Part shown: one piece after another, positions 1 through 64,000 of the stretch
How positions within the stretch are numbered: position 1 is the first letter of the stretch
How the letters are laid out: each line of letters opens with the position of its first letter
Origin: Gilliamella sp. wkB108
GTDB lineage: Bacteria > Pseudomonadota > Gammaproteobacteria > Enterobacterales > Orbaceae
DNA: 64,000 bases
Direction: 5' to 3'
Assembly (NCBI RefSeq): GCF_001690195.1
Contig: NZ_LZGM01000085.1
Span: 1 to 64,000 of the forward strand
Notes under the pieces: model-generated
The model's input: only the letters and a program-made list of their open reading frames with translations
Told to the model about the DNA's origin: nothing
Database searches by the model: none
Program-made: the position numbers and the translations under genes

Positions 1-1
1 G

Positions 2-379
2 GAAACTGTTGCACCAGCCACAACGACTCAGCCAGAAACCGCGCCGGTACCAGAGACAAAACCTGAACCTGTTGTACCAGCCACAACGACTCAGCCAGAA
101 ACAGTACCGGTACCAGAGGCAAAACCAGAAACCGTTGCACCAGCAACACCGACTCAGCCAGAAACTGCGCCGGTACCAGAGGTGAAACCGGAAACCGTTG
201 CACCAGCAACAACGACTCAGCCAGAAACCGCGCCGGTACCTGAGACGAAACCGGAAACCGTTGCACCAGCGACAACGACTCAGTCTGAAACCGCACCGGT
301 ACCAGAGGCAAAACCTGAGACCGTTGCACCAGCCACAACGGCTCAATCAGAATCAGTGCCGGTAGCAGAAGTTAAAACT
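2..379 (+). repeat. 63-bp in-frame tandem repeat, six copies
   Basis: The motif beginning gaaaccgttgcaccagc recurs at 2, 65, 128, 191, 254 and 317, an exact 63-bp period. Copies differ mostly at a few codons, for example P to S in the TQPET segment and T/A/V at the residue before K. The period is a multiple of three, so copy-number change would keep the reading frame. Confidence 0.9.
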
Positions 380-403
380 GAAGTAATACCTGAAAATAAA
401 TAA
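2..403 (+). CDS. Repeat-rich Pro/Thr/Glu protein, C-terminal part (5' truncated by window edge)
   Basis: The reading frame is open from base 2 to a TAA at 401-403, so the gene begins outside the window. The GTG at 182 is an internal valine codon, not a start. The visible 133 residues are almost entirely a 21-residue repeat of the type KPETVAPATTTQPETAPVPE plus one variable residue. Each unit is encoded by exactly 63 bp, with copies starting near 2, 65, 128, 191, 254 and 317. The last copy degenerates and ends in VKTEVIPENK. Composition (P, T, E, V, A; no Cys, no aromatics) suggests an extended, unstructured linker or surface stalk. No enzymatic domain can be seen, and the function is unknown because the N-terminus is missing. 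Copy-number variation is likely with such regular DNA repeats. Confidence 0.8.
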   Translation, partial: ETVAPATTTQPETAPVPETKPEPVVPATTTQPETVPVPEAKPETVAPATPTQPETAPVPEVKPETVAPATTTQPETAPVPETKPETVAPATTTQSETAPVPEAKPETVAPATTAQSESVPVAEVKTEVIPENK

Positions 404-476
404 TTTATTTAAAAATTAATTTCTGTTTAGGTAAATGAGACACGCTTTAAGGGTTTTTAAAGATGTGGAAAAAATA

Positions 477-517
477 AATCCCCTTGTAGGTTAACATCAC
501 CAAGGGGATTTTTATTT
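477..517. terminator. Bidirectional rho-independent terminator
   Basis: A perfect 10-bp stem, AATCCCCTTG (477-486) paired with CAAGGGGATT (501-510), is followed by a T-rich run. It lies between the convergent repeat-protein gene and macB, so it can end both transcripts. Confidence 0.85.
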
Positions 518-525
518 GAATAACA

Positions 526-2493
526 CTATTCTCTTTCTAAAGCATATATCGGATCAAGTTTAGCTGCACGTTTAGCAGGGAAATAACCAAAAATTATACC
601 AACCATACTTGAACAGGTGAATGCCGCTACAATAGCTGCAACTGAAAAACTCATTGCAAATGAAGTAACTAAATAATTGAAAATAAAGCCTATTGCAAAA
701 GAGAGTAAAATACCTAAAGTACCACCAATTAAACAGACTAATATAGCTTCAATTAAAAACTGTTGTAATATATCACTCGAACGAGCTCCAACAGCCATGC
801 GTACGCCAATTTCCCGCGTTCTTTCTGTCACAGACACTAACATGATATTCATCACCCCAATCCCACCAACTACTAACGAAATTAAGGCAATTGTAGAGAC
901 TAATAGCGTCATAACCCAAGCGGATGAATTAATTGTTTCACGAATATTATCCGAGTTAAAAATAAAGAAATCTTTGGTACCATGCCTTTGTAACATAATT
1001 TTGTTAATCGCTTGCTCAGCAACGGATAAATCGACATCGTCATTAATACGTACAGTAATACTTTTTAAAGAAGTTTGTCCTACCATCCTATTAATCACAG
1101 TTGTATAAGGTAACCAAACATTGAGGCTTTCATTACTACCAAAACCTTGTTGTTTTTTGGTTGCAACACCAATAATCCTAACGGGAAGTTGCCCAACCAT
1201 TAAGATTTTACCGATTGGATCTTGATTAACAAAGAGTCGATTGGCGGTGTTATCATCAATTACTGCTTCTTGTGCAGAAGTAAAAACACTGGTTTCGTCG
1301 AAAGCTATTCCTTGGGTAATATCGTATCCACGGACAGCAAAAAATTGTTCACCTACTCCATTAACCGTTCCTGTTACGGCTAGATTGTCAATTCGGAAAT
1401 AAACAGTGGTTGCAAGATTAGGTGTGGTACTATGGACAAAGCTTTGTTTAGCTAAAAAATCAGCATCGGAGGAGCGTAATGTAGTGATCTTTTCGGCATT
1501 ACGATCACCAAACCCAGTCCCAGCAAAAATTTCTAATGTACTGGTTCCAAGTGAATTAATATTGGATAAGATTTTTTGTTTAGTACCTTGTCCTAAAGCT
1601 ACGACAGATACGACAGACGCAATACCAATAATAATCCCCAGCATGGTTAAAAATGTTCGTAAACGCTGCGAAAACATAGATAAAATCGCCATTTTAAAGG
1701 CATCCCGAAAGCGATAATATTTAGCAAAAAAATTATCTTTCGTTTTTGTCGTTTCAATCTGTTTAACTTGTCGATTATTAGGTTGTTCGGATTGATAATC
1801 AGGATTAATGGTATCTGAAATAATATGGCCATCACTAATTTCAATTATTCGTTCAGCACTTTGGGCTATATTGGTGTCATGAGTTACGATAATTACCGTA
1901 TGACCTTGTTGGTGTAATTCGCGTAAAATAGCCATTACTTCAAGGCCACTTTTGCGATCAAGTGCGCCGGTTGGCTCATCAGCTAAAATAATTTGGCCAC
2001 CGTTAATTAATGCCCGACCTATACTTACTCGTTGTTGCTGACCACCTGATAGCTGATTGGGTTTATTATGTATTTTATCGGCAAGACCTAACCTTGTTAG
2101 AATTTCAGTTGCGCGTTTTTGCCGCTGTTCAGAGGTGACACCAGCATAAATAGCAGGGATCTCGACATTACCTTGCGCAGTTAAGGCACTTAATAAATGG
2201 TATCGTTGGAAGATAAAACCAAAGTGTTCGCGGCGTAATTCAGCAAGTTCATCAGGTGACAATTTGCTCGTAGTTCGCCCGCCAATTGTATAAGTACCCG
2301 TAGTCGGTTTATCTAAACAACCTAAAATATTCATTAAGGTAGATTTACCTGAACCCGAAGCGCCAATAATGGCTACCATTTCCCCAGCATTGATTGTTAA
2401 ATTCACATTTTTAAGAACTTGTATGGTCGAATCCCCGGCAGGGAATTCACGAACAATATTCTCAAGTTTAATAAGAGGAGTATTGGTCGTCAT
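526..2493 (-). CDS. macB: Macrolide export ABC transporter MacB (ATPase/permease)
   Basis: MacB is the inner-membrane ATPase/permease of the MacA-MacB-TolC tripartite efflux pump, exporting macrolides, enterotoxin or other substrates. The N-terminal nucleotide-binding domain has Walker [10 protein letters not shown] (about residues 44-52), signature LSGGQQQR and Walker [13 protein letters not shown] transmembrane helix follows near residues 270-300, then a large periplasmic domain, then three C-terminal helices with the MacB_PCD/FtsX fold. From the ATG at 2493 the protein has 655 residues, close to E. coli MacB (648). An in-frame ATG at 2523 lies inside macA. I prefer 2493 because the protein then aligns with the family N-terminus and the macA stop is one base upstream, with AAGGA further upstream. 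It is cotranscribed with macA. Confidence 0.93.
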
Positions 2494-2494
2494 A

Positions 2495-3691
2495 TTAGAA
2501 TCGAATCCTTGGTGTTTTGGCATTGTTACCTAATGAAGTTCCATTGGGACTACTAATAATAACGGTTTCACCTTCTTTAAGTCCTGATTTTATCTCTACA
2601 TTAACGTTATTATTTATACCTAAAACGACCTCACGTTCTTCTACTTCCTTCTGTTGATTTAATAGGTAAATAATGGCTTTATTATTTACTAAATTCTTCT
2701 GAATGGCTTGAGAAGGAATAGTGAGTACATCTTTTACTTCAGCCAGTACTATATACACTTGAGCCGTCATGGAGATTCGTAAAATATGATTTGGATTATC
2801 AACATCAAACAAACCATTATAGTAGATAGCACTTTTAGTTGTGGAAGATGCACTACTTGAATTGGAAGTACTTTCGCTGTTAATTGAGTCAGGAGCAGGG
2901 TTGATTGAGCGTAAAGTCAATCCGTCGAAACGTTTATTCGGTTGACCAAGAATCGTAAAATAGACCGACATACCTTTTTTAACATTGATCACATCTGCTT
3001 CTGATATTTGCGCCTCAATTGTCATCTTATCAAGCTGAGCCACTTTTACTATAGTTGGTGCGCTTTGAACGGAGTTAACAGTTTGTCCTTGATCCACGGG
3101 AATAGCGACTACCACTCCGTCGATAGGCGAACGAATTTTGGTATAACCCAAATTAACTTTGGCGGTATCGACTGCGACTTGAGCGCTGATAATATCGGCA
3201 TCTAAAGCCACAATATCAGCTTTAATTGCATCGAGATCCGCTTTTGCTGCATCCAGATCGGATTGAATACCCACCCCTTTATTGACTAATTTTAATTGAC
3301 GCTCATAAGTTAATTGATAATTAACTAACTTAGCTTGTTTTGATTTACGCTGAGCTTCAAGGCTGTTAAGTGAGGCTTCAGATTGCTTTAAATCATTGCT
3401 TTGTTTGAGATCATCAATTTCAGCAATCATATCACCTTGTTTAACTTCATCGCCCAACTCGACATATAATTTTTTAATCTGACCAGATACCTGCGCACCA
3501 ACACTTACTTGTTTAAACGCACTGATAGTGCCATCTGCAAGTACCGTTTTTTCAATATTACCTTTCGTAACTGGTGCGGTAATGTAATTAATCGTGGTTT
3601 GAGTTGGCGAAATGATTAATTTTATAATATAACAAATTGCAAAGACAATGATTGCTATGAATAAATATTTGATTTTAATGTGTTTTAACAA
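2495..3691 (-). CDS. macA: Macrolide efflux periplasmic adaptor MacA
   Basis: This is a membrane-fusion (periplasmic adaptor) protein that couples MacB to a TolC-type outer-membrane channel. It has one N-terminal membrane anchor (about residues 8-27) followed by a biotinyl-lipoyl half motif ([20 protein letters not shown]). A long alpha-helical hairpin follows (about residues 100-185, rich in K, Q, A, D). The second lipoyl half ([20 protein letters not shown]) and beta-barrel domains come after that. At 398 residues it is slightly longer than E. coli MacA (371). A Ser-rich insert near residues 275-290 ([12 protein letters not shown]) is unusual. Its stop codon is one base from the macB start, so the two are translationally coupled. 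No tolC gene is in this window. Confidence 0.92.
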
Positions 3692-4129
3692 TCTTTTATA
3701 TCCTTTGATTTTGTTGTTATTGTATAAATATTGTATCTTATTAAATGAGTTGTCATTGATAACTAACCATAATAATTTGTAATAAATACGAAAATTTGTG
3801 AAATTATATAAAAAAAATAAAATAATTAAATTTAAATCTTCAAAAAATGTCTGAATACAAAGAAATTATTGAATTTCTAGAAAAAGAATAATTATGTAAA
3901 TAATAGGTAAAAGCTAAACTTAATATGCGTGTAAATAATGGTAATAACACACCTAAAATAACAATCCACTTTAGATAACTCTACTTGAAATCATTAGCCA
4001 TTATTCTTCGGGAATTGCTTTAGCTGAAAATAGTGATATTAAGTCGAATAGCTAAAACAGCGGTCTTTAACATCTCGGATATATACCAATTGTCACAATA
4101 AAATCGCTCTTATATGTTGAGTTCAGCCT

Positions 4130-4780
4130 CGTCAAAAAAATGAAACGGTATAGACTCCTGAATAATTTTTACACTATAGGCATCATATTAAATACAAATA
4201 AATCCTGTTATTACTCTCTCTGATGTTGAATTCAGCTTTTATATGATACTTAAACGTATAGCTAACCTGAAACATCTTTACCAATTGCAAATGATCTCTA
4301 CTTAGTTAACCGAGTTCGACATTTAATCTGACAGATATTAATAACATATCGGCACTTAGAGGTTAAATTCAGCCGTCAATAAAAATGAAACGGTATAGAC
4401 TCCTGAATATTTTTCACACTATAGGTATCATATTAAGTACAAATAAATCCTGTTATCACTCTTTTAGCTGTTGAATTCAGGCTTTTATATGATACTCAAA
4501 CGTATAGTTAACCTGAAACATCTTTACCAATTGCAAATGATCTCTACTTAGTTAACCGAGTTCGACATTTAATCTGACAGATATTAATAACATATCGGCA
4601 CTTAGAGGTTAAATTCAGCCGTAAAGAAAAATGAAACGGTATAGACTCCTGAATATTTTTTACAAAATAGGTATCATATTAAGTACAAATAAATCTTGTT
4701 ATCACTCTCACAACTATTGAATTCAGGCCTTATTTTTATACTAAAACGTATAGTTAATCTGAAATATTTTTACAATCTGT
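4130..4780. repeat. About 245-bp tandem repeat, roughly 2.6 copies, IS30-end-like
   Basis: The motif tgaaacggtatagactcctg starts at 4141 and 4386 and, with the same flanks, at 4632, giving periods of 245 and 246 bp. Each unit contains a TTGAATTCAG box followed by a conserved tail of the form AAACGTATAGTTAACCTGAA and ACATCTTTAC. The third copy is truncated and more diverged. The same tail occurs beside the IS30 transposase remnant at 24736-24765 and inverted at 43850-44255. Confidence 0.8.
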
Positions 4781-4834
4781 ATGTTAACTCATCATTGATT
4801 TAAGGATCTTGGTAGGATTTATTAGGTATTGCGC

Positions 4835-5133
<299 letters not shown>

Positions 5134-5137
5134 TTTG

Positions 5138-6085
5138 TTAAATTGATTTAATCTCTATACGAAGCTCTTTAGGAATTTCAAAAGTAATATTTTCTAAAAT
5201 ACCGTCTGTTTCAATAAGAGAAGTACAACCTAAACTTTTTAAGTGATTAATCACTTGTTGTACTAAAATATCAGGTGCAGAAGCACCGGCTGTTACCCCT
5301 ATTGTGCGAGCATTAGCTAACCATTCTTTTTGAATATCAGAGGCAAAATCAATTAAATAAGCATTTTTGCTATTTCGTCTGGCCAGTTCTGCAAGACGGT
5401 TTGAATTAGATGAATTTTTAGAGCCTACAACTAATACCACATCCGCCTGTGAAGCTAATTGCTTAACAGCTTGCTGACGATTGGTGGTTGCATAACAGAT
5501 GTCATTTTTGCGAGGACCACGAATATGAGGAAAACGTTGCTTTAAGGTCGCTATAATTTCGGCTGTATCATCAACTGATAAAGTGGTTTGTGTGGTAAAG
5601 CAGAGATTATTTTCATTTTTTACTTGTAACTTGTTTACATCTTCGATTGATTCAACTAAATAGATGCCACCTTCTGGATTACTATATTGTCCCATTGTAC
5701 CATCGACTTCAATATGACCAGCATGTCCGATTAAAATTACCTCTTCACCACGATAGCTTGATCTGGCAACTTCCATATGTACTTTTGTTACTAATGGGCA
5801 AGTCGCATCAAAAATTCGCAATTTTCGTTGTTTTGCTTCTTCTCTGACTGCTTTTGAAACCCCATGAGCTGAAAAAATAAGAATGGTATTATCGGGGACT
5901 TCGTTGATATTTTCGATAAAAATCGCACCTAACTCTTTTAAGCGATTGACCACATAACGATTATGTACAACTTCATGACGAACATAAACAGGTGCGCCAA
6001 ATAATTCTAGCGCACGTTCAACGATAGTAATAGCACGATCGACACCAGCACAAAAACCACGAGGATTGGCCAAAATGATTTGCAT
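5138..6085 (-). CDS. ispH: 4-hydroxy-3-methylbut-2-enyl diphosphate reductase IspH
   Basis: IspH is the last enzyme of the MEP isoprenoid pathway. It reduces HMBPP to IPP and DMAPP using a 4Fe-4S cluster. The N-terminus [19 protein letters not shown] carries the first cluster Cys. Two further Cys lie in [12 protein letters not shown] and [11 protein letters not shown], and the active-site E and H residues are visible in the [10 protein letters not shown] and [10 protein letters not shown] segments. A longer in-frame extension to 6205 overlaps lspA and is not part of the family, so I use ATG 6085, giving 315 residues (E. coli 316). The start is one base after the lspA stop. In E. coli fkpB lies between these two genes; here it is absent. 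Confidence 0.95.
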
Positions 6086-6086
6086 A

Positions 6087-6560
6087 TTATTTTGTCTTCT
6101 TAGGCTTCTTATAATAACTACTAATGATAAAGAGTCCAATGCCAACACAAATTGCGCAATCAGCGATATTAAAAGTTGGGTAATGCCAATCACCAAAATT
6201 AACATCTAAGAAATCGATCACAAAACCATGATAAAGACGATCGAATAAATTCCCTAAAGCTCCACCCAATATAAGTGATAATGAAAAATTTTCTAATTTT
6301 TTTAAGCGAGGATTACGATATAACAGATAAACGATAGCTCCACTAATCACCGCCGCAACGACGGCAAGCATCCAACGTTGACCTTCAAAAATACTAAAAG
6401 CGGCACCGATATTACGCACATAAGTAATAGAGAAGAAGGGTAAAAGATTTACTGATTCAAAAAGTACGAAATTATTTATAATCAAAAATTTACTTTCAAT
6501 ATCAGCAATAAAGACGACAATTGCGAATAGTAACCAGTAAAGTCCATTATCTTTTTTCAT
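6087..6560 (-). CDS. lspA: Lipoprotein signal peptidase LspA
   Basis: LspA cleaves the signal peptide of diacylglyceryl-modified prolipoproteins in the inner membrane. It has 157 residues, against about 164 in E. coli, with four hydrophobic segments. The two catalytic aspartates are in [17 protein letters not shown] and [11 protein letters not shown], and the NIGAAFS motif is also conserved. It sits in the ribF-ileS-lspA-ispH order seen in Enterobacterales. A 113-bp gap containing a strong hairpin separates it from ileS. Confidence 0.94.
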
Positions 6561-6583
6561 AAAAATCTATGCTCATTATTATA

Positions 6584-6609
6584 TTTCCGCCGACAATCGT
6601 CGGCGGAAA
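6584..6609. other. Intercistronic hairpin between ileS and lspA
   Basis: A perfect 11-bp stem, TTTCCGCCGAC and GTCGGCGGAAA, encloses a 4-base loop. No T-run follows the stem on the minus strand, so it resembles an mRNA-stability or partial-attenuation hairpin more than a full terminator. Confidence 0.6.
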
Positions 6610-6673
6610 AAGTACGAAATTGCTATTGGGTTATCCTATAGCTTTTATTAATACATTAAGTAGCTTGTCGCTA

Positions 6674-9481
6674 TTATGCGAAATATCTTACTTCGCCTTT
6701 ACCATGAATATTTTCTTCACAGCGTTTGCATAAATGTGTGGTTGGATCATTATCAACAGTATAATGCCAACAACGTGGACATTTATCACCTTGCGCTTTA
6801 GCTAACTCAATTTTAAGCCCTTTTATTTCACTTTGTACCGCATCGTCTGGTGCTGTCGATAATGGTTTTACACTTGCTTGTGAAGTTAATAATACAAAAC
6901 GCAATTCATTTTCCAATTTAGCTAAAGCTTTGGCAATATCTTCATCGGCATATAATGTTACTGATGCTTCCAATGAACCACCAATCACTTTATCATTACG
7001 TCCTTGCTCTAACACTTTATTTACTTCACTTCGAATAGCTAAAATATGTGACCAATATTCGCTATTTAAAGCTTCGTTTTCGGATAATGAAAATAATGAC
7101 GGGTACCACTCTTCTTCGAAAACAAATTCTTGTTTTTGTAAAGCTGGTAAATATTGCCAAATTTCATCAGCAGTAAACGATAAAATTGGTGCAATCCAAC
7201 GTACCATTGCTTGAGCAATATGATACAACGCAGTTTGGCAACTATGACGAGCAATACTATCGCTTTTGGCTGTATATTGACGATCTTTAATAATATCTAG
7301 ATAGAATGAACCCATTTCAATTGAGCAAAACTGCATAATACGTTGAACAACTTTATGGAAATCATAATTATCATAAGCCTGAACGATTTGCTCTTGTGCT
7401 TCTTTAGCTACGCTTACCGCCCAACGATCGAGTACGACCATATCATCTGCTTTCACCATATCTTTAGCGGGATCAAAACCGTTTAAATTAGCCAGTAAGA
7501 AGCGTGCGGTATTACGAATACGACGATAACTATCGGCTGCACGTTTAATAATCTCATCGGAATAACTCATCTCTCCGGAATAATCGGTTGAGGCAATCCA
7601 TAAACGTAAAATATCGGCTCCTAGTTTATTCATGACTTCTTGTGGAGTGACAATATTTCCGAGGGATTTGGACATTTTACGACCTTGTCCATCAACGACA
7701 AAACCATGAGTTAAAACTTGTTTATAAGGTGCTTTGTTATCAATGGCAGTCGATAGCATTAATGAAGACATAAACCAACCACGATGTTGATCTGATCCTT
7801 CTAAATACATATCAGCTTCATGACCATTAAACTCAGGTCGAACACTTACAACTGAATAGAACGTTGATCCTGAATCAAACCAAACATCTAATGTATCTGG
7901 GACTTTACGATAATCTTGTGCATCAGGTCCTAAAAGATCTTTAATATCAGCATCCCACCATGCTTGAATACCTTTTTGTTCAACCAGCTTAGCAACCTTT
8001 TCAACTAATGCTAATGTGTCTGGATGCAATTCTTCTGTCTCTTTATGTACAAATAGCGTCATTGGTACGCCCCAAGTACGTTGACGAGAAATACACCAAT
8101 CTGGTCGATTTGCCACCATGGTTTCAATACGCGCTTGTCCCCAATCAGGGATCCAGCGAACTTGTTTGATCTCATTTAATGATTGGCTACGTAGACCTTG
8201 TTTATCCATACTAATAAACCATTGTGGTGTTGCGCGGTAGATAACAGGGGTTTTATGACGCCAACAACATGGGTAACTATGTTCAATATTTTCAAAGTGC
8301 AATAATGTGTTATGTTCTTTTAATATCTCAATCACAACCTTATTGGCCTTAAATACAAATAAACCATCGAGACCGGCACCTGTTCCCGGTAAATAACAAC
8401 CATTACCACCGACAGGATTTGCCACTTCAAGACCATATTTTTGTCCGACAATAAAGTCTTCTGCACCGTGGCCGGGTGCAGTATGTACTGCCCCGGTACC
8501 CGCATCAACAGTAACATGTTCACCAAGAACAATCGGCTCATCAAAATCAAGGAAAGGATGTTTGAAACGTAATAACTCTAAATCGCTTCCTTTACAGCTA
8601 CCTAAAATTTTCCACTCGCTGATATTGGCTCGTTGCATTACTGATTCAACTAAATCTGTTGCCAGAATTAAACACTCTTGATCATTAATTTGCACTAATT
8701 GGTATTCTACATCAGCATTTAATGCAATGCCTCGGCTAGCAGGTAAAGTCCAAGGTGTAGTTGTCCAAATAACGGCATAGATAGTTAAATCGGTCTTTGT
8801 TGCGAATTTATTGGCCACAGCTTGATTATCGGTAGCTTTAAATTTCACATCAATAGCCGGTGAAGATTTATCATAATATTCCACTTCAGCTTCAGCTAAA
8901 GAAGACATACAATCGGTACACCAATAAACGGGTTTAGCACCTTTGACTAAATGTCCGTTTTTAATTACTTTACCTAATGCCCGGATGATATTTGCTTCAG
9001 TATCATAATTCATTGTACGATAAGGATTTTGCCAATCACCAAGTACACCCATACGAATAAAGTCGGCTTTTTGTAGTTCAACTTGTGATGCGGCATAGTC
9101 ACGACAGATTTGGCGAAACTCAGCGGGTGTTACTTTAACTCCAGGTTTGCCAACTTGTTCTTCAACTTTTTGTTCAATAGGCAGCCCATGGCAATCCCAT
9201 CCAGGAATATACGGGGAGTCATAGCCATTTAAGCCTTTTGATTTAATAATAATATCTTTAATAATTTTATTAACAGCGTGACCGATATGCAATTTACCGT
9301 TTGCATAAGGAGGACCATCGTGCAAAATAAAGGTTTTTTTGCCTTTTTTTACTTGGCGGATTTTGCGATAAAGTTCTTTATCATACCAGTTCTGTAACAT
9401 AGCCGGTTCACGTTTAGCTAGATCACCTCGCATTGGGAATCCGGTTTCCGGTAGATTCAATGTGTTTTTATAGTCTGTCAT
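6674..9481 (-). CDS. ileS: Isoleucyl-tRNA synthetase
   Basis: This class I aminoacyl-tRNA synthetase charges tRNA-Ile and edits mischarged valine. It has 935 residues, close to E. coli (938). The HIGH motif appears in [16 protein letters not shown] (about residues 58-73), the KMSKS motif in [10 protein letters not shown], and the CP1 editing domain in between includes [12 protein letters not shown]. The C-terminal zinc finger CPRCWHY...CKRCEEN is intact, marking the bacterial-type enzyme. It follows ribF with a 37-bp gap, as in E. coli. Confidence 0.97.
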
Positions 9482-9518
9482 GCTGATTTATTCCAGTTAA
9501 TTTTGTGGATACTACTTT

Positions 9519-10457
9519 TCAATTTGTTAATTTTGCACTGATCTTTTTAGCAGTGCAAACATCTTGTGCAATTTGTTCTTTCAAAGCAACTAATGAGTCG
9601 AATTTTTTTTCATCGCGTAACTTTTCAACAAACATAACTTCTAAATATTGTCCGTAAATATCACCTGAAAAGTCAAAAAGGTTGACCTCTAAAATTGCTG
9701 TTTTGCCTTGTATAGTCGGTCTCATTCCAATATTTGCAACACCAACGTAGCATTGATTGTTACATATATTTTTAACTTTAACAAAATAGACGCCTTGTAA
9801 GGCTGGTTTTTTGCGATGCAAATGAATATTCGCTGTTGGGAAACCTAACTGTCTGGCTAGCGCATTTCCGCGTATAACTCGACCTTGAATAGTATAATCA
9901 CGACCTAATAAACAGTGTGTTAATTGAAAATCACTGTTTGATAAAGCGTGACGAACAGCTGTACTACTAATGCGTAGATTTTCCCAAACAAAGGTAGGCA
10001 TACTTTCGACAAAAAACGTATTATTTTGTGCATATTGTTGCAGTAAATTAATATCGCCTTTTCGATTGAATCCAAATCGAAAATCATCACCAATAGTAAT
10101 ATATTGTGCTTGCAGCTTATTTATCAACCAATCTTGTATAAAATGATCTGCTGACATATTAGCAAATGTTTGAGTAAAAGGAACTGCGATAATATAGTCT
10201 ATACCTAACTTTTCAATAAAAATGATTTTTTCTTGAAATGAGGTTAAACGAGAAGGCGCATTATCTTGGTTAAAAAATTCTAAAGGCTGTGGTTCAAACA
10301 GCATGACTACAGTGGGTAAATTTAATTTTTTACCATTTTTAATCAAATGATTAATTAATCGTTGATGTCCTAAATGTACCCCATCAAAGTTTCCCAATGT
10401 CAGGACACATTGAGAAAATTGATTTTTCAAATTAGCAATGCCACGGATAATCTTCAT
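9519..10457 (-). CDS. ribF: Bifunctional riboflavin kinase/FAD synthetase RibF
   Basis: RibF converts riboflavin to FMN and then to FAD. The N-terminal adenylyltransferase domain has the nucleotide-binding motif LTLGNFDGVHLGHQRL (about residues 19-34) and the ISSTAVR motif. The C-terminal flavokinase domain has GRDYTIQGRVIRGNALARQ, then GFPTANI (the PTAN motif) and GVYFVKV. It has 312 residues, the same as E. coli RibF (313). It is the first gene of the ribF-ileS-lspA-ispH run, about 200 bp downstream of folE. Confidence 0.95.
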   Translation of the reverse strand: MKIIRGIANLKNQFSQCVLTLGNFDGVHLGHQRLINHLIKNGKKLNLPTVVMLFEPQPLEFFNQDNAPSRLTSFQEKIIFIEKLGIDYIIAVPFTQTFANMSADHFIQDWLINKLQAQYITIGDDFRFGFNRKGDINLLQQYAQNNTFFVESMPTFVWENLRISSTAVRHALSNSDFQLTHCLLGRDYTIQGRVIRGNALARQLGFPTANIHLHRKKPALQGVYFVKVKNICNNQCYVGVANIGMRPTIQGKTAILEVNLFDFSGDIYGQYLEVMFVEKLRDEKKFDSLVALKEQIAQDVCTAKKISAKLTN

Positions 10458-10584
10458 GAAAACGGTGTTATTTATCTTAAGTAGCCGAGAATTATACCAA
10501 TCTTTCTTGAAGATGCACGCAATATAAGACGGTTTTTGTGTACAGTTTTTACTTTAATTGTTATCAGATAGCGATAAGATAGAT

Positions 10585-10604
10585 AGTGCTGTCTGAACAG
10601 CACT
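10585..10604. other. Hairpin between folE and ribF
   Basis: A perfect 8-bp inverted repeat, AGTGCTGT and ACAGCACT, has a 4-base loop. It lies 52 bp past the folE stop. There is no T-run on the minus strand, so its role as a terminator is uncertain. Confidence 0.4.
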
Positions 10605-10655
10605 TGACCTATGAATATTTAACACGGTTATCAGTTAAATATTGAGCTTTTGCGA

Positions 10656-11315
10656 TCAAACATGATTTAATGCGCGTAAAAATTCTTGTCTGGTACTTGG
10701 GTTGGTTTTAAATCCACCACCTAGAGCCGTGGTTCTTGTAATACTGCTGGAGTCTTTTATCCCTCTTGCTTTTACACAGTAATGTGTGGCATCGATTGAA
10801 ACAGCAACATTGACGGTACCAAGTAATGTTTGTAATGCAACTAAAATTTGCTGAGTTAATCTCTCTTGTACTTGTGGTCGTTGTGAAAAAAATTCAACAA
10901 TACGATTTATTTTAGATAATCCAATCACGCTATCTTTAGGAATATAAGAGACTGTCGCTTTACCGTCAATAGTAACAAAGTGATGTTCACAAATACTGGT
11001 TAAGCTAATGTCGCGCACAGTGATCATCTCATCAACTTGCATTTTGTTTTCAATTAGTGTGATTTTTGGGAAGTTTTCATAATACAGGCCAGAAAAAATC
11101 TCATCGACATACATTTTTGCAACTCGATGAGGTGTTTCAGCCAAGCTATCATCCTTGAGATCAAGCTCGAGTAATTTCATAATCTCACGAAAATGGGATT
11201 CAATTTTTGCTTTTCGTTCACTATTATCCATACTTAAAAGGCAAGATGGCGTTTCAAGATTTTTGGCTAAAAGAGCTTCTTTTACTTTTTGAGCTGAGAG
11301 CGTTAATTGATTCAT
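10656..11315 (-). CDS. folE: GTP cyclohydrolase I FolE
   Basis: FolE is the first enzyme of tetrahydrofolate (and pterin) synthesis, converting GTP to 7,8-dihydroneopterin triphosphate. It has 219 residues (E. coli 222). Zinc ligands and active-site residues are visible in [16 protein letters not shown] (Cys and His) and [14 protein letters not shown] (His and Cys), so this is the zinc-dependent type I form. It is transcribed from its own promoter in the 11316-11796 gap, which it shares divergently with polA. Confidence 0.96.
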
Positions 11316-11796
11316 TGTTTATAACTTAATGCAACTAGGGATGTTTTATTATATCGCTCTATTAGTATTTAATAAACCATTCACTTGTCAGTTGTATCTT
11401 ATCTTGACTTAGCTTTTTATTTAATTGTTTGTCAGAAAATAGATGCAGTATTGTTACTGTGCAAAAACGTAAATTTAATGTTTATTTGTAGTTGGCAATC
11501 TATCTTATGCTAATTAATCTAAATGAACACACACCGATAATAAAATACATAAAAGCGTATTGATATGGATTTAAGTGATAAGTAGGTTCAACAATTTAAC
11601 GTTTGCTGAATAATAAAATCTATGGCTTGTTTTCAGCTATTCTCTAAATAAAAATGCAATATTGCTGATATTTTTTTAGTCTCAATTAATACTAAATGTG
11701 TCTAACCAAAATTTGTAATGTAATGTCGATAAGAATATTATTATTAATTAGGTTATACTGTGACGTATTGTATAGAACAACGTTTAGGTAAGAATA
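11316..11796. other. Divergent promoter region folE/polA
   Basis: This 481-bp AT-rich region has no gene. It must hold the folE and polA promoters. A TATACT at 11754-11759 is a candidate polA -10 box, without a clear -35. No repeats or hairpins of note were seen. Confidence 0.5.
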
Positions 11797-14574
11797 ATGC
11801 CAAATAATACACCGATTATCTTAATTGATGGATCTTCATATCTTTATCGTGCTTTTTTTGCATGTCCTCCGCTCACAAATGCCAAAGGTGAACCAACAGG
11901 TGCTATTTTTGGGGTAATAAATATGATCCGGAGTTTGATTAATCAATACGATCCAACTCATATAGCGGTCGTTTTTGATGCTAAAGGTGGATCTTTTCGT
12001 AATGAACTATACAGTGAATATAAAGCAACGCGTGAGGCTATGCCTGAAAATTTGCGCCCACAAGTTGAGCCTATTCACACAATTCTACGAGCAATGGGAT
12101 TACCACTTCTTTGCATTGAAGGTGTCGAAGCCGATGATGTAATAGGGACACTAGCCAGACAAGCAGAAAAAGAGGATCTAGATGTATTAATCAGTACTGG
12201 TGATAAGGATATGGCACAATTAGTAAGTAATAAGATCACACTGATTAATACCATGAATAATACTTTACTTGATCCTAAAGGGGTAATGGATAAATTTGGT
12301 GTACCACCGGAAAAAATTATCGATTATTTAGCATTAAGAGGAGATTCATCGGATAATATTCCTGGTGTACTGGGAGTAGGTGAAAAAACCGCACAAAGTC
12401 TATTAACTGAATTTCAAAGTGTCAAAGATATTTATGCGCGGATAGATGAAATTGAAAAACTATCTATTCGTGGTGCTAAATCATTAAAACAAAAATTGAT
12501 CGATAATCAAGAGAATGCTGAACTCTCTTATTTACTCGCAACCATAAAAACTGATGTTGCATTAGATTTTACCAATGAACAGTTGCTAGCTAGTGATATT
12601 GACGTTACAGCTTTAGCAGAATTATTTGCATATTATGGTTTTCATCGTTGGCAAAAGGATTTAGTTACTGGTACTTTTTTAAAACGGCAAAAAAAACCAA
12701 CTGTTGACGTTGTAGATAATTTATCGTTAGTTAACTTATCTGATAAAACAGATACACCAAAAAGAGAACATGATTACCAATGTATACTATCTCATACTCA
12801 ATTGGATAATTGGATTGCTAAATTACGAGAAAGTAAGCAATTTGCCTTTGATACCGAAACCAATAATGTTGATCATGTTCATGCCAAATTAGTAGGAATA
12901 TCCTTAAGTGTTGAGCCTCATCAAGCAGCTTATATTCCTCTTACTCATCAATATTTAGGTGTACCACCGCAGTTACCCGTTGAAGAGGTATTGGCTAAAT
13001 TAAAACCTGTTCTTGAAGATCCTTCAATTAAAAAAATCGCTCAAAATGCAAAATTTGATTACAGTGTATTAGCTAATTATGGTATTGAAGTGCGAGGTAT
13101 AGCTTTTGATACCATGTTGGAATCTTATGTGTTAAATAGTACTGAACGCCACGATATGGATAGTATGGCTAATCGTTATTTAAATCACAAAACCATCACC
13201 TATAATGAGTTAACTAAAACTGACAAAAAACAGGTCACCATTGATGCCATTGACATTGAAAAAACGACTCAATATGCGTCAGAAGACGCAGATATTACTT
13301 TGCAATTACATCACAAATTATGGCCAACGTTAGAAAAAGATGAAAAATTAAAGAAACTCTTTACTGACATTGAAATGCCATTGGCGATTGTATTAGCGCA
13401 AATGGAAAGAACTGGCGTATTTGTTGATGCAAAACAGCTGAATGCCTATTCACATGAGCTAACCATAAAATTGAAAGAAATCGAAGAGCAGTTACAATTA
13501 CTGGCGGGCGAAAAATTTAATCCAGCATCACCCAAACAGATTCAGGCGATTTTGTTTGATAAACATAACCTGCCGGTATTAAAAAAGACACCTAAAGGAG
13601 ATCCTTCAACTAGTGAAGAAGTGCTTAGTGAGCTTGCCAATCAGTTTGAACTTCCGCGTATGATTTTGTTTTATCGTGGTTTGGCTAAACTTAAAAATAC
13701 TTATACCGATAAATTACCATTAATGATTAGTCCGCTTGATCATAGAATACATACCAATTATAACCAAATTGGTACTATTACAGGTCGGTTGTCATCGAAT
13801 GATCCAAATTTACAAAATATTCCAGTGCGTAATGAGGAAGGTCGCCGTATACGACAGGCTTTTATTGCACCTAAAGGCTATAAAATCATTTCTGCTGACT
13901 ATTCACAGATTGAATTACGCATCATGGCTCATTTATCCCAAGATAAAAGTTTGCTTAATGCTTTCGCGCATGACAAAGATATTCATCGTGTTACTGCGAG
14001 CGAGATTTTAGCAAAAACGGAACCAGAAGTGACTTCAGAAGAGAGAAGGCGAGCAAAAGCGGTTAATTTTGGTTTAATTTATGGTATGAGTGCTTTTGGT
14101 TTATCCAAACAGATTAATATAGCCCGTAAAGAAGCACAATTTTATATTGACCGTTATTTTGAACGATATCCGGGTGTACAAACTTATATGGAACAGACTC
14201 GCCAACTAGCGGCAAACCAAGGTTTTGTTGAAACCCTATCAGGACGACGATTGTATTTACCTAAAATTACCTCTACAAATGGTATTGAACGACGAGGAGC
14301 TGAAAGGGCGGCCATTAATGCACCAATGCAAGGTACTGCCGCTGATATCATTAAAATCGCTATGATCAAAATGAGTGAATGGATTAAACAACAATCCCCA
14401 GAGAGTATTAAAATGGTCATGCAGGTACACGATGAGTTAGTTTTTGAAGTAAAAGAAGAACTGGTTGAGCAGTACCGTTCTGAAATTAAATCAATTATGG
14501 AAAATTGCTATCAACTTTCAGTACCATTAAAAGTAGATGTTGGTGTTGGTAACAATTGGGATGAGGCGCACTAA
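11797..14574 (+). CDS. polA: DNA polymerase I
   Basis: Pol I fills gaps, removes RNA primers and takes part in repair. It has 925 residues (E. coli 928) with three domains. The 5' nuclease domain (about 1-300) includes GVEADDVIGTLA and DKDMAQLV. The 3'-5' proofreading domain (about 330-520) keeps FDTETNNVD and YASEDADIT, so the acidic residues of a functional exonuclease are present. The polymerase domain has motif A (SADYSQIELRIMAHLS), the O-helix (RRAKAVNFGLIYGMSAFGL) and motif C (VHDELVFEV). It is a single-gene transcript. Confidence 0.97.
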   Translation: MPNNTPIILIDGSSYLYRAFFACPPLTNAKGEPTGAIFGVINMIRSLINQYDPTHIAVVFDAKGGSFRNELYSEYKATREAMPENLRPQVEPIHTILRAMGLPLLCIEGVEADDVIGTLARQAEKEDLDVLISTGDKDMAQLVSNKITLINTMNNTLLDPKGVMDKFGVPPEKIIDYLALRGDSSDNIPGVLGVGEKTAQSLLTEFQSVKDIYARIDEIEKLSIRGAKSLKQKLIDNQENAELSYLLATIKTDVALDFTNEQLLASDIDVTALAELFAYYGFHRWQKDLVTGTFLKRQKKPTVDVVDNLSLVNLSDKTDTPKREHDYQCILSHTQLDNWIAKLRESKQFAFDTETNNVDHVHAKLVGISLSVEPHQAAYIPLTHQYLGVPPQLPVEEVLAKLKPVLEDPSIKKIAQNAKFDYSVLANYGIEVRGIAFDTMLESYVLNSTERHDMDSMANRYLNHKTITYNELTKTDKKQVTIDAIDIEKTTQYASEDADITLQLHHKLWPTLEKDEKLKKLFTDIEMPLAIVLAQMERTGVFVDAKQLNAYSHELTIKLKEIEEQLQLLAGEKFNPASPKQIQAILFDKHNLPVLKKTPKGDPSTSEEVLSELANQFELPRMILFYRGLAKLKNTYTDKLPLMISPLDHRIHTNYNQIGTITGRLSSNDPNLQNIPVRNEEGRRIRQAFIAPKGYKIISADYSQIELRIMAHLSQDKSLLNAFAHDKDIHRVTASEILAKTEPEVTSEERRRAKAVNFGLIYGMSAFGLSKQINIARKEAQFYIDRYFERYPGVQTYMEQTRQLAANQGFVETLSGRRLYLPKITSTNGIERRGAERAAINAPMQGTAADIIKIAMIKMSEWIKQQSPESIKMVMQVHDELVFEVKEELVEQYRSEIKSIMENCYQLSVPLKVDVGVGNNWDEAH

Positions 14575-14943
14575 TAATCTCTGTGATTATAGGCTATTTT
14601 GCTGAATTATCGGCTTGATAGCCTGTAAAACTCTAACTGTTTTAAAACAATGCTATTAAATTGATAAAAATAACTTATAACAGTGATCTTGCTTTAGAGC
14701 GAGTCATAATCTTTAAATTATCTTCTTGAATTGATTAATAATGTAGGAATTAGAATGATGAATTGTTGCAGTTTTTTAAGGATATGTTAGCAAGTTAATC
14801 AATAAAAAATAATTTGTCCCAATAGCCAAATATTCAATAATAACTAGAGAATCTAAACGGTTAATTTGGATCATTTAAGGTTTAAATTCTCGGTTATTTC
14901 TCTAATCGGAATATAAAATGCTATTGCATTATTGAATGCTCTT
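14575..14943. other. Convergent intergenic region polA/LacI-family gene
   Basis: This 369-bp AT-rich stretch has no open frame. A loose inverted repeat (AGGCTAT near 14592, ATAGCCT near 14619, 20-base loop) lies just after polA but lacks a T-run. Nothing else can be supported. Confidence 0.5.
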
Positions 14944-15963
14944 TTAGTTTAATTTTATGGGTTGTTTTAAACGATAAACTAATTCTACCGGAACAATGAT
15001 ATTTTCAGATTGATAATCATTATTGGCGATCTTTTGTTCCATCATATATAACGCTTTTTCGGCAATTAATTTATCATTTTGTTTAATAGACCAAATATTA
15101 TTTGATAAGAAATTTAACATTAAATGCTCATCAAAAGCACCAATATTAATATGTTCCGGAATATAACCTAATCTTTGATGAAGTAAACTAATAACTCCTT
15201 CAAGGATAGGTAATGATGAAGCAATAAAGTTTTGTGGAATATCATTATATTTTTCAATATATTCTGAAATCATTAATTCACCATCACTTACTGAGTCATT
15301 TTTAGCATGACAAACAATGATTTGTTTATCATCCCCACACTCTTTGATTGCTTGAATATAACCCTCAATTCTTTCTTTGACTGGAGCAAGAGTTTCTAAA
15401 CCGGCAAAAAAGACAATAGGATTTTTAACTTTGGTTAACATTGATTGAGTTAATAGATAACCACCACCTTTGTTATCTGACACTACGCCAGCCGATGTTG
15501 TTTGGTGATGATTTCTATCTAAAAAAACTAAAGGTTTGTCTAAAGATGATAAATGCTTAGCTTCGGTATCTTTATTGGCTGGCACAATAAAAATACCGTC
15601 AACATTCCTAGCCTGCAAAGAACTAGTCAGCTTGATTTCATAATTAGGATCATTATAGGTACAGCAAATCATCAACTGGTAACCTTTATGCCGACAACTT
15701 AATTCAAGTGATTCGGCTAAAGCTGAAAAAAATGGGTTAGATAAATTCGGAACAACTAAGCCCAACGTATCGGTTTTATTCAATTTGAGGCTTCTGGCTG
15801 TATGGTTAATGACATAACCATATTTATCTACATAATCTTGTATTTTTTTTTGGGTCTTAACGCTAATGCGATAATATTCTGCCTTCCCATTTAGTACCAG
15901 TCTAACTGTCGTAATCGATAAATTAAGATCGGTTGCGATTTGTTCTACAGTCTTCTTAGCCAT
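14944..15963 (-). CDS. LacI family transcriptional regulator of the adjacent catabolic operon
   Basis: This is a 339-residue LacI/GalR-type repressor. The N-terminal helix-turn-helix (VEQIATDLNLSITTVRLVLN) is followed by the hinge (ARSLKLNKTDTLGLVVPNLS) and a periplasmic-binding-protein-like effector domain (about residues 62-335). The recognition helix TTVRLVLNGKA differs from the common TVSRVLN, so its operator may differ from lac or pur sites. It is the last gene of the minus-strand operon 14944-24122, 77 bp after the HbpS-like gene. A palindrome at 24139-24156 upstream of the first gene is the likely operator. The ligand is unknown and is probably a pathway sugar or sugar acid. Confidence 0.88.
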   Translation of the reverse strand: MAKKTVEQIATDLNLSITTVRLVLNGKAEYYRISVKTQKKIQDYVDKYGYVINHTARSLKLNKTDTLGLVVPNLSNPFFSALAESLELSCRHKGYQLMICCTYNDPNYEIKLTSSLQARNVDGIFIVPANKDTEAKHLSSLDKPLVFLDRNHHQTTSAGVVSDNKGGGYLLTQSMLTKVKNPIVFFAGLETLAPVKERIEGYIQAIKECGDDKQIIVCHAKNDSVSDGELMISEYIEKYNDIPQNFIASSLPILEGVISLLHQRLGYIPEHINIGAFDEHLMLNFLSNNIWSIKQNDKLIAEKALYMMEQKIANNDYQSENIIVPVELVYRLKQPIKLN

Positions 15964-16040
15964 CCCTATCCTTTATTTTTGTTTTTATTTTATTATATCT
16001 TCGATTATACAATAATTGCTGTAAAATTGATCTAATTCAG

Positions 16041-16472
16041 TCATTCTTTAAATGATAACAAACGATCAATATATTGTTTTGCTAAGGCAATATCTTGTTC
16101 TGCGGTTAATCCACTAACACCGACAGCACCGACGATATTTTCTTCAATTATAATTGGAATACCACCTGGCATAGCAAGTAATAAAGGATCATTTAAAGAT
16201 GATAAATTTAGTCTTCCGGTTTTTACCTCTTCGCTCACAATTGCTGTTTCTCGCCTCAATAATGAGGCGGTATAAGCTTTTCGAAAAGCGACTTTCCTTG
16301 GCAGTGGAAAACAGTTATCGTTAGCGCTAAAAGCAATCAACTCTCCATGTCGATTTACAATAGCAATAGCGATAGCTTGAGTAGTTGAGCTAATTATATT
16401 AGATAATGTAGCCATTACAAAATTGATATTTAATATTTTCTGATTATCAATAATAGAATTACAGTTCGACAT
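16041..16472 (-). CDS. HbpS/GlcG-like (DUF336) protein
   Basis: This is a 143-residue protein of the GlcG/HbpS family, whose members occur in glycolate and other catabolic operons. Their biochemical role is mostly undefined, though one Streptomyces member binds haem. The family core is visible as AIAIAIVNRHGELIAFS, KAYTAS and MPGGIPIIIEENIVGAVGVSG, ending in D-I-A-LAKQYIDRLL. No signal peptide is present, so it should be cytoplasmic. Its start overlaps the aldolase stop by 14 bp, which strongly suggests cotranslation. An accessory role in the pathway is inferred from context only. Confidence 0.8.
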   Translation of the reverse strand: MSNCNSIIDNQKILNINFVMATLSNIISSTTQAIAIAIVNRHGELIAFSANDNCFPLPRKVAFRKAYTASLLRRETAIVSEEVKTGRLNLSSLNDPLLLAMPGGIPIIIEENIVGAVGVSGLTAEQDIALAKQYIDRLLSFKE

Positions 16473-17364
16473 TTTTAATCATCTCTTGAATATAACTATT
16501 AAATTTATCTAATTCATCTTTTTGAACCGCGGTCAATGCGGTAAAAGGTTCTCGAATTGGACCAAGATCAGTGATGTTATAACCTGCTAAATATTTGGCT
16601 GATTGGAAGATCCCTCTATCAACTAAATACTCAATCACATTATTGATAATTTTTTGTACTTCACGAGCTTTGTCAAAATTACCTTGTTGAAATAATTTAC
16701 GTAAATACAAAAACAGTTCAGGTTGAATATTAACCGTTGTGCCTACAGTTGCATTAGCGCCAGCGGCTAAACTTGAGAAATAGATTTCATCAAATCCATT
16801 AAAATAGACTTTGTCAGGATATTCTGATGTCATACGTTCTAATGAGTACATATTATGAGAGGTATGCTTTATCCCAAGTACTTGTTCATCTGTTAACAGA
16901 GCTGATGCAAATTTTTTATCAAAGTCAACCTTAGTAAATTGCGGAATATTATAAATAATGACCGGAATAGAAATTGCAGAAAGCACTTTTTTATAATAAG
17001 CAATAATTTCTTGTTGATTAAAGTTATAATAATAAGGTGGAACTAACGAAACGGCATCTGCGCCATTTTGTTCAGCATTTTTAGCTAACGAGACAGCATC
17101 AGCAGTTCTCACTGTTCCAACATGTGAAATAACCGGAACTTTTTTTTGAACGGCCTTTGTTATAGTAGCTAAAATGTTATTTCTCTCCTCTAAATTAAGG
17201 AGAGGGCCTTCTCCCGAAGACCCGCAACAATAAAACCCTTCAACACCTCGTTCTAATTGTTTAGTGACTAACAAACTTAATGCATCATAATTAATTGATT
17301 CATCATGATTCATTGGTGTAACAATGGCAGAGATGACTTTTTTAAATTTATCATAATTTACCAT
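16459..17364 (-). CDS. DapA-superfamily aldolase, N-acetylneuraminate lyase subgroup
   Basis: This is a class I (Schiff-base) pyruvate aldolase/lyase of the DHDPS superfamily, 301 residues. Family features are GSSGEGPLLNLEER (pyruvate-binding Ser-Ser), VPPYYYNF, YNIPQFTKVD (catalytic Tyr) and GIKHTSHNMYSLERM (Schiff-base Lys). The segment YFNGFDEIYFSSLAAGA matches the Gly-Asp-Glu substrate-binding loop of N-acetylneuraminate lyase (NGYDEI), so it belongs to that subgroup rather than true DapA. No nanE/nanK/nanT genes are nearby, so a 2-keto-3-deoxy sugar acid is a likelier substrate. I use ATG 17364, which has GGAGG nine bases upstream and overlaps the SDR stop; ATG 17373 directly abuts GGAGG and is unlikely. 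Confidence 0.85.
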   Translation of the reverse strand: MVNYDKFKKVISAIVTPMNHDESINYDALSLLVTKQLERGVEGFYCCGSSGEGPLLNLEERNNILATITKAVQKKVPVISHVGTVRTADAVSLAKNAEQNGADAVSLVPPYYYNFNQQEIIAYYKKVLSAISIPVIIYNIPQFTKVDFDKKFASALLTDEQVLGIKHTSHNMYSLERMTSEYPDKVYFNGFDEIYFSSLAAGANATVGTTVNIQPELFLYLRKLFQQGNFDKAREVQKIINNVIEYLVDRGIFQSAKYLAGYNITDLGPIREPFTALTAVQKDELDKFNSYIQEMIKNVEL

Positions 17365-18185
17365 GCAGTCCATCCTCCATCTATAATAAGATTAGAGCCT
17401 GTCATATATTTTGATGCATCAGATAAAAGAAAAACAATAGCGCCATTGAATTCGTTAGCTTGAGCCATTCGCCCAATAGGGATTCTTGATGTATAGTTTT
17501 TCTTAAATCGAGGATCTTGATCCGCTCTTTCTACACCCGATAGCGTTAATGTATTGACCCTAATATTGTCTCGTCCCCAGTAGGTTGCACAATATCGAGT
17601 GAAATTATAAACACCTGATTTGGCAGCAGAATAAGCAACCGGTTTAATAAATGGAATGCCAGTATCTTCTTTTTTATAGGCATAAATATCTTGTACCGGA
17701 GATACCACACCATAAATTGATCCAATATTGACAATTGAACCTGATTTACCTGCTTTTTTTATTCTTGCGCCTACTTGCTGCGTCATTAAGAATGTACCCA
17801 CTAAATTAACTTCAACGACTTTCCTAAATACGTCTTCTGGGAAATTCTCAAAAGGTCCGGAGACCTCTGGTGGCGCGCTCGGTTGAGTATCAATCCCTGC
17901 ATTATTGACTAAACCGTCGGGGGTTCCCCAACGGTTTTCAATGGCATCTAATGTTTGATTAATTTCCTCAACTTTGGTGATATCTACAGCATGGAAACTA
18001 AGATTTTCTGAAGTTTTGATATCACCAAATACTTTGTCAATTTTACTTTCAGGACAAGTTGTACCTAATACGGCAACTTTAGCTCCACGCGCGTGGAGCT
18101 CCCTAACATATTGTTCACCTAATTGTCCAAAACCACCGGTAACAATAATGATTTTGTCTTTTAAGGAAAATAAATTATCTTGCAT
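17358..18185 (-). CDS. Short-chain dehydrogenase/reductase
   Basis: This is a 275-residue classical SDR, an NAD(P)-dependent oxidoreductase. The cofactor motif TGGFGQLG lies near residues 16-23, the NNAG motif in DGLVNNAGIDTQ, and the catalytic Ser and Tyr-x-x-x-Lys in IVNIGSIYG and VAYSAAKSG. The C-terminus ends in NLIIDGGWTAW. An insert of about 15 residues (SPVQDIYAYKKEDTGIPFIK) sits between the catalytic Ser and Tyr. It lies between the acid-sugar dehydratase (16-bp gap) and the aldolase (overlap). This suggests oxidation or reduction of a 2-keto-3-deoxy acid intermediate, or of the sugar itself. Substrate is unassigned. Confidence 0.88.
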   Translation of the reverse strand: MQDNLFSLKDKIIIVTGGFGQLGEQYVRELHARGAKVAVLGTTCPESKIDKVFGDIKTSENLSFHAVDITKVEEINQTLDAIENRWGTPDGLVNNAGIDTQPSAPPEVSGPFENFPEDVFRKVVEVNLVGTFLMTQQVGARIKKAGKSGSIVNIGSIYGVVSPVQDIYAYKKEDTGIPFIKPVAYSAAKSGVYNFTRYCATYWGRDNIRVNTLTLSGVERADQDPRFKKNYTSRIPIGRMAQANEFNGAIVFLLSDASKYMTGSNLIIDGGWTAW

Positions 18186-18201
18186 ATCTTATCCCTTCTC
18201 A

Positions 18202-19305
18202 TTAAATTTTGTGTTTATTGAGATAATCGCGATCTAAAATAATGCCATGGCCTGGTAACTCGCTTGGAATGTAGCAACCATTTTCTTCTCTGCCAGCTGA
18301 TGCAAATATTCTTAGATCTTCCCAACGACCACCATCGGTCATTTCAGCATAAGAAATATTTGGTATTGCAGCCAATAAACTTGCACTTAATTCCATTACA
18401 AAGTGTGGTGTCATTGGTAAGTTATGCGCTCTGGCAACAGTCGCTATATCTAAATAACCCGTGATCCCACCTACACGACCTAGATCTGCCTGAACAAAAT
18501 CAACTGCGCAGCCTTCAATATATTGAGCAAATTGATTAACATTGTAGACATTTTCACCAAGCGCAATAGGTGTGTTAGTACGTTGACGTAAGTTAATATG
18601 ACCGACAATATCATCAGAAGGTAAAGGCTCTTCAATCCATAGTAAATTTAAAGGATCGAAGGCTTTGAATGCTTGTAATGCTTGTGGGAAGTTCCATCCT
18701 TGATTAGCATCAACCGCTAACGGCATATCAGGCACTGCTTCTTTGATTTTTCTCAATCTTTCAACATCTTCTTCAATCGTTGGTTTTCCTACTTTTACTT
18801 TTGCTGCAAAATATCCTTTGCTCTTCCAACGTTTGACTTGATCAATGACTTCTTCAATAGATAAATGTAGATTGATACCACTACCATATAAAGGTACACG
18901 ATCACGTACTCGACCTAAGATATCAATAATAGGTACATTTAAGGTTTTACCTAACAAATCCCAGTAGGCAATATCTAATGCTGATAAAGCGTGGGTGGTA
19001 ACACCGGCTCCCCCTACGTCATGAACGTGTTTGTAGCTTCGATGCCATAATCCTCTTGGTGAAAGAGGTTTGCCAATAACATCAGGAATAATTTCTTGAA
19101 CTAAGGCCGAAATGGTTTTACCACACCATCCTGAAGTATGGCTAAAACCGGTACCTACTTTTCCATTAGAACCGTAAACATCTACGATTGAAACTTCAAT
19201 ATCGGTTACATGGTGAATTTGATCTCCCCATGGTCCGTCAGGTAATGGTACTCTTGATGTCATTAATTCAATATGGTCAATTACTGGCATTTCATTAATA
19301 TTCAT
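18202..19305 (-). CDS. Enolase-superfamily acid-sugar dehydratase (mandelate racemase subgroup)
   Basis: This 367-residue protein has the capping domain plus (beta/alpha)7-beta barrel of the enolase superfamily. Mandelate-racemase-subgroup residues are visible: the Lys pair in AAKVKVGKPT, metal ligands in AVDANQGW (Asp), WIEEPL (Glu) and ALGENVYN (Glu), the Asp of VQADLGRVGG and the general-base His of MTPHFVMEL. Such enzymes dehydrate aldonic or aldaric acids to 2-keto-3-deoxy acids. The substrate cannot be read from these residues. Located between MFS transporter and SDR in an operon with an aldolase, it fits a non-phosphorylative sugar-acid route. Confidence 0.88.
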   Translation of the reverse strand: MNINEMPVIDHIELMTSRVPLPDGPWGDQIHHVTDIEVSIVDVYGSNGKVGTGFSHTSGWCGKTISALVQEIIPDVIGKPLSPRGLWHRSYKHVHDVGGAGVTTHALSALDIAYWDLLGKTLNVPIIDILGRVRDRVPLYGSGINLHLSIEEVIDQVKRWKSKGYFAAKVKVGKPTIEEDVERLRKIKEAVPDMPLAVDANQGWNFPQALQAFKAFDPLNLLWIEEPLPSDDIVGHINLRQRTNTPIALGENVYNVNQFAQYIEGCAVDFVQADLGRVGGITGYLDIATVARAHNLPMTPHFVMELSASLLAAIPNISYAEMTDGGRWEDLRIFASAGREENGCYIPSELPGHGIILDRDYLNKHKI

Positions 19306-19373
19306 AATAACTTCCTCTACTATAAGATTTTGGTGTTTGCTTTTTTAAGCACATTTAGTTTGATCAATACTCT

Positions 19374-20771
19374 TTATTCATTCTCTGGTGGAACTTCCTC
19401 ATCACCACTTACATGTCCAAATACTTCCGGTAAAATAAATGTTGCAGCTAAGAACGCTAAGAATGGACCAATAGCGATAATGGCTGCAGCAAGTGGAACA
19501 CCTAACGATGCAAATAGTGGTGGGAATACTAATGTTGTTGTAAACGCAGTTATTTTAACAATCGTGTAAGCAATACCTGATGCAATTCCTCGATATTCAG
19601 GTTTAGCCACTAACGATATAACTGTCATACCGCTTTCAGAATCCCAATAGTGACCCCATAGCATTAAAGCAGCACCAGTTGTAATTAAGGCGAAGTTTTG
19701 ATCATAAAAACCATAAGCAGCGATTAAAATACCGATCACCACACATAAAAAGCCCCATTGACTTAATCCTTTATGTCCGAGTTTAGGCAATAATAGTGGT
19801 CCGATTAAAGCTGATGTGGCAGCAATACAGTTGATGAATAATAACGCTAAATTATTTTGAATTTGGCCTGATATTCCCAACGAAACTAAAATAAATGGTA
19901 AATAGAAGGAGAAAGCATAATTTTCAAATGATTGTACTGCACAAGAGATCCAACCAAAAATGGTAGTTTTTTTGGAGAAATCTTTTTTAAATACATCACT
20001 TAAAGCATCTTTTACTTTTGGTTGTTCAATTTTAACATTGACATCCGGTAATATATTATCAAGAAAGTTGTCTTTATAAAATTTTCTTGAGGCAACTTTT
20101 GCTTCTATAAAGCGTCCTCTTTCAACTAACCATGTCGGTGTTTCTGGTAGTTCTTTTCGCATTAATAATAATGTGAAAGCAGGTATAGCAGGGAAGGCTA
20201 AAACGATACGCCAGATCATGTCATTATGAACGTTAGCTAATTGTAAAATAGTAACCATAATAATGGCGGCGATAATACCTAGTGCAAACATGAATTGCCA
20301 ACGGTTGGCCATAACTTCACGTTTTTTCTTAGGCATTACTTCCATGATATAGGTAAATCCATTTGCCACATCTGCACCAACAGGGAAACCGGCAAAAAAT
20401 CTTATGACTGCTAACCAATACATATTTGGTGCAAAACCTTGTAGAATTGCGCAAATCGCAAACAATATCATGGAACCTAAGAATATTGTTCTTCTACCGA
20501 TTTTATCGGTTAACCAACCGCCCATTAAGGCACCGATTACTGCACCTAATTGTGTACCAGCTGCTGTTAATCCTAATAACCAACTGCTTGGATGATAAAT
20601 ATCATTTAATGCATACATAATAAATGCCATAGAATAAATATCCCATGACTCGATGAGTAAAGCTGTAATCATTAACCAACCCGCTTTTGTAGCTGACGGC
20701 GACTCTTTATGATCAAATAACTTTTTCGTTGACGAAATAAGTTCACCAACATTGTTTATTTCCGTTTTCAT
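19374..20771 (-). CDS. MFS transporter, sugar or sugar-acid symporter
   Basis: This is a 465-residue major facilitator protein with about 12 transmembrane helices. The conserved loop 2-3 motif GGWLTDKIGRRTIFLGS is clear. PETPTWLVERGR in the central loop resembles sugar porter and metabolite:H+ symporter families. The N-terminal cytoplasmic tail (residues 1-30) is hydrophilic. Located between the isomerase (93-bp gap) and dehydratase (68-bp gap) genes, it probably imports the operon's substrate. Substrate cannot be assigned from sequence. Confidence 0.87.
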   Translation of the reverse strand: MKTEINNVGELISSTKKLFDHKESPSATKAGWLMITALLIESWDIYSMAFIMYALNDIYHPSSWLLGLTAAGTQLGAVIGALMGGWLTDKIGRRTIFLGSMILFAICAILQGFAPNMYWLAVIRFFAGFPVGADVANGFTYIMEVMPKKKREVMANRWQFMFALGIIAAIIMVTILQLANVHNDMIWRIVLAFPAIPAFTLLLMRKELPETPTWLVERGRFIEAKVASRKFYKDNFLDNILPDVNVKIEQPKVKDALSDVFKKDFSKKTTIFGWISCAVQSFENYAFSFYLPFILVSLGISGQIQNNLALLFINCIAATSALIGPLLLPKLGHKGLSQWGFLCVVIGILIAAYGFYDQNFALITTGAALMLWGHYWDSESGMTVISLVAKPEYRGIASGIAYTIVKITAFTTTLVFPPLFASLGVPLAAAIIAIGPFLAFLAATFILPEVFGHVSGDEEVPPENE

Positions 20772-20864
20772 ATTGTTTTCCTATCTATCATTAAACTAAT
20801 CATTAATGCTGTAAAATCAAAACAACAAAATGTTGATTACGACAAAATTAGATATTTCTGGCTA

Positions 20865-22514
20865 TTATTTAAAATAATCAAATGCATCCCCAGCGACTTT
20901 AACTTTAATATTTTGTGTTAAAGCCTGTGCAACAAAGGCTTTTACGACATGCTCTAAGTGCGCTTCATCAACATAAGCTATGGTAATGTGATTGCTTTGA
21001 TGACCTGCCATAAAGTCGTCTCGTGTAATGCCATCAAGTACGGCATTAAGTAATGGCCACTCGTAATTGGTTGCTTTGCGACGACGTTCAAATTCCTCTG
21101 TCGGTAATTCAACGGCATGGCCGGTACCTATATGCATAATCACATCTAATCCTTCATAGTGCGCTCTAGCCCAAACAAAACGTCCGGCTTTACCTTGACC
21201 TGCAATAGTTGAACCACCATAAGGGAAGAACATTGGAGGTTGTCGGTATCCGGTTGCTCCCGCAATACCACCTTTGATATGTTCAAACGGTACCGCACCT
21301 GAAATTTCAAAGTCCCAATAGAATGTTCCGTTATATTCACTTCCCCAGCGTACATCGTGGAGTGTGGTTTCAGCAGGTAGCCCGAGGGAAGTTAATAAAT
21401 ACCAAAGCATGGTTTGTGGAATAGCCGTTCCCATATCAACTTCATTGATGCATGGAATTGGTTGATTAGGCATAATCACCTCACCATTTTCGTCAGGAAT
21501 TGGGAAGCGTTCTGTAGAGCCAATAGCCCCTTCTGCAAAATCTGATGCAGCGCAACAATCTTTTAGACCTTGTTGATATTGAACACCTACAGCAGATAAA
21601 CCGTATCGCTTAAAGAATCGAGCCATGGCAATCATCATTGCACACTGTTCTTCAACTTGTTCGCGGGTAAGCTCTTGTTCGCTATTACTACCAAATTTGA
21701 ATTGCATGCCACGATCTTCATACCACTTCAAGCATTGTTCTCTTAAAGATTTTGGTACTTTTTTCATTTCAACTAATAAAGCGGATTGTGAAAGTGATTC
21801 AAGCGGCATGCCAATTTTGATTAATGATAATTGAGGAAAGACGCCATTAATCATTCCCATACAAAACGTATCAAATAATCCTAATATCGCTTTATTACGA
21901 AGAATATATTGACCTACCTTATGCCCCACTGCTCCTGCTTTGGTGGCCAGGACAGAATGTGTTGCAGGGATGTCATGGAGATATTGTGTATTATGTTCAA
22001 TAGCACCAAATCTTAACCAAGTATTAAGTGCTGTATCGAAAAACTCGTCATCAAAATTTTCTGACCATAATCTTGAATATGACTTACCTAAACTGGTTAA
22101 TGTTCCGGCTAAGCAGAGCATGCCCACTAATCCAGGCCATGTACCTTCAAAATTGGCCAATAATAAGATCGGTCCTTTGTGGTGAACTAAGCATGGTGCA
22201 ACATAATGCGAATATTGCCATGCAGTTAACAAAACAATTATTGGTGCATCAGGATCAATATTGGCAAAACAATCACAGCCTTCACGTTGTGTTCGTAAAA
22301 AGCCATGTCCTGATTCAGTATTAATTGGAAACGCTCTGGTTAATTTGTATCCTTTTGTTTTTAATACTTGTTCTAATTTCTGTTCAAATTTTAACTGTGT
22401 TGGCCAGCAGGTAGTATTTGCGGCTTCTCGCAAATCACCACTGGTTATCATTAAAATTTCATTTTTATCAGCTGTCATTGACGGCTTTTTATCGGATAAT
22501 GCACTTTCTAACAT
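20865..22514 (-). CDS. L-fucose/L-arabinose isomerase family protein
   Basis: This 549-residue protein matches the L-fucose isomerase superfamily in overall architecture: an N-terminal Rossmann-like domain (VLLTAWQYSHYVAPCLVHHKGPILLLANFEGTWPGLVGM, about residues 94-132), a central domain and a C-terminal beta-barrel. Candidate metal-ligand acidic residues are in INEVDMGTAIPQ and the late His in MHIGTGHAVELP. It is shorter than E. coli FucI (591) and diverged, so activity on fucose should not be assumed. An aldose-ketose isomerase feeding the downstream-acting FGGY kinase is the simplest reading. It starts 27 bp after the kinase stop. Confidence 0.75.
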   Translation of the reverse strand: MLESALSDKKPSMTADKNEILMITSGDLREAANTTCWPTQLKFEQKLEQVLKTKGYKLTRAFPINTESGHGFLRTQREGCDCFANIDPDAPIIVLLTAWQYSHYVAPCLVHHKGPILLLANFEGTWPGLVGMLCLAGTLTSLGKSYSRLWSENFDDEFFDTALNTWLRFGAIEHNTQYLHDIPATHSVLATKAGAVGHKVGQYILRNKAILGLFDTFCMGMINGVFPQLSLIKIGMPLESLSQSALLVEMKKVPKSLREQCLKWYEDRGMQFKFGSNSEQELTREQVEEQCAMMIAMARFFKRYGLSAVGVQYQQGLKDCCAASDFAEGAIGSTERFPIPDENGEVIMPNQPIPCINEVDMGTAIPQTMLWYLLTSLGLPAETTLHDVRWGSEYNGTFYWDFEISGAVPFEHIKGGIAGATGYRQPPMFFPYGGSTIAGQGKAGRFVWARAHYEGLDVIMHIGTGHAVELPTEEFERRRKATNYEWPLLNAVLDGITRDDFMAGHQSNHITIAYVDEAHLEHVVKAFVAQALTQNIKVKVAGDAFDYFK

Positions 22515-22541
22515 AAGTCCTCCCTGTTACTTCTCATCAAA

Positions 22542-24122
22542 TTAATCGTTCATTAACTGGTTATAACGCAATTGGTCTTGATACATTTGTAAATAGACGT
22601 TGTATTTTCGTTGGTGGAAATTCTGTGTGGAGAGATCTGGTTTGATCGTATTACCGAACTCAACCATCTCTTTTGCTGCACTAGAAATATCTTTAAAAGC
22701 TTTACATGCCACAGCCCCTAAAATTGCAGCACCAAGATTGACGGCGTCTTCTTCTTTAGCCAGAAAAATCTCTTTACCTGTGATATTGGCGTATTCTCTT
22801 AACCAAAGTGGATTTTTAGTAGCTCCTCCACACATAATTAATCTGTCAATTTGATAACCTGATTCGATCATGGCATTGACTATGTGAAGTGTTCCGTAAG
22901 CAATAGCTTGCATCGTGGCTAAGTAGTGTTTCGCTAAAGCGGTTATACCTGTTTCAAGCGTAACGCCTGAAACCATACCTTTTGCATCAGGATTTGCTCT
23001 TGGTGAACGGTTACCATGGTGATCAGCTAATATATGCAGATCATCGGTAAGGTATTTATTGTGCTGTTCTAATTGATTAACATAATGATTAAGAAGTTGA
23101 TAATAACTACAACCTTTTTGTTTGGCTTCTTGTTCTAATTTTGGCCATGCTTCGTGTTGTCTGATTGACCATTCTAATAAAGCACCAGCAGCACTTTGAC
23201 CACCTTCATTAAGCCAATAATTAGGTAACATTGCATTTAGATACGGCCCCCAGACACCCGATACCAAAATTGGATTTTTATTAACAATCATGTGGCAATT
23301 TGAAGTGCCACTGATAATGGCAAGGCTTGCTTCTGGATTTGAACCAACAAGTGCAATACCACCAGCATGGGCATCAATAATTCCTGTTGCGACAATAACG
23401 TTTGTGTGTAATCCAAGTTGCTTAGCAGCCTCTGGTGTTAATGCGCCAGCACTTTCACCTAATCCCAAAACAGTTTGTGGAATTTTATCTTTGAGATCAT
23501 TAAGACCAATTTTATTGAGGAATTTTTCACTAAAACTCTTTTTATGGGCTAAGTAATTCCATTTACACGTTAGTGTACAAACACTTGCAAGATCGGATTT
23601 TGTGGCTTGCCAAACTAAATAATCAGCTAAATCGAAAAAACGCGCTATTTTTTTGTATCTTTCAGGATAATGATGTTTAATCCATAATATTTTTGGCAGT
23701 TCCATTTCAATGCTGACTTCACCACCTACATATTGCAATACAGGATCATTGGTTAAATTTATTGTTCTTGCCTCTCCTTTAGCTCGATGATCCATCCACA
23801 TAATAATATTTTCATTGTTATCGTTATTTTCAGAGATAGATACCGGATCGCCTTGATCATCAAGGGCTACTAAAGAACAAGTAGCGTCAAAACCAATGGA
23901 ACGAACTTGAGCTACATCAACATTTGCAATAGCTATTGATTCTTTTACTGCAAGGCAAATTTGTTGCCAAATTTGTTTAGAAGATTGTGCAATCCAATCA
24001 GAATTGGAATGAAATTGGTCAATAGGTTTAACACTAAATCCTAATCGATGACCTTGCCTATCAAATAATGCGGATCTTACACTTGCAGAACCTACATCAA
24101 CACCTATAAAAACATCTTTCAT
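22542..24122 (-). CDS. FGGY family pentulose kinase
   Basis: This is a carbohydrate kinase of 526 residues, first gene of the operon. The N-terminal ASKHA phosphate motif is FIGVDVGSASVRSALFD, and the substrate-binding segment WMDHRAKGEARTIN contains the catalytic-region Asp. A C-terminal GG(A)TKNP motif (IMCGGATKNPLW) and AVNLGAAILGA complete the FGGY signature. The length and the DATCSLVALD and MWMDHRA patterns suit the pentulose (ribulose-type) kinase branch rather than glycerol or xylulose kinases. The start is ATG 24122; an adjacent ATG at 24125 is only 2 bases from GAGG, leaving 5 bases for 24122. The product would be a ketose phosphate. Confidence 0.87.
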   Translation of the reverse strand: MKDVFIGVDVGSASVRSALFDRQGHRLGFSVKPIDQFHSNSDWIAQSSKQIWQQICLAVKESIAIANVDVAQVRSIGFDATCSLVALDDQGDPVSISENNDNNENIIMWMDHRAKGEARTINLTNDPVLQYVGGEVSIEMELPKILWIKHHYPERYKKIARFFDLADYLVWQATKSDLASVCTLTCKWNYLAHKKSFSEKFLNKIGLNDLKDKIPQTVLGLGESAGALTPEAAKQLGLHTNVIVATGIIDAHAGGIALVGSNPEASLAIISGTSNCHMIVNKNPILVSGVWGPYLNAMLPNYWLNEGGQSAAGALLEWSIRQHEAWPKLEQEAKQKGCSYYQLLNHYVNQLEQHNKYLTDDLHILADHHGNRSPRANPDAKGMVSGVTLETGITALAKHYLATMQAIAYGTLHIVNAMIESGYQIDRLIMCGGATKNPLWLREYANITGKEIFLAKEEDAVNLGAAILGAVACKAFKDISSAAKEMVEFGNTIKPDLSTQNFHQRKYNVYLQMYQDQLRYNQLMND

Positions 24123-24138
24123 CATCGCCTCAACTTTT

Positions 24139-24156
24139 TGCTAACTCGTGTTAGCA
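24139..24156. promoter_or_regulatory. Palindromic LacI-family operator candidate
   Basis: TGCTAACTCGTGTTAGCA is an 18-bp palindrome with a central CG and only one mismatch between half-sites, the usual architecture of LacI-family operators. It lies 17 bp upstream of the kinase start, over the expected transcription start or leader. The LacI-type regulator at 14944-15963 is the obvious candidate to bind it. Confidence 0.65.
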
Positions 24157-24200
24157 TAATAAATAAAAAAATCGAGTAAACAATTAATAAATGTTCATAA

Positions 24201-24216
24201 TGTGATTTAATTCAAA
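24201..24216. promoter_or_regulatory. Possible CRP site upstream of the catabolic operon
   Basis: TGTGATTTAATTCAAA matches the TGTGA-N6-TCACA consensus at 9 of 10 positions. It lies about 80-95 bp upstream of the kinase start, a plausible activating distance for a sugar operon. Confidence 0.45.
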
Positions 24217-24540
24217 TTTTTTTTAAAAATTGCAATAAAAAACACGCGGATATTTGTTCAAAATAAAAGCAGTTAAATTCACAAAAAATAGTCTTTTTTG
24301 AAATCACATATATTTATTTTCATTTAAAAATCAATGAATTATTCTTTTGCACAAATCTAAAAATTTATATAAAAACAATGATAGGCTGTTATTAATAATG
24401 ATAAATACCGATTTTATGTTTTAGTTACTTGATAAAAAATATAAAGGAAATAAGGCAGATATCATGGTTAAAAATGATAACTAACTGATAGATAAATGAG
24501 TGGATAAGAAGTTTTGTTGTTAATTTATTGAAATACTCTC

Positions 24541-24765
24541 CTAATCACTCTTGAATTCAGCCCAAAAAGAATGGCATTTGATAGCATCAGTGATGAAGAG
24601 ATTAAAGCGGTTGAAAGTCGACTTAATCATCGTCCAAGAAAAAGGCTCAAGTATAAAACACCTTATCAAGCCTTTTACTAACTCGATTCGCACTTAGATG
24701 TTGAATTCAAGCACTATTTTTATACTTAAACGTATAGTTAACCTGAAACATCTTTACAATAAATT
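24541..24765 (+). mobile_element. Degraded IS30-like element with one terminal repeat
   Basis: The transposase fragment is followed by cacttagatgttgaattcaa and then the tail AAACGTATAGTTAACCTGAA with ACATCTTTACAAT, ending near 24765. The tail is shared with the repeat clusters at 4130-4780 and, inverted, 43816-44258. It probably marks the right end of the ancestral element; the left end is not recognisable. Confidence 0.7.
24562..24681 (+). pseudogene. IS30-family transposase, C-terminal remnant
   Basis: Translating from 24562 gives PKRMAFDSIS, then DEEIKAVESRLNHRPRKRLK and YKTPYQAFY, ending in TAA at 24679-24681. NHRPRKRL-YKTP is the conserved C-terminal segment of IS30-family transposases. 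All upstream catalytic residues (DDE) are missing: the homologous part begins abruptly at PKRM, next to a TTGAATTCAG box. It is a non-functional fragment of about 39 codons. Confidence 0.85.
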
Positions 24766-24900
24766 CTAAATGTTATTGAAATTAATAGGACTATTGCCGA
24801 AACCTTTTAGCATGTTAGAATAAGTAACCATATCGATGTTGTAACAATGTAGTAATATTATAATTATTAACATCATCTTCGTTATAAGTAGGATTATTTC

Positions 24901-26331
24901 ATGAAAATCAAAACCCGTTTTGCGCCTAGTCCAACAGGCTATTTACATGTTGGCGGTGCGCGTACAGCACTTTATTCTTGGCTTTATACTCGCCATGCAA
25001 AAGGCGCATTTGTGTTGCGTATTGAAGATACCGATCTTGAGCGTTCAACGCCAGAAGCGATTGAAGCAATTATGGATGGTATGAATTGGTTGAAATTGTC
25101 ATGGGATGAGGGGCCATATTTTCAAACTAAGCGTTTTGATCGTTATAACCAAGTCATTGATGAAATGTTGGAAAAAGGGACAGCTTATCGCTGCTACTGT
25201 TCTAAAGATCGTTTGGAAAAATTGCGCGAAGAACAAATGGCAAAAGGTGAGAAGGCTCGTTATGACGGTCATTGTCGTTGTGAGGCGGTACAAAAACAGC
25301 ATTCTCATGATGAACCTCACGTAGTACGTTTTGCTAATCCAGTTGATGGTGTGGTCATTTTTAATGATTTAATTCGCGGTCCAATTGAGATTGCCAATAA
25401 AGAACTTGATGATCTTATTATTCGTCGTACCGACGGGTCTCCAACTTATAATTTTTGTGTCGTGGTAGATGATTGGGATATGGAAATTACTCACGTTATC
25501 CGTGGGGAAGATCATATTAATAATACACCTCGCCAGATTAATATTTTAAAAGCACTCAATGCTCCTCTCCCTGAATATGGTCATGTATCAATGATCTTAG
25601 GTGATGACGGACAAAAATTGTCCAAGCGTCATGGCGCAGTAAGTGTGATGCAATATCGTGATGATGGCTATTTACCTGAAGCATTACTTAATTATTTAGT
25701 TCGACTCGGTTGGTCTCATGGTGATCAGGAGATATTTTCTGTTGCGGAAATGGTTAGCTATTTTTCATTAGATGCAGTGAGCAAATCAGCAAGTGCGTTT
25801 AATACTGAAAAGTTACTGTGGTTAAATCATCATTATATTAACCATTTAGATGCTGATTATGTTGCCCAACATTTGGTTTGGCATATGAACCAGCAAGGTT
25901 ATGATCTACGACAAGGACCAGATCTTATTACAATTATTAAGTTATTTGGTGAGCGCTGTAAAACACTTAAAGAAATGGCTGAATCTTGTGCCTATTGTTA
26001 TCAAGATTTTGCTGATTTTGATGCCGATGCAGCTAAAAAACATTTACGTCCAGTTGCCAAAGTACCGTTAGAAACGATTAAAGCGAAAATAGAAGCGATT
26101 GCCGATTTTGATTGGCAAATTGATAAGATTCATCATGCTATTGAAGAAACAGCAACTGAACTCGATGTTGGTATGGGGAAAGTAGGTATGCCATTGCGAG
26201 TTGCGGTAACGGGATTAGGTCAATCACCGTCAGTGGATGCGACAGTTTTTGCTGTTGGCAAACATCGTTCGCTTGCCAGAATTGATAAAGCACTAGCTTA
26301 TATAAAACAGCGAGAACAAGCTCAAGAATAA
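24901..26331 (+). CDS. gltX: Glutamyl-tRNA synthetase
   Basis: This class I synthetase charges tRNA-Glu. It has 476 residues (E. coli 471). The HIGH-type motif is [19 protein letters not shown] (residues 7-25) and the KMSKS-type motif is [13 protein letters not shown] (about 237-249). The Cys-rich zinc-binding region (CYCSKDRL...CRCEAV, about 98-142) is present, as in E. coli GltX. The start ATG follows TAGGATTATTTC. A hairpin lies 9 bp after its stop. Confidence 0.97.
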
Positions 26332-26340
26332 TATCATTCT

Positions 26341-26365
26341 TTATTGTCGGTAACCCCGACAATAA
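26341..26365. other. Hairpin after gltX
   Basis: A perfect 10-bp stem, TTATTGTCGG and CCGACAATAA, encloses a 5-base loop. No T-run follows, so it is an intercistronic hairpin or a weak terminator ahead of ydbH. Confidence 0.5.
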
Positions 26366-26388
26366 ACTTGGCTAAGTTGAGAGTTTAT

Positions 26389-27972
26389 ATGGCTCACTTA
26401 AAAAAACGCTATTGGATCCCTTTGGGGTTTTTACTTCTTATCATTTTGATAAGTCTATATGGTTGGCAGTATTGGCTCTCATTTAAGCAAAAATATGGTA
26501 TCAATGTTGACTGGCATGGTGCTAAAATCAGTTTAAATGGCATTTTATTTGATGAATTCACCGTTACCAAACAGTCACAATTATCGGTCACGAGTAAAAA
26601 TCTGGTGATCTCATGGTCGCAGTTATCAGCAACAGATGTTGATATTTACTGGCAAGCAAACCAAGTTATCACGCAAATAACACCGGCAGAAAAAGTAGTT
26701 GATGATACTGCACAAAACTTTAATCCTTCTTTGATAGCGACTTTTTTTTATTGGTTACCAACAGTAATTCATATTGATTCATTACGATTTTATCAGCAAG
26801 ATAATGAGTTATTTAACCTTAATGTTGATGTAACAAAACAGCAAGAAGGGATACAGTTAGCAATAGCAACAAAAGATCAACGTACCATTAAGCTTTCAGC
26901 CATATTGCGTTACAACTCAATTGATTCACGCATTGATATACAAAACGGTCTTTTAACCACAATGCTAAATCAAGCCGAGGTCGTAAATAGTACCTTAATT
27001 TTACCTTTCTCTGGGTGGTTAACCCAAGATCGGTTATCATTGAGTAGTTTGAATGATGCTACGTTTAATTTAGAAAAAATAAATATCTCTCAAGATTTAA
27101 TGTTAACTAATACGTCAGGAAAAGCAAAATTCCAATTTGAATCTAAAATACCCATAGAGAGTGATCAGATTTCAGCTAATGTACAATTAATGCTTAATAA
27201 GCTCAATGGTATCTATCAAAATAGTGAAATAAAATCGGCCACAGGAACAAGTAATATTGTGATTAACAATAATCAAATTACTGTGTCAACGCCGGAATTA
27301 AATATTCAAGAAATCAATGTGGGTATTGCTTTTGAAAAGCTAAAATTAGCGGGCAGTTATACTGCTTCATTCAAATCGCTAAATGGAGGTATCATAACTT
27401 GGTCGCAGGCTAGAGCCAATATTTTTTCAGGATCAATTTGGCTGGAAAAAAATAGATTGAATTTAGCTAAATTACCCCAACAATTTAATGTAAGATTAAA
27501 ACAGATACAATTAAAAGATATTTTTGCTAAATATCCTGTTGAAGGGCTTGCTGGTGAAGGCGAAATTGAAGGCGTTATCCCTATCACTTTATTACAAGCC
27601 AAAAATAACAATAAAATTGTGATGAAAACGGTGATTAAAAAAGGCCAATTAGCCACGATTAATGCAGGTTATTTGCAGTTTGAAAATTCAGCACTTAAAG
27701 GTTATGTACAAAATAACCCTAATATGAAAATACTCACTGATATTCTTAAAAATTTTCATTATACTAAATTAACAGGTAATGTTGATTATGCTGATGACAT
27801 TGCTAAATTGAGTCTCAATATTCAGGGACGTAATGAAGATGTTGAAAATGGCAAAGCAGTTAATTTAAATATTACCCTTGAAGAAAATGTTGCCAAATTA
27901 ATGATGAGCATACTATTGTCAGACCAAATTAGTGAACCGATTCGTAAACGAATTGAGGCGCGTTTAAAGTAA
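26389..27972 (+). CDS. ydbH: YdbH-like intermembrane lipid-transport (AsmA/TamB-like) protein, short form
   Basis: YdbH is one of three redundant AsmA-like proteins (TamB, YhdP, YdbH) that E. coli uses to move phospholipids to the outer membrane. Here an N-terminal signal-anchor (residues 9-27, FLLLIILISLYGW region) is followed by a long beta-rich periplasmic part and a C-terminal GEGEIEGVIPI / INAGYLQFENSALKGYV / YADDIAKLSLNIQGRN segment typical of the family. The ynbE-ydbL genes directly downstream strongly support the call. At 527 residues it is much shorter than E. coli YdbH (879), so the hydrophobic groove should be shorter. ATG 26389 is preferred over TTG 26344 because it precedes the signal-anchor and has GAGAG five bases upstream. 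Confidence 0.8.
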   Translation: MAHLKKRYWIPLGFLLLIILISLYGWQYWLSFKQKYGINVDWHGAKISLNGILFDEFTVTKQSQLSVTSKNLVISWSQLSATDVDIYWQANQVITQITPAEKVVDDTAQNFNPSLIATFFYWLPTVIHIDSLRFYQQDNELFNLNVDVTKQQEGIQLAIATKDQRTIKLSAILRYNSIDSRIDIQNGLLTTMLNQAEVVNSTLILPFSGWLTQDRLSLSSLNDATFNLEKINISQDLMLTNTSGKAKFQFESKIPIESDQISANVQLMLNKLNGIYQNSEIKSATGTSNIVINNNQITVSTPELNIQEINVGIAFEKLKLAGSYTASFKSLNGGIITWSQARANIFSGSIWLEKNRLNLAKLPQQFNVRLKQIQLKDIFAKYPVEGLAGEGEIEGVIPITLLQAKNNNKIVMKTVIKKGQLATINAGYLQFENSALKGYVQNNPNMKILTDILKNFHYTKLTGNVDYADDIAKLSLNIQGRNEDVENGKAVNLNITLEENVAKLMMSILLSDQISEPIRKRIEARLK

Positions 27973-27998
27973 TTATTTTATGACTAAGAGGTTACCTT

Positions 27999-28184
27999 AT
28001 GGTACGAAATGTTTTTGCAATAATGGTATTGAGTTGCACATTAATGGGATGCTCGCCTACCGTTAAAGTTCAGGCGCCAAGTGAACCTATTAATATTAAT
28101 TTAAATGTTAAAATAGATCATGAAATTAATATCAAAGTCGATAAGGCACTAGATAATATCATTAATAAATCAGGTCTATATTAA
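27999..28184 (+). CDS. ynbE: YnbE-like lipoprotein
   Basis: This is a 61-residue predicted outer-membrane lipoprotein. The signal peptide ends in the lipobox LMGC (cleavage before Cys18), followed by a short Asn/Lys-rich mature part (INLNVKIDHEINIKVDK). E. coli YnbE is also 61 residues and forms a bridge with YdbH. It lies 26 bp after ydbH, with AGAGG upstream of the ATG. Confidence 0.85.
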   Translation: MVRNVFAIMVLSCTLMGCSPTVKVQAPSEPININLNVKIDHEINIKVDKALDNIINKSGLY

Positions 28185-28351
28185 ATTCAGGTTTAATTAA
28201 ATATAGTAGAGTGAAGTTTTATGATTTGCCTTTGGCAAAGGGGTGTGGATTAATTAAGGTAAAATGATCTGTTGTTATCTAAAATCTAACATAATTTTAC
28301 TTTTTACACTTTTAAATTTATTGAATAATAAAGTTTTTTAGGGAGTCGATT

Positions 28352-28696
28352 ATGGCTATTTATAAAAAAGTAACTGTCGCTTTATTCTCTATAGTTTTAT
28401 CCTTTTCTAGTGTTGCATTAACGTTAGATCAAGCTATGGATTCATTAAGTCAAGCTAAAGCGAAAGGATTAGTAGGTGAGCAAGCCGATGGTTATTTAGG
28501 CATAGTTAAAAGTGAAGGTAATGCAGGAGAAATTGCTCAATTAATTAATCAAGCTCGTAAACAGCAGTATCAAAAAGTATCGTCAGAAACTAATGTTCCT
28601 CTTAGTGAGGTTGAAAAAAGAGCGGGTAGTAAAGCACAAGAAAAAACACCGGCGGGTCAATATATAAAGCAACAAGGTCAATGGCAAAAAAAATAA
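28352..28696 (+). CDS. ydbL: YdbL-like periplasmic protein (DUF1318)
   Basis: This is a 114-residue secreted protein with an N-terminal signal peptide (about residues 1-23, cleaved near SSVALT). The mature part matches the DUF1318 core: LDQAMDSLSQAKAKGLVGEQADGYLGIV...LINQARKQQYQKVS...PLSEVEKRAGSKA...GQYIKQQGQWQKK. In E. coli, YdbL controls YdbH-YnbE bridge formation. A 167-bp gap from ynbE is wider than in E. coli and could hold a separate promoter. Confidence 0.88.
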   Translation: MAIYKKVTVALFSIVLSFSSVALTLDQAMDSLSQAKAKGLVGEQADGYLGIVKSEGNAGEIAQLINQARKQQYQKVSSETNVPLSEVEKRAGSKAQEKTPAGQYIKQQGQWQKK

Positions 28697-28913
28697 TTAT
28701 GGTATATCTTGCAACAATAGGAAAAGTATAATGATATTGTACTTTAATTGTATTTAAATAATGTGTATGCTGTTTTACCTGACTATTTGCTTATTGCAAT
28801 TTTTGAAACAAACTGTGAAGCTAATTAAAATAAAAAAAGATATGATAATTTCATATAATTAGTTTTTTACTTGTAAATAGTATCGCTTAGGCGATTTTAA
28901 ATGGAGAAAATCA

Positions 28914-30587
28914 ATGTGTTCGATTTTAGGTATTCTTGATATTAAATCAGATCCAGAACAATTACGAACCAAAGCATTAGAATTATCAAGTCTTATGCGT
29001 CATCGTGGTCCTGACTGGTCTGGTATTTTTGCCTCTGATAAAGCTATTCTTGCTCATGAACGTCTTTCTATTGTAGATGTTAATACTGGCGCTCAACCTC
29101 TTTATAATAAAGATAAAACCCTAGTTTTAGCGGTAAATGGCGAAATATATAATCATCAAGAACTCCGAAATCAGTACAAAGATCGTTATGAATTTCAAAC
29201 TGGTTCTGACTGTGAAGTCATTTTAGCACTTTACCAAGAAAAAGGGATCCACTGTCTTGATGAATTACAAGGCATGTTTGCTTTTATTCTGTATGATATC
29301 AACAAAGGTAGCTATTTTATTGGTCGTGATCATATTGGTATTATTCCAATGTACACAGGCTACGATGAAAATGGTACATTTTATGTTGCCTCTGAAATGA
29401 AAGCTTTAGTTCCAGTTTGTAAAACCATTGCAGCCTTCCCGCCGGGAAGTTATCTATCTAGTACTGAAGGTGAAATAAAATCCTATTATAAGCGAGACTG
29501 GATGGACTATGATAATGTCAAAGATAATAAAACTGATATTAATGCTTTACGTATTGCATTAGAAGAATCAGTAAAAAGCCATCTAATGTCAGATGTTCCT
29601 TATGGTGTTTTATTATCAGGCGGATTAGACTCTTCAGTTATTTCTGCTATCACTAAAAAGTTCTCTGCTCGTCGTGTTGAAGATCAAGAAAAATCTGAAG
29701 CATGGTGGCCTCAGTTACACTCTTTTGCAGTTGGACTTAAAGGCGCACCTGATCTTAAAGCTGCACAAGCGGTAGCCAATCATTTAGGTACTGTTCACCA
29801 CGAAATTAATTTTACGATTCAAGAAGGTATTGATGCAATTCGTGATGTGATCTACTTTATCGAAACTTATGATGTAACGACTATTCGCGCTTCCACACCA
29901 ATGTATCTTATGGCTAGAAAGATTAAAGCTATGGGGATTAAAATGGTACTTTCAGGTGAGGGTGCTGATGAAGTGTTTGGTGGTTATCTTTATTTCCATA
30001 AAGCGCCAAATGCGAAAGAATTTCACGAAGAAACAGTGCGTAAATTAGCCGCACTTCATATGTATGACTGTGCGCGAGCTAATAAAGCGATGGCTGCTTG
30101 GGGCGTAGAAGCTAGAGTTCCTTTCCTTGATAAGAAATTCTTAGATGTGGCAATGCGTATTAATCCAAAAGATAAAATGTGTGGTAGCAATGGCAAAATG
30201 GAAAAATATATTGTCCGTGAAGCTTTTGAATCTTATCTACCAGCATCGGTTGTTTGGCGTCAAAAAGAGCAATTTTCTGACGGGGTCGGTTACAGTTGGA
30301 TTGATACCTTAAAAGAGATTGCCAATAGCAAAATTACCGATCAACAATTGGAAAACGCAAAATACCGCTTCCCTTACAATACGCCAGCTAGCAAAGAAGC
30401 TTATATGTATCGTGAAATTTTTGATGAATTATTCCCACTTGAAAGTGCCGCTCAAAGTGTACCGGGTGGTCCTACTGTTGCTTGTTCAACCGCTAAAGCA
30501 ATCGAATGGGACGAATCATTTAAAAATCTTAATGATCCATCAGGTCGAGCGGCAGTCGGCGTACATAATGATGCATATAAAAAATAA
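28914..30587 (+). CDS. asnB: Asparagine synthetase B (glutamine-hydrolysing)
   Basis: AsnB makes asparagine from aspartate, glutamine and ATP. It has 557 residues (E. coli 554). The class II glutaminase nucleophile is Cys2 after Met removal (MCSILGI), with RHRGPDWSG and NGEIYNHQEL in the N-terminal domain (1-190). The synthetase domain carries the PPi loop LLSGGLDSSVIS (about residues 235-246) and the SGEGADEVFGGY segment. The start ATG has GGAGAAAATCA upstream. It is monocistronic, with a terminator 30 bp downstream. Confidence 0.96.
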   Translation: MCSILGILDIKSDPEQLRTKALELSSLMRHRGPDWSGIFASDKAILAHERLSIVDVNTGAQPLYNKDKTLVLAVNGEIYNHQELRNQYKDRYEFQTGSDCEVILALYQEKGIHCLDELQGMFAFILYDINKGSYFIGRDHIGIIPMYTGYDENGTFYVASEMKALVPVCKTIAAFPPGSYLSSTEGEIKSYYKRDWMDYDNVKDNKTDINALRIALEESVKSHLMSDVPYGVLLSGGLDSSVISAITKKFSARRVEDQEKSEAWWPQLHSFAVGLKGAPDLKAAQAVANHLGTVHHEINFTIQEGIDAIRDVIYFIETYDVTTIRASTPMYLMARKIKAMGIKMVLSGEGADEVFGGYLYFHKAPNAKEFHEETVRKLAALHMYDCARANKAMAAWGVEARVPFLDKKFLDVAMRINPKDKMCGSNGKMEKYIVREAFESYLPASVVWRQKEQFSDGVGYSWIDTLKEIANSKITDQQLENAKYRFPYNTPASKEAYMYREIFDELFPLESAAQSVPGGPTVACSTAKAIEWDESFKNLNDPSGRAAVGVHNDAYKK

Positions 30588-30618
30588 GCTATTTTCAACT
30601 TTATAAATAGTTAAATAT

Positions 30619-30646
30619 AAAAAACGGGGTGTTATCCCCGTTTTTT
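30619..30646. terminator. Bidirectional rho-independent terminator
   Basis: Stem AAAACGGGG and CCCCGTTTT with a 6-base loop is flanked by an A-run and a T-run. It serves the convergent asnB and satP genes. Confidence 0.9.
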
Positions 30647-30678
30647 ATGTCTACAAAAAAATTTTTTAGAGTTTTATA

Positions 30679-31257
30679 TTAATGTGTAGAGCCTTTAGGG
30701 GCGCCAATAGGTAATATAGTGCGACCATATTGTTCATTAATCACTTCAGCCATAGCAAGATAAATAGCACTTGCTCCACAAATAATCCCTTCAAAACCAG
30801 CGATATGAATAATGTCATGGTTACCTGAGATATTACCCATAGCTAATAAAGCAAATAGTATAGTTAAACTAGCAAAGACAAATTGCAATGCACGATTTGC
30901 TTTTAATGTACCAATAAACATAAATGCCGTGAAAATTCCCCATAAGGCAAGGAAAATTCCAACAAATGTTGCATCAGTTGATGCGGTTACTGGTGAAGTA
31001 GGTAAATACCAAATTCCAACAAGAGCAATCCAGAAAAAACCGTAGGAAGTAAATGCTGTTGTACCAAAAGTATTACCTTTTTTAAACTCTAAAATACCGG
31101 CAATCACTTGTGCAAGACCACCATAAAAAATACCCATTGATACAATTGCCGTCATGACGGGAAAAAATCCTGCATTATGAATATTTAATAAAATTGTTGT
31201 CATTCCAAATCCCATCAAACCAAGAGGGCCAGGATTTGCCAGTTTTGTTTGTTCCAT
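30679..31257 (-). CDS. satP: Acetate/succinate transporter SatP (YaaH family)
   Basis: This is a 192-residue protein with six transmembrane helices, of the acetate uptake transporter family. The N-terminal signature NPGPLGLMGFGMTT (residues 8-21) corresponds to the family NPAPLGL motif, and GGLAQVIAGILEFKKGNTFGTTAF is also characteristic. E. coli SatP (YaaH, 188 residues) is an acetate- and succinate-proton symporter. In E. coli it is also found near dnaK-dnaJ, which matches the divergent dnaK here. Confidence 0.93.
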   Translation of the reverse strand: MEQTKLANPGPLGLMGFGMTTILLNIHNAGFFPVMTAIVSMGIFYGGLAQVIAGILEFKKGNTFGTTAFTSYGFFWIALVGIWYLPTSPVTASTDATFVGIFLALWGIFTAFMFIGTLKANRALQFVFASLTILFALLAMGNISGNHDIIHIAGFEGIICGASAIYLAMAEVINEQYGRTILPIGAPKGSTH

Positions 31258-31358
31258 AAAGATCCTATAAATTAAAATTTATAATAAAAAAAAGAGCGGC
31301 AATGATAAGTGCAGAACTCCTATCAATCAAGATCTATAAAAAAATTATTTTTCGCCCC

Positions 31359-31387
31359 CTTGATATTACCAATAATGTTCCCATTTA
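31359..31387 (+). promoter_or_regulatory. Sigma-32 heat-shock promoter of dnaK
   Basis: CTTGATA (31359-31365) and TCCCATTTA (31379-31387), spaced by 13 bp, closely match the heat-shock consensus CTTGAAA and CCCCATNTA. They lie about 100 bp upstream of dnaK, as in related bacteria. Confidence 0.8.
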
Positions 31388-31489
31388 TGTGAAAACAAAA
31401 ACATTTCTTTGTGAAAATTAAAGGGTTGAAAATAGCGATTTAATACCTATATACAAAGAATAAAATACAGAATTCGAGGAGAAAAGATT

Positions 31490-33406
31490 ATGGGTAAAAT
31501 TATTGGTATTGATTTAGGTACAACTAATTCATGTGTTGCGGTCATGGATAATGGTCAAGCAAAAGTATTAGAAAATGCAGAAGGTGATCGTACTACACCA
31601 TCGATTATAGCTTACACACAAGATGGTGAAATCTTAGTTGGTCAACCAGCAAAACGTCAAGCAGTAACAAATCCACAAAATACACTATTTGCTATTAAAC
31701 GTTTAATCGGTCGTCGTTATGAAGATGCTGAAGTTCAACGCGATGTTGGTATTATGCCATACAAAATTGTAAAAGCTGATAATGGCGATGCATGGGTTGA
31801 TGTAAAAGGTCAGAAAATTGCACCACCACAAATCTCTGCTGAAGTATTAAAGAAAATGAAAAAAACTGCAGAAGATTATCTTGGTGAACCAGTCACAGAA
31901 GCTGTTATTACTGTACCTGCTTATTTTAACGATGCTCAACGTCAAGCAACTAAAGATGCTGGTCGTATCGCAGGTCTTGATGTTAAACGTATTATTAACG
32001 AACCAACAGCAGCAGCACTTGCTTATGGTTTAGACAAAGATGTGGGTAACCGCACTATAGCTGTATACGACCTTGGTGGTGGTACATTTGATATCTCAAT
32101 TATCGAAATTGATGATGTTGATGGTGAAAAAACATTCGAAGTATTAGCAACTAACGGTGATACTCACTTAGGTGGTGAAGATTTTGACTCACGCTTGATT
32201 AATTATTTAGTTGATGAATTTAAACGTGAACAAGGTTTTGATTTGAAAAATGATCCACTTGCAATGCAACGTTTGAAAGAAGCTGCTGAAAAAGCAAAAA
32301 TCGAATTATCATCAGCTCAACAAACTGATATTAACTTGCCATATATCACAGCTGATGCAACAGGACCAAAACACTTAAATATTAAAGTAACACGTGCAAA
32401 ACTTGAATCTTTAGTTGAAGATTTAGTAAAACGTTCAATGGATCCAGTTAAAACTGCATTACAAGATGCTGGTCTTTCTGTATCAGACATCAAAGATGTT
32501 ATTTTGGTTGGTGGTCAAACACGTATGCCAATGGTACAAAAAGCAGTTGCAGACTTCTTTGGTAAAGAACCACGTAAAGATGTAAACCCAGATGAAGCGG
32601 TGGCAGTTGGTGCTGCGGTACAAGGTGGGGTACTTGGTGGTGATGTTAAAGATGTATTATTACTTGATGTAACACCATTATCTTTAGGTATTGAGACTAT
32701 GGGTGGTGTAATGACTACCTTAATTGAGAAAAACACAACTATTCCAACTAAACATAGTCAAGTGTTCTCAACAGCAGAAGATAATCAATCTGCGGTAACT
32801 ATCCATGTGTTACAAGGCGAACGTAAACGTGCTAGTGATAATAAATCATTAGGTCAATTCAATTTAGACGGTATTCAAGCGGCACCACGTGGTATGCCAC
32901 AAATTGAAGTAACTTTTGATATTGATGCTGACGGTATTTTACATGTATCAGCTAAAGATAAAAATACAGGACGTGAGCAAAATATTACCATTAAAGCTTC
33001 TTCTGGATTAAGTGAAGAAGAAATCCAAAAAATGGTACATGATGCAGAAGCAAATGCTGATGCTGACCGTAAATTTGAAGAGTTAGCTCAAATTCGTAAC
33101 CAAGCAGATCATCTTGTTCACACAACACGTAAACAAGTAACAGATGCAGGAGATAAATTATCATCTGATGATAAGAAAGCTATTGAAGATGCAGTCAGTG
33201 CTTTAGAAGTCGCGGCTCGTGGTGAAGATAAAGCTGAAATTGAAGCAAAAATTAATGCGTTAATGGAAGCTTCTAAGAAATTACTTGAATTAGTACAACA
33301 ACAAGCTCAAGCAGATCAAACTGCTGGTCAATCAAGTGATAATTCTGCAGCGCAAGATGATGTTGTTGATGCTGACTTCAAAGAAGTTGATGATGATAAA
33401 AAATAA
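31490..33406 (+). CDS. dnaK: Molecular chaperone DnaK (Hsp70)
   Basis: DnaK is an ATP-dependent chaperone. It has 638 residues, the same length as E. coli DnaK. Nucleotide-binding signatures are [10 protein letters not shown] (residues 4-13), [11 protein letters not shown] (about 194-204) and [14 protein letters not shown] (about 340-353). The linker [16 protein letters not shown] is followed by the substrate-binding domain and a lid, ending in [12 protein letters not shown], close to the E. coli EVKDKK tail. A GAGGAG ribosome-binding site precedes the ATG. The codon use appears strongly biased, as expected for an abundant protein. It forms an operon with dnaJ. Confidence 0.98.
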
Positions 33407-33465
33407 ACGCTAACTGCTATGTTTTTTAATGAGTTATTTCAACAAGTTTTAAACATGTAAGACAT

Positions 33466-33499
33466 TAAACGGGCGCGAGGTAACTCAAGCCCGTTTAGT
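33466..33499. other. dnaK-dnaJ intercistronic hairpin
   Basis: TAAACGGGC pairs with GCCCGTTTA around a 16-base loop, between dnaK and dnaJ. Weak T-richness follows (TAGTTGTTTAGG), so it may attenuate dnaJ relative to dnaK. Confidence 0.55.
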
Positions 33500-33530
33500 T
33501 GTTTAGGAACTATAAGAATAAAGGTTAATT

Positions 33531-34664
33531 ATGGCGAAGAAAGATTATTATGAAATATTAGGCGTAAGTAAAAGTGCCACTGAGAGTGAGATTAAAAAAG
33601 CCTATAAACGCCTAGCCATGAAATATCATCCCGATAAAAATCAGGATAATAAAGCTGAAGCTGAAGCTAAATTTAAAGAAGTCAAAGAAGCTTATGAAGT
33701 CTTAACTGATGAACAAAAGAAAGCAGCTTATGACCAATATGGACATGCTGCTTTTGAACAAGGTTTCGGTGCAGGAGCCGGAGCTGGCGGATTTGGTGGA
33801 TTTGGCGGTGGTTCTGCTTTTGATGATATCTTTAGTGACTTTTTTGGTGGTGGTCGTGGACGTGGTGGGCAAGCTGCATCAAGGGGAGCCGATTTACAAT
33901 ACAACATCACATTGACATTAGAAGAAGCTGCTGCTGGTGTTAAAAAAGAGATAAGGGTACCAACGTGGGTCACTTGTGACACTTGTCATGGACAAGGCAC
34001 CGAGAAATCCTCTGATGTAGTGACTTGTGAAACCTGTCATGGTGCTGGTGTGGTACAAATGCGCCAAGGATTTTTTGCTGTACAGCAAGAGTGTCCAACT
34101 TGTCATGGACGGGGTAAGGTTGTTAAAAATCCTTGTAAAAAATGTCATGGTGAAGGACGAATACAAAAAACTAAAACGCTATCAGTTACCATTCCTGCAG
34201 GTGTTGATACTGGTAATCGTATTCGACTTTCTGGAGAAGGTGAGGCAGGCTTGAATGGTGCGCCTGCAGGCGATTTATATGTTCAAGTGCAAGTTAAACC
34301 ACATGCAATTTTTGAACGTGATGGTTCAAATCTTCATTGTGAAATTCCAATTAATATTGCATTAGCATCATTAGGTGGTGAAGTTGAAGTACCAACGCTA
34401 AATGGTAAAGTAAGTTTGACTATACCAAGTGAGACTCAAACTGGAAAAATGTTCCGTTTGCGTGGTAAAGGCGTTAAATCATTACGAGGTAGTACTATGG
34501 GTGATCTTTATTGTCACGTGGTAGTCGAAACACCAGTTAATTTAACCAGTAAACAAAAAGATCTACTTAAAGAGTTAGGTGAAAGTTTTAAAGCTGATAA
34601 AAGTGCTAAACATAGCCCAAAAGAAAAAAGCTTTTTTGATAAAGTGAAAAAGTTTTTTGGGTAA
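33531..34664 (+). CDS. dnaJ: Molecular co-chaperone DnaJ (Hsp40)
   Basis: DnaJ delivers substrates to DnaK and stimulates its ATPase. It has 377 residues (E. coli 376). The J domain contains the HPD tripeptide ([10 protein letters not shown], about residues 32-41). The Gly/Phe region runs about 75-115. Four zinc-finger repeats are intact: [24 protein letters not shown] and CKKCHGEG. The C-terminal substrate domain follows. It is 124 bp downstream of dnaK. Confidence 0.97.
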
Positions 34665-34687
34665 CATTAATTATTAATATAGTGAAT

Positions 34688-34719
34688 GCGAGGTTAGGTG
34701 ACTGGCCTCGCTTTTTTTT
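34688..34719 (+). terminator. Rho-independent terminator of dnaK-dnaJ
   Basis: GCGAGG pairs with CCTCGC around a 12-base loop, followed directly by eight T residues. It is located 24 bp after the dnaJ stop. Confidence 0.88.
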
Positions 34720-34797
34720 GATAAAAATATAGTTAATGACCAATTGATTTGCAAAAGAAATGATTAGCAGAATAAGATAATTTGTTTAGTATCTTGA

Positions 34798-34947
34798 CTC
34801 AAAACTGGAAAAAAATTATTGGAAGAAATCCTTAAGCAACATAGTCTTTGGATTAAGATGATAACTAAAAGTTTATCAAATGAAGATATCTCTATATTTA
34901 AAAGAATGCTGCAACAAAATCATAATAATGTGTCTAAAAAAAACTGA
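34798..34947 (+). pseudogene. Possible MarR-family regulator remnant (C-terminal)
   Basis: Frame 34798-34947 reads LKTGKKLLEEILKQHSLWIK then MITKSLSNEDISIFKRMLQQ and ends NHNNVSKKN at a TGA. The pattern (GKKLLEEILKQH, LSNEDISIFKRML) resembles the C-terminal helices of MarR-family regulators. Just upstream, in another frame, TTGACTCAAAAC could encode the usual LTQ-N lead-in, suggesting a frameshift. No start or helix-turn-helix is left. The assignment is tentative. Confidence 0.4.
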
Positions 34948-35305
34948 AATGAAAATAATTGATGAGGTCACCGAGATACAAAAATATGCTTAAGTAATTA
35001 CCTGACAATAGCTTAGATATGACGGATCATTCATTATTGGATATGTTAACTAAAAATTCATGGTACTAAAATAAATTATGGCATACAGGGGATAGATACT
35101 TCGCTCTTCAACTAGAGCAATAGATAACAAACCAACATACATACAATGCTATTTGTTAGTATTGAATACCAGGTTGATCTATGTGGATCACAATATTTAT
35201 AAAGTTGGGTTAAATAATCATCAAATATAACAATGTATCAATTATGGATAGATACTATTTTAGCCAAAAATAGCTATTTTATTACAGATTGTCTCTATTT
35301 TGATG

Positions 35306-35343
35306 ATAAAAAAAAGGATAACCTAATTTCTTAGGTTATCCTT
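35306..35343 (-). terminator. Rho-independent terminator of grcA
   Basis: A perfect 13-bp stem, AAGGATAACCTAA and TTAGGTTATCCTT, has a 4-base loop and is followed on the minus strand by a run of eight T residues. It lies 24 bp past the grcA stop. Confidence 0.92.
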
Positions 35344-35366
35344 ATTAAAGCTAATACTCAGTTCAA

Positions 35367-35750
35367 TTACATTTTAGTTGTAAATGTACGAGCAATAACG
35401 TCGCGTTGTTGTTCAGCAGTTAAAGAGTTAAAACGTACTGCATAACCTGAAACACGAATTGTTAATTGAGGATATTTTTCCGGATGTTGCACAGCATCTT
35501 CTAAGGTTTCACGACGAAGAACATTAACATTTAGATGTTGACCACCTTCAACTTTAATTGTTGGGGCAATATCTAAAGGTACTTCACGATATTCGAACTG
35601 ACCTAATTCAGCAGTTGGGACAATTTGATCTTCTTTATAAACTGATTTAGCAGCAACACAACGTGCTTCTTTTGTTGTATCATCTAATAACCAGAAAGAA
35701 TTTAAAAGTGCAGCATTGTTTGCTTTAGTAATTTGGATACCTGTAATCAT
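35367..35750 (-). CDS. grcA: Autonomous glycyl radical cofactor GrcA
   Basis: GrcA is a spare glycyl-radical domain that repairs oxygen-damaged pyruvate formate-lyase. It has 127 residues, the same as E. coli GrcA (YfiD). The glycyl radical site is RVSGYAV near the C-terminus. The preceding segment [30 protein letters not shown] matches the PflB C-terminus. It is a single gene, with an FNR box upstream, consistent with use in oxygen-limited growth. Confidence 0.96.
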
Positions 35751-35787
35751 TTTAAAACCCTCCTATGAGTTTTATTACGCTAACTTA

Positions 35788-35829
35788 TTTATAGCTAATA
35801 TAGCACTTTAAAAATTTGATTAAAGTCAA
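35788..35829 (-). promoter_or_regulatory. FNR-dependent promoter of grcA
   Basis: TTGATTAAAGTCAA (35816-35829) matches the FNR consensus TTGAT-N4-ATCAA at 9 of 10 positions. TATAAA on the minus strand (35788-35793) is a suitable -10 box. A start near 35781 would place the FNR box at -41.5, the class II activating position. Confidence 0.75.
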
Positions 35830-36030
35830 AAAAAGCTATTAATTTGATAAGTTATACCTTTGTTACATTTGGGTTTTATATTTGACAATATTACTAATCA
35901 ATTGATTTTTAAAATTAAATCATATGGTTCGGTAATTTAGGCTTATTTGCCAAACTATATTCCAACACGATTTTTTAATCATAAATAAAAAAATAACTGA
36001 ATATTGACTGTGAAATAGCCAATATTCAAC

Positions 36031-36594
36031 TTAATAAGTGATATAAATATGTTCGGCTTGAAAGCGCACCTCTTTTTTATCAAGTTGAAGCAATTCCGCT
36101 AGAGTAAACGCAAATTTAAAAGCGATACCAAGACCTTTACCGCTAAATAGATTTTCATCAAGCACCACATCTTGATCAACATACACACCATCATTAGCTA
36201 ATTTATACAAATCACCAGAGCAAACATATCTTCGACCATGAAGTAAATTATTTTTGCTTAATACCTTAACGGCAGCTGAGCAGATAGGGCAAATCCATTT
36301 TCCTGCTTTATCATGTAATTGAATAAAAGTGATGACATCAGGATTTTTACCAAGATTAATTGTGCCATCTGGCCCACCGGGAAGAATAATTGCATCATAG
36401 AGTGTGGTTTCTTTTTCTTTAAGTAATGCATGCGCTTTAATATCTATATTGTGATAACTGGTTACCACAATGTTATCTTGGCACGCTAATAGGTCAACAT
36501 TAATCTTCACACGACGTAATGCATTAAAAATAATGATAGCTTCTGCTTCTTCAAAACCTTCTGCAAGTAAAATGGCGACTTTAGGGTTATTCAT
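36031..36594 (-). CDS. DJ-1/PfpI family protein (YajL-like)
   Basis: This is a 187-residue protein of the DJ-1/ThiJ/PfpI superfamily. The conserved Glu of AEGFEEAE (about residue 15) and nucleophile-elbow Cys in PICSAAVKVL (about residue 102) are present, as in YajL and DJ-1, which have been described as chaperones or deglycases. E. coli YajL has 196 residues. The GGPDGTINLGKNPDV loop is typical. Substrate or role cannot be fixed from sequence. The gene is monocistronic on the minus strand. Confidence 0.82.
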   Translation of the reverse strand: MNNPKVAILLAEGFEEAEAIIIFNALRRVKINVDLLACQDNIVVTSYHNIDIKAHALLKEKETTLYDAIILPGGPDGTINLGKNPDVITFIQLHDKAGKWICPICSAAVKVLSKNNLLHGRRYVCSGDLYKLANDGVYVDQDVVLDENLFSGKGLGIAFKFAFTLAELLQLDKKEVRFQAEHIYITY

Positions 36595-36683
36595 ATAAAT
36601 AGTTCCTCTATTAAATAAAATTTGAATTATTGTTTCATAAATTTTTACGACTTTTTCAAAAAAAATAGGAGAAATAAAACATT

Positions 36684-36699
36684 TGTGATGAGAATCACA
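36684..36699. promoter_or_regulatory. CRP site upstream of the GPH transporter/GH105 operon
   Basis: TGTGATGAGAATCACA has both half-sites TGTGA and TCACA exactly as in the CRP consensus, with a 6-bp spacer. It is about 229 bp upstream of the first ATG of the operon and 90 bp upstream of the divergent DJ-1 gene. Catabolite control of the oligosaccharide operon is the likely role. Confidence 0.75.
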
Positions 36700-36912
36700 T
36701 CGACTTTTAAATTTTTGCCACTTTTATAAAAAGTTGGCATTCAATTTAAGGTGTAACTAGACCTCTCACCATAGACTATTTGTTGTATCTGGAATAAATA
36801 TTTGGTTTTTTGTTGAAAAATAAAACATCACTGTCTTTAGATACAAGATCGCATTTTACAGTTAATGACAATTTACCATTAAGGTGAATTGATTACACAA
36901 GCGGGTGTCAAA

Positions 36913-38433
36913 ATGAAAAATAGAGTGATAGGTTTAAAAAATTACTTAGCATATGGATCGGGTGATTTTTTAGGTGCGGGAACCACCGCACTAACAGCTG
37001 CGTGGTTGTTGTATTTTTATACCAATTTTTGTCATTTAACTCCCATTGAGGCAACTTTTATTTTTGCTGCTGCCAGAGTGGCAGATGCAGTTATAAGTCC
37101 ATTAATGGGATATTTAACCGATAATTTTGGACGAACTCGCTTAGGAAAACGGTTTGGACGACGTAAATTCTTTATTTTATTGGGGATCCCATTAATCTTT
37201 AGTTATAGTGTAATGTGGGCTCCAGGCATGAGCTATATCTATTATCTGTTGACCTATCTTTTCTTTGATATTGTTTATACTATGGTACTTGTACCATATG
37301 AAACCCTTGTTCCTGAAATGACGGATGATTTTAAACAAAAAACCAAATTCTCAGGTGCGCGTATTTCAATGGCTCAATTGTCAGCTATTTTAGCTGGTTT
37401 CTTACCGGGTATCTTACTCAGCTATTTTGGTAAAGATAATGCCATATCATTTTTCTATTCTAGCCTAGTTTTCTCTATTTTATGTTCTATTGCACTTTGT
37501 ATGGTGTACTTATTTACATGGGAAAGACCAAAAGAGTTGAAATCTAAAGAGGCATTACAAGCAGAAGAAGAGGCTGCGTCATTAACTTTCAAAGAGAGTT
37601 TTAAACACTTAATTATTGAGTTGTTATCTACCTTTAAAATAAAGATATTTCGACAACATTTGGGCATGTATTTAGGTGGATACATCGCGCAAGACGTCTT
37701 CAATGCAGTATTTACTTACTATGTTATTTTTGTATTACTACAAGAGCCAACGGTAGCCTCGATGTTAATTGGTACTATGTCTATAACGCAATTTATAGCT
37801 GTTTTATGTATGATGCCATTATGTATTAAATATGGCCCCGCCCCATCATATCGGGGAGTGGTAACTATTTTTGGTATCAGTTGTTTAGCTTATGGTATTG
37901 TTTGGTACTATAATTTAAGTCATATACACACACTATTAATTACAATTTCAGCTATCGCAGGATTGGGTCGCGGCGGTATTAACTATGTACCATGGAATAT
38001 CTATACCTATATTTCAGATGTGGATGAAATGATCACTGGCAAACGTCGTGAAGGTATTTTTGCAGGTGTGATGACGTTCACTCGTAAAGCATCTCAAGCT
38101 GGAGCAGTTATGTTAATCGGTGTATGTCTACAAATGTCAGGTTTTGTGAGTGGACAAACACAACAACCGCCTGAAGTATCACAAACCATTCTTTTCTTAT
38201 TAGTTTTTGGTACCGTTTTTGTGTTGACATTAGGGTTCCTTATTTCATTGAAATTTAAATTAAACCTAAAAACACATAGCGTATTGATTAATGAAATTAA
38301 AAATATGAAAGGTATTGGTACAAATCCTGATAAAAAAATTACTGATGAAGGAAAACCTATTGTAGAAATGCTTACTGGTATGCCGGTTGCCGAGCTCTGG
38401 GGTAATAATAATATAGGTTATAAGAAAAAATAA
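36913..38433 (+). CDS. GPH family (MelB-like) oligosaccharide:cation symporter
   Basis: This is a 506-residue membrane protein with about 12 transmembrane helices, of the glycoside-pentoside-hexuronide:cation symporter family. The N-terminal YGSGDFLGAGTTALTAAWLLYFYTNF and the loop TDNFGRTRLGKRFGRRKFFILLG are typical of GPH proteins. It is followed at 49 bp by a GH105 gene, matching RhiT-type rhamnogalacturonide transporters. The start is uncertain: ATG 36913 precedes MKNRVIGLKNYLAYG, the usual family N-terminus, while TTG 36889 adds eight residues without a well-spaced ribosome-binding site. The hydrophilic C-terminal tail is long (about 45 residues). Confidence 0.85.
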   Translation: MKNRVIGLKNYLAYGSGDFLGAGTTALTAAWLLYFYTNFCHLTPIEATFIFAAARVADAVISPLMGYLTDNFGRTRLGKRFGRRKFFILLGIPLIFSYSVMWAPGMSYIYYLLTYLFFDIVYTMVLVPYETLVPEMTDDFKQKTKFSGARISMAQLSAILAGFLPGILLSYFGKDNAISFFYSSLVFSILCSIALCMVYLFTWERPKELKSKEALQAEEEAASLTFKESFKHLIIELLSTFKIKIFRQHLGMYLGGYIAQDVFNAVFTYYVIFVLLQEPTVASMLIGTMSITQFIAVLCMMPLCIKYGPAPSYRGVVTIFGISCLAYGIVWYYNLSHIHTLLITISAIAGLGRGGINYVPWNIYTYISDVDEMITGKRREGIFAGVMTFTRKASQAGAVMLIGVCLQMSGFVSGQTQQPPEVSQTILFLLVFGTVFVLTLGFLISLKFKLNLKTHSVLINEIKNMKGIGTNPDKKITDEGKPIVEMLTGMPVAELWGNNNIGYKKK

Positions 38434-38475
38434 GTTTGAATCATATTGATGATATTAAAGTAAAATTAGAGGTAC

Positions 38476-39621
38476 ATGGACATGCAAATTTTCCCAGTAA
38501 AACATAGTAAGTTACTATGTAAGCCTGAGTATTTGGTTACTCGCTCAGAGTTAGAACAATTAATTCGAAAAATAGTAAACAATTTAATTAATATCCAAGA
38601 TGAAACCGGTGAATTCCTTTTACGCTTAGATGATGGGCGCGTTATTGATACCAAAGGTTGGTGTGGTTGGGAGTGGACTCATGGTATTGGTCTTTATGGG
38701 ATGTACCAGTTTTACCAACAAACCGGTGATCAAAAAACACTTAATATCATTGATGATTGGTTTAAACAACGTTTATCAGAAGGTACGCCAACTAAAAATG
38801 TCAATACGGTTTGTCCATTTTTAACTTTAGCATATCGTTATGAAGAAACTAAAAATCCTACCTATGTACCTTATTTAGAACGTTGGGCAGATTGGGTAAT
38901 GTATGAGATGCCAAGAACTAAATTTGGTGGATTACAACATATAGTTTATAACAATGAAAATCATCAACAGCTTTGGGATGATACATTGATGATGAGTGTG
39001 TTGCCAATAGCTAAAATTGGTAAGCTTTTAAATAAAAAAGAGTACATTCAAGAAGCGATTTATCAAATATTGTTTCATATACAATATCTGATGGATCGCC
39101 AAACAGGACTTTGGTTCCATGGTTGGACTTTTGAAGGAAATCATAATTTTGCTAACGCAAGATGGGCAAGAGGAAATAGTTGGTTAACCATTGTTATTCC
39201 TGAATTTATTGAATTACTCGATCTTAAAGAGAGTGATCCTATCAGGAGAACTTTAATCGAAGTATTAAATGCGCAAGTTGAAGCATTAGCTAAATATCAA
39301 GATAAAAGTGGTTTATGGCATACTATTATTGATGATCCTGACTCTTATCTTGAAGCCTCAGCAACAGCAGGATTTGCTTATGGTATATTAAAATCTATTA
39401 GAAAACGTTATATTTCTAATGATTATATTCCAGTTGCCGAGAAAGCCATACAAGGTGTAATAAATAATATCGATGATGAAGGAACATTACTGAATGTTTC
39501 ATTTGGAACGGCAATGGGTAATGATATTGATTTTTATAAAAAGATCCCATTAACATCGATGCCTTATGGTCAAGCCATGGCTATTTTATGTTTAACTGAA
39601 TATTTAAGAGTATTTATTTAA
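38476..39621 (+). CDS. GH105 unsaturated rhamnogalacturonyl/glucuronyl hydrolase
   Basis: This is a cytoplasmic glycoside hydrolase of family 105 (YteR/YesR type). It removes the unsaturated uronic acid from pectin-derived disaccharides released by lyases. It has 381 residues, the usual size. The (alpha/alpha)6 barrel features are visible: GWEWTHGIGLYGMYQFY (about 57-73), WDDTLMMSVLPIAKIGKLL with the catalytic Asp (about 158-176) and FANARWARGNSWLTIVIPEF. No signal peptide is present, consistent with uptake by the upstream GPH transporter. ATG 38476 is 3 bases from AGAGG and ATG 38482 is 9 bases; the latter may be the real start. Confidence 0.88.
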   Translation: MDMQIFPVKHSKLLCKPEYLVTRSELEQLIRKIVNNLINIQDETGEFLLRLDDGRVIDTKGWCGWEWTHGIGLYGMYQFYQQTGDQKTLNIIDDWFKQRLSEGTPTKNVNTVCPFLTLAYRYEETKNPTYVPYLERWADWVMYEMPRTKFGGLQHIVYNNENHQQLWDDTLMMSVLPIAKIGKLLNKKEYIQEAIYQILFHIQYLMDRQTGLWFHGWTFEGNHNFANARWARGNSWLTIVIPEFIELLDLKESDPIRRTLIEVLNAQVEALAKYQDKSGLWHTIIDDPDSYLEASATAGFAYGILKSIRKRYISNDYIPVAEKAIQGVINNIDDEGTLLNVSFGTAMGNDIDFYKKIPLTSMPYGQAMAILCLTEYLRVFI

Positions 39622-39728
39622 ACTAGAATAATTGATTTGGATTAGGTTTATTATTTTTTTTAGGTATAATTACGATATTTCAATAAATCACATTATTGAT
39701 TCATATAAAATAATAATATAGGTATCGT

Positions 39729-40424
39729 ATGAGTAATCCACTAACATGGCATGATGTCATCGGTGCAGAAAAAGAAAAGCCTTATTTTCAACAAATAATG
39801 CAATTCGTTGCTTCTGAGCGTGCTGTGGGAAAGGTAATTTACCCTCCCCAGCATGATGTATTTAACGCCTTCCGATTTACCCCCTTTAATGACATCAAAG
39901 TTGTGATTTTAGGACAAGATCCTTATCATGGTCCTAATCAAGCTCACGGACTTTCCTTTTCTGTCTTACCGGGTATCAAACCACCGCCGTCGTTATTAAA
40001 TATTTATAAAGAACTCTCGACTGATATTGACGGTTTTAGTATACCCTCACACGGATATTTAGCCTCTTGGGCTAACCAAGGCGTGTTACTATTAAATACT
40101 GTATTAACTGTTGAGGCTGGACAAGCTCATTCACATGCAAAAATGGGGTGGGAAACGTTTACCGATCATGTCATTGCTATGATTGATAAATATCTTACAG
40201 GGGTAGTTTTTTTGTTATGGGGTTCACCCGCTCAAAGAAAAGGTCAATTTATTGATCGCCAAAAACATCATGTTTTGACATCAGTTCACCCTTCGCCTTT
40301 ATCCGCTCATCGTGGTTTTTTGGGATGTAAACACTTTTCAAAAACCAATAACTTTATTTTGCAACAAGGTAAAACACCGATAGATTGGCAACCTCGATTA
40401 CCGGAAAATAATAATGAGCATTAA
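39729..40424 (+). CDS. ung: Uracil-DNA glycosylase
   Basis: Ung excises uracil from DNA. It has 231 residues (E. coli 229). The catalytic Asp is in [22 protein letters not shown] (about residues 58-79), and the His loop is [18 protein letters not shown]. This is family 1 UDG. The 3' end overlaps the start of gntR by 11 bp. Confidence 0.97.
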
Positions 40425-41418
40425 TAAAAAACGTCGAACAGGTTTGCAAGAGATTGCTGATTTAATTGGTATAAGTAAAATGACGGTAAGTCGTTTTCTG
40501 CGAGATCCCAAATTAGTGTCTGAACCACTTCAATTACAAATTTCAGAGGCTATTGATAAGCTAGGGTATATTCCTAATAAAGCCCCTGATATGCTCTCTA
40601 ATGCTAAGAGTAATGCAATTGGGGTTTTGTTGCCTTCTTTAACTAACCAAGTTTTTGCTGAAGTATTGAAAGGGATTGAGATAGAAACAGATAAATATGG
40701 TTATCAAACTATGATTGCCCATACTGGTTATAGTCCTGAAAAAGAAGAAATGCGTTTACGTTCATTACTTGCCTATAATATTGATGGACTAGTTCTGACT
40801 GAACGTACTCACACAGAAGCTACCCGAAAAATGATAGAAATATCCGGTGTTCCTGTGGTGGAAATTATGGATAGTGTTTCCCCTTGTCTTGATATGGCTG
40901 TAGGGTTTGATAATTTTGCTGTGACTAAAAATATGATTAATCGCATGATCAACAAAGGTCATCAACATATTGCTTATTTTAGCGCTCGCCAAGATGATCG
41001 TAGTATTATCAGACAAAAAGCTTATGAAGAAGCGATGATAGAAGCCGGATTGATACCCAAGACATTTGCCACTAAAGCGTCTTCCTCTTATTCATTGGGA
41101 ACTCAATTACTTCAGCAAGCGTTAAAAGATTATCCACAAATTGATGGCGTATTTAGTACTAACGATGATTTAGCTTTAGGGGTACTTTTTGAATGTTTAC
41201 GACTTAACATTAAAGTGCCAGAACAAATTGCTGTAGCGGGTTTTCATGGTCATGATGTTGGGCAAGTTATGACGCCAAAACTTGCATCAATTTTAACACC
41301 AAGAGTAGAAATTGGGCAGAAAGCTGCTGAAATGCTATTAAAACGTATTAACGGAGAATCCATTACTCAAAAAGTTGTCAATTTTCCGGTACAATTTTTA
41401 GATGGTGAAAGTATTTAA
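40414..41418 (+). CDS. gntR: GntR-like gluconate repressor (LacI family)
   Basis: This is a 334-residue LacI-family regulator. The HTH is [23 protein letters not shown]. The effector domain matches E. coli GntR along most of its length, for example [47 protein letters not shown] and [13 protein letters not shown]. In E. coli it represses gntK, gntU and gntT in response to gluconate. None of these genes is adjacent here; the partner operon must be elsewhere or lost. Its start lies inside ung. Confidence 0.88.
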
Positions 41419-41728
41419 ATAAAACAATAGTCGTGAGTCAGATTTTCAATCTCTTTAAATTAAAAATGAGATAGGTTTGATAATTATGATCTGTGGCTTC
41501 CTTGATATATTAACATCGATCAAATATTAATTTTGGCATACAAAAAATCGAGATAATTTGCCTTTGGATATATTGCTTACGCTAATAATTTATTTAGGTT
41601 AATAAGTAAAAAGTCTAACTGAGTTTTTAGATTTCCGGTTTTCATCTTCTAATAACTATGTTAATATTACCGCTCAGTGGTTATTTATACCTACTAAAAA
41701 TTTATAGAAGAATAACACTGAGGCCCCC
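41419..41728. other. Intergenic region before upp
   Basis: The 310-bp AT-rich region has no gene. It should hold the upp promoter. I see no convincing attenuator hairpin or operator. Confidence 0.5.
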
Positions 41729-42355
41729 ATGAAAATAGTTGAAGTAAAACACCCTCTTGTCCGTCATAAAATCGGTTTAATGCGTGAACACGATATCTGC
41801 ACCAAAGACTTTAGAGATCTTGCCAGCGAAGTTGGTAGTTTATTAACCTATGAAGCAACCGCAGATTTACCCACAGAAACTGTCACAATTGAAGGTTGGT
41901 GTGGACCTGTTCAAGTTGAACGAATTAAAGGTAAAAAAATTACTGTAGTACCTATCTTACGAGCTGGTCTCGGTATGATGGATGGTGTCCTTGAGCATGT
42001 GCCAAGCGCGCGTATTAGTGTCGTTGGATTTTATCGCAACGAAGAGACACTTGAGCCTGTACCTTATTTCCAGAAATTAACTTCCGATATTGAAGACCGT
42101 ATGGCTTTAGTTGTTGATCCAATGCTTGCAACAGGTGGTTCAATGGTTGCGACAATCGATCTTCTAAAAAAAGCGGGTTGTAAAAATATTAAAGTATTAG
42201 TGTTAGTTGCTGCACCAGAAGGCATTAAAGTTCTGGAAAAAGCACACCCTGATGTCGAACTTTATACTGCCTCAATAGATGAGAGGTTAAATGATAAAGG
42301 TTACATACTGCCCGGACTCGGCGATGCTGGTGATAAGATATTCGGCACCAAATAA
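41729..42355 (+). CDS. upp: Uracil phosphoribosyltransferase
   Basis: Upp salvages uracil to UMP with PRPP. It has 208 residues, the same as E. coli Upp. The PRPP-binding motif is [15 protein letters not shown], and the uracil-binding C-terminus is [18 protein letters not shown]. It is the first gene of a upp-uraA pair, as in E. coli, with a terminator-like hairpin in between. Confidence 0.97.
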
Positions 42356-42370
42356 AATCTCAAATTTTAG

Positions 42371-42391
42371 ACCGGTTAATCCGGTTTTTTT
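42371..42391 (+). terminator. Terminator between upp and uraA
   Basis: ACCGG and CCGGT form a short stem with a 5-base loop, followed by TTTTTT. It lies 15 bp after upp. Partial read-through into uraA is likely. Confidence 0.7.
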
Positions 42392-42448
42392 ATGCCTGCT
42401 AGTTAATAATAAAAAACATGAAACAAAATTTAAGTTTAATAGGAGAGG

Positions 42449-43711
42449 ATGAACGTGACAAATACCATAACCGATGTAATAAAAAATGATACATCACCGC
42501 AAAAACACTCATGGCAAGATATTTTTACAGGCGCACAAATGTTATTTGTGGCATTTGGTGCATTAGTGTTAGTTCCGCTTTTAACTGGATTAAATCCTAA
42601 TGTGGCATTATTTACCGCTGGCGTGGGGACTTTATTGTTCCAAATAACTACCAAAGGTAAAGTACCAGTATTTCTTGCATCATCGTTTGCATTTATTGCA
42701 CCCATCTCTTTCGGAGTGGCTCAGTGGGGAATACCTGCAACTTTGGGAGGTTTAGTTGCTGCTGGTTTGGTGTTTATGTTTTTTTCCTTTTTGGTCAAGA
42801 TTAATGGTAAAAATGTGATTGATCGTATTTTACCTCCCGTAGTAACGGGTCCAATTATTATGGTAATCGGTCTATCACTCGCACCTGTTGCGGTAGGTAT
42901 GGCAATGGGCAAAAATAGCAATTTACCTGCTGAAAATTATCAATTAATCATTATATCAATGTCCTCATTATTAACTACATTGGTTGTTGCTATTTGGGCG
43001 AAAGGTTTTTTTAAACTTGTACCAATTATTGCTGGCATTATAGTTGGATATACGATTTCTTGTTGTTATGGTATTGTCAACTTTAAACCAGTTATGGAAG
43101 CATCATGGTTTTCGTTACCAAATTTCACATTCCCTGAATTCAAATGGCAAGCAGTTTTATATATGATTCCGATTGTCATCGCACCTACAATTGAACATGT
43201 TGGCGATATTATGGCTATTGGTTCAGTGACAGGAAAAGATTATACACGTGATCCGGGACTACAACGTACATTATTAGGTGATGGATTAGCTACTTCAACC
43301 GCTGGTTTTTTTGGTGGTCCACCATGTATAACTTATGCTGAAGTAATTGGTGCTGTTACACTTACGCGTAATTTTAAAACTCGCGTAATGACATGGGCGG
43401 CAGTTTGGGCTATTTTGATGTCTTTTGTTGGTAAAATTGGCGCTTTTTTAAGTTCAATCCCGACCGTTGTTATGGGTGGAATAATGGTTTTATTATTCGG
43501 CTCTATCGCTTCAGTAGGTATCAATATTTTAGTCAAACATAAAGTTGACCTTTCTGTATCACGCAATATGTGTATTGTTTCACTGGTACTTGTATTTGGT
43601 ATAGGTGGAATGGTTTTTGATTTTGGCTCTTATGCATTACAAGGGATCAGTTTATGTGGGATCTTAGCAATAGTGTTAAATTTGATCCTACCACATCCAA
43701 CTAAAAAATAA
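42449..43711 (+). CDS. uraA: Uracil permease UraA
   Basis: UraA is a uracil:proton symporter of the NAT/NCS2 family. It has 420 residues (E. coli 429) and 14 expected membrane segments. Substrate-site motifs are visible: PIVIAPTIEHVGDIMAIGSVTG with a conserved Glu, and GFFGGPPCITYAEVIGAVTLTRNF with the second Glu. The start may be GTG 42455 rather than ATG 42449: AGGAG is 9 bases from GTG and only 3 from ATG. With upp it allows capture and salvage of uracil. Confidence 0.95.
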   Translation: MNVTNTITDVIKNDTSPQKHSWQDIFTGAQMLFVAFGALVLVPLLTGLNPNVALFTAGVGTLLFQITTKGKVPVFLASSFAFIAPISFGVAQWGIPATLGGLVAAGLVFMFFSFLVKINGKNVIDRILPPVVTGPIIMVIGLSLAPVAVGMAMGKNSNLPAENYQLIIISMSSLLTTLVVAIWAKGFFKLVPIIAGIIVGYTISCCYGIVNFKPVMEASWFSLPNFTFPEFKWQAVLYMIPIVIAPTIEHVGDIMAIGSVTGKDYTRDPGLQRTLLGDGLATSTAGFFGGPPCITYAEVIGAVTLTRNFKTRVMTWAAVWAILMSFVGKIGAFLSSIPTVVMGGIMVLLFGSIASVGINILVKHKVDLSVSRNMCIVSLVLVFGIGGMVFDFGSYALQGISLCGILAIVLNLILPHPTKK

Positions 43712-43815
43712 TTAACCTTCATACTGTTGACTATATTAATAGTCAGCAGTAATACAGTAATAAAAGTATAGTTTATTGCAAACTACAACCACAGCAGATA
43801 GATATACATTTTTTA

Positions 43816-44258
43816 AAAATCACTTATTCATGTTTATAAATACAAAAACAGATTGTAAAGATGTTTCAGGTTAGATATATGTTTTAGTATAAAAAAGAGC
43901 TTGAATTCAACATCCAAGTGTGAATTAAATTGGTGGAACGTATAAATCAATTTCAATCAACAACAACAATGGATAGATATTCATTGATTCCTGTTAAAAA
44001 ATCACTTATTCATGTTTATAAATACAAAAACAGATTGTAAAGATGTTTCAGGTTAGCTATACTTTTTAGTATAAAATAGCCCCTGAATTCAACATCTAAG
44101 TGTGAATTAAATTGGTATAACGTATAAATCAATTTCAATCACCAACAACAATGGATAGGTATTCATTGATTCCTGTTAAAAAATCATTTATTCATGTTTG
44201 TAAATATAAAAATAGATTGTAAAGATGTTTCAGGTCAGCTATATGTTTAAGTATAAAA
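43816..44258. repeat. 182-bp tandem repeat, about 2.4 copies, inverted IS30-end-like
   Basis: The motif cacttattcatgtttataaa starts at 43821 and 44003, and a variant at 44185, an exact 182-bp period. Each unit contains gattgtaaagatgtttcagg and, further on, TTGAATTCAACAT or TGAATTCAACATC followed by aagtgtgaattaaattggt. This is the reverse complement of the tail seen beside the IS30 remnant at 24683-24762. The third copy stops at the lysS terminator. Confidence 0.85.
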
Positions 44259-44292
44259 TAAAAAACTCACTTACTTTACAGTAAGTGAGTTT
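44255..44292 (-). terminator. Rho-independent terminator of lysS
   Basis: A perfect 13-bp stem, AAACTCACTTACT and AGTAAGTGAGTTT, has a 4-base loop and is followed on the minus strand by TTTTATTTTAT. It lies 18 bp past the lysS stop. Confidence 0.9.
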
Positions 44293-44310
44293 AGATAAAT
44301 TAACAATAAC

Positions 44311-45828
44311 TTATTTTAAAGGACGCATGGTTGGGAATAAAATGACATCACGAATAGTATGACTATTAGTAAATAACATCACTGTTCGGTCAATACCAAT
44401 GCCAAGTCCCGCCGTTGGTGGTAAGCCGTGTTCAAGGGCTGTAATATAATCTTCATCATAGAACATAGCTTCATCGTCTCCGGCATCTTTTTGTGATACT
44501 TGATCAGCAAAACGTTGAGCCTGATCTTCGGCATCATTAAGTTCTGAGAATCCATTACCAATTTCGCGACCACCAATAAAAAATTCAAAGCGATCTGTGA
44601 CAAAAGGGTTTTCATCATTACGGCGAGCAAGTGGTGATACTTCTGCCGGGTATTCTGTAATAAAAGTTGGTTGAATTAAATTGGCTTCTGCTACTTCTTC
44701 AAAAATTTCAGTAACAATTCGACCTAATCCCCAACTTTTTTCAACTTTGATACCAATGGAGCTTGCAATTGCATGAGCCTTATCAAAATCATCTAAATCA
44801 GCATTATTCGTTTCAGGGCGGTAGTGACAAATTGCTTCACGCATGGTCATTTTAATAAATGGTTTGCTAAAATCAAAAGTATGTTCACCATATTGTACAA
44901 CTGCATTACCTGTTACGTTGATAGCTAAACGGCGGAATAGTGCTTCAGTTAATACAATCAAATCTTTGTAATCAGCATATGCCATATACATTTCCATCAT
45001 GGTAAATTCAGGATTATGTCTTGGTGATACACCTTCATTACGGAAGTTACGATTGATTTCAAACACTCGTTCAAATCCACCAACAACTAAACGTTTTAAG
45101 AAAAGTTCAGGAGCGATACGCAAATACATATCTAGATCAAGCGCATTATGATGAGTAATAAACGGTTTAGCTGATGCGCCACCAGGGATCACTTGCATCA
45201 TCGGTGTTTCTACTTCCATAAAATGATTTTCAAGCATGAAATTACGAATTTCAGTTACCACTTTAGAACGTGCTTTAAATGTATCGCGAGATTCTTGATT
45301 GGTAATCAGATCTAAGTAACGCTGACGATAACGCATTTCTTGGTCGGCAAGACCATGGAATTTATCAGGTAAAGGACGTAGTGCTTTGGTTAATAAACGA
45401 ATTTCTTCACAATGAATAGACAGTTCACCTGTTTTAGTTTTAAACAAGTAACCTTTAGCGCCTATAATATCGCCAAGATCCCATTTTTTAAATTGCTCAT
45501 TGTAATAATTTTCTGGCAAATCATCACGAGTTACATAAAGTTGAATTTGCCCAGCTACATCTTGTAATGAAACAAAAGATGCTTTACCCATGATTCGACG
45601 CATCATCATACGACCTGCAACAGTTACGATGATTTTCTTTTCAATTAATTCTTCGTTAGTTTTATCGTCATATAGTTTATGAAGATCACTTGAAATTGCA
45701 TCACGACGGAAATCATTTGGGAACGCAATACCTTGTTCACGAATATGTGCTAGTTTTTCACGACGTGTTTTCAGTTCGTTATTTAAATCTTCAATTTGAT
45801 TTTGTTGATCTTGCTGATTAGTTGACAT
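44311..45828 (-). CDS. lysS: Lysyl-tRNA synthetase (class II)
   Basis: This is a class II synthetase of 505 residues (E. coli LysS 505). The N-terminal OB-fold anticodon domain ([16 protein letters not shown], about 68-83) is followed by motif 1, motif 2 ([20 protein letters not shown]) and motif 3 ([19 protein letters not shown]). It follows prfB with a 30-bp gap, the conserved prfB-lysS operon. Confidence 0.97.
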
Positions 45829-45858
45829 AGTTTTCCCTTTTATTCATAAACAAGCGGT

Positions 45859-46957
45859 TTATAAACCTGCTTTTAAGCTCTCTTCAATAAACTGATCTAA
45901 ATCACCGTCTAACACGGCTTGAGTATTACGTGTTTCAACTCCGGTACGTAAATCTTTAATACGTGAATCATCAAGCACATAAGAACGAATTTGACTGCCC
46001 CAACCAATATCAGATTTATTTTCTTCCATTTGTTGTTTTTCGGCATTCTTTTTCTGCATTTCAAGCTCATACAGTTTTGCTTTTAACTGTTTCATTGCTT
46101 GATCTTTATTGCTATGTTGTGATCGGTTATTCTGACACTGAGTAACAATTCCAGTTGGAATATGCGTAATACGGACAGCCGATTCGGTTTTATTAACATG
46201 TTGTCCACCAGCGCCTGATGCGCGGTAGACATCAATCCGAAGATCTGCTGGGTTAATATCGATATCAATATTATCATCTATTTCTGGATAGACAAACACT
46301 GATGCAAATGATGTATGGCGACGATTACCCGAATCAAAAGGACTTTTTCGTACCAGACGATGTACGCCTGTTTCGGTACGTAACCAACCATAGGCATAGT
46401 CACCCGATACTTTTATTGTAGCAGATTTAATACCAGCGACATCTCCGTCTGACACCTCCATGACTTCGGTGGTAAATCCTTTAGATTCTGCCCAACGTAG
46501 GTACATTCTGAGTAACATATGTGCCCAATCTTGTGCCTCTGTACCGCCAGAGCCAGATTGAATATCCAAATAACAATCAGCACTATCATAATCACCCGAA
46601 AACATGCGACGAAACTCTAGTCTAGCTAACTTTTTTTCTAACTGTGCGAGTTCCAAGTTGGTTTCATCAAAGGTATCTTGATCTTCGGCTTCAATAGCAA
46701 GCTCCAATAGACCTTCGACATCGTCTAGACCTTGTGTTAATGAATTGATGGTACTAATGATTTCATCGAGTGCGACACGTTCTTTACCTAATGCTTGTGC
46801 TTTTTCAGGATCTGCCCAGACTTCAGCCTGTTCTAATTCAGCATTAACTTCTTCAAGTCGTTCTTTTTTTACATCATAGTCAAAGATACCCCCGAATCAC
46901 AGCGGTACGCTCAGTAAGTTCGGTTATCTTTGATTTAGTTGGATTAATTTCAAACAT
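45859..46957 (-). CDS. prfB: Peptide chain release factor 2, with programmed +1 frameshift
   Basis: RF2 ends translation at UGA and UAA. The gene starts at ATG 46957 ([20 protein letters not shown]), reaches an in-frame TGA at 46882-46880 after codon 25 (IRGYL-stop), and continues in the +1 frame from GAC at 46881 to the stop at 45859. The combined product is 365 residues, the E. coli length. The GGQ motif ([16 protein letters not shown]) is intact. The frame reading only from 46707 would lack the N-terminal domain. High RF2 favours termination and low RF2 favours the frameshift, giving autoregulation. Confidence 0.96.
46879..46894 (-). promoter_or_regulatory. prfB programmed frameshift site
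   Basis: The minus strand reads CGGGGGTATCTTTGAC: an internal Shine-Dalgarno-like G-run, the slippery CTT, the UGA stop and the following C (poor termination context). This is almost identical to E. coli AGGGGGTATCTTTGAC. Confidence 0.95.
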
Positions 46958-47084
46958 GAGTTTATTTTAGGCTATTTAAAATTTTGATTTTTACGTAATC
47001 GTTCATTGTAGCGGATTTGGACATAAATTAGCAATTATCATTTTTCAGCTAAGTCAATTGAGTAATCGTGTTTAATATGGAGGA

Positions 47085-47116
47085 TAAAAAAGATGACGCT
47101 TACAACGCCATCTTTA
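47085..47116 (-). terminator. Probable terminator of sodA
   Basis: On the minus strand AAGATG...CATCTT with an inner GCG/CGC pairing is followed by TTTTTATCC. It lies about 25 bp past the sodA stop. Confidence 0.65.
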
Positions 47117-47138
47117 ATCAAAATTGATGAGTAACGGA

Positions 47139-47765
47139 CTATTTTTTAGCTTGTGCGTATAGCTCAGCAACTTTATCCCAGTTAACCACGTTCCAAAATG
47201 CACTAATATAATCAACTCGGCGATTTTGATATTTTAAATAATATGCGTGTTCCCAAACATCAAGCGCTAATATTGGTGTACCGGAAACACCTGCATATTT
47301 TTCACCCATTACTGGTGAATCCTGATTTGCAGTTGAAACGACTGAAAGTTTACCATTTTGTAAAACTAACCATGCCCAGCCAGAACCAAATCGAGTCGCT
47401 GCTGCAGCTGCAAATTTTTCTTTGAAAGTTTCAATCGATCCAAAATCATTTTTAATCGCTGTTTTTAAATCACCTTTAAGTTCGGTACCAACTTTTAAAA
47501 GTTCCCAGAAAAGAGTGTGATTCACATGCCCACCAACATTATTTCTAATAGCAGTAACTTTTTCGGTTGGGACTTTATCTAAATTCTGTAGTAAGGCATT
47601 TGGGGTTAATGCTTGAATCTCGGGTGATAAAGAGTCAAGTGTTGCATTAGCATTATTCACGTAAGTTTGATGATGTTTATCGTGATGAAGATGCATGGTT
47701 TGTGAATCGATATAAGGCTCTAATGCCTCATAAGCATAAGGTAATGGAGGTAAAGTGTAGGCCAT
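47139..47765 (-). CDS. sodA: Superoxide dismutase (Mn type)
   Basis: SodA converts superoxide to peroxide and oxygen. It has 208 residues (E. coli SodA 206). Metal ligands are His in [13 protein letters not shown], His in [15 protein letters not shown], and Asp and His in [18 protein letters not shown]. The [10 protein letters not shown] and [10 protein letters not shown] signatures point to the manganese rather than the iron form. There is no signal peptide. It is a single-gene transcript on the minus strand. Confidence 0.95.
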
Positions 47766-47969
47766 GATATTGCTCCTTTCATATTAGGTATTGTTTACTA
47801 CTACTTTATCCAGTATACGAGCTATCAATCAAGCACTCAAACTATTATTTAGATAGTTACCAACTATCCAAATAATAGTTCATTTTTAACGTAAAGATAG
47901 GTCAATTGCTGCATTAAACCTATTTTTAATTTTTTAAAAATAATTTATAAACCTTATCAAAAAATACGC

Positions 47970-48806
47970 TTAATTGTTAGATATAAATGGGGTATACATC
48001 ATAATGGCATGATTTTCACTGATAAGCTTCTCTTCCACATAGTTATCAATTAAATGTGTCTTACGTTGCCATATTTTATTATGACGGGTATAACCACCCC
48101 ACCATTGTTGTTCGATGCAATGGTCAGTTTCAAAAATCTCATAATGGCTATTTAACGGGGTATTAGCTAATAATTCTCCATGTAAATATTGATCATCTAA
48201 CCACAGGTTTAGTCGATAAGTTGTGTTAGTTTTATTTAATAACTGCAAATCAACATAGTTATAAGATAAGGTTGCTCCACAAGCGAATGGAATTGTTCGA
48301 TTAATATCTGGAAAAACATCAAAACTATGTCGCCAGCGCTCAGTTATGGTTAAATCAGAATGTAACGCTATCCAGTAAATTAAGTTACCTAATTGACATA
48401 AACCTCCACCAATATCAGTGCCTATTTGCCCATTATGTAGTGAAAGACCTTCTAAAAAACCTCTTTTTTTAGAAGGTCGTCCAACTTTTTGCCAAATTGA
48501 AAAACGTTGATTTGGCTTGATAATTGAACCATTAAGTTTATTAATTGCGAGTCGCAAATTAGTAATTTTATTATATTGCAAATACATATCCACATCTTTA
48601 AGTGGTCGTAACAAAATGGATTGATGCTTTTTATGTGAATAAACACAGGATGTATTATTTATATCAATACGACAAAAAGAGTTTTGGTGTTGCCACCAAT
48701 AGAGTTTGCGTTTAACAATAAAATATTCTTTCCCTAATTTTAATCTTAATTTACTTCGATGTATGGGCTTATCAATCATTTTGTTGTGCATATTTTTATT
48801 TTCCAT
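47970..48806 (-). CDS. VanW family protein
   Basis: This is a 278-residue protein with a VanW domain. The family pattern is clear: LNGSIIKPNQRFSIWQKVGRPSKKRGFLEG (about 91-120), then IGTDIGGGLCQLGNLIYW and the HS-F-DVFPDINRTIPFACGATLSYNYVDL segment. VanW is named from vancomycin-resistance clusters, but its function is not established, and most members have nothing to do with resistance. No signal peptide or membrane helix is evident. It follows the GATase-like gene by 31 bp on the same strand, so the two may be cotranscribed. The N-terminal start is uncertain (ATG at 48806 or codon 5 or 9). Confidence 0.8.
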   Translation of the reverse strand: MENKNMHNKMIDKPIHRSKLRLKLGKEYFIVKRKLYWWQHQNSFCRIDINNTSCVYSHKKHQSILLRPLKDVDMYLQYNKITNLRLAINKLNGSIIKPNQRFSIWQKVGRPSKKRGFLEGLSLHNGQIGTDIGGGLCQLGNLIYWIALHSDLTITERWRHSFDVFPDINRTIPFACGATLSYNYVDLQLLNKTNTTYRLNLWLDDQYLHGELLANTPLNSHYEIFETDHCIEQQWWGGYTRHNKIWQRKTHLIDNYVEEKLISENHAIMMYTPFISNN

Positions 48807-48837
48807 AAAAAGTTAATATGAACTTAACTAGGTATCA

Positions 48838-49569
48838 TTACTCTTTTTTCAAACCCAAAAGATAATGTTGACTTAATTTATCTAAAAAAGTAAAAAGTTT
48901 TTGATTCATTTGAGTATAATCGTGAATGCGTAACATATCAGGGGTATCAACAAAGCGGTATTTAGCAGCTTGGCTAAGATCGTTTTGCGAGTGAGCAATA
49001 AGTAATTCTACTACTTCAGGGGTTAATTCCATATGGCATTGGAAACCATAAACCAAGTCATCATAAGCAATAATTTGACGAGGACAACCTTCACTGTAAG
49101 CAATTATTTGTGCATCTTTTGTTAAACCCGGCATATCATTATGCCAATGACCAACGTCTAAGCTATCACCAAAGTCACTAAATAAAGGATGATTTCTACC
49201 CATTTCAGTTAACGTAATAGGGAATTTACCTATTTCTTTTTCTGGGCTATGTGCATAACTTGCACCTAATGCTTCACCAATTAATTGTGAGCCAAGGCAA
49301 ACACCGATGACCACTTTGCCGGCCTTAATCGTTGATAAAATTAACGCTTGCTCTGCTTTCGAATCAAAGTGTGAGCATTCTTGTTTGGTCGTTGAAGGTG
49401 ATTGAGGTCCCCCCATAACAATAAGCAAATCAATATTATTTATATTATTGGGTAATGATTCTCCAAGATATACACGCGAGTAACTAATTTTATGGTGATG
49501 ACTTATTGCCCACTGTTCATATGCACCCGGTAATTCAAAATCTTCATGAATAATAAAATGTACATGCAT
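48838..49569 (-). CDS. Class I glutamine amidotransferase-like protein (GMP-synthase-type)
   Basis: This is a free-standing GATase1-fold protein of 243 residues. The nucleophile elbow VIGVCLGSQLIGEALGA contains Cys, and a late His and Glu are in YGFQCHMELTPEVVE, so a Cys-His-Glu triad is present. MGGPQSPST is the oxyanion-region motif. Similar E. coli-type proteins are annotated as GMP synthase glutaminase-like or gamma-glutamyl hydrolase-like, with unknown substrate. ATG 49569 is preferred over 49608: AAGGAG lies 9 bases upstream and the protein then begins directly with the core strand MHVHFIIHEDFE. Confidence 0.83.
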   Translation of the reverse strand: MHVHFIIHEDFELPGAYEQWAISHHHKISYSRVYLGESLPNNINNIDLLIVMGGPQSPSTTKQECSHFDSKAEQALILSTIKAGKVVIGVCLGSQLIGEALGASYAHSPEKEIGKFPITLTEMGRNHPLFSDFGDSLDVGHWHNDMPGLTKDAQIIAYSEGCPRQIIAYDDLVYGFQCHMELTPEVVELLIAHSQNDLSQAAKYRFVDTPDMLRIHDYTQMNQKLFTFLDKLSQHYLLGLKKE

Positions 49570-49608
49570 TGATAATTTCTCCTTAAGCATAAATATCAAC
49601 GAAAACAA

Positions 49609-50171
49609 TCAGCAAATATGAGTTGATAAAATTATATTAATGATAGGGATGATTTTTGACCAGTAATTATTATGGGTAATCAAATTTATAAAAACAATAT
49701 TTTGGTTAAGAATTAAAAACAAAAATCTAAAAAGATTTCACAGATAAACTAATAATTAGTTACACAAAAAAGCTATAAACATTTTTGCATTTACCCAATA
49801 GGTTTTTTAAATCTATATTTATGTTATATAAATCATATGATTAATCATTATTGGTGTATGCCAGTCTAATATGTAGCATTTTAATTATTCATCAACTCAT
49901 ATGACGTTACTTTAATTATAGATGATAAATCTGCTTATCATCTATTTAATATTTTTATGAGTAATGAATAATTCTCTTAAGTACCGTCCTATCTACATTT
50001 TTTTGATGTTGCACTCTTGTTTCAACAAGTAAAAATATTAATACAAAATGTAAACATCTAACTAAATTAAACTATTTTATTGTCAATTGATTTTAAATCA
50101 GGTATTTTATCACCTATAAAAGGTTCTATGTTTTGCATTAAATAAGTGATCAATTTCATAAGGAAAAAATT
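49609..50171. other. Divergent promoter region before the T6SS locus
   Basis: The 560-bp AT-rich region has no open frame. It separates the GATase-like gene and tssB. The tssB promoter must be here; I see no clear sigma-54 or other regulator site. No repeats. Confidence 0.5.
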
Positions 50172-50672
50172 ATGTCAAACAGCTATCAAAATGAAGTACC
50201 TCCTGCTCGTGTCAATATCTTTTTAGATCTCCATACCGGTGGCGCTAAAAAGAAAGTTGAGTTACCCCTAAAAATCTTATCTATTGGTGATTATAGTCGC
50301 GGTAAAGATAAACGCCCTCTTTCAGAAAAAGAAAAGGTATCAATCAATAAGAACAATTTTGACTCAGTATTAAAAGACTTTAGACCTGAAGTTAAACTTA
50401 GTGTTCCTAACACACTTGCCGATGATGGTAGTGATTTCAGTGTAAGTTTGGCATTTGAGTCATTGAAGGATTTTTCACCAGAGCAAGTTGCTAAGAAGAT
50501 CCCTGAGCTTCGCTCTTTACTTGCGATGCGTAATTTATTAAGAGATTTGAAATCTAACCTGTTAGATAACGCAACCTTCCGTTATGAATTAGAAAAAATC
50601 GTGAAAGACGAACAGTTATCCAAAGAATTACGTGCCGAGTTAGAAGCAATTGCGACTGAAAGCACAAAATAG
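50172..50672 (+). CDS. tssB: T6SS contractile sheath small subunit TssB (VipA)
   Basis: TssB forms, with TssC, the contractile sheath around the Hcp tube. It has 166 residues, the family length. Motifs such as PARVNIFLDLHTGGAKKKVELPLKILSIGDYS at the N-terminus and FSPEQVAKKIPELRSLLAMRNLLRDLK near residues 100-126 are characteristic. It is the first gene of the T6SS operon; AAGGA precedes the ATG. Confidence 0.96.
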   Translation: MSNSYQNEVPPARVNIFLDLHTGGAKKKVELPLKILSIGDYSRGKDKRPLSEKEKVSINKNNFDSVLKDFRPEVKLSVPNTLADDGSDFSVSLAFESLKDFSPEQVAKKIPELRSLLAMRNLLRDLKSNLLDNATFRYELEKIVKDEQLSKELRAELEAIATESTK

Positions 50673-50749
50673 GTATTTTGAAAAAATTTAGCTTAGTAAC
50701 TTTCAAAACAATTTATAACGTTTTGATGAAAAAGAAAGGAAAAAAAGCA

Positions 50750-52282
50750 ATGAATATACAGAAAGAAGAAAAAAGTGCTGGCAAAACCACTGTAGAAGAT
50801 AATGGAAGTGTTTACCAATCACTATTTAGTAAAATAAATTTGAACCCAATCGACAAAGTCGGTGAAATTGAAAAATTTGAAGATAACGAAGCATTATTTG
50901 AATCATCAGCAGATGAACGTGTAACAATGGCGGTCAATATTTTGCTTAAATTGATCCAAAGTTCATCACAAAAAATTGATAAATTAGATAAACATTTATT
51001 AGATTATCATATCAGTCAAATTGACCAAAAACTAAGTCGTCAACTTGATGCGATTTTGCATCATGAAACTTTCCAAGAAATCGAAGCAACTTGGCGTGGA
51101 TTGAAATTCTTAGTTAGCCGTACCGATTTCCGTCGCAATGTAAGAATTGAATTATTGGATGTATCAAAAGAGGGACTTCGCCAAGATTTTGAAGATGCTC
51201 CTGAGATTATTCAAACAGGTTTTTATAGACATACTTATATTCAAGAATATGACACCCCAGGTGGAGAGCCTATCGGTGTGACAATTTCAAACTATGAGTT
51301 TGATCGTGGTCCTCAAGATATCGCTTTATTACGTAATATTTCTAAAGTGTCAGCTGCTGCACACATGCCATTTATTGGTTCTGTTGGTCCAAAATTCTTT
51401 GGCAAAGAGACTATGGAAGAAGTTGCTGCAATTAAAGATATTGCCAATTACTTCGACCGTGCAGAGTATACAAAATGGAATAGTTTCCGTAATACCGATG
51501 ATTCACGTTATGTAGGATTAACATTACCAAGAGTATTAGCACGTTTACCTTATGGTCCTGAAACCGTTCCGGTACGTAGTTTCAACTATACAGAAGAGGT
51601 AAAAGGACTTGAGCATAATCGTTACCTATGGGCTAATGCATCATTTGCTTTTGCAGCTAACATGGTACAAAGTTTTATTCGTAATGGTTGGTGTGTACAA
51701 ATTCGTGGACCTCAAGCCGGCGGACTGGTTGAAGATCTACCTATCCACCTTTATGATTTAGGAACAGGTAATCAAGTTAAGATCCCAACAGAAGTTCTTA
51801 TTCCAGAAACACGTGAATTTGAATTTGCTAATTTAGGCTTTATTCCGCTCTCTTTCTATAAAAATAGAGATTATGCGTGCTTCTTCTCAGCAAACTCAAC
51901 ACAAAAACCTGCTCTTTATGATACTAAAGAAGCAACAGCAAATAGTCGCATCAATGCACGTTTGCCATATATCTTCTTATTATCACGTATTGCACACTAT
52001 TTAAAAGTTATTCAACGTGAAAATATTGGTACAACAAAAGATCGTCGTGTGTTAGAACTTGAGTTAAATAAATGGATTAGCAACCTTGTTACTGAAATGA
52101 CCGATCCGAGTGATGAAGTTCAAGCATCTCATCCATTAAGAGAAGCAAAAGTCATCGTTGAAGACATAGAAGACAATCCAGGATTCTTCCGTGTTAAAAC
52201 ATTTTTAATTCCTCATTTCCAGATAGAAGGGATGGATATTAATTTGTCTATGGTTTCACAGATGCCTAAAGCCAAAGCTTAA
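50750..52282 (+). CDS. tssC: T6SS contractile sheath large subunit TssC (VipB)
   Basis: TssC makes up most of the sheath and carries the ClpV-recognised disassembly interface together with TssB. From ATG 50750 it has 510 residues. Motifs include ATWRGLKFLVSRTDF, PFIGSVGPKFFG and FIRNGWCVQIRGPQAGGLVEDLP. A TTG at 50678 gives a basic, Lys-rich extension that is not expected; ATG 50750 has AAAGGA about 9 bases upstream, so I use it. It starts 77 bp after tssB. Confidence 0.95.
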   Translation: MNIQKEEKSAGKTTVEDNGSVYQSLFSKINLNPIDKVGEIEKFEDNEALFESSADERVTMAVNILLKLIQSSSQKIDKLDKHLLDYHISQIDQKLSRQLDAILHHETFQEIEATWRGLKFLVSRTDFRRNVRIELLDVSKEGLRQDFEDAPEIIQTGFYRHTYIQEYDTPGGEPIGVTISNYEFDRGPQDIALLRNISKVSAAAHMPFIGSVGPKFFGKETMEEVAAIKDIANYFDRAEYTKWNSFRNTDDSRYVGLTLPRVLARLPYGPETVPVRSFNYTEEVKGLEHNRYLWANASFAFAANMVQSFIRNGWCVQIRGPQAGGLVEDLPIHLYDLGTGNQVKIPTEVLIPETREFEFANLGFIPLSFYKNRDYACFFSANSTQKPALYDTKEATANSRINARLPYIFLLSRIAHYLKVIQRENIGTTKDRRVLELELNKWISNLVTEMTDPSDEVQASHPLREAKVIVEDIEDNPGFFRVKTFLIPHFQIEGMDINLSMVSQMPKAKA

Positions 52283-52321
52283 TATCATTAATTTCAAAAA
52301 AAACTGGGAGTGTCAGGACAC

Positions 52322-53674
52322 ATGAAAATTTTTCGTCCTTTATGGAATGAGGGCGTCTTTTTGACGCCCCAACAATTCCAGCAACAAGAGTTGTGGCAGC
52401 AGTTTACTTCGCAAAAGTTACCTGCAATGTCAGTGGCTAACCCGTGGGGAATTGAAAAATTAGCCATTGATACACAAGCGTTGACTGCAGATAGACTTAT
52501 GGCTGAATCAATTAGCATTCGATTCCCAGATGGAGTGGTAATCAATACTGATATCGCCGATATGTTACCTGAGGTTAGAACACTAAATACCGATATTCCT
52601 GTAGAGCTAGAGGAAGTTACTGTATTAATTGGAATCCCATTATTACAAGCGAATGGCGGTAACTGTTTACAAGATAATCAGCGACTTGAAAGACCACTTC
52701 GGTATCGACAAGAATGGGTTGAAGTACCTGATCTATTTGGTCTCAATGCTGAAACCATCGCTGTTGAACGTTATGCGCTAACGTTTTTGTTTGATTTTGA
52801 AGATCTCAGTGATTACTTAACTTGTCCGATTGCACGTTTGAAACGAGACCTTAATGGACGATTTGTTTTGGATTTGGAATATCTTCCACCATTGGTTAAT
52901 CTGTTTACCCAAAGTGGAACATTACAAAAAGAGTTAGACCTCTTATGTATCCAAATACAAGCAAAACGTCAGCGTTTAATGGGAATGCGTCATGAACGTA
53001 ATCAACAAATGGCTGAATTTGCCATTGCTGATGTATCTTTGTTTTGGCTGTTAAATGCATTAAACACTTTTGAGCCGCAACTCAAATTTTTACGTGATAA
53101 TCCAACGATTCATCCAGAAACGCTTTATCAAACATTGACAGGACTAACCGGTGCTTTACTAACATTTTCATTAGCTCATGATGTAGATGGTATTCCGACT
53201 TATCAACATACAAATCTTAATGAAGTGTTTCCTCCATTATTTGGATTAGTGCGTAACTTATTAGAAGAAAGCTTGCCATCTCGTGTAATTAAAATTGATT
53301 TGGTTCACGATAAAGATACATTATGGACAGGTCGTTTAAATGATTCTCGCCTTGTTGAAGATGCAGATTTCTATCTCTCTGTGCGTTCAAGTATGCCTGG
53401 TCATCAATTACAGTCTCAATTCCCGATACTATGTAAAGCAGGCGCGCCAGATGATGTCAGACAAATCATACATTCTGCACTATCTGGTATTCCAATTAAA
53501 GCACTTAGTCATGTACCAGCCGCAATACCAATGCGTTTAGAGAACCAATATTTTGCATTAGATCTTTCACATAGCGCAGCAAAAAACATGTTACTTACAA
53601 GATGTTGTGAATTTTATGTACCGAGAGCAATGCCTGATATTTCATTAGAACTTTTCGCGGTTTTGCGATCATAG
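52322..53674 (+). CDS. tssK: T6SS baseplate subunit TssK
   Basis: TssK links the baseplate to the membrane complex (TssM, TssL). It has 450 residues from ATG 52322. The conserved N-terminus MKIFRPLWNEGVFLTPQQFQQQ and the region ending in MPDISLELFAVLRS match the family. A GTG at 52310 is possible but ATG with AGGA upstream is preferred. Confidence 0.94.
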   Translation: MKIFRPLWNEGVFLTPQQFQQQELWQQFTSQKLPAMSVANPWGIEKLAIDTQALTADRLMAESISIRFPDGVVINTDIADMLPEVRTLNTDIPVELEEVTVLIGIPLLQANGGNCLQDNQRLERPLRYRQEWVEVPDLFGLNAETIAVERYALTFLFDFEDLSDYLTCPIARLKRDLNGRFVLDLEYLPPLVNLFTQSGTLQKELDLLCIQIQAKRQRLMGMRHERNQQMAEFAIADVSLFWLLNALNTFEPQLKFLRDNPTIHPETLYQTLTGLTGALLTFSLAHDVDGIPTYQHTNLNEVFPPLFGLVRNLLEESLPSRVIKIDLVHDKDTLWTGRLNDSRLVEDADFYLSVRSSMPGHQLQSQFPILCKAGAPDDVRQIIHSALSGIPIKALSHVPAAIPMRLENQYFALDLSHSAAKNMLLTRCCEFYVPRAMPDISLELFAVLRS

Positions 53675-53684
53675 GATCAAGATT

Positions 53685-54350
53685 ATGAGTATAGAACCAA
53701 AAACACTTGTTATTGATGAATTATTACGAGACTCAATTTTGGTTGTTGTGCAACTAAAAACGAAAGCGGATATCCCATCAGGACATAAATTGTATGAACT
53801 TTGTAAACAGCAAGTGACCGCCGTTCGTGAAAAATTATATAACGCACAATATAGTCAAGATGTGATTGATGATGTGAGTTACGCCTTATGTGCGTTATTA
53901 GATGAAACGGTATTACTTTGTGATCGTGATAACCCTAATAATCAAGACTATGACGAATGGTTAGGCGCTCCATTACAAGTTATCTTTTTTAACACGCACA
54001 ATGCTGGTTATGATTTATTTGAAAAAATACGGACTCGTTTAAAAGCAGATAGGAAAGAAGCATTGGTTTTAAGTTGTTTTGACAGAGTATTAGGTCTTGG
54101 CTTTCAGGGATGTTACCTCGATAAACCGCAATTGGAACGTGAGCATTTAATTATAGCTCTACGAGAAGCTGTGCGTGAGTATGAGCCAGATCAATCACAC
54201 CCGATTATTGAACAAACACAGGTTTATCGTTATTGGGGACGCAAAACAATGCTACTGTCTTGCACTGCAATATCTGTTGTATTGGTAGTTATACTTTATT
54301 TTGTATTAGATAATCAACTCGATAAATTGATTAAACAAATTGTTGGTTAA
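53685..54350 (+). CDS. tssL: T6SS membrane-complex subunit TssL (DotU family)
   Basis: TssL is a C-tail-anchored inner-membrane protein that pairs with TssM. It has 221 residues, with a cytoplasmic DotU domain (DDVSYALCALLDETVLL and FFNTHNAGYDLFEKI) and a single transmembrane helix near residues 187-207 (MLLSCTAISVVLVVILYFVL). There is no peptidoglycan-binding domain; that function is supplied by the OmpA-domain protein encoded next. Confidence 0.94.
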   Translation: MSIEPKTLVIDELLRDSILVVVQLKTKADIPSGHKLYELCKQQVTAVREKLYNAQYSQDVIDDVSYALCALLDETVLLCDRDNPNNQDYDEWLGAPLQVIFFNTHNAGYDLFEKIRTRLKADRKEALVLSCFDRVLGLGFQGCYLDKPQLEREHLIIALREAVREYEPDQSHPIIEQTQVYRYWGRKTMLLSCTAISVVLVVILYFVLDNQLDKLIKQIVG

Positions 54351-54361
54351 AAGGGAGTTTT

Positions 54362-56122
54362 ATGAGCGATTACTCTAAGCGCATCCAGATTATATACGCT
54401 GTCATATTAAGCTTATTGCTATTGTTTGTTTTCTTACCAATAACAATAGGTTGGAAGATTATAGGTACCATTTTAGTCTTAGCTATTGCCGGCGGATTAT
54501 TATGGCGAATACAGCGCTACCGACGAGTACTTGCCTCCTCTACGGCAAATATTCAGTTTTTAACTCAAAAGCTTGATTTATTGCCAGCGAGACAACGTTA
54601 TCGTTTACCTATTTTGTTGGTGACAGGTACTGCAGCAAAAGATTTTTTCCCTGATGATTTATCATTAGCCGAATCTAATGTACTTGTTTCGTCTGACGCT
54701 GTCTGGATTTATGTTGATGAGTTTTCGCACTTACCAATTGTTTATGATTCATTGGTTGCAAAATGGCCGGATATGGCAGGACGTGTTGGTTTGTTTTTGG
54801 CTCTCACTCCTGAACTGGAAGAGAAACAAGGATTGTTAATTGCTAAACTACAAGCATTTCGCCAATCTTGGGTTGATACCAGCCGAATCGCAAAATATCA
54901 ATTACCTGTCTATTTATCAACACATATGGGTTTCAATGATTTAATTTATGATGAAAATAATCCTCTACCGGTTTACTGGTATCAATTAGTCAATCAAAAA
55001 TTATACTTACTTGATAGTTATTTATCGCCACTAAACAACTGGGTTAATGACATCAAAATACCGTATGATGAACGTGAACGACGATTACGGCTACGTCCTT
55101 TTTTAAATGAAACCAAATATTGGATTGAAAGTGTGGTATTAGAGACATTATCCGACTCTAAACAACCTATTGCAAAGTGTGTACCAACAGCTTTGGCAAT
55201 TTATCCAACTAATCAATCAATAACCAACAATAATATAATGCAAAAACGATGGCAAAGCATGACCACTTTACCTTTGCCAAATACACACACTATACAAGAA
55301 GGTATTAGTCCCCCAGACGCACTTGTCAAATTTATGCCAATTGCTTACCCATTTTCACCAATTTATACCATGATATGCGGTTTAATTATAATCACATCAT
55401 TATTTGTTATGGGATGTTTTGGTGCATCATTCTGGAATAACATAAAGCTTGCAGATCAAGTAGAAAATGATATGCAAAATTATCGTTTAATTTCAATGGA
55501 CAGCTATGAACAGAAAAAACAAGCTCTTGATGTTCTAAAAACAGATCGAAACATGTTAAATCAATACCTTGCTCAAGGTGAACCTGTTCGTCTTGGTATG
55601 GGACTTTATCAAGGTCAACGTTTAGTTGAACCATTGAATATTTTAATGAGTGATTATGTAGCTAAACCACCAGAGCCAGAAAAAATTTATGTGACAGAAA
55701 CCAAAGTTGTCATGAAAGATCCACCGACAGTGATTCGTTTAGATAGCCTATCATTATTTGAAAGTGGACAATCAAGTTTAAAACCGGATTCAAACAAAGT
55801 ATTAATTAATGCTTTAGTTGACATGAAAAAACAGATAAGTGCTAATCAAGGAACAGGATGGCTTATTTTAATTACAGGGTATACCGACTCGACAGGTGAT
55901 GAAAATAAAAATATCCAATTATCTTTCGATCGTGCAACAGCTGTACGTAACTGGATGATAAAAACCAGTGATATCCCTGAAACCTGTTTTGCAATACAAG
56001 GGTATGGAGCAAAATCTCCGTTGGCTAGTAACGACACTTTAGAAGGTCGTGCAATAAACCGACGGGTTGAAATCAGTTTAGTTCCTCAAATGTCAAATTG
56101 TGTTTTGACAAAAGAAAACTAA
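54362..56122 (+). CDS. T6SS OmpA-domain protein with TssM-like N-terminus
   Basis: This 586-residue inner-membrane protein is encoded between tssL and hcp. Two N-terminal helices (about 8-48) precede a cytoplasmic domain resembling the TssM/IcmF N-terminal region (RYRLPILLVTGTAAKDFF, VWIYVDEFSHLPIVYDSL). A third helix lies near 340-360 (MICGLIIITSLFVMGCFGA). The C-terminal OmpA-like peptidoglycan-binding domain (about 460-575) has LFESGQSSLKPDS, GYTDSTGDENKNIQLSFDRA and GRAINRRVEISLV, with the Asp and Arg that bind diaminopimelate. Known T6SS loci of the Klebsiella/SPI-6 type have the same arrangement. It likely anchors the membrane complex to the cell wall, as TagL does. Confidence 0.86.
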   Translation: MSDYSKRIQIIYAVILSLLLLFVFLPITIGWKIIGTILVLAIAGGLLWRIQRYRRVLASSTANIQFLTQKLDLLPARQRYRLPILLVTGTAAKDFFPDDLSLAESNVLVSSDAVWIYVDEFSHLPIVYDSLVAKWPDMAGRVGLFLALTPELEEKQGLLIAKLQAFRQSWVDTSRIAKYQLPVYLSTHMGFNDLIYDENNPLPVYWYQLVNQKLYLLDSYLSPLNNWVNDIKIPYDERERRLRLRPFLNETKYWIESVVLETLSDSKQPIAKCVPTALAIYPTNQSITNNNIMQKRWQSMTTLPLPNTHTIQEGISPPDALVKFMPIAYPFSPIYTMICGLIIITSLFVMGCFGASFWNNIKLADQVENDMQNYRLISMDSYEQKKQALDVLKTDRNMLNQYLAQGEPVRLGMGLYQGQRLVEPLNILMSDYVAKPPEPEKIYVTETKVVMKDPPTVIRLDSLSLFESGQSSLKPDSNKVLINALVDMKKQISANQGTGWLILITGYTDSTGDENKNIQLSFDRATAVRNWMIKTSDIPETCFAIQGYGAKSPLASNDTLEGRAINRRVEISLVPQMSNCVLTKEN

Positions 56123-56162
56123 ATATGTGTAACAAAAACTACAAAAGAAAGGAGTAAATACA

Positions 56163-56651
56163 ATGGCAGTCCCAGCATATATGTTTTTAAAAGATGATGG
56201 TGGTGCAGAAATTAAAGGTTCTGTAACCGTAGTAGGTCGTGAAGGTAGTGTCGAAGTGGTTGAATTTGACCATAAAGTCTACATTCCAACCGATGGTAAT
56301 ACAGGTAAATTAACAGGTACACGTGTTCATAAAGCACTTGAATTTGTTAAAGAAGTTGATGCTTCATCACCTTACCTTTACAAAGCTGTCACCACAGGTC
56401 AAAACTTAAAATCTGTTGAAATCAAATGGTACAAAATTAATGATGCCGGACAAGAAGTTGAGTATTTCAATACATTAATGGATGGCGTAAAAGTTGTATC
56501 TATCAAACCTGAAATGCACAACATTAAAGATCCAACTAAAGAGCAGTACAACCATTTAGAACGTGTTGAACTTCGTTATGAAAAGATCACGTGGACTTAC
56601 AAAGATGGCAACATCATTCACTCAGATAGCTGGGTTGAAAGTCGAGGCTAA
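56163..56651 (+). CDS. hcp: T6SS tube protein Hcp (TssD)
   Basis: Hcp hexamers stack to form the inner tube pushed by the sheath, and it can carry small effectors. It has 162 residues, the canonical length. Motifs include AYMFLKDDGGAEIKGSVTVVGREG, VHKALEFVKEVDASSPYLYKAVTTGQ and EIKWYK. The ribosome-binding site is strong (AAAGGAG). It has no fused C-terminal effector domain. Confidence 0.96.
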   Translation: MAVPAYMFLKDDGGAEIKGSVTVVGREGSVEVVEFDHKVYIPTDGNTGKLTGTRVHKALEFVKEVDASSPYLYKAVTTGQNLKSVEIKWYKINDAGQEVEYFNTLMDGVKVVSIKPEMHNIKDPTKEQYNHLERVELRYEKITWTYKDGNIIHSDSWVESRG

Positions 56652-56730
56652 TAAGGAAACCGTTGATCTTGTTATCATAACAGGATCAACGTTTATTTGA
56701 TTGACACATTAAATAATGAAAGGAATAGTG

Positions 56731-59559
56731 ATGATTACTGATCCCTCTGTTTTGTTAAGAAGATTAAATACGTATTGTGCAAAATCCCTTGAGGCAGCAG
56801 CAGGATTATGCCAAACGAGAGCTCATCATGAAATTACACTTGAACATTGGTTATTAAAGTTATTAGAACAGGGATCGGGTGATATTACAATCATTGTACG
56901 ACATTATCAGCTTGATATGGATAAGGTCTGGCAAGGATTACTTAACTATCTTGATGAATTACCACACACCATTAATAAAAAACCAAGTTTATCCTCATCA
57001 TTAATTGCCGTATTACAATCGGCATGGTTAAAAGCTTCATTAGAAGAACACGAAGATGTGATTCGTTCAGTGCATATTTTACAAGCATTACAAGAGATGC
57101 CACATTGCTTAAAAGCTCAAGAAGCATGGCCATTACTCAGTTTATCGGCTGTTTCATTACAAAAAATGCGCACAAAATTGGATGAAATATCAGACGAAAA
57201 TCCTAATAATCAATACGGTTATTATTCCGACGTTAATGATGATACTTCTGAACAATTAAAGAATGAATCAGAAACTAAAGCAGATACAACATCGGATAAA
57301 CAGATAAAAAAACAATCGATTGACGTTAAAAATGATAATAATAAGCAAGCTGCTTTACAAAAGCATCATCAGGCTGCACTTAGTCGCTTTACTGAAGATG
57401 TCACGGAAAAAGCCAAATCAGGCAAAATTGATCCCGTATTTGGACGAGATAGCGAAATTAGACAGATGATTGATATCTTATCTCGTCGTCGCAAAAATAA
57501 CCCTATCTTAGTCGGTGAACCAGGAGTAGGTAAAACAGCTCTGGTAGAAGGATTAGCGCTACGCATTGCTGAAGGTAATGTACCGACTAATCTTAAAAAT
57601 GTCACTATATTAACGCTTGATCTCGGTTTATTACAAGCCGGAGCTGGTGTAAAAGGCGAATTTGAACAAAGACTTAAAAATGTGATTGATGCTGTTCAAC
57701 AATCGCCAACCCCAATATTACTTTTTATTGATGAAGCACATACCATTATTGGCGCGGGTAATTCGGCAGGTGGTGCTGATGCTGCAAATTTATTAAAACC
57801 GGCATTAGCCAGAGGCGAGTTACGCACCATTGCCGCTACTACATGGTCTGAATATAAACAATATTTTGAAAAAGATGCTGCACTTGAACGTCGTTTTCAA
57901 ATGGTCAAGGTTGATGAACCTGATGATGAAAAAGCTAGTCTAATGCTAAGAGGATTAAAATCACGATACGCTAAACATCACGGGGTTCATATATCAGATG
58001 AAGCAGTCAAAACAGCTGTTTCACTCTCTCGTCGTTACATTAGTGGTCGCCAGCTACCAGACAAGGCTGTTGATCTTCTGGACACTGCATCGGCTCGTGT
58101 ACGAATGAGTCTTGATACGGTACCTGAATCAATCACCAAGCTTGAGTCAAAAATCGACTCACTTACAATTGAAAAAGATGCAATTAAAGCAGATTTAGCT
58201 TTGGGTGAATGTTCATCAACAGATCGTATAACAGAAATTGATCTGCAGTTAAATGAATTACAAAAGAAATTAGCTTTTTTACAAACCCAGTTTGAGAAAG
58301 AAAAGAAACTGATTGAAACGTTAATTAAATTGCGAAAAAAACTAACATCAAAAGAAGATAAAAAAATATTTAAACAACTAACTGAAACACAGCAAAAATT
58401 AAGTCAATTACAAACAAGTTCACCTTTATTATCACTTGATGTCGATAGTCGTACCGTTTGTTCTGTCATTGCCGATTGGACAGGTGTTCCATTAGAGAGC
58501 TTATTAAAAGATGAACAAAGTCACTTATTAGAACTTGAAAATGATTTGCGCCAACGCGTAGTCGGTCAAGATAACGCGTTGTTTGAAATTGCTAAACGTA
58601 TTCGTGCTGCTAAAACAGGGCTAACTTCAGAAGATGCGCCTATCGGGGTATTTTTACTCGTTGGACCATCGGGTGTAGGTAAAACCGAAACCGCTCTAGC
58701 TTTAGCGGATACCTTATTTGGTGGTGAACAATCTCTTGTCACTATAAATATGTCGGAGTATCAGGAATCACACACTGTATCTCAATTGAAAGGATCTCCT
58801 CCGGGGTATGTAGGTTATGGACAAGGGGGCGTATTAACTGAGGCGGTTAGAAAAAGGCCTTATAGTGTAGTACTTTTAGACGAAGTCGAAAAAGCACATC
58901 GCGATGTACTTAACTTATTTTATCAAGTATTTGATCGTGGATTTATGCGTGACGGGGAAGGTCGTGAAATTGATTTTCGTAATACACTCATCCTCATGAC
59001 GTCTAACTTAGGTAGCGATGAACTCATGGCACTTTTTGATGAAATGCCAGATGCTAGTGTTACGACCCAACATGAGTTGTTGCGTCCAATTATCCGAGAG
59101 CATTTCCAACCAGCACTACTAGCACGATTCCAAACGGTTATTTTCACGCCACTGGCTGATGATGCATTACGCAAAATTGTTGAGATGAAATTGAATAAAG
59201 TTGCCTCACGATTACAAAAACATTACAAAATACAATTTAATGTTGGGGAACAACTTTATGATCAACTTGTTGCAGCTTGTTTATTGCCTGATACTGGCGC
59301 AAGAAACATCGACAGTATTTTGAATCAACAGATTTTACCTGTTGTATCTAACCTACTATTACAAAGAGTGAATAGTGACACTACAGAAACTCAAACATTG
59401 ATACTCGATTTTAATGAAACTGACGGTATTGTATTGGAATGGGCGACGCAAGCAAAGTTAAAAGCAGCAACAAAAGAGAAAAAAATACCTAAAAAAGCAG
59501 AAGTAAAAACTAAATCAACTAAAACAACAAAGCATAATAAAGACAAAAGTAAAAAATAA
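56731..59559 (+). CDS. clpV: T6SS sheath-recycling AAA+ ATPase ClpV (TssH)
   Basis: ClpV disassembles the contracted TssBC sheath. It has 942 residues. The N-terminal Clp repeat domain (about 1-160) is followed by a variable acidic/lysine stretch (about 160-215) and two AAA+ modules: GEPGVGKTALVEGLAL with LLFIDEAHTIIGAG, and VGPSGVGKTETALALA with VVLLDEVEKAH. The middle coiled-coil domain (about 465-565) is present. The C-terminus ends in a Lys-rich tail of about 30 residues. ATG 56731 is chosen: AAAGGA is 6 bases upstream; ATG 56716 lacks a suitable site. Confidence 0.95.
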   Translation: MITDPSVLLRRLNTYCAKSLEAAAGLCQTRAHHEITLEHWLLKLLEQGSGDITIIVRHYQLDMDKVWQGLLNYLDELPHTINKKPSLSSSLIAVLQSAWLKASLEEHEDVIRSVHILQALQEMPHCLKAQEAWPLLSLSAVSLQKMRTKLDEISDENPNNQYGYYSDVNDDTSEQLKNESETKADTTSDKQIKKQSIDVKNDNNKQAALQKHHQAALSRFTEDVTEKAKSGKIDPVFGRDSEIRQMIDILSRRRKNNPILVGEPGVGKTALVEGLALRIAEGNVPTNLKNVTILTLDLGLLQAGAGVKGEFEQRLKNVIDAVQQSPTPILLFIDEAHTIIGAGNSAGGADAANLLKPALARGELRTIAATTWSEYKQYFEKDAALERRFQMVKVDEPDDEKASLMLRGLKSRYAKHHGVHISDEAVKTAVSLSRRYISGRQLPDKAVDLLDTASARVRMSLDTVPESITKLESKIDSLTIEKDAIKADLALGECSSTDRITEIDLQLNELQKKLAFLQTQFEKEKKLIETLIKLRKKLTSKEDKKIFKQLTETQQKLSQLQTSSPLLSLDVDSRTVCSVIADWTGVPLESLLKDEQSHLLELENDLRQRVVGQDNALFEIAKRIRAAKTGLTSEDAPIGVFLLVGPSGVGKTETALALADTLFGGEQSLVTINMSEYQESHTVSQLKGSPPGYVGYGQGGVLTEAVRKRPYSVVLLDEVEKAHRDVLNLFYQVFDRGFMRDGEGREIDFRNTLILMTSNLGSDELMALFDEMPDASVTTQHELLRPIIREHFQPALLARFQTVIFTPLADDALRKIVEMKLNKVASRLQKHYKIQFNVGEQLYDQLVAACLLPDTGARNIDSILNQQILPVVSNLLLQRVNSDTTETQTLILDFNETDGIVLEWATQAKLKAATKEKKIPKKAEVKTKSTKTTKHNKDKSKK

Positions 59560-60161
59560 AAAAATAGCAGTAAAAAATAAGATTAAATAGAAAAGTGGGA
59601 GGAGAGGGAGATATGGCTAACGCTTATCCCTCTTTATAAGATAACTAAAGTATCGTTCAAGTTTTGAATCCAGTTTGATCGGGCTAATGTACTCATTATT
59701 TACTAAAGTCTCGGTGAAACAAGGAAGATAAAAAAACAAAATGATAAGAAATTGAACATGACTGAATATCAAGTTAGGTTTTGAACATTGATGTTAAGGA
59801 TCTGAATTACCTATGGTAAGGGTAGTTAAGCTAAAAAAGTACACTACTTACCCTACTATAAAGATTGTTTTTATTTAATTAGACCAAGTAATTACATAAA
59901 ACGATTAAGGTATCATCGACAGGCTTGCATTTGTTACTAAATGAAAATGTCATTACTTAAATAGCAATTCTAAAGATTTTGTGATGTACAAAAGTTAGAT
60001 ATGTAGACAAAGCAATCAATAAATTGATTTTTAGAGAAAATAAAAAGATATAGAGCTAAAAACAAACAGACAAGTCAAGATTATGTCTGACCTAATTTGA
60101 TTATTAAGCTATAGAAAATAAGAAAGTTAATAATAAGAATAAACAACAGGGGAATAAAACA
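59560..60161. other. 600-bp gap between clpV and PAAR gene
   Basis: No open frame longer than a few dozen codons is seen on either strand. A weak hairpin (GAGGGA 59604-59609 and TCCCTC 59627-59632, then TTTAT) may end the clpV transcript. In related T6SS loci this interval usually holds vgrG and effector/immunity genes, but none can be recognised here. Confidence 0.6.
59604..59637 (+). terminator. Weak candidate terminator after clpV
   Basis: A 6-bp stem with a 17-base loop is followed by TTTAT. Only a candidate. Confidence 0.35.
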
Positions 60162-60428
60162 ATGGGTAGAAACGTTGTTCGCTTAGGTGATCCGACAACG
60201 CATGGCGGAATGGTGATTTCGGTTTCTTCAACGACAACAATTGAAGGCAAACTTGTCGCATTAATTGGTGATCTAGTGAGTTGTCCTATACAAGGTCATG
60301 GTGTCAATAAAATCATAGAAGCGTCTCAAACTTGTTTCTCAGATAATAAAGCTGTGGTTATTGATCAGTGTTTATGCGCGTGTGGCTGTAAAGTTATTTC
60401 CACCATTGGCAGTGCAGAATTGGAGTAA
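60162..60428 (+). CDS. PAAR-domain T6SS spike tip protein
   Basis: This is an 88-residue protein of the PAAR family that caps the VgrG spike. The repeats begin MGRNVVRLGDPTTHGGMVISVS and continue LVALIGDLVSCPIQGHGVNKIIEAS, with CACGCKVISTIGSAELE at the end. The zinc-binding His and Cys pattern is present. It has no C-terminal toxin extension, so it is a plain tip. AGGGG precedes the ATG. The next gene starts 4 bp downstream. Confidence 0.93.
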   Translation: MGRNVVRLGDPTTHGGMVISVSSTTTIEGKLVALIGDLVSCPIQGHGVNKIIEASQTCFSDNKAVVIDQCLCACGCKVISTIGSAELE

Positions 60429-60432
60429 TAGC

Positions 60433-61566
60433 ATGTCATGGCCTAAACCTAATGTGATTAACACACTAAAACCACCCGTTAAAATACATCGTGGTCGTTG
60501 GGTGCTGTTTTTTATCATATTAATACTTATAACCGCTATTTTGCTTGCACTCATGTGGCCGGATAATAACTTTATTTCGCAGTGGACATTTTGGGTTGGT
60601 GTGCTTTTTATTCCAACTGTGATTAGTGGTATTGTCGTTAGTGTTCGATTATATCTGTATGGCTTGGCGCAAGAAGAGTATGAAATATGGGAACAAGAAC
60701 AAAACCATATTGAACATAATTGGCAAGAATGGGCTATGCAATCATTAATGGTACTTGATAGTTTTTACAAAGTACCAAATCAAATAAGCACCCAAAAACT
60801 ATTATTGGATAGTCCCAATCAGATTGTACAACTTAATAATTCATTAATATTTGATGAAAAATATACCTTTAAAGATTATGCAGAGGATCTGTTATTTTCT
60901 CTGCGAGAGGTTTTATCAGCGATACCTAAAACCGAAGTAATCGATATCACTGTTTATTCATCACCAGAATCTTTCACTTATATTGATGATGATATTAATA
61001 ACGCTTATCGCTCAGCAGAAATACTTCAACCTTATAAGCTTTATCATCAAATAGTTTCTCGTACCAACATCGAAAAATTAGCAGAGTTGTATGATACACC
61101 TCAGTCATCTTTACAATTAATCGTTATCAATAACTTTATTTCATCAGGATCAGCTTTCTTGTGTGCCTTGTTATTGACCGATAAACAGCATTATCAGGAG
61201 TTGGCGATTGATATTGCCAAAAGTGAAATTCTTCGACCAATGATAACGGATAATTTACTAACCGGTGTGAATCAAATGGTTGAAATGCAACCAGCAATAA
61301 ATGATGTAAAACAACTTTGGTTTGCTAATTTGAATGCTGAACAAGAAGTCGATATAAACAAATTGTTAGCTGACCAAAAAATTTCACCTGATCAGTTATA
61401 TAAACTGGAAAGTATCGTGGGTAATCAAACAGAACTTTCTTATTGGCTATCGTTGGCACTCGGATGCGAAATGATAACACAAACCCAAAAAAATAATTTA
61501 ATTACAGCAATGAGCCAAAATCAATGGTTATTTTCTGTTGTGACAACAGTTAGTAGGGAGTCGTAA
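60433..61566 (+). CDS. Unrecognised T6SS-locus inner-membrane protein
   Basis: This 377-residue protein has two N-terminal transmembrane helices (about 23-42 WVLFFIILILITAILLALMW and 53-75 FWVGVLFIPTVISGIVVSVRL), followed by a cytoplasmic or periplasmic domain of 300 residues. I recognise no enzyme motif. The position between PAAR and tssM, with a 4-bp gap before and an immediate start of tssM after (stop TAA abuts ATG), points to a role in the T6SS membrane complex. A longer frame from 60361 overlaps the PAAR gene and is rejected: GGAG is 7 bases before ATG 60433. No function is proposed. Confidence 0.75.
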   Translation: MSWPKPNVINTLKPPVKIHRGRWVLFFIILILITAILLALMWPDNNFISQWTFWVGVLFIPTVISGIVVSVRLYLYGLAQEEYEIWEQEQNHIEHNWQEWAMQSLMVLDSFYKVPNQISTQKLLLDSPNQIVQLNNSLIFDEKYTFKDYAEDLLFSLREVLSAIPKTEVIDITVYSSPESFTYIDDDINNAYRSAEILQPYKLYHQIVSRTNIEKLAELYDTPQSSLQLIVINNFISSGSAFLCALLLTDKQHYQELAIDIAKSEILRPMITDNLLTGVNQMVEMQPAINDVKQLWFANLNAEQEVDINKLLADQKISPDQLYKLESIVGNQTELSYWLSLALGCEMITQTQKNNLITAMSQNQWLFSVVTTVSRES

Positions 61567-64000
61567 ATGAAAAATAAATGGAAACGGATTGGATTAATTT
61601 TCATTATATTATTGGGTGCGCTACTATTGACAGTAGGACTCATATTTTGGGGAACACAGTTAGGTTATGTCACAGCTAAAGAGAAAATCTCGATTTGGTT
61701 GCAAGGGATGTTATTTTTATTAGGATTATTATTAACACCTATTATTATAACTAACGCTCGTAAAGTATGGGCAAAAGATAAAGCAAAACAGGAATCCCTA
61801 AACCCAGAAGAAAAGAAAAAAGCAGAAAAACCGATTCCGTTTTCCGAATTTTTGGCGATTAAAAAACAGTGCAAATATCGAGCAGGTCTATTTTGGCGTT
61901 ATAAGATCCGAAAATGTCTTGTATATGGTGCATCTTCTGATGTCGAATCTTTATTCCCTCTTTTACAACAAGATTTATGGCAGTTTTGTGATGAAACGTT
62001 AATGATATATGGTGGTGATCTCCAAAGTGAAATAAATACCCCATGGCTACAAGTGTTAAAAAAACAATTTTCTCGTTGCTTGCCTTTTTTACGTAAACCA
62101 ATTGATGCCATAATTTGGATCGTCCCTAAAAACTATTTAGACAATAATCGTCAGCAACAATTATTAGTTGAAAAAGCTATATTACAACTACAAGCTCGCA
62201 ATAAAGTATTAAATTGGTCAGCACCCGTTTATTTAGTATCTGGATATGGTAGTGAATGGTCACAAAAAGGACGAATGGAACAGAGTGTAGGTCTGGTATT
62301 TCCTACATTAAAAAAAGAAACAATGGAATCGATTGTTTTATCCCTTAATCAACTAGCCAGAGAGTGTAGTAAACGAGGTGTACAACAGATAAAAGAAAAC
62401 TCGCATTATGCCTTTTTACTTAAATTAAGTCAGGACTTAGTTAAACGTGACATCATTAATATTAAACGTTACTTAACTTCATTGATATCATTTCCTCATT
62501 CTCCACGCGTTCGTGGACTGTTTTTTATGCCTCATCAGTTTCCGTCACTTGAGGAAAAACAGCTTTTTGAAAATTATCTCCCAATGACGCCAACATGGCA
62601 GACAATTAGTGATGATGCAAAATTACAATCAGGACGACGCATGGGCATTCAATGGGCAACAGTGTCTTGCTATGCTTTATTTGGAAGCATGGTAATGCTA
62701 GGTTGCGCTTTATTAACTTCATATTACCGTAATGCCTCACTGATTGATGACAGTATTGAACTTATTCAACAAGCTGATAGTTCTGTTGACAAAGATTATA
62801 CAGCTCGATTAGAAATACAATATCAATTACAACAACGATTAGAGCAGCTCTTATATCGTCAGCAAAACGGCGCACCTTTATCTTATCGCTTTGGGTTAAA
62901 TCATAATGACGAATTATTAAATAAATTATGGCTAAGTTATCGCACTACCAATTCTCGAAATATTGCGACACCTTTTTATAACTTGATGACTGACTACTTA
63001 ACCTTAATGACTAAATTGCCTCCTGACAGTCCTAAACGTATAAAATTGGTCGATTCGGCATATGATGTACTAAAAGCGTATTTGATGATGAGTCATCCGG
63101 ACAAGAGTGATGGCGTATACTTAAGTCAATTTGCCGCAAAAATTTGGCAATCCCCAGAAGGTATTAGTAATGGTGATTGGCAAAGATTAATGCCAGATTT
63201 AGTTCGTTTTTGGGGGCAAATGCTCAATTTACATCCTAATTGGGCGCAGCAAGGTGATGTGCGTTTAGTTAAAGATGCTCGTCAAGTTTTAATCAATAAA
63301 ATTGGGGTACAAAATGCGGTTAACACGCTTTATTTAGAAATGATTCAACGTGCTAGCCAACATTATGCAAATCTAAATCTCAACCAATTACTTGAAGGAT
63401 TAGATAGTCGTTTACTCTTCTCCAGTGAAGTGGAGATACCGGGTGTATATACCCGTAAAGCATGGGAAGATACCATAAAAGATGATATTGACGAAGTCGC
63501 TAAATCACGTCAAGAACAAATTGACTGGGTATTAAGTGATGGTGAAAATACGTTAACTTCATCAATTTCACCGGAAGTATTGAAACAACAGATTACTGAA
63601 CGCTATTTTAGTGAATATAGTGCCGCATGGTTACACTTTTTAAATACAATTCAGTGGCATCAGGTAGATAATATTTCAGATGTTATTGAACAATTAACCT
63701 TACTGGCTGATACACGGCAATCTCCTTTAATTGCCTTAATGAATGTGGTGAAGTATCAATCTGAGGTAGCTTATACTGGTGGTGGTTTGTCGGATAATTT
63801 GATCCGTTCAGCAAAAGAACTTATGGGCAATAAATCGCAAACAGGATTAACAAAAAATAACGAAGCGTCAGGACCGTTGACTGCGACATTTTTACCATTA
63901 ACTAGTTTACTTAAAAACGACAACACCAATGGACTTACTTTACAAACCTATCTATTACGAGTAACACAAGTCCGTTTAAAATTACAAAATGTCACCAACA
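61567..64000 (+). CDS. tssM: T6SS membrane-complex protein TssM (IcmF), 3' truncated by window edge
   Basis: TssM spans the inner membrane and periplasm and anchors the secretion channel. The frame is open from ATG 61567 (AGGGAG six bases upstream) to the window end, 811 codons. Two N-terminal helices (about 8-30 and 43-62) and a third near 362-388 (SCYALFGSMVMLGCALLTSYY region) match the family. The typical VEIPGVYTRKAWEDTI segment lies near residue 621. The position of the P-loop has VYGASSDVESLF, so the GxxxxGKT Walker A motif is missing. The C-terminal periplasmic domain and stop are outside the window. Confidence 0.92.
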   Translation, partial: MKNKWKRIGLIFIILLGALLLTVGLIFWGTQLGYVTAKEKISIWLQGMLFLLGLLLTPIIITNARKVWAKDKAKQESLNPEEKKKAEKPIPFSEFLAIKKQCKYRAGLFWRYKIRKCLVYGASSDVESLFPLLQQDLWQFCDETLMIYGGDLQSEINTPWLQVLKKQFSRCLPFLRKPIDAIIWIVPKNYLDNNRQQQLLVEKAILQLQARNKVLNWSAPVYLVSGYGSEWSQKGRMEQSVGLVFPTLKKETMESIVLSLNQLARECSKRGVQQIKENSHYAFLLKLSQDLVKRDIINIKRYLTSLISFPHSPRVRGLFFMPHQFPSLEEKQLFENYLPMTPTWQTISDDAKLQSGRRMGIQWATVSCYALFGSMVMLGCALLTSYYRNASLIDDSIELIQQADSSVDKDYTARLEIQYQLQQRLEQLLYRQQNGAPLSYRFGLNHNDELLNKLWLSYRTTNSRNIATPFYNLMTDYLTLMTKLPPDSPKRIKLVDSAYDVLKAYLMMSHPDKSDGVYLSQFAAKIWQSPEGISNGDWQRLMPDLVRFWGQMLNLHPNWAQQGDVRLVKDARQVLINKIGVQNAVNTLYLEMIQRASQHYANLNLNQLLEGLDSRLLFSSEVEIPGVYTRKAWEDTIKDDIDEVAKSRQEQIDWVLSDGENTLTSSISPEVLKQQITERYFSEYSAAWLHFLNTIQWHQVDNISDVIEQLTLLADTRQSPLIALMNVVKYQSEVAYTGGGLSDNLIRSAKELMGNKSQTGLTKNNEASGPLTATFLPLTSLLKNDNTNGLTLQTYLLRVTQVRLKLQNVTN

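Follow-up and report, generated by a model that had tools for sequence, protein, structure and literature searches.

What do a transporter gene and the glycoside hydrolase gene behind it do in a strain of Gilliamella, a genus of bee-associated bacteria, and where would their substrate come from? The window, by which we mean the whole stretch of 64,000 nucleotides that was analysed (G000:C85:1-64000), belongs to a genome of 3.08 Mb in 129 contigs. A first-pass annotation had described a CRP-linked module that would import and cleave unsaturated rhamnogalacturonan disaccharides. The two genes can be confidently placed as a rhiTN operon, a known type of rhamnogalacturonide importer and hydrolase, and the features of the locus are collected in Table 1.

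Table 1. Features of the rhiTN locus, in positions of the window.
Feature	Positions	Strand	Remarks
KdgR-like box TGAATTATTGTTTCA	36623-36637	+	weak; left half degenerate
CRP palindrome TGTGA-N6-TCACA, TGTGATGAGAATCACA	36684-36699		exact
RhaS-type inverted repeat TTAAA..TTTGCCA-N14-TGGCA..TTAA	36703-36752	+	conserved in congeners
rhiT, GPH-type (MFS_2) transporter	36913-38433	+	PF13347; ORF open from TTG 36889
rhiN, GH105 hydrolase	38476-39621	+	PF07470, NF051900; start may be 38482

Family models bore out the GH105 hydrolase of the first-pass annotation, and one of two models did so for the GPH transporter. The full rhiT open reading frame (36889-38433) matched MFS_2 (PF13347) with 165.8 bits (curated cut-off 27), and its product scored 160.9 bits against TIGR00792 (gph), below the curated cut-off of 231.35. 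ATG 36913 is the likelier start since it is common to six copies of the gene. After a gap of 42 bases follows rhiN, which matched Glyco_hydro_88 (PF07470) with 367.9 bits (curated cut-off 26.6) and is the sole match to this family in the genome. On inspection by eye no signal-like hydrophobic stretch was seen at the RhiN N-terminus, in line with the enzyme having been called signal-less. The operon is flanked by genes that we take to resemble grcA and ung. Divergent from rhiT lies a gene of the DJ-1/PfpI family (36031-36594, minus strand), which is missing from G007 and G012, where the pair is decayed, and from one congener with the intact pair (G001). A LacI-type gene downstream (40414-41418) was considered as the regulator of rhiTN and rejected: it scores as the gluconate repressor GntR above the cut-off, and it is retained in two congeners with decayed rhiTN.

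Of 60 genomes searched, that of the window among them, six scored over the cut-off of model NF051900; all six are congeneric and make up 6 of the 35 genomes of the genus. Decayed rhiN genes were found in G007, with six stops, and in G012, as a 50-residue remnant. In all five other intact congeners the pair has the same order and place, between the grcA-like and ung-like genes, and the proteins are 89-94% (transporter) and 87-92% (hydrolase) identical to those of the window. Named genomes were scanned for loci encoding a RhiN relative and the best 80 of 525 were kept, all Enterobacterales by name except two Marinobacterium records. In 75 of these 80, including loci of Dickeya and Pectobacterium, the rhiN relative is immediately preceded by a RhiT homologue in the same orientation, and full-length homologues among the 80 are 66-74% identical to the window transporter; none was found within the examined stretch of L039, L064, L065, L079, and L094. 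Two of the 75, from Symbiopectobacterium and Sodalis endolongispinus (L068:4320-5970; L086:4987-5983), have a fragmented rhiT next to a rhiN whose frame is open. Four Kluyvera loci (L070:7356-8939, L071, L082, and L083) carry a second GPH homologue downstream of rhiN, with 41-42% identity. Of 5426 E. coli genomes, 27 matched the hydrolase gene at the DNA level, in no case over more than 80% of its length, and in the two loci viewed the GH105 relative adjoins a KdgM-family porin and a TRAP transporter, not RhiT. In E. coli RM14723 (L012:5989-12893) a few kilobases separate these GH105, TRAP, and KdgM genes from genes annotated as LEE. In a RhiN tree with a midpoint root only, the six congeners form one clade grouped with Erwiniaceae (100/91), a position that hints at transfer. 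In the accessible text of PMC3870299, Erwinia chrysanthemi RhiT imports unsaturated rhamnogalacturonides, RhiN frees rhamnose and unsaturated galacturonate, and rhiTN is under RhaS control; that of PMC10763509 gives the same account of rhiT and rhiN from Klebsiella.

A perfect pair of CRP half-sites had been noted before the module, and it is indeed exact. It is the single occurrence of TGTGA-N6-TCACA in the window (0.073 expected, mean of 300 first-order random windows), and a CRP site is kept at the homologous place in all five congeneric loci with the pair, three times exactly and twice with one mismatch. That the site is a general mark of rhiTN was ruled out, as at least 9 of the 10 half-site bases were present in only 1 of 73 enterobacterial rhiT upstream regions; at least 8 were present in 20. 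The first-pass annotation, whose reading of the module is supported, did not name rhiTN and overlooked elements of the RhaS and KdgR types in the same region. All six congeneric rhiT upstream regions contain a ATTGTTTCATAAATTT block at the KdgR-like box, and they also have the CRP site in common as well as a repeat, TTTTGCCA...GTTGGCA. The RhaS-type repeat recurs before rhaB in the window's genome and in G001, again behind a CRP-like site. A pattern drawn up after viewing the rhiT and rhaB sequences, TTTGCCA-N13..16-TGGCA, occurred eight times in 412,748 bases of congeneric loci, six times before rhiT and twice before rhaB; these loci are no random sample because they were chosen around rhi, pectin, and rhamnose genes. 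The spacing is N14 in the six rhiT copies versus N15 before rhaB. The motif TGCCA-N15-TGGCA was present in 53 of the 73 enterobacterial upstream regions, always with a spacing of 15 though 12-17 was allowed. The 20 regions without it came from Mixta, Winslowiella, Pantoea, two Erwinia persicina records, and one record labelled Enterobacter cancerogenus, which places among Pantoea in the RhiN tree. With an enterobacterial RhaS-type profile the site before rhiT ranked 2nd and 4th in the window (two orientations), behind 26243, among the matches listed, and in the rha loci the rhaB site came first in G001 and was not among the four listed in G000. The profile alone is not decisive. We read the inverted repeat as a putative RhaS operator. 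KdgR-type boxes were found in 40 of the 73 enterobacterial upstream regions, in 26 of them together with the RhaS-type repeat. The KdgR-like box of the window is weak, ranking 8th of 127,952 positions when scored with a profile built on the enterobacterial boxes. Before ogl and the dhuI-like gene, all five aligned congeneric loci retain a KdgR box with a CRP palindrome next to it.

Putative routes for both proposed cleavage products, that of the uronate traced as far as the kinase, are encoded in the genome. Its rha genes comprise rhaBADT and a gene for rhamnose mutarotase (rhaM); rhaB, rhaD, rhaT, the mutarotase, and RhaS exceeded their NCBIfam cut-offs; a RhaR-like protein in the same locus fell short of its own. 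KdgR and a DhuI-like gene are clustered with Ogl (oligogalacturonate lyase), an SDR reductase (DhuD-like), and a KdgF-like cupin, and the best match to KdgK is a kinase with 61% identity to that of E. coli. The names DhuI, DhuD, and KdgF were given by family (RpiB/LacAB, SDR, and Cupin_2), by context, and from the accessible part of PMC12838403; on a congener's cluster NCBIfam gives gluconate 5-dehydrogenase for the SDR and hypothetical protein for the isomerase. A congeneric pectin cluster (L107:11162-15394) likewise comprises an RpiB/LacAB-type isomerase, Ogl, an SDR, and KdgR. RhaA was present in 17, a KdgR orthologue (>500 bits) in 12, and a DhuI-like protein (>300 bits) in 13 of the 35 congeners, and each of them in all six with intact rhiN; the test of this co-occurrence took no account of the kinship of the genomes. 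A route through KduI was rejected: across the 35 congeners PF04962 had no match in any rhiN carrier, and of its two matches (G020 and G023) that in G020 scores as IolB.

The source of the fragments was sought in a genome-wide search for lyases that covered PL1, the PL4 domains, and PL11. PL1 (PF00544) was found in 8 of the 35 congeners and in four of the six with intact rhiN; the whole genomes of G000 and G003 had no match, so that PL1 is also absent from the window, as had been noted for pectate lyase. At the pel locus, G001, G002, G018, and G032 have open reading frames for a GPH transporter, a KdgM porin, a PaeY-like esterase, PL1, and a PelX-like lyase (families scanned in G001, where PaeY and PelX score under cut-offs). 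This block is absent from the window's genome (L118:12928-13036 on G000:C16), where its neighbours stand 109 bases apart and no remnant was found at its usual place. Judging by G003 (L120) and G006 (L121), which still have the block's transporter along with fragments of KdgM and PelX, the block may have been lost here, as opposed to never having been present. KdgM was found in 9 of the 35 congeners, with no match in G000 or G003. PL11 had no match in the 35 congeners, with working controls, and PL4 domain PF14686 had none in the eight congeners with the locus and matched all three Dickeya/Pectobacterium genomes. The other PL4 domain, PF14683, also gave no match in the 35 congeners; this result is uninformative alone since the controls were without match too, and PF14686 was used instead. 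By PF14686 and PL11, then, no carrier congener has a rhamnogalacturonan lyase, and for this reason the carriers appear to have no source of the proposed substrate of their own. To judge by the models searched, the fragments have to be supplied from outside. With no PL1, PL4-domain, PL11, or KdgM match and the pel block missing, the earlier suggestion that the cell depends on lyases encoded elsewhere or by neighbours is strengthened.

We hypothesize that rhiTN supplies a DhuI/DhuD route with fragments that others have made. As the best explanation of the whole we hold this to be probable; the identity of the genes, their synteny, the conservation of the upstream elements, and which pathway genes are there or absent were observed, and substrate, activity, regulation, and scavenging are all deduced from sequence. 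RhiT, a GPH-type symporter, would import unsaturated rhamnogalacturonan disaccharides (unsaturated galacturonyl-rhamnose), which cytoplasmic RhiN would cleave into L-rhamnose and unsaturated galacturonate. L-rhamnose would enter RhaABD. Unsaturated galacturonate would open to DHU, helped by the KdgF-like cupin, and DHU would pass through the DhuI-like isomerase, the DhuD-like reductase, and the KdgK-like kinase. Most likely, RhaS and CRP would activate transcription of rhiTN and KdgR would repress it. The import and cleavage first proposed for the module gain support from rhiTN synteny, from the candidate RhaS-type operator common with rhaB, and from the uronate and rhamnose pathways. As the strain is without the secreted lyases and the porin of some congeners, it probably lives on scavenged fragments that others release. 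Counted against this explanation were the BglB name, Asn at the Asp88 column, the TIGR00792 score below cut-off, the lack of a rhamnogalacturonan lyase match in any carrier, the spacing of the RhaS-type repeat and its ranks in the window with the enterobacterial profile, the weak KdgR box, and the naming of DhuI, DhuD, and KdgF by family and context. A bolder version, that the strain, with neither lyases of its own nor the KdgM porin nor the other transporter encoded at the pel locus, is a dedicated scavenger in which rhiTN is the main dedicated door to the unsaturated-uronate route for rhamnogalacturonan fragments from the community, sensed through rhamnose, is rather doubtful.

The enzyme name bears on what the pair serves. 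RhiN scored 505.9 bits against NCBIfam NF051900 (beta-galactosidase BglB), over the cut-off of 420, and a beta-galactosidase in a pair serving beta-galactosides would account for this score. The active-site residues of YteR are, we assume, D88, D143, H189, R213, and W217. RhiN matches the columns of D143, H189, R213, and W217, and has Asn at that of D88, as do 81/81 RhiN sequences (window Asn110 of the 381-residue ORF, 38803-38805; in the motif search one sequence was missed at H215 and one at W236). The replacement of Asp88 could likewise be taken to favour a beta-galactosidase; as it holds throughout, the RhiN clade may differ from YteR in mechanism. The transporter, the candidate operators, and the pathway context are, however, those of rhamnogalacturonide use, and no title on such an activity of these proteins was found in the literature, judged mostly by titles. 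We therefore consider a beta-galactosidase very improbable, and the genomic context does not favour the name for RhiN.

Less far-fetched, and still improbable, is that the same machine takes another unsaturated uronyl disaccharide, for example from homogalacturonan or arabinogalactan. The carriers have no PL4-domain or PL11 match, four of the six have PL1, and the two E. coli relatives are neighbours of a porin and a TRAP transporter in place of RhiT, all of which would suit such a substrate. Yet the candidate operator common to rhiT and rhaB and the presence of rhaA in 6/6 carriers point to rhamnose, and Ogl is already there for unsaturated digalacturonate. The operon might also be a relic that no longer matters after the loss of the lyases, a view to which its intact state in just 6 of 35 congeners and the decay in G007 and G012 lend some colour. 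We give it hardly any credence: both frames are open in the window, proteins and upstream elements are conserved, and the lower pathway is retained. Moreover, rhiTN decay does not follow lyase loss, because both decayed genomes still have PL1.

The preferred reading, uptake of rhamnogalacturonan fragments released by others, touches on an earlier discussion. According to the accessible text of PMC5090037, Gilliamella strains vary in PL1 (five genomes), growth on rhamnose follows the rha genes, and the authors considered that digestion and uptake may be split between different strains. In that of PMC11822680 (2025), gene clusters for homogalacturonan and RG-I are reported to be enriched in certain species of Gilliamella, and its supplements may contain parts of the present description. 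No title on rhiTN in Gilliamella was found in the literature. Our data place a known operon type in a genome whose gene content suggests scavenging. They make a genomic case for division of labour, as rhiTN-carrying congeners differ in having pectate lyase, and to this case they contribute an importer that can be named and is likely controlled by rhamnose, together with genomes suited to testing the idea. The automatic annotation "beta-galactosidase BglB" may cover other rhiN genes.

Among solved structures, the nearest relatives of RhiN, over the full length, are the GH105 proteins of Klebsiella and Salmonella (3pmm and 3qwt), whose function calls from structure vary by method: in the accessible part of PMC5980557 a structural comparison assigns both weakly to UGH with one method and to URH with another. 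Like rhiTN of Erwinia and Dickeya, the pair consists of a GPH-type importer and then a GH105 hydrolase, with a RhaS-type control element (here a candidate), and its identity to the Dickeya oryzae pair is 72% for the transporter and 75% for the hydrolase. Unlike that system, no PL4-domain lyase was found in the eight congeners tested, the strong CRP site is a feature of the window's lineage, and a DhuI-like isomerase replaces KduI in the window's genome. In this last respect it resembles the streptococcal DhuD-DhuI route, in which, as given in the accessible part of PMC12838403, an RpiB/LacAB-family isomerase and an SDR reductase are clustered and replace KduI/KduD; the likeness is one of family and context, and the cluster in the window's genome differs in also holding Ogl and KdgR.
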